From Ectothiorhodospiraceae bacterium (GTDB lineage Bacteria > Pseudomonadota > Gammaproteobacteria > Nitrococcales > Halorhodospiraceae): a DNA stretch of 41,526 nucleotides. How positions within the stretch are numbered: position 1 is the stretch's first letter; the number at the start of each line of letters is the position of its first letter. The stretch spans positions 1 to 41,526 of the forward strand of contig PULM01000091.1 of NCBI GenBank assembly GCA_003552345.1. Direction: 5' to 3'. Of the stretch, positions 1 through 41,526 are shown one piece after another. The notes beneath the pieces were generated by a model, which saw only the letters and a list, made by a program, of their open reading frames with translations, did no database searches and was not told the origin of the DNA. Both the position numbers and the translations under genes were made by a program.

Positions 1-1294
1 CCCCGTGATCGCTCAGCACCGCCTCCGCCGCGCGGGCGCCGGAGCGCAATGCGCCGTGCTGCGACCCGTGGGCCCGGTGGTCACCGCAGGCGTAGACGCC
101 GTCGCCCAGCCGTGGTGTCTGATAGGGTTCAGCCAGCGCCGGCGGTGTCTGCACCGGTTGCCCGTAAGGGATCCGCTCCAGGCGCAGTGGCCGCCAATGA
201 TCGACCGCCGGGCCGAACCAATCGCGCAGCTGCGTCACCGCCTCGCGCTGCAGGGTTAGATCGTCCAGATCCTGTGCTGGACCGAGGGCCGTGGCGCTGA
301 CCAGGTGCCAGCCCGCCGGGGCGTACTCCGGGGCGACCCGGCTGGGCACCGCCAGGTGCAGGATGGGACCCGCCCCCTCGCCATTGAGCACGATCAGCGG
401 CTCGGTCACCGGCGCCTCGGGGACGGCGAATTGCAGGCACGTCACGGGCCGTCCGGCAGCGGTGGGTTGCCCGGTCAGCCGGGTGTAGGCAGGGCCATCG
501 GTAGCGACCACGACGGCATCGGCCTCGAGCCGTTCGCCGTCGGCAAGGCGTACGGCAGGGCCCGCCTCGATGGCCTGCGCGGTCGTCTCTAGGCGCAGCT
601 CGACGCGCTCGGCGGGCAGTCGGGCGGCCAGTTGGCAGGGGAGCTCGCCGACGCCCCGGGCGGGGATGGCGGCATCACCCTCGGCGAACATCCGGAAGAC
701 GAAGTTGAGCAGGCGGGCCGAGGTCTGCAGCTGCGGGTCGAGCAGCACGCCGCCGAACAGCGGGCGCAGGAAGCGTTCGATCATCGCCTCCGAAAAGCCC
801 TCCGCGGCCAGCGACTCGGCGCTGCTGCACTGGGGGCCGTACAACGGGGTTTCGGCGTCGCCGCGACGCAGGCGCGCCCGCAGGCGGGCGATGCGGGCCT
901 TGTCGCCGAGGCTGCCCACGGGGGCGCGCAGCGTCTTCCACAGCGCCTGTGGGGCCCGAAACGGGTCGCTGAGCCGGTGCAGCCCCCCTTCGGTGCGGAT
1001 CAGGGCCCCGGGTGCGTAGCGACGCAGATCCAAAGCGGCCAGGTCTGCGCGGGCACGCAGCTCGGGATAGGCGGTTAGCAACACCTGGAAACCGCGATCG
1101 AGCTGGAAGGCCGGCTCCTCACCGTTGGCCGGGGTGCCGTCCAGGCGCAGGCGATCGGTGCGTACCCGGCCGCCCACCGCGTCGGCGGCCTCGAGCAACT
1201 GGACGCGGGCGCCGCCCGCGGCCAAATCCCGCGCGGCGGCGAGGCCGGCCAGGCCGGCGCCGATGACAATGACTCGCGGGTCGTCGCCGCTCAT
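1..1294 (-). CDS. NAD(P)/FAD-dependent oxidoreductase (amine oxidase / phytoene desaturase-like), 3' end truncated by window edge
   Basis: Own translation of the minus frame from ATG at 1294: MSGDDPRVIVIGAGLAGLAAARDLAAGGARVQLLEAADAVGGRVRT..., a dinucleotide-binding GxGxxG motif plus GGR motif. Frame stays open to position 1 (absent from ORF track because no stop in window). Confidence 0.85.
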   Translation of the reverse strand, partial: MSGDDPRVIVIGAGLAGLAAARDLAAGGARVQLLEAADAVGGRVRTDRLRLDGTPANGEEPAFQLDRGFQVLLTAYPELRARADLAALDLRRYAPGALIRTEGGLHRLSDPFRAPQALWKTLRAPVGSLGDKARIARLRARLRRGDAETPLYGPQCSSAESLAAEGFSEAMIERFLRPLFGGVLLDPQLQTSARLLNFVFRMFAEGDAAIPARGVGELPCQLAARLPAERVELRLETTAQAIEAGPAVRLADGERLEADAVVVATDGPAYTRLTGQPTAAGRPVTCLQFAVPEAPVTEPLIVLNGEGAGPILHLAVPSRVAPEYAPAGWHLVSATALGPAQDLDDLTLQREAVTQLRDWFGPAVDHWRPLRLERIPYGQPVQTPPALAEPYQTPRLGDGVYACGDHRAHGSQHGALRSGARAAEAVLSDHG

Positions 1295-1317
1295 GCTGCT
1301 CCTCCGTCGGTGTCGTT

Positions 1318-2337
1318 CTACAGGCCCTGGCCTTCTCGCCACTGCTCGATGGCCGCCGCTACCTTGGCCGGACACTCCTCCTGCGGGGTGTGGCCGCAGG
1401 CCTGGAGTTCGACACGTTCGGCATTGGGCAGGGCGTCGGCCACCCGGTGGGAGTCCGCGGCCGGGATCACCTCGTCCTCGGTACTGATGATCACCTGGGC
1501 CGGGGTGTCGATCTCCTCGAGTGGGCCGCGCACCTGCAGGGCGTCGGTCAGCGAGCGGTGCATCAGCAGTCCCCAGGCCCGGTCCCAGCCGGCCATGGCG
1601 GTGTGCTGGGTCATGCGAGCCTCGCGCTCCGGCGTGATGGCATCCAGATCATAGTACGAGCGCTCGAGCAGTTCGGTGCTGCGGCCGAACCAGCGCCCGC
1701 CCAGCAGGCTCAGGCGTTTGGCCTGCGGCAGCTGGGCCAGCCACTTGGGCAGCGTCGGTCGCTCCAGCGCCGCCATGGGATTGATCAGGACCAGGCCGGC
1801 GACGCGCTCCGGTGCCTGGCGTGCCGCTTCCAGGGCGATCACCGCACCGGCGGAGTTGCCCACCAGTACCGCTTGCTCCTGGCCGAGTGCGTCCATGAGC
1901 CCGAACAGGTGGTTGACGTCCGCCTCCAGGGTGAACGGATTCGGCCCCTCGCCCTGGTAGTCGGGCTTGTCGCTCAGCCCGTACGGGATCTGATCATAAG
2001 CGACGGTGTAGCGGTCACCGCCGAGGCTCGGCAGCAGCGGCTCCCAGGTGACCGTGCTGAACGAGAAGCCGTGGAGGAGGAACCAGGCCGGTTTCCCAGC
2101 GCCGGCGTGTTCTTCGCCGGCGGCGATGTAGTGCAGCTGCAGTCCCTCGGGGTACCCCGGGAACGGCACCGAGAGGAAGCGGCTTCGCTCGCCGCCAAGC
2201 TCGCGCCCGTCTTTGACCCCATCCGCCGGTTGCGTGGGGATCATCAGTGGTCCGATGGCCAGCACCAGGACGGCGAGTGCGATCAGCCCGCCGGTGACGA
2301 TGGCGATACCCTGCAGGATGGTGCCGACGGTCCCCAC
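1318..2337 (-). CDS. alpha/beta hydrolase
   Basis: 339 aa ORF; LLHGFSFSTVTWEPLL, nucleophile elbow GNSAGA, C-terminal ACGHTPQEE histidine; N-terminal TM segment. Confidence 0.88.
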   Translation of the reverse strand: MGTVGTILQGIAIVTGGLIALAVLVLAIGPLMIPTQPADGVKDGRELGGERSRFLSVPFPGYPEGLQLHYIAAGEEHAGAGKPAWFLLHGFSFSTVTWEPLLPSLGGDRYTVAYDQIPYGLSDKPDYQGEGPNPFTLEADVNHLFGLMDALGQEQAVLVGNSAGAVIALEAARQAPERVAGLVLINPMAALERPTLPKWLAQLPQAKRLSLLGGRWFGRSTELLERSYYDLDAITPEREARMTQHTAMAGWDRAWGLLMHRSLTDALQVRGPLEEIDTPAQVIISTEDEVIPAADSHRVADALPNAERVELQACGHTPQEECPAKVAAAIEQWREGQGL

Positions 2338-2500
2338 GCGGATCCCCCTTCTGCTGCGTCTGCGTCGCGGGGCAAGGCTACCACGGCCGCCGGGGCGCGT
2401 GCCGCGTGCGGCGGCCTGTGCGGTTGACCCGGCGCGCAGGCGCGGCTAGCGTTCAAGAGGGCTTGGCAACCTCGCGCACCCGCGCCGGAGTCTCCGGAAC

Positions 2501-4537
2501 ATGGTCCCGTCCGGCGGTTATCGTGGCTTCGTGCTGATCACTCTTTTCCTCGTTCTCGGTCTCTCGGCCGGGGTCGCAGGGCCCGAGCGGGGTTGTCCGG
2601 AGGGCGGTTACGGCGCGCACTTCCATAAGGCGCTGGAGGCGGCGCGTGCCGATGACTGGTCGCGCGTCGCGGAGCTGGAGCTGTGCCTCGGCGACCCTCA
2701 CCCCATGGCGGCTTATCTGGAGTTCCATCGCCTGCGCAGCGAGCTGCCCGAGATCGATCCGCAACGGGTGGTGGCTTACCGGGAGCGCTACGCCAGCACC
2801 CCGCTGGCCGACGTCCTCAAGCGTGTGGCCTTGCGTCGCTACGCCGAGGCCGGAGATGAGGCGGCGGTGCGCCGGGTGACTGACGAACCGCCCTCGCGCC
2901 TTGCCCTGCGCTGCCACTGGTGGCACGCCCACCTGGAGACACGCCGGGGGGGGGCCCTGGCCTTCGCGCGCGACACCTGGCACGCCGGGGTGTCGCGACC
3001 CGCGGCCTGTGACGGGCTGTTCGAGGCGGCCCGGGACGCCGGGGTCATCGATGACCGGGCGATCTGGGCGCGTATGCGCCTGGCCTTCCGAAACGATCAA
3101 TCCGGTCTGGTGCGCTACCTGGAAGGGCTGCTCGGTGGTGAGCGCTGGCTCGACGCCGCGCAGTGGCTACAACGCCTTGATGACGACCCGGCACGGGTCG
3201 GCGATATCGATCAGCAGGTCCCGCCCCGGCTGCGCGAGCAACTGACCGCCGACGGGCTCTACCGACTGGCGCGCGAGGACGCCGTGGCCGCCCGCGAGTA
3301 CCTTGAGCAGACCGGCCAGGCGTTGGCCGATCTGCCGGCGGGTGAGCGCCGGGAGGTCTTCGAGCGGGTGGCGTGGTATTCGATCATCCGTGAGGTCCCC
3401 GAGAACCGCGGCTGGGTGGACCGCTGGCTGGCCGAACACGGCGATGGCGAGCTGCTGGAGCAGCGCATGCGCCGGGCGGTGATCGAGGAGCAGTGGACCG
3501 ACCTGGTCTATTGGTACGCCCGCCTGCCCGAGGCGTCCGCGGCCAGCGCCCGCTGGCAGTATTGGCTGGGGCGGGCGCGCGCGGAGCTCGGCGATCCGGC
3601 GCTGGCCCGGGAGCACTGGCGGACGGCTGCGGGGCAGCGCTCGTTCTGGGGGTTTCTGGCGGCCGAGCGGGTGGGACACCCGTATGCGCTGGAGGAAGCC
3701 CATCCGGAGCCCGATCCGCCTGGCCCCGACCCGGCCCTGTTGCGGGTCCGCCTGCTCTATGAGGTGGGGGAGTTCCGCCTGGCCCGGGACGAGTGGCACC
3801 ACCTGCTGCGCGAGGGCGATCGTGAACAGCGCCTCGCCCTGGCGGCCCACGCCCACCGGCAGGGATGGCCGGAGTTGGCGGTGGTGGCGGCCAACCGGGC
3901 CGGGGCGGATGGGGCCTTGGCTTGGCGGTTTCCCCATGCCCACCGCGAAACCTTCCAGCGGGCGGGAGCCGATACGGGCGTCGAGCCCTGCCTGCTCATG
4001 GCCGTGGCCCGGCGGGAATCGGCCTTCCACCGGGATGCCGTCTCCCCGGCCGGGGCGCGGGGGCTGATGCAGGTGCTGCCCGGCACCGCGCGGCAGCTGG
4101 TCGAGGCCCGCGGCGGGGAGGGCCCGGACGCCCGGGCATTGCTCGATCCTGAGCTCAACGTACGCCTCGGTGCGGAGTACATGCAGCGGCTGCTGGCGCG
4201 ATTCGACGACAATCGGCCCAAGGCGCTGGCGGCCTACAACGCGGGTCCGGGCCGGGTTGCCGGCTGGCTGGAGCGGGACGGGCGGCCGCTGGATGTCTGG
4301 ATTGAGTCGATCCCCTATCACGAGACCCGGGCCTACGTGCAGGCGGTGCTTGCCTACCGGACCATCCTGGCCCATCGCGGTGGCTTGGGTCCGGTCGCCT
4401 CGGTAGTCTCCGGCGAGGAGATGGCCGAACTCTACGGCGAGGCCCCGGCCGGCCAGGAACCGGCCATGGTCCGCCTGAGTCAGCACCCGTTGGACGAGGA
4501 GCCGCCCGAGGAGATCCTGGAGTCAAGCCAGGACTGA
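2501..4537 (+). CDS. soluble lytic murein transglycosylase (Slt-type)
   Basis: 678 aa; N-terminal hydrophobic signal, superhelical region, C-terminal SLT motif ARRESAFHRDAVSPAGARGLMQVLPGTARQL and AAYNAGPGRV. Confidence 0.93.
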   Translation: MVPSGGYRGFVLITLFLVLGLSAGVAGPERGCPEGGYGAHFHKALEAARADDWSRVAELELCLGDPHPMAAYLEFHRLRSELPEIDPQRVVAYRERYASTPLADVLKRVALRRYAEAGDEAAVRRVTDEPPSRLALRCHWWHAHLETRRGGALAFARDTWHAGVSRPAACDGLFEAARDAGVIDDRAIWARMRLAFRNDQSGLVRYLEGLLGGERWLDAAQWLQRLDDDPARVGDIDQQVPPRLREQLTADGLYRLAREDAVAAREYLEQTGQALADLPAGERREVFERVAWYSIIREVPENRGWVDRWLAEHGDGELLEQRMRRAVIEEQWTDLVYWYARLPEASAASARWQYWLGRARAELGDPALAREHWRTAAGQRSFWGFLAAERVGHPYALEEAHPEPDPPGPDPALLRVRLLYEVGEFRLARDEWHHLLREGDREQRLALAAHAHRQGWPELAVVAANRAGADGALAWRFPHAHRETFQRAGADTGVEPCLLMAVARRESAFHRDAVSPAGARGLMQVLPGTARQLVEARGGEGPDARALLDPELNVRLGAEYMQRLLARFDDNRPKALAAYNAGPGRVAGWLERDGRPLDVWIESIPYHETRAYVQAVLAYRTILAHRGGLGPVASVVSGEEMAELYGEAPAGQEPAMVRLSQHPLDEEPPEEILESSQD

Positions 4538-4642
4538 GCGACGGTCGCTCCCCCTGTTACCCTGATGATCGCCGATGCGAGCGGCGGCATGAAGGTCGTC
4601 GCGCGCGGGAATCGATACAGGCCAAGGGGTAGGGAAGCGGAA

Positions 4643-5692
4643 GTGATCGGACCGAACCATAACGGGCTGTCCACCTGGCACTGGCTGGTGGGTGGTGCCG
4701 CGCTTGTGATCATCCTCGCCGGGCTGCAGGCCGTCTCCGGGATCGTCAATCCGCTGCTGCTGGCCGCCTTCCTGGCCATCGCCTCGGCGACGCCACTGAA
4801 CTGGATGCAGCGACGCGGTGTGCCGGCGGTGCTGGCGGTGATGGTCCTCTTTCTCGGCGTGGGGCTGGTCTTCTTCCTGCTCTTCCTGGCCCTGCGCGGC
4901 GCGGTGGAGACCACGGCGGCCCAAGCGCCGCAGTACCAGGAACAGTTGACCGTGGTCTTCAATCAAGTCCGCGACTACGCGATTGGCATGGGCCTGCCGC
5001 CGGAGGCGCTGCCAGAGCAGGTGCCCCTGCCGGCGGTGGGTACGTTAACCGATGCGGCGACGACCATCGCCAGCGGCATCGGCCAGTTCACGGCAGCCAC
5101 CTTCCTGGTGCTGCTCGCCTTCATGTTCCTGCTGCTTGAGGAGAGCACGCTGCCCGGTAAGCTCGCGGTGGCCTTCCCCGCCAGCCGTCGGGCGCGGGTG
5201 CGCACCCGGCGCTTTCTGCGCGCCGTTGACCGCTACATCTTCATCAAGAGCGCGACCAGCACCCTGACCGGCGTGATCATCGGCACCGGGTTGTGGCTGA
5301 TCGGGGTGGACTTCCCGATCCTCTGGGGCATTCTCGCCGGGTTGCTGAACTTCATCCCCACGGTGGGGTCGATCATCGCGGCGGTCCCCGCTGTGGCGGT
5401 GGCGCTGCTCGGTGGCGGGTTGCTGGATGCGGTGCTGACGGTGGCCCTCTACGTGGCGGTGAACGTCGCCATCGGCAGTATCACCGAGCCGAGGCTGATG
5501 GGGCGTACCCTGGGCCTGTCACCGCTGGTGGTACTGATCTCTCTGATGGTCTGGGGCTGGGTGTTCGGGCCGGTCGGGATGCTGTTGTCGATCCCCCTGA
5601 CCATGATCGCCAAGCTGGCCCTGGAGGCGCAGCCGGAGACGCGGTGGATCGCGGTGATGCTCAGCGATCGCGCGGACGAGCGCATCCGCTGA
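4643..5692 (+). CDS. AI-2E family transporter / PerM-like permease
   Basis: Multiple TM segments; LLNFIPTVGSIIAAVPAVAVALL and EPRLMGRTLGLSPLVVLISL typical of the family. GTG at 4643 preferred; ORF extends to ATG at 4565, start uncertain. Confidence 0.88.
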   Translation: MIGPNHNGLSTWHWLVGGAALVIILAGLQAVSGIVNPLLLAAFLAIASATPLNWMQRRGVPAVLAVMVLFLGVGLVFFLLFLALRGAVETTAAQAPQYQEQLTVVFNQVRDYAIGMGLPPEALPEQVPLPAVGTLTDAATTIASGIGQFTAATFLVLLAFMFLLLEESTLPGKLAVAFPASRRARVRTRRFLRAVDRYIFIKSATSTLTGVIIGTGLWLIGVDFPILWGILAGLLNFIPTVGSIIAAVPAVAVALLGGGLLDAVLTVALYVAVNVAIGSITEPRLMGRTLGLSPLVVLISLMVWGWVFGPVGMLLSIPLTMIAKLALEAQPETRWIAVMLSDRADERIR

Positions 5693-5704
5693 TCACCCCA
5701 TGAG

Positions 5705-5744
5705 AACGAGGTGGCCGGGTGGCAGACGACCCGGCCACCTCGTT
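5705..5744. terminator. probable bidirectional terminator hairpin between convergent genes
   Basis: Perfect 16-bp inverted repeat AACGAGGTGGCCGGGT / ACCCGGCCACCTCGTT with an 8-nt loop, between convergent CDS ends 5692 and 5752. Confidence 0.8.
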
Positions 5745-5751
5745 CGGCCGG

Positions 5752-6324
5752 TCAGCGCCGCGGGCCAAACTCGCGGCGGAAGCGCTCGCGCTGCTCGTCG
5801 TCGAGCAGACCGATCATCTCGTTGCGCATGCGTACCCGCTCGGCCAGCAGCTCGCCCTGCAGCTCGGACATGCGCCCGTGGAGCTCCTCGATGGCATCCG
5901 GGTCGGGACGCTCGACGGCCATCAGCTCAGCCATCTCGTCACGCATTTCGGCCAGCTCGACGCCTACATGGGCCTCAAACTCCCGATAGGCGCGGCGCAG
6001 CTGGCGCATCTTGGCGAGCTTGTCGCCCTCCAGCTCCAGGTCCCAAAGCGGTGTGCGCGGATCACCGAAGCCGCCCTCGAAACCCCCGCGCATCCAGTCC
6101 CAGCAGGGCCCGTAGCCCACCCCGGGCCCCATGCCCATGCCGCCTTGCTGCATCGCCCCGCCACCGGGTCCGGCCATGCCGGGGTTGGCCCCCTGGCCCA
6201 TGCCCATCCCGGCGCCGCGATCCATTTGGGCCGCGGCGACGCTGCTACCGAGCAGCGCTGCAGTGGCCACGGCGATCAGCCGAGCGGTCCTGCCGCCACC
6301 ACGTACTCGTCCTGTCATCATCAT
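5752..6324 (-). CDS. Spy/CpxP/ZraP-like periplasmic protein with Met/Gly-rich N-terminal segment
   Basis: Signal peptide ending SSVAAAQ; Met/Gly-rich segment; long helical region LEGDKLAKMRQLRRAYREFEAHVGVELAEMRDEM...LLDDEQRERFRREF similar to Spy/CpxP LTxxQ-type proteins. Confidence 0.75.
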   Translation of the reverse strand: MMMTGRVRGGGRTARLIAVATAALLGSSVAAAQMDRGAGMGMGQGANPGMAGPGGGAMQQGGMGMGPGVGYGPCWDWMRGGFEGGFGDPRTPLWDLELEGDKLAKMRQLRRAYREFEAHVGVELAEMRDEMAELMAVERPDPDAIEELHGRMSELQGELLAERVRMRNEMIGLLDDEQRERFRREFGPRR

Positions 6325-6405
6325 GCCTCCCTTGAGTCTCTTCCTATGAATGCGTGCCCCGGGGAACGGCCCACCGCGCCCCCGGGGAGTCCCTAAAAAG
6401 CCGGA

Positions 6406-6786
6406 TCAGGCCGCTGCGGCGGTCAGGAACAGCCCGATGACACAGGCGAAGGCGGCCATCCAGGCGAGGCTGCGCAGGTTGGCGTAGTCGCCGATGTAAA
6501 ACAGCCCGTAGGCGATGCGCAGCAGTACGAAGAGCACCGCCAGGGTGTCGATCACCCCCTGCGCGGCGCCGACCTGGTGGGCGATGATCACTGCCGCCGC
6601 AAAAGGAGGAAAGGCCTCGTAGCCGTTTTGCTGGGCCCAGTGAGCGCGCTTCGGCCATCCCTCCTGACGATCGAGCCACTCCCGGGGCCGGGCATTGTCG
6701 AACTGCCCGCCGCCGACCTTGGCGGCGCCGGCGAAAGCCATGGGCAGGATGGCGGCGATGAGGACCATCCAGTAGCCGAGGGACAT
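6406..6786 (-). CDS. MAPEG family-like small membrane protein
   Basis: MSLGYWMVLIAAILPMAFAGAAKVGGG...FDNARPREWLDRQEGWPKRAHWAQQNGYEAFPPFAAAVI...RIAYGLFYIGDYANLRSLAW. RBS AAGGAG 6 nt before the ATG at 6786; the longer ORF start (6897) is unlikely. Confidence 0.82.
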   Translation of the reverse strand: MSLGYWMVLIAAILPMAFAGAAKVGGGQFDNARPREWLDRQEGWPKRAHWAQQNGYEAFPPFAAAVIIAHQVGAAQGVIDTLAVLFVLLRIAYGLFYIGDYANLRSLAWMAAFACVIGLFLTAAAA

Positions 6787-6897
6787 GAGCATCTCCTTGC
6801 GCTGAACGCGGCCCCCGTGCGGGGCCTCCGCAACCCAGTCTAGGGCAATTCCCGTCCGTGCGCCTATGGTCCTGCCGGACGGTGCCGTGGGGGGCAT

Positions 6898-8271
6898 TCA
6901 GCGGGGCTGATCGCCCAGGCGCTCGGCCAGCTGGATGAGTTCGGCGCGGCGGACCTTGAGCCCCTGCTGCTCGGGGAGCGGGTGCCAGGCCACCGGGGTC
7001 ATGTGGGGGCTCAGCCGAGCGCGGAGCCACTCGCGCAACTCGCCGGCGGGCAGTTCGCCGTCCTCGGTCTCGACGAAGGCCACCGGGCGCTGGCCGAACT
7101 CGGGATCCTTGCGCGGGACCACCACCGCCTCGCGGACCGCCGGGTGGGTGCGCAGCGTCGCCTCGATGGCCTCGGGCTGGATGTTCTCCCCGCCGCTGAT
7201 GAACTGATTATCGCGTCGGCCGTGGATCACCAGCGCGCCGTTCTCCCATTGCCCCAGGTCCCTGGTGGCGAACCAGCCATCGGTCTCGGCCAGCGGTCTC
7301 AGCTGCCCCGCCTGCAGGTATCCGAGGCAGAGGGTCTCGCCGCGCACCTGGATCTCTCCGTCGACGATGCGCAGCTGCCGATAAGGCAGGACCCGACCGC
7401 CGCCGCCCGGCGCCGGCCAGGTCGCCACCTGGGCGGTCATCTCCGTGAGCCCGTAGCTCATATAGCACGGCAGCCCGCGCGCCCGCGCCTGTTCAAGCAG
7501 GTTGTCGGCCACCGGACCGCCGCCGAGGAGCACGCAGCGAAGGGGTGGCAGGGGGGCGTCGGCCTCCTGCAGCAGGCGGTGGAGTTGGGTCTCGACCATG
7601 GAGACGTGGCTCACCCGGTAGGCACCGAGGAACCCGGCGTCCTCACTGCGGCCGCCGACGACCATGGGCACCCCGGCCTCCAGGCAGCGGAAGATGATCC
7701 CGAGCCCGCCCACATGAAACAGGGGCAGGGAAAGCAGGTAGCGGTCCCCATCGCGCAGTGGCAGGTAGGTGATGGCGCCCTGGGCACTGCGGACGTAATT
7801 GGCGTAGCTGTGCACGGCGACGCGGGGCGTGCCGGTAGAGCCCGAGGTGGCCACCCCGGCGCAGGGTGTGACGGCATCGAAGCGCCACTGCAGGCCCGGC
7901 GCCTGCGCCGGCGCCGGGCCGGTGCGCGCTAGGGGCGCGCCGGGGGCCGGGATCACCTGGCGGATGGCGTGCTCGCCCAGCAGGCGCTGCAAGGCGGGCT
8001 CCGGCATGCGCGGGGAGACCGGCAGCACCGAGGCGCCGGCGCGGACCACCGCCAGCCAGTCGATCAACCCGGCGGTACTGGTGGTGATGCGCAGCGCCGT
8101 CCACGCGTCGGGGCCGAGGCCCTGTTGCTGCAGCGCCTCGGCCCGGTGGCTGACCGCGTCGTCGAGCGCCGCGAAGGTATGGGTGGCCCCGGGGTCAATG
8201 ACCGCCGGGTGATTTGGCCAGTGCTGTCGGGCCCGCGCCAGCCGGCAGGGGAAAGAGGCTGCCGCGGTCAT
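6898..8271 (-). CDS. menE: o-succinylbenzoate-CoA ligase
   Basis: AMP-binding signature ATSGSTGTPRVAVHSYANY, YGLTEMTAQ, GRRDNQFISGGENIQPEAIE; in men gene order. ATG at 8271 overlaps the menC stop by 4 nt. Confidence 0.9.
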   Translation of the reverse strand: MTAAASFPCRLARARQHWPNHPAVIDPGATHTFAALDDAVSHRAEALQQQGLGPDAWTALRITTSTAGLIDWLAVVRAGASVLPVSPRMPEPALQRLLGEHAIRQVIPAPGAPLARTGPAPAQAPGLQWRFDAVTPCAGVATSGSTGTPRVAVHSYANYVRSAQGAITYLPLRDGDRYLLSLPLFHVGGLGIIFRCLEAGVPMVVGGRSEDAGFLGAYRVSHVSMVETQLHRLLQEADAPLPPLRCVLLGGGPVADNLLEQARARGLPCYMSYGLTEMTAQVATWPAPGGGGRVLPYRQLRIVDGEIQVRGETLCLGYLQAGQLRPLAETDGWFATRDLGQWENGALVIHGRRDNQFISGGENIQPEAIEATLRTHPAVREAVVVPRKDPEFGQRPVAFVETEDGELPAGELREWLRARLSPHMTPVAWHPLPEQQGLKVRRAELIQLAERLGDQPR

Positions 8272-9275
8272 AGCAGGGGCGCCTCGCAGGTGAGCCGCTC
8301 GCGCGGGCATACCGGCCGCGCGGCGTGCTCGGGCTGACTGTGCAGCGGCTCGAGCAGCGCCTCGGGCCAGGCACCGAAGGTGTCGAGACCCGGCGGGGCG
8401 CTCAGGTGCCAGGAGGCGGCCAACCGGGCGTAGAAATCGAGGGTGAGATTGCTCTCGAAGGCGGCGCTGAGCACGACCTCGACACCCGCATCGATGGCCG
8501 CCTGCCGCCATGCCCGGGTGCGGTTGAGCCCGGTTAGCATGGGCTTGAGCACCAGCGCGCCGAGTCCGGCCGTGCCCAGATCGATCCCGGGCTGCTCGCG
8601 CAGGGTCTCATCCCAGGCGAACGGGATGTTGGTCAGCGACGACCACGCCGCATAGCAGGCACCGGGGTGCAGCGGTTCCTCGATGAAGGCCACCCGCTCC
8701 GTGGGCAGCCCGGCACAGAGGCGGGCTGCCTGCTCGAGGGTCCAGCTGCGGTTGGCGTCCAGGCGCAGGCGGGTTGTCGCGGGCAGGCGATCGAGGATGC
8801 GTGCCAGGCGCTCGGCGTCTTCCGCCACGCTGGCCCGGCCGACCTTGACCTTGACGCAGCTCGGTGCTGGCCCCTCGATGGCCTCTTCCTCGTGGCCCAG
8901 CAGCCGACAACTGCTTACCCGCGGCGTCGCCCCCGGCGGGTGGAGCAGCTGCAGCCAGCCGGCCTCCAGGCCGAAGCGGGCGGCCGGTGGCAGTGCCTGT
9001 AGCGCCTCGGATTCGCCAGCACCCGAGTGCGCCTGCTGCAGATCGGCGCCGACACGCCCGGCGCCGGCGCCGAAAAAGCGACGGCAGGCGTCGATGCACT
9101 CGTCCAGGCCCTCGGTACTGAACCCGGGCAGCGGAGCGATCTCGGAGACCGCCCGGCGGCCGTCTTCGGCTGTCCAGAAGAGCAGTGCGCCGTGGCGCTC
9201 GGCAACCGGGGCCGTGCCGGGCAGCAGTGCCACCCGGTAGCGGCAGAGCTCCACGGAGCGCAGCCGCACGATCAC
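8268..9275 (-). CDS. menC: o-succinylbenzoate synthase
   Basis: Enolase-superfamily motifs: VKVKVG, RLRLDANRSW, FIEEPL, DETLRE, LKPMLTG; adjacent to menB/menE. Confidence 0.92.
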   Translation of the reverse strand: MIVRLRSVELCRYRVALLPGTAPVAERHGALLFWTAEDGRRAVSEIAPLPGFSTEGLDECIDACRRFFGAGAGRVGADLQQAHSGAGESEALQALPPAARFGLEAGWLQLLHPPGATPRVSSCRLLGHEEEAIEGPAPSCVKVKVGRASVAEDAERLARILDRLPATTRLRLDANRSWTLEQAARLCAGLPTERVAFIEEPLHPGACYAAWSSLTNIPFAWDETLREQPGIDLGTAGLGALVLKPMLTGLNRTRAWRQAAIDAGVEVVLSAAFESNLTLDFYARLAASWHLSAPPGLDTFGAWPEALLEPLHSQPEHAARPVCPRERLTCEAPLL

Positions 9276-9277
9276 GG

Positions 9278-10129
9278 TCAGGGGTTGTGCTTGAAGCGCC
9301 GGAAGTTCGGTTTGCGCTTTTCCAGGTAGGCGTTACGCCCCTCCTGCCCCTCCTCGGTCATGTAGAAGAGCATGGTGGCGTTGCCGGCCAGTTCCTGGAT
9401 GCCGGCCTGGCCGTCGACCCCGGCGTTGAACGCCGATTTGAGCGCACGCAGGGCGATGGGCGAGTGCTCGAGGATGCGCTGGCACCAGGCCACCGTCTCG
9501 CGCTCCAGGTCCTTCAGCGGCACCACCGTGTTGACCAGGTCCATGGCACGCGCCTGCTCGGCGTCGTACTGCCGGCACAGGAACCAGATCTCCCGGGCCT
9601 TCTTCTGGCCGACCACGCTGGCCATGTAACTGGCGCCGAAGCCGCCGTCGAAGGAGCCCACCCGCGGTCCGGTCTGGCCGAAGCGCGCGTTCTCGGCGGC
9701 CACCGTCAGGTCGCAGATCAGGTGCAGCACATGCCCGCCGCCGATGGCGTAGCCCGCCACCATCGCGATCACCGGCTTCGGGCAGGAGCGGATGTCGCGC
9801 TGCAGGTCGAGGACATTCAGATGGTGCGTGCCCTGTTCGTCCTGGTAGCCGGAGTCGCCGCGCCCCCGCTGATCGCCGCCCGAGCAGAAGGCGAGGTCGC
9901 CGTAGCCGGTGAGGATGATGACGCCAATCTCCTGGTCGAAGCGGGCGTCCGCGAGGGCCTGTTGCATCTCCAGGACGGTGCGGGGCCGGAAGGCGTTGCG
10001 CACCTCGGGGCGGTTGATGGTGATCTTCGCGATCCCGTCGGCCTTGTGGTAGAGGACGTCCGTGTAGCCGCTGGAGCAGTCGGTCCAGTCCAGGGCCGGC
10101 TCGATGGAGTTCGGATGCTCTTCGCTCAT
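9278..10129 (-). CDS. menB: 1,4-dihydroxy-2-naphthoyl-CoA synthase (naphthoate synthase)
   Basis: Crotonase fold: [71 protein letters not shown]. Start taken at MSEEHPN (10129). Confidence 0.95.
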
Positions 10130-10130
10130 A

Positions 10131-10901
10131 TCAGGGGTGCTCACCGCTGCAGATGCGTTGAATGACTGCGGCCACCGCCTCCGGGGCCTCGGCGTGGCAG
10201 TTATGCCCGACGCCGTCGATTTTGACAACCGTCAGCCCCTGGGTTTGCGTGGCCAGGTCGTCGGCGATGGCCGAGAACTTCTGATCCCGCGCGCCGGCGA
10301 TGTAGGCGCTGGGTGCCGGGAGGCGGCGCAGCGCCGGGCGCAGGTCCGGCTGCCCGGCCAGGCTGGCAGCGCGCAGGGTCGCGGCCAGGTGTTGGGGGTC
10401 GTGTCCGGCCCGGCGCTGGATCAGGGCCCGGCGACGCGCCTCGCTCAGGTCGGCGAAGACCGGTTGGCGGTACCAGGCGTCCAGGTTCTCCAGCCATGAG
10501 CCGGTGCTCAGGCGCCGTGCCCAGGCATCATCGTGGCGACGCCGCTGCGCCCTTGCCGAGGCATCCTGCAGCCCCGGGTGGGCGCCCTCAAGGATCAGCG
10601 CGCTGATCCGCTGCGGATGCCGTTCGGCGAGCGCGAGGGCCAGGCGGCCGCCGAGGGAGTAGCCGACCAGGGCGAAGCGCGGCGGCAAGTCGGAGGCCAG
10701 GCGCGCCCAGAGCGCGTCGGCCAGCGCCTCGAAGGTCTCGCCCGGCGGGGGGGCGCCGTCGTGGCCGGGCAGCGCCGGCGTCCGGCAGCGCAGCCCTGGG
10801 CCCAGGGCCTGGGCGACCGGCTGCCACTCCTGCGGGTCACCGAGGAAACCGTGCAGGCAGACGACCTCTGCGGTGTTGGTGGCCTGCGGCGAACACGCCA
10901 T
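10131..10901 (-). CDS. menH: 2-succinyl-6-hydroxy-2,4-cyclohexadiene-1-carboxylate synthase (alpha/beta hydrolase)
   Basis: [52 protein letters not shown]; sits between menD and menB. Confidence 0.92.
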
Positions 10902-10904
10902 CGC

Positions 10905-12578
10905 TCAGAGCGCCTGGAGCGTTCGGAATAGCCCGGCCATCTGCTCGCTGCCGCCGCCCGGTGGGCAGGCCACCTCGATGAGGCTGCCGCCGGGCTGCCG
11001 GCACGCCTGGAGGTACGCGGTCTCAAGCTGATCACCATCGCTGCAGCACCAGTAGGGCAGGTGGAACTGCTCGGCCGCGTTGGCGAACCCGAGGCCGTGG
11101 GGCATGCGAAACAGGCGCCGATGGGCATCGCCCCCCTCATCGCGGGCCGGCAGCAGATCGAAGATGCCGCCACCGTCGTTATTGAACACCACCACCACAC
11201 AGGTGTGCCGCGCTGCGCCAAGCAGGGCGAGGCTGTTCAGATCGTGGAGGGCCGACAGGTCGCCGATCACCAGCGTGACGCCGTCGCGGTGGTGGTGGGC
11301 GAAACCGGCGGCGGTGGCGATCAGCCCATCGATCCCGCTGACGCCGCGCTGCGTGACGCAGGGGTTGCCGTGGGCGGGCGCGGCGAAGAGGTCGAAGACC
11401 CGGATCGGTAGGCTGTTGCCCGGGAACAGCGCCATGCCCGGCGGTAGGCCCCGGCTGATGCGTTCGGCGGCAGCAGGCTCGGCGAAGGGGGCGGCTGCCA
11501 GTGCTGTGCGGCACGCCGCAGCCACTTGCTCCCGGGCCTCAGCCAGTCCGGGCAGTGGCGGCTGTGCCGCGGTGGGCTGCAGGGCGCGGCAGGCGGCGGC
11601 GATGTCCGCCTGCACGGTGGTCGCCTGCCAGTCGGGATCCATGTCCTCGTCGCCGGCGCTGATCAGCCACCGCCGCGGTGCGTGGCGAGCCAGCCATGCG
11701 GGCAGGCGGCGGCCGGTGAGACGCCCCCCGAACTGGACCACCTGGCGGGCCTGGGCCAGCGCCTGGTCCCCGCCGCGGGTGGCAAGCAGCAGCTCCGCGG
11801 CGCCGACGATGCACGGGTGGGCATGCAGGCGCAGCTGGCTGCCCACGTCGGCGAGGACCGGGATGTTGGCGGCGGCGGCCGTCTCCAGCACGGCCTGTGC
11901 CTCGTCGTCGCGCAACTCGCCGGCGATGAATAGCTGCGGCGGCTGCGCCGCCCCGAGCGCCGGCACGGCACTGCGCGGCGGTGGGGTGGGCGGCCGAGGT
12001 GGGGGCGGTGCGGGGTGCTCCGTGCCGCCGTAGAGGGGTTCACGCAGGGGCACGTTCAGATGAACGGGGCCGTTGGCCCCGGCTGCGGTGGCCGTGGCCA
12101 GCGTGGCATCCAGGCGCCGGTTCAGCCAGGCGCCGCATAGCCCGGTCTCGGGGGCCGGCAGCGCCAGGGTCGTCCGCACCAGCGGGGCGAAGAGGCCCTC
12201 CTGGGGCAGGGCCTGGTTGGCGCCACAGTGGTGCAGTTCCGGGGGGCGGTCGGCGGTGATGACGACCAGTGGCAGCCGGCTCTGCCGCGCCTCGGCCACC
12301 GCCGGGTGGAGGGTGGGGACCGCCGTCCCGGAGGTGGTGATGACGGCCACCGGGCGGCGGCTGGCACGGACCAGGCCGAGGGCGTAGAAGGCCAGGCCCC
12401 GCTCATCGAAGTGGGTGTGTACCGTCAGGTCGCCGCCGCCGTCGGCCCGCCGGGCGGCGGCGAGGGCCAGCGGGGCGCTGCGGCTGCCCGGCGCGATGCA
12501 GCAGTCACGCACCCCGTGGGCGTGGAGGCGATCGAGGAGGCTGCCGGCCCAGGTGGCGTTGAGATCCTCGGTGCGCAC
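10905..12578 (-). CDS. menD: 2-succinyl-5-enolpyruvyl-6-hydroxy-3-cyclohexene-1-carboxylate synthase
   Basis: ThDP enzyme: CCIAPGSRSAPLALAA, HTHFDERGLAFYALGL, ITTSGTAVPTLHPAVAEA, VIGDLSALHDLNSLAL, FNNDGGGIFDLLP. GTG start at 12578 after a G-rich SD. Confidence 0.94.
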   Translation of the reverse strand: MRTEDLNATWAGSLLDRLHAHGVRDCCIAPGSRSAPLALAAARRADGGGDLTVHTHFDERGLAFYALGLVRASRRPVAVITTSGTAVPTLHPAVAEARQSRLPLVVITADRPPELHHCGANQALPQEGLFAPLVRTTLALPAPETGLCGAWLNRRLDATLATATAAGANGPVHLNVPLREPLYGGTEHPAPPPPRPPTPPPRSAVPALGAAQPPQLFIAGELRDDEAQAVLETAAAANIPVLADVGSQLRLHAHPCIVGAAELLLATRGGDQALAQARQVVQFGGRLTGRRLPAWLARHAPRRWLISAGDEDMDPDWQATTVQADIAAACRALQPTAAQPPLPGLAEAREQVAAACRTALAAAPFAEPAAAERISRGLPPGMALFPGNSLPIRVFDLFAAPAHGNPCVTQRGVSGIDGLIATAAGFAHHHRDGVTLVIGDLSALHDLNSLALLGAARHTCVVVVFNNDGGGIFDLLPARDEGGDAHRRLFRMPHGLGFANAAEQFHLPYWCCSDGDQLETAYLQACRQPGGSLIEVACPPGGGSEQMAGLFRTLQAL

Positions 12579-12592
12579 GCTCCCCCCCCGGG

Positions 12593-14008
12593 CTAGTCCT
12601 GAACCGCGGAGAGGAACGACTCGATCTTCGCCTCCAGCTCCTGCCATTCGGCCTCGGCCTCGGAGCCCTGGACGATGCCCACGCCGGAGTAGCACCAGGC
12701 CCGCTCGCCGGCGACCAGGGCCGAGCGGATCGCCACGGCGAGTTCTGCGGCGTCGCCGGAGAGCCGACCGATTACGCCGCTGTACCAGCCGCGGCGGAAC
12801 CCCTCCTGGCGGCGGATCAGGTCCTGGGCGCGGCGGCGCGGGAAGCCGCAGACGGCCGGGGTCGGGTGGAGGGCATCAAGCAGCTGGTGGTCGCCCACCC
12901 CGGGACGCAGGGTCGCCTGGATGGGCAGGCGCCGGTGCTGGATCCGGTCCAGCTTGAGCACCTCGGCCTCGGCCGGGGCGTCGATGCGGATCGCCCACGG
13001 CTCAAGCTCCCCGCGGATGTAGCGGGTGACCCAGGCGTGTTCGCGCACCAGCTTGGAGTCTTCGCGCAGGGAGGTCTCCAGGGCGGCGTCCTCGGCCGCG
13101 GTGGCGCCGCGGCGCACGGTGCCGGCCAGGGACTCGGTCTGTACCGAGCGCCCCTTGCGGTAGAACAGCCGCTCCGGCGAGCAGCCCATGAAGATTCGCC
13201 CGGCGTGCTCGATGGCGAAGCAGTAACTGCCGTCGGTGATCGCCGACCAGCGACGCAGCGTGGTGAAGGCCGTCAGGGGGCGGTCAAGCCGGAGGGCGAC
13301 CTGGCGGGCCAGCACCGCCTTGTGCACGTGGCCCTGGCGGATGTCCCGCAGGATGGCCTCGATGCGGCGACTGAACTGCCCGAAATCCAGATCCTCGGCA
13401 CGATCGGTGACCTGCGCGGATCGATGCAGGGAATCGGTGGCCGGACTCAGGTCGCCGAGCAGTTCGATGACCTCTTCGCGGCGGCTGAGCAGTTCCTCGC
13501 TGGTCTCGGCGTAGACGTTCACACTCAGCTGCTGTCCGGCACTGCTGCCCTGCAGCTCCACGGCCGGGAGCAGCGCCAGACTGGCCGGAAACCCCTGCCA
13601 CTCGCCACCACCGGCCTGCCCGTCGAAGGAGAAGCCGCACAGCAGGTGGACGCCGTACTGCCGCGCCAGGCTCTGGGCGCGACGAAGCAGGGTGGGGTGG
13701 TCGTCCGGGCTGTCGGCCGTGTACTGCCAAGCCGCGCCGATACCGGCCAGGCGGAGGTGACCGCTGCGGTCCTGCCAGTAACAGCGCGGCGCCAGCGGGT
13801 TGGCCTCCAGCCAGGCCAGGGGGTCCACTTCCGGGACGGGGACGCTGGCGCGGAGCAGCCCGGGTTCCCGAAACCGCCACTGGCGCACCTGATCCAGCAG
13901 CTGCGCTACGGCCTGCTCGGCAGGTCCGTCCGCTGTGGCTCGACGGTGGCCGGCATCACCGCTGGGCGAGGTGTCCGGCGCGTTGGCACGTTGCAGGCTG
14001 TGAGGCAT
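12593..14008 (-). CDS. menF: isochorismate synthase
   Basis: Chorismate-binding family: GHVHKAVLARQVALRL, FMGCSPERLFYRKGRSVQTESLAGTVRRG, LHPTPAVCGFPRRRAQDLI, SGVGIVQGSEAEAEWQELEAK. Start taken at MPHSLQR. Confidence 0.93.
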   Translation of the reverse strand: MPHSLQRANAPDTSPSGDAGHRRATADGPAEQAVAQLLDQVRQWRFREPGLLRASVPVPEVDPLAWLEANPLAPRCYWQDRSGHLRLAGIGAAWQYTADSPDDHPTLLRRAQSLARQYGVHLLCGFSFDGQAGGGEWQGFPASLALLPAVELQGSSAGQQLSVNVYAETSEELLSRREEVIELLGDLSPATDSLHRSAQVTDRAEDLDFGQFSRRIEAILRDIRQGHVHKAVLARQVALRLDRPLTAFTTLRRWSAITDGSYCFAIEHAGRIFMGCSPERLFYRKGRSVQTESLAGTVRRGATAAEDAALETSLREDSKLVREHAWVTRYIRGELEPWAIRIDAPAEAEVLKLDRIQHRRLPIQATLRPGVGDHQLLDALHPTPAVCGFPRRRAQDLIRRQEGFRRGWYSGVIGRLSGDAAELAVAIRSALVAGERAWCYSGVGIVQGSEAEAEWQELEAKIESFLSAVQD

Positions 14009-14157
14009 TGCGATCCAGGGTTGGTGGTGCTGTGCCCGGCACGGATCAGGCTGTGGCACAGGGGTTATACACTACCGCAACGCGCCCTCGCGCGCACGCA
14101 CGGGGTGTGCGGTTGGCAGTGTTGCAGCGGACCGAGCCGCGACCGGGTGGCCGCGGC

Positions 14158-15756
14158 TCAGCGGCCGCGGATGAAGCGGCCGGTGAGCGCCTCGATGCCG
14201 GCAATGCGCTCGACGACAGCCTGCAGGCGCTCATCGGTGTGCAGGGATTCTTGGGTGACCCGATCGGCTACCCCCTCGATGCTCGAGACGCTGCGCGCGA
14301 TCTCCTGCGCGGTGGCCCCCTGCTGCTCGGTGGCGGTGGCGATCTGTCCGGCCATCTCACGGATCTCGTCCACGGCGGCCTGGATCTCCCGCAGCGAACC
14401 ACTCGAGTCGTCGGCATGGGCCAGTGTCTGCTCGGCGCGGCTGCGGCTCTCGCGCATGGCCTCGACGGCCGCCGCCGATCCGTTCTGCAGGGAGTCGATG
14501 ATGCCGTCGATCTCGCGGGTCGACTCCGCCGTCTGGCCGGCCAGCTTGCGCACCTCCTCGGCCACGACCGTGAAGCTGCGCCCGGCCTCGCCGGCGCGGG
14601 CCGATTCCACCGAGGCGTTGAGCGCCAGCAGGTGGGTCTGCTTGGTGATCTTACCAATCAGGGTGGCCGCCCGGCCGATGCGCTCCGCCTCGCCGTTGAC
14701 CCGCTCGATGGTGGCGGCGGCGTTCTCGATGTCCTGGACCAGCGAGCGCACCGCCGCGGTGCTCTGTTCCACGGTCTGTCGGCCGCGCTCGGTCTGTTGC
14801 CCGGCCCGCTCGGTGGCGTCGGCGGTGGCCGAGGCGTTCTCGGCCACCTCGCGGACCGTGGCGCTCATCTGCTCCATGGCGGTGGCCACGCTACGGGTCT
14901 CGTCGCTCTGCTGCTGGGCCTCGTCGCGCACCGCCTGCATCGACTGGCGGGCGGTGCCCGCCTCCGCCGAGAGGCGGTGCGCGTCATCCCCCAAGCGCTT
15001 GGCGATGGCCTGGGTCTCGGAGGAGAGGTGCCTGAGGGCCAGCTCGATCGAGGCCCCGTCGTGGCGACGGCCGAGGTAGATCTCCTCGCCGAGGGGGTCG
15101 TCGAGCAGATCGCGTGCCTTGCTGCGCGCCCGGCGCAGCTGACCGAGCAGCGGCAGGCTGGCGCCAGTGTAGGCGGCGAGGCCGGCGATGCCGAGCGACA
15201 GCTGGAGCCCGGTGCTCACCGGTAGCAGGGTGGCAAGGACGACGCCGAGCAGTGCGGCCAGGGCGCCGCCGAGCAGCCAGATGCCGCTGCCCGGGCGGCG
15301 ACGGCCGAGGAGCCCGGCGGGCAAGGGGCCCTTGTCCGGCTCCACGGCGCGCAGGTGACGATAGGCCCGTTCGGCCCGCTCGATCACCGTCTCGTCTCCG
15401 ATCTGCTGGCGCACCGACTGGATCTCGGTGATGTTGCCTGCGTCATCGCGGATCGGTGTTGCGTAGGCGTGGACCCAATAGTGGTCGCCGTTCTTGCAAC
15501 GGTTCTTGACCACGCCCATCCACGGTTGCCCGGCTTGCAGACGCTGCCACATCTGCTCGAAGACCACCCGCGGCATGTCCGGATGGCGGATGACGTTGTG
15601 GGGTTGTCCGATCAACTCATCGGGTTGATAGCCGCTGATGCGGACGAAGTCTTCGTTGATGTAGCGGATCCGTCCGCGGGAGTCGGTGGTCGACAGGATG
15701 TTGGCGTCGTCCCAGACGGCAACGCGTCGTTGCGTAACCGGTTCGTTGACTCGCAA
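14158..15756 (-). CDS. Aer-like methyl-accepting chemotaxis protein with N-terminal PAS domain
   Basis: NEPVTQRRV...[51 protein letters not shown] (Aer PAS), TM segment pair, MCP signal tip [37 protein letters not shown]. Probable TTG start at 15756 preceded by GGGGGAG. Confidence 0.9.
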
Positions 15757-15988
15757 CGCGGTGGCCCTCCCCCTAAATGACTGCCGGCCGCGCTCAGACG
15801 GCTGGTTGGTATATGATGATGGAGCGTACGGTTTTTCGCCATAGAAGTCACACCTGCACGGATCCGCGGCACTCCGGTGCCGGCCAGGGGTTGGGCTGCC
15901 AGCGGCTCCGGCGCTACAGTACAACCTTCGGGGGACGGACCCTGCGTGGCTGTGGATCGCTCGTTCCCGCACTGCTGAGGGTGCTCGT

Positions 15989-17560
15989 TTGCCCAGATCG
16001 AATCGTGAGACCGATCCGGACGATTTACTCGCCCGGGCCGCCGAGAGCCTCGGCCTGGGTGCCTGGCGCATTGACCTGCAGACCGAGCAGATCGTGCTAT
16101 GTCCCCGCGCCCGGGCCCTGTTCGGCCTGGCCGATGGTGCCCCCCGACCGGCCCGCGAGGGCCTCCAGCGCTACATCCCCGAGCACCGTGAGCGGCTGCA
16201 GGAGGCGTTTCGCCGCTGCATCGACCAGGGCGCTGCCTACGACGTCGAGTTCCAGGCCCTGACCGCCGGTGGCGAGCGGCGCTGGCTGCGCGCGACCGGG
16301 GTGCCGCTGCGCGATGAGCAGGGCCGGATCGTGGCCGTGGCCGGGGCCCTGCTCGATATCGACGGCTACAAGGCCCGCGAGTCCGAGCAGGCCGAGGCGC
16401 GGGTGGCGGCCGAACGCACGGACCGGGCCAAGTCGGAGTTCCTCTCGGCCATGAGCCACGAGCTGCGCACGCCGCTTAACGCCATCGTCGGCTTCGCGCA
16501 GCTGCTCTACGCCGACGAGGATTTGGATGCACCCACCCGCAGCGAATATCTGCGCCATATCCTTAGCGCCGGCTGGCATCTGCGTGATCTGGTCGGTGAC
16601 ATCCTGGATCTGGCACGGATCGAGGCCGGTCGCGCGTCACTGACGCCGGAGACCGTGCGCATCCCCGATCTGCTGCAGGACTGCCTGCGCCTGGTGCGCG
16701 ATCAGGCCGCGGATCACAGCGTCAGTCTGCGCCTGGAGGAGTCCGGGCCTGCGGCCGGGGCCTGTGTCTGGGCAGATCGGCTGCGGCTCAAACAGGTCGT
16801 CCTCAACCTGCTGACCAATGCGATCAAGTACAACCGCGAGGGCGGCTCGGTGGTCCTCAGCTACGGTCGCAACGATGCCGGGCAGGTGTGGGTCGATGTG
16901 GCGGATACCGGGCTGGGGATCGACCCGGAACAGCGTGACGGGGTCTTCGAGACCTTCGATCGGCTCGGCCGCGAGACCGGTAGCATCGAGGGCGTGGGGA
17001 TCGGGCTGCCGCTGGCGCTGCGCCTTGCCCGCCTGATGGGGGGCGAGCTCGAGTTGCTGGAGAGTGTCCCGGATCAGGGTTCACGGTTTCGGCTGAGCCT
17101 GCCCGGCATCGAGGCCGACGGCTGGGACCGGCACCGCTCGCCCAGCCTCGACCCACAGCTGATCGAGGAGCGCGAGGACGACCCGCCGCTACGCCTGCTG
17201 GCGGTGGAGGACAACCGGGTCAACATGCTGCTGCTCAGCGGGCTGGTGGCCAAGCGCCAGGGCGTGGAGCTGGTCGAGGCCTTCGATGGAAGCACGGGGC
17301 TGGAGCTGGCGCAGCGGGTGCAGCCGGATCTGATCCTGCTCGACATGCACCTGCCGGATACCGATGGCTTCGCCCTGGCCCGCCAGTTGCGGGCGGATCC
17401 GGCGTTGCGCCCGGTGCCGCTGGTGGCGCTCAGTGCCGATGCCAGCGACGAGGTCCGCCGCCGGGCTCTGGACGAGGAGGGTTTCAACGACTATATCGTC
17501 AAGCCCTTTGAGCTGGAGCAGCTCGATGCGCTGATCCGTGAGGTCCGGCTGAGCCGTTAG
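15989..17560 (+). CDS. PAS hybrid sensor histidine kinase with C-terminal receiver domain
   Basis: H-box [24 protein letters not shown]-box [11 protein letters not shown]-boxes DTGLGID / [18 protein letters not shown], receiver [11 protein letters not shown]...[15 protein letters not shown]...VALSAD...YIVKPF. TTG start predicted. Confidence 0.92.
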
Positions 17561-17598
17561 CCGGGGGCCGGGGGCAGGAGACCGCGACCACCTACTGT

Positions 17599-18012
17599 CT
17601 GACCCTCTTCGTCACCGAGGCGATGCGGGTGACGGTCGGGCGCCTGGGGGTGGTGACCATCCCCGCCGGCTGGTGGGTGTATACCGGCAGTGCCCGGCGC
17701 AATATGGATGCCCGCATCGCCCGTCATCTGCGCCGGCATAAGCCGCGGCGCTGGCATCTGGACTATCTGACCGGCGATCCACGGGTCGTGGTGGTCTCGG
17801 TTACCCGGCACGCCGAGGCCGAGTGTCTACGCAACCAGCGCAACGGCGGTATAGCGTTGGTGCCGGGTTTCGGTGCCAGCGACTGTGCGGCCGGATGCGG
17901 TAGCCACCTGCGCTGGCTCGAAGCGGCGCGGGCACCGGCCGCGACGCGGCCCGGCGGCCCGGTCGCCGGCCTTCCCTGCCCATCCAGTAAAGAGGACCCG
18001 CATGTACGTTGA
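17599..18012 (+). CDS. DUF123 / GIY-YIG-like protein (start uncertain: CTG 17599 or ATG 17623)
   Basis: VGRLGVVTIPAGWWVYTGSARRNMDARIARHLRRHKPRRWHLDYLTGD...ECLRNQRNGGIALVPGFGASDCAAGCGSHL matches the DUF123 pattern. Open frame begins at 17542; no ATG/GTG/TTG between 17542 and 17623. Confidence 0.78.
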   Translation: MTLFVTEAMRVTVGRLGVVTIPAGWWVYTGSARRNMDARIARHLRRHKPRRWHLDYLTGDPRVVVVSVTRHAEAECLRNQRNGGIALVPGFGASDCAAGCGSHLRWLEAARAPAATRPGGPVAGLPCPSSKEDPHVR

Positions 18013-18598
18013 TCCCCTACCCCTGAGCGCCTACCCCTGGTACCTGCGCCCCTGGTTCTGGTGGCAGCGCCGGCGCACCGGTGCGGTGGTCGAGCCCGTG
18101 CGCCTGTGGGCGCGCCGTCCGCGGTTGCTGGCGCCGCTGATGCTCCTCACGGCTGCCTTCGAGCGCCGCCGCGCGGGTCTCGAGCCGGTGCTGCGTGCCT
18201 GGGTGGCACTGCGCGTGGGGCAGATCAACGAGTGCCCGTTCACGGTTGATCAGAGCGCCCACAGCCTCCATCGACAGGGCGTGGCCTGGGAGAAGATCCG
18301 CGCGGCGGCCGACTGGGCCGACGCGGAGGGCTTCACCAGCCGAGAGCGGGTGGTGCTCGGCTACATCGAGGCCGTCACCCGCAGCGAGACCCCGGTCAGC
18401 GCCGATGTGGTCGGGGCGGTGAAGCGCCACCTTGATGACGAGGCCCTGATCGAACTCACCGGGCTGGCGGCGTTCCACAACATGACGACCAAGTTCAACA
18501 ACGCCCTTGATGTTGAGCCGCAGGGGCTGTGTACGCTGACCGTCAACGATCGTGGCGAGGCGGTGGCCTGGGAGGCGAACCCGGCCCGGGGCAGATAG
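18002..18598 (+). CDS. carboxymuconolactone decarboxylase (AhpD-like) family protein
   Basis: RAWVALRVGQINECPFTVDQSAHSLHRQG...ERVVLGYIEAVTRSETPVSADVV...LIELTGLAAFHNMTTKFNNALDV; ATG at 18002 overlaps the DUF123 frame. Confidence 0.85.
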   Translation: MYVDPLPLSAYPWYLRPWFWWQRRRTGAVVEPVRLWARRPRLLAPLMLLTAAFERRRAGLEPVLRAWVALRVGQINECPFTVDQSAHSLHRQGVAWEKIRAAADWADAEGFTSRERVVLGYIEAVTRSETPVSADVVGAVKRHLDDEALIELTGLAAFHNMTTKFNNALDVEPQGLCTLTVNDRGEAVAWEANPARGR

Positions 18599-18641
18599 GG
18601 TATTCTGCCAGGAGTGTGGTTTGGTGCGACGAGGAGGTCCC

Positions 18642-20429
18642 GTGAGCACGCTCGATCAGGCCCTGATTGGCAACTGTGCCTTCGCCGCCCTGGTCAACCG
18701 CCAGGTCGAGATCACCTGGGCGTGCATGCCCCGCTTCGATGGTGATCCGGTGTTCTGTTCCTTGCTTGGCGATCCCGCCGCCGGGGCCGGCGCCGGGCGC
18801 TTTGCCATCGAGCTTGAGGGGCTGGCGCGCACCGAGCAGTGGTACGAGCGCAACACCGCCATCGTGGTCACGCGGCTCTACGATCACCAGGGCGGGGTGG
18901 TGGAGGTGACCGACTTCGCCCCGCGCTTCGAGCAGTACGGCCGGACCTTCCGCCCGGTGGAGCTGATCCGGCAGGTGCGCCGGGTAGCCGGCTCGCCCCT
19001 GATCCGGCTGGTGGTCCGACCGGTGTTCGATCACGGCCGTTCGCTACCGAGCATCACCCAGGGCAGCAACCATGTGCGTTACGTGGGCCCCGGCCAGGTC
19101 CTGCGCCTGACCACCGACGCCTCGCTGACCGCGGTCCAGGACGAGACCCCGTTCATCCTCGAGGACGATCTCACCCTCGTCTTCGGCCCCGATGAGACCC
19201 TGCCCCTGTCGCCCCACGAGACGGGCTATCAGTTCTACGAGCACACCTGCACCTACTGGCAGGAGTGGGTGCGTAATCTGGCCATTCCCTTCGAGTGGCA
19301 GGAGGCGGTGATCCGGGCGGCGATCACGCTCAAGCTCAACACCTATGAGGATACCGGGGCGGTGATCGCCGCGGTGACCACCTCCATCCCCGAGGCGCCG
19401 GACACCGGCCGCAACTGGGACTACCGCTACTGCTGGCTGCGCGACGCCTACTTCGTCATCAATGCCCTCAACCGGCTGGGGGCGACCAAGACGATGGAGC
19501 ACTACGTGCGCTTCATCATCAACACCACCGCCGGGATCGAGGGCCGCTCCCTGCGTCCGGTCTATCGCATCAACGGCCGCGACGACCTCTTCGAGACCAT
19601 CGCCTACGGGCTGCCCGGTTACCGCGGGATGGGACCGGTGCGGATCGGCAACCAGGCCTACGAGCAGCAGCAGAACGATGTCTACGGCTCGGTGATCCTG
19701 GCCACGGCGCACCTGTTCTTCGATGAGCGGCTGCGGCGTCGCGGCGATGAGGCGCTGTTCCGCCGGCTTGAGCAACTCGGCGAGCAGGCGGTGGCGGTCT
19801 ACCGCGAGCCGGATGCTGGCCCCTGGGAATTCCGTGGCTTTGAGAAGGTGCACACCTTCTCCGCAGCCATCTGCTGGGCGGCTGCGCGCAATCTGCGGGC
19901 CATCGCCGCCAAGCTGGGTCTGGTCGAGCGGGCCGATTACTGGCGCCGGCGTGCCGAGGAGATGGCCGAAACCATCCGCACCGAGGCCTGGGACGAACGG
20001 CGCAACAGCTACATGGCCAGCTTCGGTGGGCAGGACCTGGACGCCAGTCTGATGCTGCTCTACGAGTGGGGCTTTCTACGCGCCGACGACCCGCGTCTAG
20101 CCGGCACCGTGCGCGCCGTGGAGGACGAGCTGCGCCACGGCGACTTCCTGTTCCGCTACGTCCATGAGGACGATTTCGGCAAGCCGCACACGGCCTTCAC
20201 GACCTGTACCTTCTGGTACATCGATGCCCTGGCGGCCGTGGGGCGCGAGGCCGAGGCCCGTGCGCTGTTCGAGCGCCTGCTCGAGTGTCGCAACCACGTA
20301 GGGCTGCTTTCCGAGGATATCGACCCGCAAACCGGAGAGCTCTGGGGCAACTTCCCGCAGACCTACAGCATGGTCGGTCTGATCAACTCGGCCATGCGCC
20401 TGAGTCGTACTTGGGAGGAACCGCTGTGA
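18642..20429 (+). CDS. glycoside hydrolase family 15 protein (glucoamylase / trehalase-like)
   Basis: DUF5911-like N-terminus (IGNCAFAALVNRQVEITWACMPRFDGDPVF), RNWDYRYCWLRDAYFVINAL, GLINSAMRLSRTWEE. GTG start with GAGGAGG SD. Confidence 0.92.
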   Translation: MSTLDQALIGNCAFAALVNRQVEITWACMPRFDGDPVFCSLLGDPAAGAGAGRFAIELEGLARTEQWYERNTAIVVTRLYDHQGGVVEVTDFAPRFEQYGRTFRPVELIRQVRRVAGSPLIRLVVRPVFDHGRSLPSITQGSNHVRYVGPGQVLRLTTDASLTAVQDETPFILEDDLTLVFGPDETLPLSPHETGYQFYEHTCTYWQEWVRNLAIPFEWQEAVIRAAITLKLNTYEDTGAVIAAVTTSIPEAPDTGRNWDYRYCWLRDAYFVINALNRLGATKTMEHYVRFIINTTAGIEGRSLRPVYRINGRDDLFETIAYGLPGYRGMGPVRIGNQAYEQQQNDVYGSVILATAHLFFDERLRRRGDEALFRRLEQLGEQAVAVYREPDAGPWEFRGFEKVHTFSAAICWAAARNLRAIAAKLGLVERADYWRRRAEEMAETIRTEAWDERRNSYMASFGGQDLDASLMLLYEWGFLRADDPRLAGTVRAVEDELRHGDFLFRYVHEDDFGKPHTAFTTCTFWYIDALAAVGREAEARALFERLLECRNHVGLLSEDIDPQTGELWGNFPQTYSMVGLINSAMRLSRTWEEPL

Positions 20430-21796
20430 GTCGACTGGTGACCGTTTCCAATCGTGTGGCCTTGCCCAGTCAGTTGCAGGCGGCTCAGGGCGGCCTGGCC
20501 GTGGGCCTGCGCTCTGCACTGGAGGAGTCCGGCGGCATCTGGTTCGGTTGGGACGGCGGCGTCGATGAGCGCATCGATGGGCTGCGCCAGCCGCGTGTGC
20601 AGACCGCCAATGGGGTTCGCTACGCCACCCTGCGCCTGAGCCGCAGCGAATACGACCGGTACTACCTGGGCTACGCCAACCAGGTGCTCTGGCCGCTGTT
20701 CCACTACCGCATGTCCTTTGTCCATTGCCGTCGGGAGCGCATCGAGGGCTACTGGGAGGTGAACCGGCTGTTTGCCGCACACCTGCCGCCGCTGCTCGAG
20801 GGCGATGAGATCATCTGGGTCCACGACTACCACTTCATCCCCCTCGGGCAGCTGCTGTGCGAGCAGGGGGTGGATGCGCCCATCGGCTTCTTCCTCCACA
20901 CCCCCTTCCCGCCCTGGGACATCTTCCGCGCCCTGCCGGGCCATGAGGGGCTGCTCGAATCCCTGTGCCGCTACGACCTGGTGGGCTTTCAGACGGCCAT
21001 CGACCGCGACAATTTCCTCGACTGCCTGGCGCACTACCGCCCGCAGCAGCCGCGCCCGCGGGTGGAGGTCTTCCCCATCAGCATCGATGTCGATCAGGTG
21101 GCCCGCGAGGCGCAGCGCGGCTACAACTCCCAGCAGGGGCGGCGGCTGCAGCAGAGCCTGCGCGACCGGCGGTTGATGATCGGCGTCGACCGGCTCGACT
21201 ACAGCAAGGGGCTGCGCAACCGCTTCGAGGCCTACGAGGCGCTGCTCGAGCAGCACAGCGAGCACCGCGGTGATGTCGTTTTCCTGCAGATTGCCCCCGT
21301 TTCCCGGGGGGATGTCCCCGAATACGAGGAGATTCGCCAGCATCTGGAGTACCTGGCCGGGCACATCAATGGCCGCTTTGCCGAGTACGACTGGATTCCG
21401 CTGCGCTACCTCAATCGGGGCTTCCACCGCTCGAACATCCTCGGTTTTCTCGCCCGCAGCAATGTCGGCCTGATTACCCCCATGCGCGATGGCATGAACC
21501 TGGTGGCCAAGGAGTTCGTCGCCGCCCAGGATCCGGGTGATCCGGGGGTCCTGGTCCTGTCGCGCCACGCCGGTGCGGCCCAGGAGCTGGATGCCGCGGT
21601 GCTGGTCAATCCCTACGACGTGGATGAGATGGTCGATGCCATGCACCAGGCACTGACCATGCCCCTGGGTGAGCGGCGCGAGCGCTGGCAGGCGATGATC
21701 GAGGTCCTGCGCCGCCAGGATATCCATCGCTGGCGGACGGACTTCATCCAGTCGCTGCACGACGCCCACCGGGCCAGGAGTTCGGAGGCGCTGTGA
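20426..21796 (+). CDS. otsA: alpha,alpha-trehalose-phosphate synthase (GT20)
   Basis: [11 protein letters not shown]...[86 protein letters not shown] start overlaps the GH15 stop. Confidence 0.95.
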
Positions 21797-22734
21797 CCCG
21801 CTACCTGCTGGCCGACATCGGCGGCACGCACACCCGGGTGGCCGCGGCGGCCCCGGGGGAGCCCCCGGGGCCGGTCACCCGATACCGCAACCGCGACCTC
21901 GCCGGCCCCGTGGAGGCGCTGCAGCGTCACCGTGCCCAGCACGCCGACGATGACTGGTGGGTGGCGGCGGCGGTGGCCGGACCGGTGGCGCAGGGCCGGG
22001 TACAGCTGACCAACCTGGGCTGGCAACTGGACGCCGAAGAGCTGGCCCGCCGCACCGGGGCCGTCCGGGCCGAGCTGGTCAACGACTACCAGGCGCTGGC
22101 CCGTGCCCTGCCGGAGCTCCAGAAAGAGGCGCACTGTACCCGGTTGCGTGAGGGCGCGCCGGCCGCCGGGGCGGCCATGGCGGTGCTGGGTCCGGGGACC
22201 GGGCTGGGCGTCTCGGGTCTGGTGCCCGCCGCGCGCGAGTGGGGCGTGATCGCCGGCGAAGGCGGACATGTCACCCTGGCCGCCGCCGACGCCACCGAGG
22301 CGACCCTGCTCGGCGCCCTGCGCGAGGAGCTGGGGCACGTCTCCGCCGAGGCGGTGCTCAGTGGCCCCGGACTGAGCCGGCTGCACCGGATGCTTCACGG
22401 GGGCGAGGCCGGCCCGGAGGTCATCACCGCCGCCGACGGCGAGGCCGACCCGGCGGCCCGGGAGACCATCGACCGTTTCCTGGCCTTGCTCGGCGGGACC
22501 GCCGGCAACCTCGCCCTGACGCTGGGGGCGCGCGCCGGGGTCTTTCTCGCTGGTGGAATCCTGCCGCGGTTGAGCGCCTCGCGGCTGGCCGACTCCCCCT
22601 TGCTCGAACGCTTCCTGGCCAAGGGGCGTTTCCGCAGCTATCTCGAGCCGGTGCCGGTCTGGCGGATCGACGATCCGGCGGCGGCGGCGCTGCTTGGCCT
22701 GCGCGCGTGGCTGGACGACTTGCGGTACCCTTGA
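21793..22734 (+). CDS. glk: glucokinase
   Basis: LLADIGGTHTRVA, NDYQALARAL, LGPGTGLGVSGL, IAGEGGHVTLA, GGILPRL; GTG start overlaps the otsA stop by 4 nt. Confidence 0.92.
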   Translation: MTRYLLADIGGTHTRVAAAAPGEPPGPVTRYRNRDLAGPVEALQRHRAQHADDDWWVAAAVAGPVAQGRVQLTNLGWQLDAEELARRTGAVRAELVNDYQALARALPELQKEAHCTRLREGAPAAGAAMAVLGPGTGLGVSGLVPAAREWGVIAGEGGHVTLAAADATEATLLGALREELGHVSAEAVLSGPGLSRLHRMLHGGEAGPEVITAADGEADPAARETIDRFLALLGGTAGNLALTLGARAGVFLAGGILPRLSASRLADSPLLERFLAKGRFRSYLEPVPVWRIDDPAAAALLGLRAWLDDLRYP

Positions 22735-22783
22735 GACTGGGCGGGTTTCCCGGCGCACCACCGGCATTCGAGGTCTTGCGAGC

Positions 22784-24097
22784 ATGGCATCATCCGGTAT
22801 CCCTGCCGACGAGGCGCACCGCCTGGAGGTCCTGGCGCGGTATCAGTTAGAAGAGAACGCCCCCGAGGAGGCCTTTGACCGTCTCGTTGACCTCTGCGCG
22901 CGGATCTTTGATGTGCCCATCGCCTTCATCTCCCTGGTCGAGCATCAGCGGCAGTGGTTCCAGGCGGCTCGTGGGTTCGAGCTGGCCGAGACCCCGCGGG
23001 AGATCGCCTTCTGTAACTATGTGATCTGCCGTGGTGATCCGCTGGTGGTCTCCGACACCCGGCAGGACGCCCGCTTCGCCGATCACCCGCTGGTCAATGG
23101 TCCGCCGCATCTGCGTTTCTATGCCGGGGTGCCGTTGGTGATCGAGGATGGGGTGCGGATCGGCACCCTCTGCCTTGGTGACCGGCAACCGCGGACGCTA
23201 CCGGATGGCGGACTGCAGACCCTGCAGGAGCTGGCGGCCATGGTGGTCGATGAATTCGAGCTGCGGCGGGCCAACCAGCGCCTGGAGGAGGAGCGGGTGC
23301 GCGCCGAGCGGGCCGCCACCGAGTTGCGTCGCGCCAACCTCGAGCTGCAACAGGCCCGCGAGGAGGCCGAGCGTGGCAATCGGGCCAAGAGCCAGTTCCT
23401 CTCGAGTATGAGCCACGAACTGCGTACGCCGCTGAATGCCGTGCTCGGTTTCGCCCAGATGCTCGAGCAGGACCCGCACGAGCCGCTTTCCGAGCGCCAG
23501 CTCGGCTACGTCGAACAGATCCTCGGTGGGGGGCGGCACTTGTTGTCGCTGATCGACGATATCCTCGATCTCGCCCGGGTCGAGGCCGGTCGGGTGGTGT
23601 TGCAGCCGGAGTGGGTGGCCCCGCGCACCCTGATCGATCAGTGTATCGAGCTGCTCGGGCCCATGGTCGCCGATACCGGGGTGCAGCTGTCCGCGCACAC
23701 GCTCGGGGATGCCCCGGCGTCGATCCATGCCGACCCGCAGCGCATCCGCCAGGTCCTCTTCAACCTGCTCAGCAATGCCGTGAAGTACAACCGGCCTGGT
23801 GGGCGGGTGGATCTCGAGCTCGCCTCGCCGGCCCCCGGTCGGGTCACGTTCCGGGTGCGGGATACCGGGCCCGGCATCCCCATCGAGCGCCAGCGTGAGG
23901 TCTTCCACCCGTTCAATCGCCTCGGCCTGGAGTCCTCGCAGGTGGAGGGGACCGGTATCGGCCTGGTGGTGACCCGGCGCCTGGTCGAGCAGATGGGCGG
24001 CGAGATCGGCTTCAGCAGCGAGCCCGGGGTCGGTTCGCTGTTCTGGGTGGAGCTGCCCTGTCAGCCGGCCCATGTCGAGGAGGCAGGCGGTGAATAG
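22784..24097 (+). CDS. GAF-domain sensor histidine kinase
   Basis: GAF region (RIFDVPIAFISLVEHQRQWFQAARGFEL...ICRGDPLVVSDTRQDARFADHPLVNGPPHLRFYAGVPL), H-box [58 protein letters not shown]. No receiver domain. Confidence 0.92.
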   Translation: MASSGIPADEAHRLEVLARYQLEENAPEEAFDRLVDLCARIFDVPIAFISLVEHQRQWFQAARGFELAETPREIAFCNYVICRGDPLVVSDTRQDARFADHPLVNGPPHLRFYAGVPLVIEDGVRIGTLCLGDRQPRTLPDGGLQTLQELAAMVVDEFELRRANQRLEEERVRAERAATELRRANLELQQAREEAERGNRAKSQFLSSMSHELRTPLNAVLGFAQMLEQDPHEPLSERQLGYVEQILGGGRHLLSLIDDILDLARVEAGRVVLQPEWVAPRTLIDQCIELLGPMVADTGVQLSAHTLGDAPASIHADPQRIRQVLFNLLSNAVKYNRPGGRVDLELASPAPGRVTFRVRDTGPGIPIERQREVFHPFNRLGLESSQVEGTGIGLVVTRRLVEQMGGEIGFSSEPGVGSLFWVELPCQPAHVEEAGGE

Positions 24098-25253
24098 GCC
24101 CTGTTACGAGGGGGGTGGGCTGGTCAACCTGATGGCCTCGCTGGCCCGCGCCTTCGGCGCCGGGTCGAGCCATTATCCCGCCCTTGACCCGGATCCTGGG
24201 CTGGGGCTCGAGGACGCGCGCACGGTGATCCTCTGGGTCATCGATGGCCTGGGCGACCACTACCTGGCCAGGCAGCCGGGCAGCACCTTGGCCGGGCATC
24301 GAGTGCGGGGGCTGACCTCGGTCTTTCCGGCCACCACCTCAGCGGCGTTGACCAGCATCATCACCGGGCGCCCGCCGCGCGGCCACGGCGTGACGGGGTG
24401 GTTCATGTACGTTCACGAGCTGGGTGCCGTGACCGCCTGGTTGCCGTTCGGTCCGCGGGTGGGCAAGGGGCAGTGGTCCGGCATCGAGCCGGAGAGTGCC
24501 GAATTGCTTCAGCGCGATGCGATCTGGGACCGGTTCCGGGCCGAGACCCACGTGGTCCAGCCGGCCTGGCTGGTCGATACGCCCTACAGCCGTGCCGTCA
24601 CCGGGCGGCAGGCGCGGCGCCACGGCTACCAGGGGCTGGATGAGCTGCGCGAGGTCCTGGTGAGGATCGCCCGTGAGCCGGGTCGCCAGCGCCGCTTCGT
24701 CTACGCCTACTGGCCGGACCTGGATACGCTGAGTCACCAGCACGGCGTCGACAGCGCGCCGGTGCTCGACCAGTTCCGCTCCATCGACATCGCCTGGCAG
24801 CGGCTGCTCGACGGCCTGCAGGGGACCGACACCGTGGTGCTCGGGACCGCCGATCATGGTCTGATCGACACCGCCCCCGAGCGGCCCCTCTACCTGGAGG
24901 ATCACCCGGAACTGGCCGAGATGCTGGCATTGCCGCTTTGTGGCGAGCCGCGGGCCGCTTACTGCTACTTGCGTCCTGGTACCGAGACCGACTTCCAGCT
25001 CTATTGCCGCGAGCGCCTGGCCAGCGTCTGCCAGGCGGTCCGGGCCGAGGAGGTGATCGCCGCCGGCTGGTTCGGCCCCATGCCGGAGCATCCGCAGCTG
25101 CGCCGGCGCATCGGCGACTGGGTGCTGCTGCCGGCGGACGGCTGGGTGCTTAAGGATCGACTGGTGGGCGAGGGTCGTTTCGCGCAGGTCGGGGTGCATG
25201 GCGGTGCCTCGGCCAGTGAGCAGTGGGTGCCGCTGATTGCCGCACGGCCGTGA
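24090..25253 (+). CDS. alkaline phosphatase superfamily / type I phosphodiesterase-nucleotide pyrophosphatase-like protein
   Basis: VILWVIDGLGDHYL, FPATTSAALTSIITGRPPRGHGVTGW, YAYWPDLDTLSHQHG, VLGTADHGLID. GTG at 24090 overlaps the HK stop; an alternative ATG lies at 24072. Confidence 0.87.
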   Translation: MNRPCYEGGGLVNLMASLARAFGAGSSHYPALDPDPGLGLEDARTVILWVIDGLGDHYLARQPGSTLAGHRVRGLTSVFPATTSAALTSIITGRPPRGHGVTGWFMYVHELGAVTAWLPFGPRVGKGQWSGIEPESAELLQRDAIWDRFRAETHVVQPAWLVDTPYSRAVTGRQARRHGYQGLDELREVLVRIAREPGRQRRFVYAYWPDLDTLSHQHGVDSAPVLDQFRSIDIAWQRLLDGLQGTDTVVLGTADHGLIDTAPERPLYLEDHPELAEMLALPLCGEPRAAYCYLRPGTETDFQLYCRERLASVCQAVRAEEVIAAGWFGPMPEHPQLRRRIGDWVLLPADGWVLKDRLVGEGRFAQVGVHGGASASEQWVPLIAARP

Positions 25254-25266
25254 TAGCATCGTCAGG

Positions 25267-26259
25267 ATGGAATCCCTGCTCTACACCGCCGAAGCACCCT
25301 TCGAGGCCGCGCGTCGCGATGGCCGTGGCTGGCACGGGCATTCCTTCCGCCTGCGCGTGCGGGCGGCGCCCGATGGGGGGGCCGCCGATCCGGATGCGCT
25401 GGCCGCGGCGTGCGCCCGGGCGGTGGCCCCCCTCGACTACACGCTGCTCAATGACGGGGTGGAGGATCCCACCGACGCCCGACTGCTTGAGGAGCTGGGC
25501 CAGCGCCTGCGCGCCGCTGGCGTAACCCCGCGGCGGTTGGCGTTGCGCAGCGCCCCGGATCGCGGGGTCGGCCGCGGCGAGGTGGCGTGGAGCTGGCGAT
25601 CGTTCCGCTTCGAGGCAGCCCATCGCCTGCCCTACGTCCCCGAAGGACATCCGTGTGGCCGCATGCACGGGCACGGGTACCTGGTGGTGCTGGAGGCCGT
25701 CGATACCGATGCCGAGGCGCTGGGGACGGCCTGGGCGCCGCTGGGCGAGGCGCTCGACCGGGCCTGCCTGAACGACTTCCTCGACAACCCGACCAGTGAG
25801 CTCATCGCCGTCTGGCTGTGGGAGCAGCTCCGTCCCCGCTGTCCCGGGCTCATCCGAGTGCATGTCCATGAGACGGAGCACTCCGGCTGCACCTACGACG
25901 GCGAGCGGCACACCATCTGGAAGGCCCAGCGCTTCGAGGCCGCGCCCCGGCTGGCCGCTGCTGCTGACCGGCGCGGGCGACTGCACGGCCACGGCTATCG
26001 GCTGCGCGTTCACGTCACCGCGCCGCTGGATCGGGTCCTCGGCTGGACCCTGGACTACGGGGACGTCAAGGCCGCCTTTGCCCCGGTGCGCGAGGCCCTG
26101 GATCACCAGCGTCTGGATGCCATCGACGGGCTCGAGTCGGGCGATGTGGCCGATCTCGCCGCCTGGGCGGCCCGCGCCGCACACCGCCGCCTGCCGGAGC
26201 TTCTGCGCATCGACTGTTACGAGCGCGACGGCGTCGGTGCCATCGCCTGGCCGGTCTGA
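25267..26259 (+). CDS. tandem three-repeat 6-pyruvoyl-tetrahydropterin synthase / 6-carboxy-tetrahydropterin synthase (QueD)-like fusion protein
   Basis: Three T-fold-like repeats: FEAARRDGRGWHGHSFRLRVRA / FEAAHRLPYVPEGHPCGRMHGHGYLVVLEA / FEAAPRLAAAADRRGRLHGHGYRLRVHV. Each is followed by an LDY/LDR/LDH segment. Confidence 0.88.
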   Translation: MESLLYTAEAPFEAARRDGRGWHGHSFRLRVRAAPDGGAADPDALAAACARAVAPLDYTLLNDGVEDPTDARLLEELGQRLRAAGVTPRRLALRSAPDRGVGRGEVAWSWRSFRFEAAHRLPYVPEGHPCGRMHGHGYLVVLEAVDTDAEALGTAWAPLGEALDRACLNDFLDNPTSELIAVWLWEQLRPRCPGLIRVHVHETEHSGCTYDGERHTIWKAQRFEAAPRLAAAADRRGRLHGHGYRLRVHVTAPLDRVLGWTLDYGDVKAAFAPVREALDHQRLDAIDGLESGDVADLAAWAARAAHRRLPELLRIDCYERDGVGAIAWPV

Positions 26260-26262
26260 GTC

Positions 26263-26892
26263 ATGGGCTACGCCGTCCACAGCCTGTTCTACACCCTGCA
26301 GGGCGAGGGGGCGCGCAGCGGCCGGCCTGCCGTATTCCTGCGCTTTGCCGGCTGCAACCTCTGGAGCGGTCGTGAGGCCGATCGGGCGACGGCGGTGTGC
26401 CAGTTCTGTGACACCGACTTCGTTGGCACCGGCGGCCCCGGTGGCGGGCGGTTTGCCGAGCCCGGGCAGCTGGCGGCGGCGGTGGCGGCTCAGTGGCCGG
26501 GTGGCGGTGTGCCCTACGTGGTGTGTACCGGCGGGGAGCCGGCGCTGCAGCTGGATGCGGCGCTGCTCGAGGCCCTGCATGCCCAGGGGTTTGAGGTGGC
26601 GGTGGAGAGCAACGGCACCCTGCCCCTGCCCGCCGGGCTGGACTGGGTGTGCGTCAGTCCCAAGGCGGGGACCGAGCTGGTGGTCGTTGCCGGCGATGAG
26701 CTCAAGCTGATCTATCCCCAACCGGGGGCCGAGCCGGAGCGCTATGGCCACCTGGCCTTCCGCCACTTCTATCTCCAGCCCTTGGACGACGCCCAGCGCG
26801 ATGCGCACACCCGTGCGGCGCTGGACTACTGCCGCGCGCATCCGCAGTGGTGGCTCAGCGTGCAGATTCACAAGGACCTGGGTATCCCCTAG
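26263..26892 (+). CDS. queE: 7-carboxy-7-deazaguanine synthase (radical SAM)
   Basis: SLFYTLQGEGARSGRPAVFLRFAGCNLWSGREADRATAVCQFCDTDFVG (CX14CX2C), CTGGEPALQLD, VCVSPKAG, LKLIYPQ, FYLQPLDD. Confidence 0.93.
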   Translation: MGYAVHSLFYTLQGEGARSGRPAVFLRFAGCNLWSGREADRATAVCQFCDTDFVGTGGPGGGRFAEPGQLAAAVAAQWPGGGVPYVVCTGGEPALQLDAALLEALHAQGFEVAVESNGTLPLPAGLDWVCVSPKAGTELVVVAGDELKLIYPQPGAEPERYGHLAFRHFYLQPLDDAQRDAHTRAALDYCRAHPQWWLSVQIHKDLGIP

Positions 26893-26975
26893 CCGGGCGC
26901 GTTGCCGCTTGCGCTCGGCTGGCTGGCTAGGCACCGTGGTCTAAAGGGGGGTGGCCGCTGGCGAGGGGGATGATC

Positions 26976-27362
26976 ATGTTCGAGGTGAGTCTGGACACTG
27001 TCTGCTTCATCATCCGCAAGTGTCGGGAATTCCAGGCCAAGGAGGCCGTGGTGATCCCCGACTCACCGGATGGTCCCGAGGACGACTGGGCACTGCAGAT
27101 CCTCGCCGATCACGCCGATGACCTGAGCGTGCAGGAGCTGCGCGCCACCTTCGAGGACCTGGAGCCGGCCGAGCAGGCCGAGGTGGTGGCCCTGATGTGG
27201 GTCGGCCGCGGCGATTTCGACGCCAGCGAGTGGGCCGAGGTGCGCAGTGAGGCGAAGTCCGCCTGGAACCCGCGCACGGCCGACTACATCCTTGCCACCC
27301 CCCTGGCGGCCGACTACCTGGAGGAGGGGCTCGACGCCTTCGGCCTCGAGTGCGAGGACTGA
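26976..27362 (+). CDS. DUF3775-like small protein
   Basis: MFEVSLDTVCFIIRKCREFQAKEAV...LMWVGRGDFDASEWAEVRSEAKSAWNPRTADYILATPLAADYLEEGL; recalled similarity to DUF3775. ATG 26976 has better SD spacing than 26970. Confidence 0.78.
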   Translation: MFEVSLDTVCFIIRKCREFQAKEAVVIPDSPDGPEDDWALQILADHADDLSVQELRATFEDLEPAEQAEVVALMWVGRGDFDASEWAEVRSEAKSAWNPRTADYILATPLAADYLEEGLDAFGLECED

Positions 27363-27378
27363 AGGCCGCCCGGGCCGG

Positions 27379-28050
27379 TTACGACCGTTCGAGTCGGCTC
27401 GACAGCCAGGCGTCCAGGCGTTGGATCTCGGGCATGCAGACGGCGTGTTCCATGGGGAAATCGTGCCACTCCACCGGATAGCCGGCGCCCTCCAGCGCAG
27501 TGGCCGCCCGGCGGCCGAGCCCGATCGGTACGATCGGGTCCTCGGTCCCGTGGGCCATGAAGACCGGCGGGCGTGACCCTTCGGGTTCGGGGTCGGCGCC
27601 GTCGGGCAGCCAGCCGGAGAGCGCGATGACGCCCGCCGGGGCGAGGGTGGTGGTCAGCGCCGTGTAGAGGGCGGTGGCGGCGCCCTGGGAGAAGCCGGCC
27701 AGGAACAGCCGCTCGGCGGGTGTGCCCCGCTCCATCTCGCGACGCATCAGCGCCTCGACCTGCTGGCGCGCCTCCTCGATCCCCGCGGTGTCCTCGTCGA
27801 TGCCGTCGCCGCCGAGGCCCCGGATGTCGTACCACGCCGGCATGGCCATCCCGCCGTTGACCGTGATCGGGCGCGTCGGCGCATGGGGGAAGACAAAACG
27901 CACGCCGCGACCGGCGCTTTGGCGCAACTCATCGACGATCGGCGCGAAGTCGTGGCCGTCGGCGCCGAGGCCATGGAGCCAGATGACGCTGGCAGAGATG
28001 GCCTCGCTGGTGGGCCTCTCCAAACAATCGAGCAAAGGCGTCTGGGTCAT
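27379..28050 (-). CDS. carboxylesterase (phospholipase/carboxylesterase family)
   Basis: SVIWLHGLGADGHDFAPIVDEL, PAWYDIRG, FLAGFSQGAATALYTAL, VFMAHGTEDPIVP. Confidence 0.92.
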   Translation of the reverse strand: MTQTPLLDCLERPTSEAISASVIWLHGLGADGHDFAPIVDELRQSAGRGVRFVFPHAPTRPITVNGGMAMPAWYDIRGLGGDGIDEDTAGIEEARQQVEALMRREMERGTPAERLFLAGFSQGAATALYTALTTTLAPAGVIALSGWLPDGADPEPEGSRPPVFMAHGTEDPIVPIGLGRRAATALEGAGYPVEWHDFPMEHAVCMPEIQRLDAWLSSRLERS

Positions 28051-28070
28051 ACCGGATCCTTGAACAACAC

Positions 28071-28105
28071 AAAACGGCACCGCCCCTGCCGAGGCAGGGG
28101 CGGTG
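28071..28105 (-). terminator. Rho-independent terminator downstream of phasin gene
   Basis: CACCGCCCCTGC-CGAG-GCAGGGGCGGTG stem-loop; on the minus strand followed by CCGTTTTGTGTTG. Confidence 0.85.
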
Positions 28106-28123
28106 GGACGAGGCGGCCGCGGT

Positions 28124-28492
28124 TCAGGCGGCCTTGCCGGCAGGTGCGCCGAGGTTGCTGGCGCTTTGGCGCATCGACTTGTGCAGGTCTTCGGTCATCG
28201 CCTGGCCGAGCTCCGCCAGGGTGCGGGCGTCCTTGGCGAGGCTGTCCGAGGGCTCGCGGGCCGCCTCGACGCTCTTTTGCATGTAGCTCTGCAGCTGCTC
28301 CGGCGATTGGATCTCACTGGCCTCGCGCAGGTTGCCCAGGGCGGCATCCGTGTAGCGCCGGACCATGTCCAGTTGGTAGTCGGCCACCTTCTCCCAGTGC
28401 TCCAGCGCCTTGCTGTTGGCGCTGTAGAAGGGCTCGGCGTACTGGCCGAGTTGGCTCTGCATCTGCTTGATCGTGTCCTGGTAGTTCATCAT
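28124..28492 (-). CDS. phasin family protein
   Basis: MMNYQDTIKQMQSQLGQYAEPFYSANSKALEHWEKVADYQLDMVRRYTDAALGNLREASEIQSPEQLQSYMQKSVEAAR; AAAGGAG SD upstream of the ATG at 28492. Confidence 0.9.
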   Translation of the reverse strand: MMNYQDTIKQMQSQLGQYAEPFYSANSKALEHWEKVADYQLDMVRRYTDAALGNLREASEIQSPEQLQSYMQKSVEAAREPSDSLAKDARTLAELGQAMTEDLHKSMRQSASNLGAPAGKAA

Positions 28493-28560
28493 GGCCACCG
28501 CTCCTTTGCGTCGTTCCGGGGTTGTCTTTTCAGTGTTGCTTTGCAGCATAGCAGGCGGCA

Positions 28561-28575
28561 TGTTGCGGCGCAACA
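28561..28575. promoter_or_regulatory. perfect palindrome upstream of the phasin gene, candidate regulator operator
   Basis: TGTTGCGGCGCAACA, odd-centred perfect palindrome, 69 nt upstream of the phasin ATG; a second dyad TGCTTTGCAGCA at 28537-28548. Confidence 0.4.
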
Positions 28576-28711
28576 AAATCGATGAAAAAAAACATCCGTG
28601 GCCGGTTGCGCCGCCTCCACTTTGTGCCAATATGAGGGTGCGACCAACAGCAAGACCGGACCCTGGTCCATGGAGGTCGCGCAACGATGATTAATACAGA
28701 GGTTGTTTAAG

Positions 28712-28921
28712 ATGTCAGAGCGTCAACAAGGTACGGTTAAGTGGTTCGACAACGCCAAGGGCTACGGCTTCATCAGCCGCGAAGGGGGTGAGGACGTGTT
28801 CGTCCACTTCCGTGCCATCCGGGGCGACGGTTTCCGCTCCCTGGATGAGGGTCAAGCGGTCGAGTTCAGCGTGACCCGCAGCCAAAAGGGTCTGCAGGCC
28901 GAGGACGTCGCAGCGCTTTAA
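28712..28921 (+). CDS. cold-shock protein (CspA family)
   Basis: [49 protein letters not shown]1/RNP2 motifs. Confidence 0.96.
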
Positions 28922-28955
28922 ACCGCCGCCGTAGCGGCAGGAAGCTGCCAGTGTA

Positions 28956-28990
28956 GAGAAAGGCCCGCCCCCGGCGGGCCTTTCTCGTTT
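28956..28990 (+). terminator. Rho-independent terminator of csp gene
   Basis: GAGAAAGGCCCGCC-CCC-GGCGGGCCTTTCTC followed by GTTT. Confidence 0.9.
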
Positions 28991-29066
28991 GGGGCCACAG
29001 CCGGGCGTGTGTGCCCCGGCGAGTTGTGCTACACAGAAAGACCTACAGAGGGAGTTTGCCCCGCCC

Positions 29067-31622
29067 ATGTCCGAACGCGTCTTCACCCTGGAAGTCCAAC
29101 CCAGCCTCCCGCCCTCGCTCGGCCGCCTGCGTGAACTGGTTGATGACCTGTACTACTCGTGGGATAGGCGCGTGCGCGGCCTGTTCTACCAGATCGACCC
29201 GGAGTGCTGGGAGGCCAGCGGTCACAGTCCCAAGGTGTTCCTGCGCCGGGTCTCCCAGGAGGCGCTGGAGCGCGCCGCGCAGGATCCGACCTTCGTCGAG
29301 GACTACAACCGCACCCTGTCCGCCTACGACACCTATCTCGAGCAGGAGACCTCGCCGGAGGTCACCTCGCACCTGGATCCCGACCACGACCTGGTGGCCT
29401 ACTTCTGCGCCGAGTTCGGCCTTCACGAGAGCCTGCCGCTCTACTCCGGCGGGCTTGGCATCCTCGCCGGGGATCACTGCAAGGCGGCCAGCGATCTGCG
29501 CGTGCCACTGGTGGCGGTGGGTCTGCTCTACCGCCAGGGGTACTTCATCCAGACCATCGACCACGAGGGGCGCCAGGTTGCCCACTACGTGCCCACCGAG
29601 GTGACCCAGCTGCCGGCCTATCCGCGCCAGGACGGCGACGGCGAGGAACTGCGGGTGGCCGTCGATCTACCCGGGCGCGCCGTGCAGCTGCGCATCTGGT
29701 CGGTGCGCGCCGGGCATGTGCGCCTCTATCTGCTTGATAGCGATGTCCCGGAGAACGCCGCCGAGGATCGCTCGATCACCTATCAGCTTTACGGCGGCGG
29801 CTCCGAGATGCGCATCAAGCAGGAACTCTGCCTGGGTATCGGCGGCGTGCGGGCGCTGCGCAGACTCGGGGTGACGCCGACCGTATGGCACCTCAATGAA
29901 GGGCACTCCGCGTTTCAGTTGGTCGAGCGCTGTCGCGAGTGGGTGGCCGCCGGTACCGATTTCGCCACGGCCCTGGAGGCTGTCGCCGGGGCCTCGGTGT
30001 TCACCACGCACACGCCGGTGGCGGCCGGCCACGACATCTTCGATCCGGAGATGGTGCGCGAGTACCTCGGGGCCGCCCTCGGCGAGAGCGGTCTCGATGT
30101 GGATGCCCTGCTCGAGCTGGGCAACGGGCGGGCGGAGCAGCCGGGTTTCAACATGACCAGCCTGGCCCTGCGCGGATCCCGCTTCCACAACGGGGTCAGC
30201 CAGATCCACGGCCGCGTGGCCTCGGAGATGGAGGCGCGCATCTGGCCCGATGTGCCAGCCCAGGAGAACCCCATCCAGGCCATTACCAACGGCGTCCATG
30301 TGCCCACCTTCCTGGCCCAGGAGTGGGGCAATCTCTTTGATCAGCGCTGGCCGGCCTGGCGCACCGAGTTGAGCAACGAGGCCTTCTGGGACGTGGTCGA
30401 CGAGTTGCCCGATCACCGGTACTGGAGCATGCGCCAGAGCCTCAAGTCGCAGATGCTCCGCGATGTCTGTGCCCGGGTCGAGGCGCGCTGTAAGCGCAAC
30501 GGCATGGCCGAGGCGATGATCCGCCGCATGACCCGGTACATCCGTGATCCGGAGGCCGACGTGCTGGTGCTCGGCTTCGCCCGGCGCTTTGCCACCTACA
30601 AGCGGGCGCTGCTGATCTTCCGCGATCTCGATCGGCTCAAGCAGCTGCTCAATGATCCTGAGCGGCCGATGATCCTGGTCTTTGCCGGCAAGGCGCACCC
30701 CCACGACGAGCAGGGCCAGGAGATGATCCGGCGGATCCACGAGCTGACCCTCGACCCGGATCTGATCGGACGGCTGCTGTTGCTGGAGAACTATGACATG
30801 GCCCTGGCGCGCAAGCTGGTGACCGGGGTGGATGTGTGGCTGAACAACCCGGAGTATCCGCTGGAGGCGTGCGGGACCTCGGGGCAGAAGGCGGCGATCA
30901 ACGGGGTGATCAACCTGTCCGTGCTGGATGGCTGGTGGGACGAGGGTTATCGAGGGGACAACGGCTGGGCGGTCTACCCCCATGCGCCGGGGTTCGACCC
31001 GTCGTACCGCGACGGCGAGGAGGCCCGGGACCTGCTCGATACCCTGGCCGGTGAGGTGGCGCCGCTCTACTACGACCGCGGCGAACGCGGCTACGCGTCG
31101 GGCTGGGTGCAGATGTCGAAGGCGTCGATGCGCACCACGCTGCCGCGCTTCAACGCCCAGCGCATGGTCATGGACTACGTGCGCGAGCTCTACGGGCCGG
31201 CAGCCCGCCATCAGCGGCGCCTCTGTGGTGAGGAGCGAGCCGGCGCCGCTGAGTTGGCCGCCTGGAAGGCACGGGTGCTCGATTGCTGGGACGGTACCGG
31301 CCTGGAGCTGATCGACGAGGCCCCGGGCAGCCTGCGTTACGGTGAGTCGCTGCGTCTGCGGGTCAAGGCCCACCTCAACGGGCTGCATGCCGAGGACGTC
31401 ACCGTCGAGTGCCGTTTCAGTCCGGTCCCCCATCCCCAGGATCCGGGGCGGACCCAGCGCTTTCTGCTCTCGCCCACCGACACCGATGAGGCCGGGGACC
31501 CGCTCTTCGCCCTGGACGTGCAGCCCCGGCTCAGCGGCCTGCAGTACTTCCGCGTCTGCATGTACCCCAGCCACCCGCTGCTCGGCCACCCGCTGGAACT
31601 GGGCCGGATGCGCTGGCTCTAG
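29067..31622 (+). CDS. glgP: alpha-glucan (glycogen/maltodextrin) phosphorylase, GT35, DUF3417-containing type
   Basis: LREL..DLYYSWDRRVRGLF N-terminal region, YSGGLGILAGDHCKAASDL, WHLNEGHSAFQ, ITNGVHVPTF, FARRFATYKRALLI, FAGKAHPHDEQGQEMI, EYPLEACGTSGQKAAINGVINLSVLDGWWDEGY. Confidence 0.95.
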   Translation: MSERVFTLEVQPSLPPSLGRLRELVDDLYYSWDRRVRGLFYQIDPECWEASGHSPKVFLRRVSQEALERAAQDPTFVEDYNRTLSAYDTYLEQETSPEVTSHLDPDHDLVAYFCAEFGLHESLPLYSGGLGILAGDHCKAASDLRVPLVAVGLLYRQGYFIQTIDHEGRQVAHYVPTEVTQLPAYPRQDGDGEELRVAVDLPGRAVQLRIWSVRAGHVRLYLLDSDVPENAAEDRSITYQLYGGGSEMRIKQELCLGIGGVRALRRLGVTPTVWHLNEGHSAFQLVERCREWVAAGTDFATALEAVAGASVFTTHTPVAAGHDIFDPEMVREYLGAALGESGLDVDALLELGNGRAEQPGFNMTSLALRGSRFHNGVSQIHGRVASEMEARIWPDVPAQENPIQAITNGVHVPTFLAQEWGNLFDQRWPAWRTELSNEAFWDVVDELPDHRYWSMRQSLKSQMLRDVCARVEARCKRNGMAEAMIRRMTRYIRDPEADVLVLGFARRFATYKRALLIFRDLDRLKQLLNDPERPMILVFAGKAHPHDEQGQEMIRRIHELTLDPDLIGRLLLLENYDMALARKLVTGVDVWLNNPEYPLEACGTSGQKAAINGVINLSVLDGWWDEGYRGDNGWAVYPHAPGFDPSYRDGEEARDLLDTLAGEVAPLYYDRGERGYASGWVQMSKASMRTTLPRFNAQRMVMDYVRELYGPAARHQRRLCGEERAGAAELAAWKARVLDCWDGTGLELIDEAPGSLRYGESLRLRVKAHLNGLHAEDVTVECRFSPVPHPQDPGRTQRFLLSPTDTDEAGDPLFALDVQPRLSGLQYFRVCMYPSHPLLGHPLELGRMRWL

Positions 31623-31636
31623 GTGGCACCCGCGGC

Positions 31637-33130
31637 CTACACTCGGCCGTAGAGCTCATTGAGCGCACGCAGCTGCCCGGCCAGGGGGTCGGGCAGCCAC
31701 TCCCATTCGAAGCGCCAGCGCCAGTTGCCCTCGGCCACGCCGGGGACATTCATCCGATGCTCGCTGCCGAGCTCGAGTAGATCCTGCAGCGGGATCACGG
31801 CCACCCCGGCCACCGAGGCCAGGGCCGCCCGGATCAGCGGCCAGGGCATGGGCTCGCCGGGGTGACCCAGGTAGGTGTGGAGCCGTTGTGTCGTCTCCTG
31901 CGTCAGCCCGGCGTACCAGCCCAGGGTGGTGTCGTTGTCGTGGGTGCCGGTATAGACGACGCAGTGCTGGTGATGGTGGTGGGGCAGGTAGGGGTTGGCG
32001 GCGTCGCTGTCGAAGGCGAAGTGCAGGACCTTCATCCCGGGTAGGGCGAAGCGATCGCGCAGCTGTTCCACCTCCTCGGTGATGATGCCCAGGTCCTCGG
32101 CCACCAGGGGCACCCGTCCGAAGTGCGCCTCCACCGCCTCGAGTAGGGCATGGCCGGGCACCGCCTCCCAGGCGCCGTCCCTGGCGGTGGCCGCCTCGGC
32201 GGGGATGGCCCAGCAGGCGCTGAGGCCGCGGAAGTGGTCGATGCGCACGAAGTCGAACAGTGAAAGCTGCGTGCCCAGGCGCTCCAGCCACCAGGCGAAG
32301 CCGTCGGCCTGCAGTCGCTGCCAGTCGTAGAGCGGATTGCCCCAGCGCTGCCCCTCGGCGGAGAAGTAGTCCGGCGGCACGCCGGCCACCACCGCGGCGT
32401 GCCCCTTGTCGTCGAGCCGGAAGTACCTGCGCTGTGCCCAGGTATCGGCGCTGTCGTGGGCGACGAAGATCGGCACATCCCCAAAGAGGTGGACGCCGCG
32501 GCCGGCGGCGTGCTGGCGCAGCACCTGCCACTGGGTGAAGAAGAGGTACTGCTCGAAGGTGTGGCGGTGGATCGGTTCGGCCAGACGCGTGGCCGCATCC
32601 GCCAGTGCCGCCGGGTCCCGGTCCCGCACGGCGGCGGGCCACTCCCACCACGGTGCCTGGCCTTGCTCCTCGCGCAGCGCGGCGTAGAGGGCGTAGTCCT
32701 CCAGCCAGTGACCGTGCTCGCGCCGGAAGGCGTCGATCTGCGCCTCGGTTGTCGCATCGCCCTGCTCGCGCAGCCGCTGGTGGGCCCGTCGCAGCCGCTC
32801 CCGGCGCCAGGCTCGACCGCTGGCGGGATCGTCGCCGGTCTCCGGTGGCTGGAGCTCCTCCGGCGTCAGCCACCCCCGCTCGGCGAGCGGGTGCAGGTCG
32901 ATGTAGCAAGGCTCGCCGGCGTGCACCGAGAGGCCCTGGTAGGGACTGAGGTCGTCGTGGGTGGGGCCGAGCGGCAACATCTGCCAGAGGGTGAAGCCGC
33001 CCTCGGCCAGCCAGTCGACGAAGCGGTAGGCGTGGTGGCCCAGGTCGCCATTGCCGGCCGGACCGGGGAGGCTGCTCAGGTGGGCGAGCACCCCGGAGCG
33101 GCGTCGCTCGGCCAGTTCGGCGCCGCTCAC
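31637..33130 (-). CDS. malQ: 4-alpha-glucanotransferase (GH77)
   Basis: RRSGVLAHLSSLPG, LWQMLPLGPTHDDLSPYQGLS, FDFVRIDHFRGLSACW, VAEDLGIITEEVEQLRDRF, GTHDNDTTLGWY. GTG start overlaps the GH57 stop. Confidence 0.95.
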   Translation of the reverse strand: MSGAELAERRRSGVLAHLSSLPGPAGNGDLGHHAYRFVDWLAEGGFTLWQMLPLGPTHDDLSPYQGLSVHAGEPCYIDLHPLAERGWLTPEELQPPETGDDPASGRAWRRERLRRAHQRLREQGDATTEAQIDAFRREHGHWLEDYALYAALREEQGQAPWWEWPAAVRDRDPAALADAATRLAEPIHRHTFEQYLFFTQWQVLRQHAAGRGVHLFGDVPIFVAHDSADTWAQRRYFRLDDKGHAAVVAGVPPDYFSAEGQRWGNPLYDWQRLQADGFAWWLERLGTQLSLFDFVRIDHFRGLSACWAIPAEAATARDGAWEAVPGHALLEAVEAHFGRVPLVAEDLGIITEEVEQLRDRFALPGMKVLHFAFDSDAANPYLPHHHHQHCVVYTGTHDNDTTLGWYAGLTQETTQRLHTYLGHPGEPMPWPLIRAALASVAGVAVIPLQDLLELGSEHRMNVPGVAEGNWRWRFEWEWLPDPLAGQLRALNELYGRV

Positions 33131-34866
33131 GGTTCCGCGCGTCCGTGGCGCATCACGCCGCCGCGCTCGGGCTGGCCGCGGCCCTGGCGGGCGAAGGCGT
33201 GGCTGAGGTGTTCCGGCGGCTCTTGGCCCAGGGCGTGGTAGAGTGCGGCGAGCTGGATCCGGTAGAGGTGATCGAAGTCGCGGATGACGTCGGCGGGGTT
33301 GTAGTCGCCGAACCACCAGAACCAGTCGGAGCTCTCGCAAAGGGCCAGTTGCGCCTCGGCGTGGGCCCGGCCGGCCTCATCCAGCCGTCCGGCATGCTGA
33401 TCAAAGGCCTGCTTGGCCTCGGCCAGCAGCTCCCAGGCCCGGTCCTTGTCCACCTCGCCGATCCAGGTGGAGAGGGTGCCGTAGACCCAGCTGCCGGCCA
33501 CCAGCCCCTCGAGGGGCCGGGGTTCGAGCTCCTCGGCCGCCTCGGCGAAGGTAGTCAGGACCAGGCCCGGGTGATCGGCCAGGCGCTGATACAGGCCGCT
33601 GAGGAAGTGGAAGCCGTTGGCCGGGTAGTGCTCCCAGGCGTTCTCTCCGTCCATGATGATGGAGATGACGGTCTGCTCCGGCGCCTGGCAGCCGGCGGCG
33701 ATATCCTCCATGCGGCTGACCAGATTGGCTACGGCATCGTCGCCGTGCCAGTCGGAGTACTCGAAGCCGATGGCGTCCGATAGCCCGTCGTCGCGGAAGA
33801 AGCAGCGCATGGCCGCGCCGGTGTCCCCGTGTTCCCCGCGGTTGAGGGTATAGGCCCGGTGCCACTGGCCATTGTCCGCGCCCCCGGGCCCCAGACTGTT
33901 GTCCAGCACCGCCCCGCCGCTGGCGGCCCAGCGGAAGCCGAAGGCCTGCAGCAGCTCCAGGGTGGCCTCGCTGACCGCACCTTCCGAGGGCCAGCACCCA
34001 CGCGGACGGTGACCGAAGGTGTGCTCGAAGATCTCCAGGCCACGCTGCAGGTGCCAGCGGGCGCGTTCATCGCCGCCGGGGTAGTGGCCGACCACCGGCA
34101 TGGGACTCTCGGGCCAAGACTGGCGGGCGCACTGCAGGTCCTGGAGCAGCGGCAGGATGGGGTGGCCGTAGGGGGTCATCGACAGCTCGACCCGCCCGGT
34201 CTCGGCCAGGTGGCGGTAACGGTGGGGTAGCCCGGCGAGCAGCTCGCCGATCACCGCCAGCAGCTCACGCCGGTCGTGGAGGGGGAAGCCGTTGCCCTTG
34301 TCCATCAGTCGCTGCACGCGCGGTTCGCCGCGGCGGACGGTTTCGCCCATCCAGCCCAGGTGATACCAGGTGATCAGGTCGACCAGGAAGGCGTCACTGA
34401 GGTAGCGCATGCTCGCCGGATGGGCGCTGACCATCTCGGCGATCTCGAGAAGATGCCGGAACGCCGGGAACGGGTCGGCGAGGTGCGGGCGGTTGATGCG
34501 CTGGCACTGTTCGACAAGGTGACGGCGCTCGTGCTCGGTGACCGGCAGGGGGGGCATCGCCAAAGCGCGCAGCAGCGGGTCGCGCAGCCGCTCGCCGCGC
34601 TCCAGGAAGCCGGCGATCTGACGGCTGTAATCCTCCAGCTGCTCGAGGAGCACTGGCGAGAAGTTCACCACCGCTCGGGCTGCCGGGTTGGCCTCCAGGT
34701 GGGCGGCCATGTCGGCGTAGTCCTTGGTGCCGTGCAGATAGGTCCACGGCAGGCGGTAGTCGCCGGTGCCGGGGTCGAGGTAGCTCGGCTGGTGCATGTG
34801 CCAGCAGAGGACCACGCGCACCGGCGGGGCCTCTGCCGCGTTCGGGTCGCTGGCATCAATAGACAA
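33127..34866 (-). CDS. glycoside hydrolase family 57 protein (amylase / glucan-transferase type)
   Basis: [17 protein letters not shown] (HxHQP), [11 protein letters not shown] (candidate nucleophile Glu), [12 protein letters not shown] (candidate acid/base Asp), [12 protein letters not shown] start at 34866 with AGGAG SD, overlapping the glgC 3' end. Confidence 0.92.
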
Positions 34867-36121
34867 CGTGGATCTCCTGGCCGAGCATTTCCGGGGTGAC
34901 GAGGACAACACCGCCAGGGCTGACGGTAAAGCGCCGCGCGTCCTGCTCCGGATCTTCGCCGATCACCGTCCCCGCCTGGATGTGGCAGTACTTGTCGATC
35001 ACCGCGTTACGGATCCGGCAGTCCGGCTCGATGTGGGCCTCGGGCAGGATCACCGAGTCCTTGACCTGGGTGCGTTCATCGACCGTGACCGAGGAGAAGA
35101 GCAGCGAGCGGCGCAGCCGCGCCCCGGAGATGATGCAGCCGCCGGAGACCATGGAGTCGACGACGGTGCCGCGACGGCCTTCCTCGTCGAAGACGAACTT
35201 GGCCGGGGGCAGTTGCTCCTGGAAGGTCCAGATCGGCCACTCGCGGTCGTAGAGGTTGAGCTCCGGGGTGACGTCGATGAGCTCCAGGTTGGTCTTCCAG
35301 AACGCGTCGATGGTGCCGACGTCGCGCCAGTAGGCCTGCTCGCCGGTGGTCGGGTCGCGGAAAGGGTAGGCCATCACCCGGGCCTGGCCGATCAGCTGCG
35401 GGATGATGTCCTTGCCGAAGTCGTGCTCCGAGCCACTGCGGGCGTCGGCCCCAAGGGTGCGGAAGAGGAAGTCCCGGTTGAAGACATAGACCCCCATGGA
35501 GGCCAACGCGCGGTCGTCGCGGCCGGGGATCGGGGTGGGGCTGGCCGGCTTCTCGTCGAAGCGGACTACCCGGCTGTCCTCGTCGATGGCCATGACCCCG
35601 AAGGCGCTGGCCTCCTCGATGGGGACCTCAAGGCAGCTGACGGTGACATCGGCGCTGCTCTCCACGTGGTAGGCAAGCAGCGGCCCGTAGTCCATCTTGT
35701 AGATGTGGTCTCCGGCGAGAATCAGGACGTAGTCGGGGTCGTGCAGTCGGACGATGTCCAGACTTTGATAGACGGCGTCGGCGGTTCCCTGGTACCACGA
35801 GTCGGCGATGCGCTGCTGGGCCGGGAGCAGCTCGATGAACTCGCCGAAGTCGCTGCTCAGCGAGCTCCAGCCCTGGCGGATATGCCGGATCAGGGAGTGG
35901 GCCTTGTACTGGGTGAGCACGCCGATGCGCCGCACGCCGGAGTTGATGCAGTTGGACAGGGGGAAATCGATGATGCGGAACTTGCCGCCGAATGGCACCG
36001 CCGGCTTGGCGCGCCACTGGGTGAGCTCGCGCAGCCGCGTGCCGCGGCCGCCGGCGAGGATCAGGGCGAGGGTGTCACGGGTCAGACGGCTGACAAAACG
36101 AGGAGAACGCTGGGATAACAC
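34856..36121 (-). CDS. glgC: glucose-1-phosphate adenylyltransferase (ADP-glucose pyrophosphorylase)
   Basis: [120 protein letters not shown] start at 36121; the upstream 1144-aa ORF extension is antisense to glgB and spurious. Confidence 0.95.
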
Positions 36122-36225
36122 GTCGGGTCTTCCTGACGACAGGGGCCTGCGCAGCAGTATGGACGCCTTTTCCGGTGATCGACAGGGTTGCGGGATGCCG
36201 GCCGGGTCCCGGGGCGGGCCGATGG

Positions 36226-36237
36226 CCCCGATCGGGG
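36226..36237. promoter_or_regulatory. palindrome CCCCGATCGGGG overlapping a second short stem (GGGCC-GAT-GGCCC, 36216-36228) in the glgC/glgB divergent leader
   Basis: Exact palindrome read in the sequence about 30 nt upstream of the glgB GTG; function not demonstrated. Confidence 0.3.
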
Positions 36238-36265
36238 GCTGGATGTGGACCGAGAAGGGGGAGGT

Positions 36266-38455
36266 GTGAGCCGATCCAGACCGCAAGTGGACGGAGCCGA
36301 TGATCGCAAGCGCATCGTCGAGGGTCGCCACGCCGACCCTTTCGCCTACCTGGGCGGGCCTCACGGCCCGCAGCGCCGGGTGCGCATCTACCATCCAGAG
36401 GCGGAGGAGGTTGCCTTCGGGGACGGCACCCGGTTGGCGCGCATTCCGCAGAGCGACTTCTTCGAGGCACCCCTGCCCGCGGGGCTGCCCACCCCCTACG
36501 CCTTCTCCTGGCGCGATGCCGGGGGGGCGTGGCACACCGCCTACGACCCCTACGCCTTCGCCCCGGTGCTCTCCGACTTCGACCTGCATCTCTTTGCCGA
36601 GGGGCGGCACTGGCACGCCCAGCGCTTTCTGGGCGCGCACTGCGCCACCATCGATGGGGTGGCGGGCGTGGTCTTTGCGGTCTGGGCTCCCAACGCCGAG
36701 CGGGTCAGCGTGGTGGGCGACTTCAATCGCTGGGATGGCCGTCGCCACCCCATGCGACTGCGCCTCGAGGCCGGGGTGTGGGAGCTGTTCATCCCCGGCG
36801 TGGAGCCGGGGGCGTTGTACAAGTTCGAGGTGCGCGGCCAGGGCGGCTGCGGCCCCTTGCTCAAGACCGACCCGTGTGCCCGGCGCTATCAGCACAGGCC
36901 GGAGACGGCCGCCGTGGTGGAGCCGCCAGAGGCCTACCCCTGGGGCGATGGTGAGTGGATGGCACGGCGGCGTAGCCGGGGGGATGCCTGGCAGCAGACG
37001 CCGTGGTCGATCTACGAGGTGCACCTCGGCTCCTGGCTGCGGGCCGCCGAGGGCGGTTTCCTCGACTACCGCACCCTCGCCCACGAGCTGGTCGGCTACG
37101 TCCAGCGCACCGGGTTCACCCACATCGAGCTGCTGCCGATCACCGAGCACCCGCTGGACGACTCCTGGGGGTATCAGAGTACCGGTTACTTCGCCCCGAC
37201 CAGCCGTTTCGGCGAGCCGGAGGCCTTCCGCTACTTCATCGATTACTGCCATCGCCACGGCATCGGGGTGATCCTCGACTGGGTGCCCGCCCACTTCCCG
37301 CGCGACGAGTGGGCGCTGGCCCGTTTCGACGGTACACCGCTCTATGAGCACGCCGATCCCCGTCAGGGGGAGCACCGGGACTGGGGGACGCTGATCTTCA
37401 ACTACGGCCGCAACGAGGTGCGCAGCTTCCTGCTCTCCAGTGCCCTCTACTGGCTGGAGGCGTATCACCTGGACGGGCTGCGGGTGGATGCGGTGGCGTC
37501 CATGCTCTACCTGGACTACTCCCGGGAGGACGGCGACTGGGTGGCGAACGTCCACGGCGGCAACGAGAACCTGGAGGCCATCGCCTTCCTGCGCGAGCTC
37601 AACACGGTCACCCACGCCGAGCAGCCGGGGACCTGCATCATCGCCGAGGAGTCCACCTCCTGGCCCCAGGTCACCCGCCCGACCTACGTGGGCGGCCTGG
37701 GGTTCACCATGAAGTGGAACATGGGCTGGATGCACGACACCCTGACCTACCTCCGCGAGGATCCTGTCCACCGCCGCTATCACCACGACCAGCTGACCTT
37801 CGGGCTGCTCTACGCCTTTACCGAGAACTTCGTCCTGCCCTTCAGCCACGACGAGGTGGTCCACGGCAAAGGCACCTTGCTCGATCGTATGCCCGGCGAT
37901 GAGTGGCAGCGTCTGGCCAACCTGCGCCTGCTCTACGCCTACCAGTTCACCTATCCCGGCAAGAAGCTGCTGTTCATGGGCTGTGAGATCGGCCAGCGCA
38001 GTGAGGGGGATGCCGCCTCCTCGGTGGACTGGGCGGTTCTTTCCGATCCACGCCATGCCGGGGTGCAGCGCCTGGTCGGTGACCTCAATGGGCTCTACCG
38101 CGGCGAGCCGGCGCTTCATCGCCGCGACTTCTCGGAGGCGGGCTTTGCCTGGGTGGACTGCCACGACGCCGAGCAGTCGGTGCTCAGCTACCTGCGCTGC
38201 GCGGATAACGGTGAGCGGGCGCTGGTGGTTCTCAACTTCACGCCGGTGCCTCGCCACGGCTATCGGCTGGGTGTGCCGGTTGCCGGGCACTGGGCCGAGC
38301 GGCTGAACACCGATTCGGCCCTCTACGGTGGCTCGGATGTGGGCAACGCCGGCGGTGTGATCGCCGAGCCGGTGCCTTGGAGCGGTTACCCGTATTCAGT
38401 GGTGCTGACCCTGCCGCCGCTGGCTGGCCTGGTGCTGATCGGGGAGGCCGCATGA
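36266..38455 (+). CDS. glgB: 1,4-alpha-glucan branching enzyme (GH13)
   Basis: [113 protein letters not shown] start with GGGGGAGG SD. Confidence 0.96.
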
Positions 38456-39885
38456 AGGTCCTGTTCGCCACCGCCGAGGCGTGGCCGCTGGCCAAGACCG
38501 GCGGGCTGGGCGACGTGGCCTTCGGGCTGACCCGGGCCCTGGCCGAGCTCGGCTGCGACGTGCGCCTGCTGATGCCCGCCTATCCGGGTGCCGCCGAGCA
38601 GCTCGAGGGCGCCGTCCGGCGGCGACAGGTGCCGTGGGCCGACGGGGATGTAGCGCTGATCGAGGGGCGGCTGCCCGGCACCGACGTGGGCGTCTGGTTG
38701 CTCGACGATCCGCCGCTATTCGCCCGCGTCGGCGGGCCCTACGCCACGGCTGGAGGTGAGGCGTGGCCGGATAACCACCGGCGGTTCCTGCGTCTCTCCC
38801 AGGTGGCGGCGGCCCTGGCGGCGGGTGAGGTGCTCGACTGGCGCGCCGACGTGCTCCACGGCAACGACTGGCAGACCGCCCTGGCACCGGTCTTCCTGCG
38901 CGGCCGGGGTGAGCGTCCGGCCACCGTGTTCGGCATCCACAACCTGGCCTACCGTGGGCTCTTTCCGGCGGAGAGTTACGCTCGGCTGGGGTTGCCCGCC
39001 GAGCTCTGGCACCCCGAGGGGCTCGAGTTCTTCGGCCAGCTGGCCTTCATCAAGGGCTCGCTGGTCTTCGCCGACGCCCTGGTGACCGTCAGCCCGACCT
39101 ACGCCCGCGAGATCCAGACGCCGGCCTTCGGCTGGGGGCTGGAAGGGCTCCTCTACCACCGTCGCGACCGGCTGTTCGGCATCGTCAACGGCATCGATAC
39201 CGACACCTGGGACCCGCGCAGTGATCGCCACCTGGCGGCCCGCTACAGCGCGCCGGATGACCGCGCGCGGGCGGCCAACCGCCGGGCCGTGGCGCAGGCC
39301 GTGGGCCTCGATGCCGGCGATGGGCCGGTTCTGGGGTTCGTCGGCCGGCTGGTGGAGCAGAAAGGGGTCGATTTGATCCTGGATGCGTTGCCGCGGCTGC
39401 TGGCCGCCGGCGCGCGCCTGGTCTGCCTGGGCGCCGGGGATCACCGGCTGGAGGTCGCGCTGCGTGCCGCCGCGCAGCAGCATCCGGGACGGGTCGGGGT
39501 GGTGATCGGCTACGACGAGGCCCTGGCCCACCAGATCGAGGCCGGCAGCGACCTGTTCCTGATGCCGTCGCGCTTTGAACCGTGCGGGCTCAACCAGCTC
39601 TACTCGCTGCGCTACGGTACGCCGCCGGTGGTCTACCCCACTGGCGGGCTGGCGGATACGGTGGTGGACGTGGATGCCCACCCGCAGGGGGGCACCGGTT
39701 TCCACCTGGCCGCCTCGGACGGCGCCGCGTTGGCCGCGGCGGTGGAGCGGGCCCTGGCCCACTGGCAGGACCGTGCGGCCTGGCACGCCATCCAGGCCCG
39801 CGGCATGGCCGGCGCCTACTCGTGGGAGGCCTCGGCGCAGGCGTATCGGGATCTCTACCGCGAGGTGGTCGCGGAGCGCGGGTGA
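38452..39885 (+). CDS. glgA: glycogen synthase (GT5)
   Basis: [119 protein letters not shown] overlap with glgB. Confidence 0.96.
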
Positions 39886-39906
39886 GAGGGATGTCTACCG
39901 GGCGGA

Positions 39907-41526
39907 TCAGTGCCGGTGCTTGCCCCGCATCCGGGGTTTGCGGCGCCCGGGTGGGGGGTTGGCTGCGGGCGGCGCCTGCCGCCGGCGATGCTTGCCGTCC
40001 GGGGCCCGTCGCCCCTCGCCGGCGGACCCGGTGCCCGCGGGCTGGTGGGCGGGCACCAGGTGGCGTTTGCTGTTGCCGATCAGGTCCGCGCGACCCATCC
40101 GCTGCAGGGCCTGGCGCAGCAGCGGCCAGTTCTCCGGGTCGTGGTAACGCAGGAAGGCCTTGTGGAGCCGACGCGTGCGCAGACCCCGGGCGGTGTGCAC
40201 CGGGGCGCCGCCCTCTGGCCCCACCCGGCGCAGCGGGTCGCGGCCGCTGTGATACATGGCGGTGGCCAGCGCCATGGGCGTGGGCAGGAAGGCCTGCACC
40301 TGGTTGGGCCGGAAGCCGTTGCGCTTAAGCCACAGGGCCAGCTGCAGCATATCCTCGTCCGTGGTGCCCGGGTGGGCGGCGATGAAGTACGGGATCAGGT
40401 ACTGCTCCTTGCCCGCCCGTCGGCTGTAGTCCTCGAACAGCGCCTTGAAGCGATCGTAGGTGTCCATGCCCGGTTTGAGCATCTGCCCCAGGGGCCCGGG
40501 CTCCGTGTGCTCCGGGGCGATCTTCAGATAGCCGCCGACGTGGTGGCTGACCAGCTCCCGCACGTAGGCCTTGGAGTGGATGGCCAGGTCGTAGCGCACG
40601 CCCGAGGCCACCAGGACCTTCTTCACACCGGGGCGTTGCCGGGCCTGGCGGTAGAGGTCGATCAGCGGCTCGTGATCGGTGTCGAGGTTGCGGCAGATGC
40701 GGGGGTAGAGGCACGACATGCGCCGGCAATGGGCCTCGGCCTGCGGGTCCTTGCAGCCCATGCGGTACATGTTGGCGCTGGGGCCGCCGAGATCCGAGAT
40801 GATCCCGGTAAAGCCCTCGGTGCGCTCGGCGATCTCGTCGATCTCGCGCAGGACTGACTCCCGCGAGCGGGACTGGATCAGCCGGCCCTCGTGCTCGGTG
40901 ATCGAGCAGAAGCTGCAGCCGCCGAAACAGCCGCGCATGATGTTCACCGAGAAGCGGATCATCTCCCAGGCCGGGATCCGGCGTCCGGCGTAGGCCGGGT
41001 GCGGCGCCCGCTGGTAGGGCAGTTCGTAGAGGGTGTCCAGCTCCTCGGTGCTCAGCGGCAGCGGTGGCGGCGTGACCCAGACCTCCTGATCGCCGTGGGC
41101 CTGAACCAGGGTGCGGGCATTGTGCGGATTGGTCTCCTGGCGGGTGATGCGCGCCAGCTCGGCAAAACGATCGGCGTCCCGGCGCACGCTCTCCCAGTCC
41201 GGTAACCGCAGCACCCCCTGCTGCTCCGCCGGGTCGTCCTCCGCGGGGCCGGGCGCGGGACGGGCGTAGGCGATGCCGCGCACGTCGCGGATCCGCTGCG
41301 GCGACTCGCCGGCGGCGATGCGGTGGGCCACCTCGACCAGGGCGCGTTCCGCGTTGCCGTAGAGCAGCAGGTCGGCCTTGGCGTCGAGCAGCACCGAGCG
41401 GCGCACCTTGTCGGACCAGTAGTCGTAGTGGGCCAGGCGGCGCAGGCTGGCCTCGATCCCGCCCAGGAGGATCGGCGTGTCGCGGTAGGCCTGGCGCAGA
41501 CGCTGGCTGTAGACGATGGTGGCCCG
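39907..41526 (-). CDS. YgiQ family radical SAM protein, N-terminal part truncated by window edge
   Basis: [79 protein letters not shown]. Frame continues upstream of the ORF-track Met through ...[41 protein letters not shown] to the window edge. Confidence 0.93.

Follow-up and report, generated by a model that had tools for sequence, protein, structure and literature searches.

A trimodular QueD with its catalytic residues divided between two of three fused T-fold repeats

The trimodular queD gene and its neighbors

The analyzed window, a 41,526-nucleotide stretch of contig PULM01000091.1 from an Ectothiorhodospiraceae bacterium (assembly GCA_003552345.1), contains a trimodular QueD gene at positions 25267 to 26259 on the forward (+) strand, as are all of the other window features given below. 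The gene is a single open frame, running from an ATG at 25267 to a TGA that ends at 26259, and encodes 330 amino acids plus the stop. In the translation, the Pfam PTPS domain PF01242 matched in three stretches, with an E value of 1.2e-43 for the whole protein, and the NCBIfam QueD equivalog model TIGR03367 scored 101.5 bits, over its cut-off of 89.25; since the TIGR03367 match is spread over three stretches, this score is a sum. Family models call the trimodular protein a plain QueD from such summed domain scores, so that its architecture is hidden.

A queE gene of the Cx14CxxC type (26263 to 26892; TIGR04508, 333.9 bits, cut-off 240) starts 3 bases past the stop of queD. On the other side, 13 bases upstream and in the same orientation, lies a gene resembling type I phosphodiesterase/nucleotide pyrophosphatase genes (24072 to 25253; PF01663, 92 bits). 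With 25253 as the last position of the PF01663 gene and 26263 as the first of queE, the spacing makes these two genes and the queD between them look like a single operon.

Three T-folds and a divided set of catalytic residues

An AlphaFold2 model of the single chain, run with a 23-row alignment, contained three consecutive beta-beta-alpha-alpha-beta-beta units (mean pLDDT, 88; pTM, 0.86), with strands (E) and helices (H) at E4-18, E21-33, H42-56, H70-83, E88-96, and E99-103 in repeat 1; at E107-119, E134-144, H149-163, H177-188, E195-203, and E206-210 in repeat 2; and at E214-224, E243-253, H264-278, H294-306, E312-320, and E323-327 in repeat 3. The initial annotation had described three tandem PTPS/QueD repeats in one chain, and this description was borne out both by the three PF01242 stretches and by the model, in which repeats 1 and 3 are predicted T-folds, as is repeat 2. 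The best solved matches found by Foldseek were the QueD proteins of Escherichia coli and Pseudomonas aeruginosa (44 to 49% identity over one module). QueD/PTPS-I enzymes have one T-fold per chain and the present chain has three, a departure that bears on architecture and not on the chemistry that defines the enzyme. The motifs quoted in the initial annotation, namely, FEAARRDGRGWHGH, FEAAHRL..GHPCGRMHGH, FEAAPRL...RLHGH, LDY, LDR, and LDH, were all present.

Residues were mapped by alignment to E. coli QueD, with the E. coli numbers counted along its sequence. Repeat 1 (amino acids 1 to 105; positions 25267 to 25581), identified from the model and from conservation, is a degenerate T-fold in which HGH is the only member of the catalytic residue set present; an Arg occupies the place of the first Zn-His, the Cys is absent, LDY stands instead of LDH, and D70 is invariant. 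Repeat 2 (amino acids 107 to 213; 25585 to 25905), identified from the model and from its similarity to QueD, is the repeat most like the QueD proteins of E. coli and P. aeruginosa and carries the metal/Cys/Glu half-site. This half-site comprises the predicted Zn ligand H119 (25621 to 25623; E. coli H16); the predicted catalytic Cys130 in a CxxxHGH motif (25654 to 25656; E. coli C27); the HGH triplet with the predicted Zn ligands H134 and H136 (25666 to 25674; E. coli H31 and H33); the pterin-binding motif PTSE at residues 175 to 178 (25789 to 25800; the E. coli PTSE ends at E86); and Glu202 of HET (25870 to 25872; E. coli E110). Repeat 3 (amino acids 214 to 330; 25906 to 26256), identified from the model and from conservation, is a T-fold carrying the DY..VK and Asp-His half-site. 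It keeps GW..DYGDVK, with D263, Y264, and K268 (DYGDVK, residues 263 to 268; 26053 to 26070), which repeat 2 has lost, together with Asp279-His280 (26101 to 26106; E. coli D70-H71), and it has no conserved form of PTSE or of the HET Glu. The Cys-Asp-His triad and the Glu are all present in the protein, yet they are split, with C130 and E202 in repeat 2 and D279-H280 in repeat 3.

Conservation among homologues

The conservation alignment held 46 trimodular proteins, two of which lack the repeat 3 region, leaving 44 rows to be counted there. H119, C130, H134, and H136 of repeat 2 were conserved in 46 of 46 homologues; T176, S177, E178, and E202 of the same repeat in 45 of 45; and D263, K268, D279, and H280 of repeat 3 in 44 of 44. 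The first Zn-His was missing from repeats 1 and 3 in every row covering it. CxxxHGH is the defining motif of PTPS-I/QueD (PMC5041015), and the signature made up of this motif and a third, upstream Zn-His was found in repeat 2 of all 46 proteins. At the old Asp position of repeat 2, the 46 homologues had H (23), D (22), or Q (1), and at the old His position they had H (24), R (6), Y (5), L (5), G (3), Q (2), or C (1), so that the former Asp-His position of this repeat is variable, not uniformly absent.

The pattern is not due to chance, as retention and loss fall on identical residues throughout the 46 homologues. Each catalytic residue is thus fully constrained in a single copy, and the redundant copies are free of this constraint. 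The initial annotation had placed the full Zn-His set and the Cys in repeat 2 only and the Asp-His half-site in repeat 3, and had read this complementary loss as making one active site in each chain; the residue assignments held, and the division is conserved among the homologues.

Repeat 1 was the least conserved, with a mean majority fraction of 0.62, versus 0.74 and 0.71 for the other two repeats. It nonetheless keeps HGH, D70, and G100 (each 46/46), and S95 is near-invariant. HGH is invariant in repeat 1 (25333 to 25341) and nearly so in repeat 3 (25984 to 25992) despite the loss of the third Zn ligand and the Cys, a retention that the half-site scheme proposed below leaves unexplained.

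Distribution and origin

A scan with six short peptides against genomes of about 85,000 species returned 28 loci, more than 20 of them trimodular, mostly in Chromatiaceae (purple sulfur bacteria) and Ectothiorhodospiraceae; near relatives of the window genome also carry the gene. A profile search of evenly sampled Gammaproteobacteria found the three-module form in 16 of 276 genomes, representing 15 genera. Second trimodular copies were seen as well, one split over two frames in Thiorhodococcus minor (L023:793-1811) and another, at locus L022, cut at a contig end. An artefactual fusion in a single draft assembly was ruled out by the intact single open frame in dozens of genomes.

In a tree built from the sequences of 67 modules (121 columns, a short alignment that limits inner support), all of the repeat 1 sequences formed one group and all of the repeat 3 sequences another, each with 100/100 support. 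Repeat 2 had shorter branches and was not cleanly separated from the single-domain QueDs. The grouping of repeats 1 and 3 suggests that there was probably a single old triplication before the family spread, after which repeat 2 remained similar to QueD. Separate fusions, lineage by lineage, were rejected, since the repeats sort by position in the tree.

The trimodular protein as the probable QueD of the organism

PF01242 was sought in 20 genomes with a trimodular gene, comprising 15 near-complete genomes of the class-level sample and five Chromatiaceae reached via the scan loci. In all 15 near-complete genomes, every PF01242 match fell inside the trimodular frame, which leaves them without a further COG0720 protein; additional PTPS proteins, besides the trimodular one, were found in the five Chromatiaceae. 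Within the genus of the window, G002, G005 (the closest complete relative), G006, and G008 had no PTPS besides the trimodular gene, and in the window's own draft genome, which is 83% complete, this gene was the sole PTPS match. An extra PTPS of 143 amino acids was found in G040, from the same order, and G003, a 94% complete genome of the window's genus, had no PTPS-family match. A second canonical queD, which the initial annotation had raised as an objection should the fused protein prove inactive, was not found in the window draft or in the 15 near-complete genomes of the class-level sample, and this reading was rejected.

The other queuosine genes were present. QueC and Tgt scored over their cut-offs in 19 of 19 trimodular genomes tested, and QueF was found in 18 of the 19, missing only from the incomplete window genome. 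QueE matched in all 19 and was of the TIGR04508 type, over cut-off, in 14, of which 13 have queE adjoining the trimodular gene (the exception is G245); queC adjoins it in several genomes. Among the homologous loci, too, most have queE and the trimodular gene side by side. In G069, G071, G216, G228, and G239, QueE fell under the TIGR04508 cut-off and its gene lies near queC, away from the trimodular queD. Both the linkage to queE and queC and the presence of the queuosine pathway that mark a QueD were found here. Since the queuosine genes are present and no further candidate exists for the step that precedes QueE, the trimodular protein is most likely the working QueD, as we infer from gene content.

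A proposed composite active site

QueD would act as 6-carboxy-5,6,7,8-tetrahydropterin synthase in the second step of queuosine precursor synthesis. In rat PTPS, the Zn ligands, the Cys, and the Glu that anchors the pterin reportedly come from subunit A and the Asp-His from subunit B, with the active site near the trimer-trimer interface. The division of residues in the fusion follows these A and B roles exactly. For PTPS, the title of Burgisser et al. 1995, a paper to which PMC2229834 and PMC7546909 refer, names an inter-subunit catalytic triad and a Zn site.

We consider it quite likely that the organism's QueD is a fused T-fold pseudo-trimer in which repeats 2 and 3 together make up a composite site, one for each chain. 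An old triplication would have given a single-chain pseudo-trimer, which after fusion would have retained only one of the canonical inter-subunit sites, so that each chain should have a single active site. Repeat 2 would have become a permanent "A" subunit, with the Zn, the Cys, PTSE, and the Glu, and repeat 3 a permanent "B" subunit, with DY..VK and the Asp-His; repeat 1 would close the ring and perhaps line the pocket. The division of roles is well supported, and so is the presence in each chain of the residues for one working site; from these we infer that the residues of repeats 2 and 3 meet in one pocket and that the protein is probably catalytically active.

The repeats 2 and 3 that make up the pocket might just as well belong to two different chains as to a single one. 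With the division of roles unchanged, repeat 3 would complete repeat 2 of the other chain in a head-to-head pseudo-hexamer, an arrangement that we regard as quite possible, if somewhat short of an even chance, and that is a sub-case of the composite-site explanation rather than an exclusive alternative. The reported location of the rat PTPS site, near the trimer-trimer interface, favors it, as does the reversed module order of the bimodular PTPS-like proteins described below, which means that chain order does not dictate the pairing. PTPS, moreover, consists of two trimers packed head to head, and three adjacent monomers contribute to each of its sites (PMC7546909), so that the missing half may come from another chain. 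Against this, the related bimodular QueF has its site inside a single chain (PMC5372742).

The invariant HGH, D70, and G100 and the near-invariant S95 of repeat 1 might alternatively mark a second, noncatalytic pocket, which would bind a pterin or, through two His residues, a metal and would serve to regulate the enzyme or to channel its substrate. We think this unlikely; if true, the fused trimer would be an allosteric one-site QueD and not a reduced three-site one. It is more doubtful still that repeat 2 alone is catalytic, using other residues, and that the repeat 3 Asp-His serves folding or substrate entry only: the old Asp position of repeat 2 is D in 22 and the old His position H in 24 of 46 homologues, as this would allow, but the remaining homologues have R, L, Y, G, Q, or C at the His position, and the repeat 3 Asp-His is kept in 44 of 44, alongside D263 and K268. 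We give least credence to the reading that the protein is a pseudo-enzyme or works in a different pathway (folate or biopterin), with QueD activity supplied elsewhere, because, even though COG0720 has several functional subfamilies (PMC5041015) and some Chromatiaceae have additional PTPS proteins, the trimodular gene is the sole COG0720 gene in 15 near-complete genomes with the remaining queuosine genes, its repeat 2 has the PTPS-I/QueD motif CxxxHGH, and queE is adjacent.

The protein amounts to a natural experiment: the subunits of an obligate homo-oligomer, which shared their active sites, were joined in a single chain, and the half-sites were then fixed in different copies. It permits a direct test of residue roles subunit by subunit in PTPS/QueD, as symmetry no longer puts each mutation in all of the sites.

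Comparison with known systems

In its architecture, the trimodular protein is a genuine and new variant of an enzyme already known; in the open-licence literature, no published description of a three-module QueD was found. It shares its fold with canonical QueD/PTPS-I (E. coli, PDB 4ntm; P. aeruginosa, PDB 2oba), together with the motifs CxxxHGH, PTSE, V.ET, DF..K, and LDH, and its genomic partners are alike. Canonical QueD, however, has one T-fold per chain and forms a homo-hexamer with six equal sites, whereas the trimodular form has three T-folds and one complete residue set. Urate oxidase and GTP cyclohydrolase IB, which also have tandem T-folds, were weak structural matches (about 270 to 350 columns, 6 to 10% identity); they differ in having two T-folds, other chemistry, and no PTPS motifs.

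The closest published analogue found was bimodular QueF (Vibrio cholerae and E. coli), likewise a tandem-fused T-fold enzyme of queuosine synthesis with split catalytic elements. In that enzyme, the elements are divided between two T-fold modules and joined in an inter-domain site (PMC5372742). Bimodular QueF differs in its reaction, in its family (PF14489), and in having two modules; the QueF domain PF14489 had no match in the trimodular protein, the relatives of which have separate queF genes.

A further fusion of PF01242 modules with complementary half-sites was found in bimodular PTPS-like proteins of about 280 amino acids from other Gammaproteobacteria (L080 to L083 and L102 to L106; for example, L080:1968-2801), a form present in 5 of 140 genomes of the class. 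In nine sequences, the N-terminal half has an invariant DF..K and DH, and the C-terminal half has HGL..H.G.CQR..HGHR, TVE, and EG, with H..C..HGH, TVE, and E invariant. At L080, L082, and L083, the neighbors are motA/motB-like and hemN-like genes (named by eye), not queE. Unlike the trimodular QueD, this family has two modules in the reverse order, with the Asp-His module first, and both ring neighbors of a module are the same module. Alongside bimodular QueF and these bimodular PTPS-like proteins, the trimodular QueD points to a route taken repeatedly within a single fold, in which half-sites made redundant by fusion are lost.
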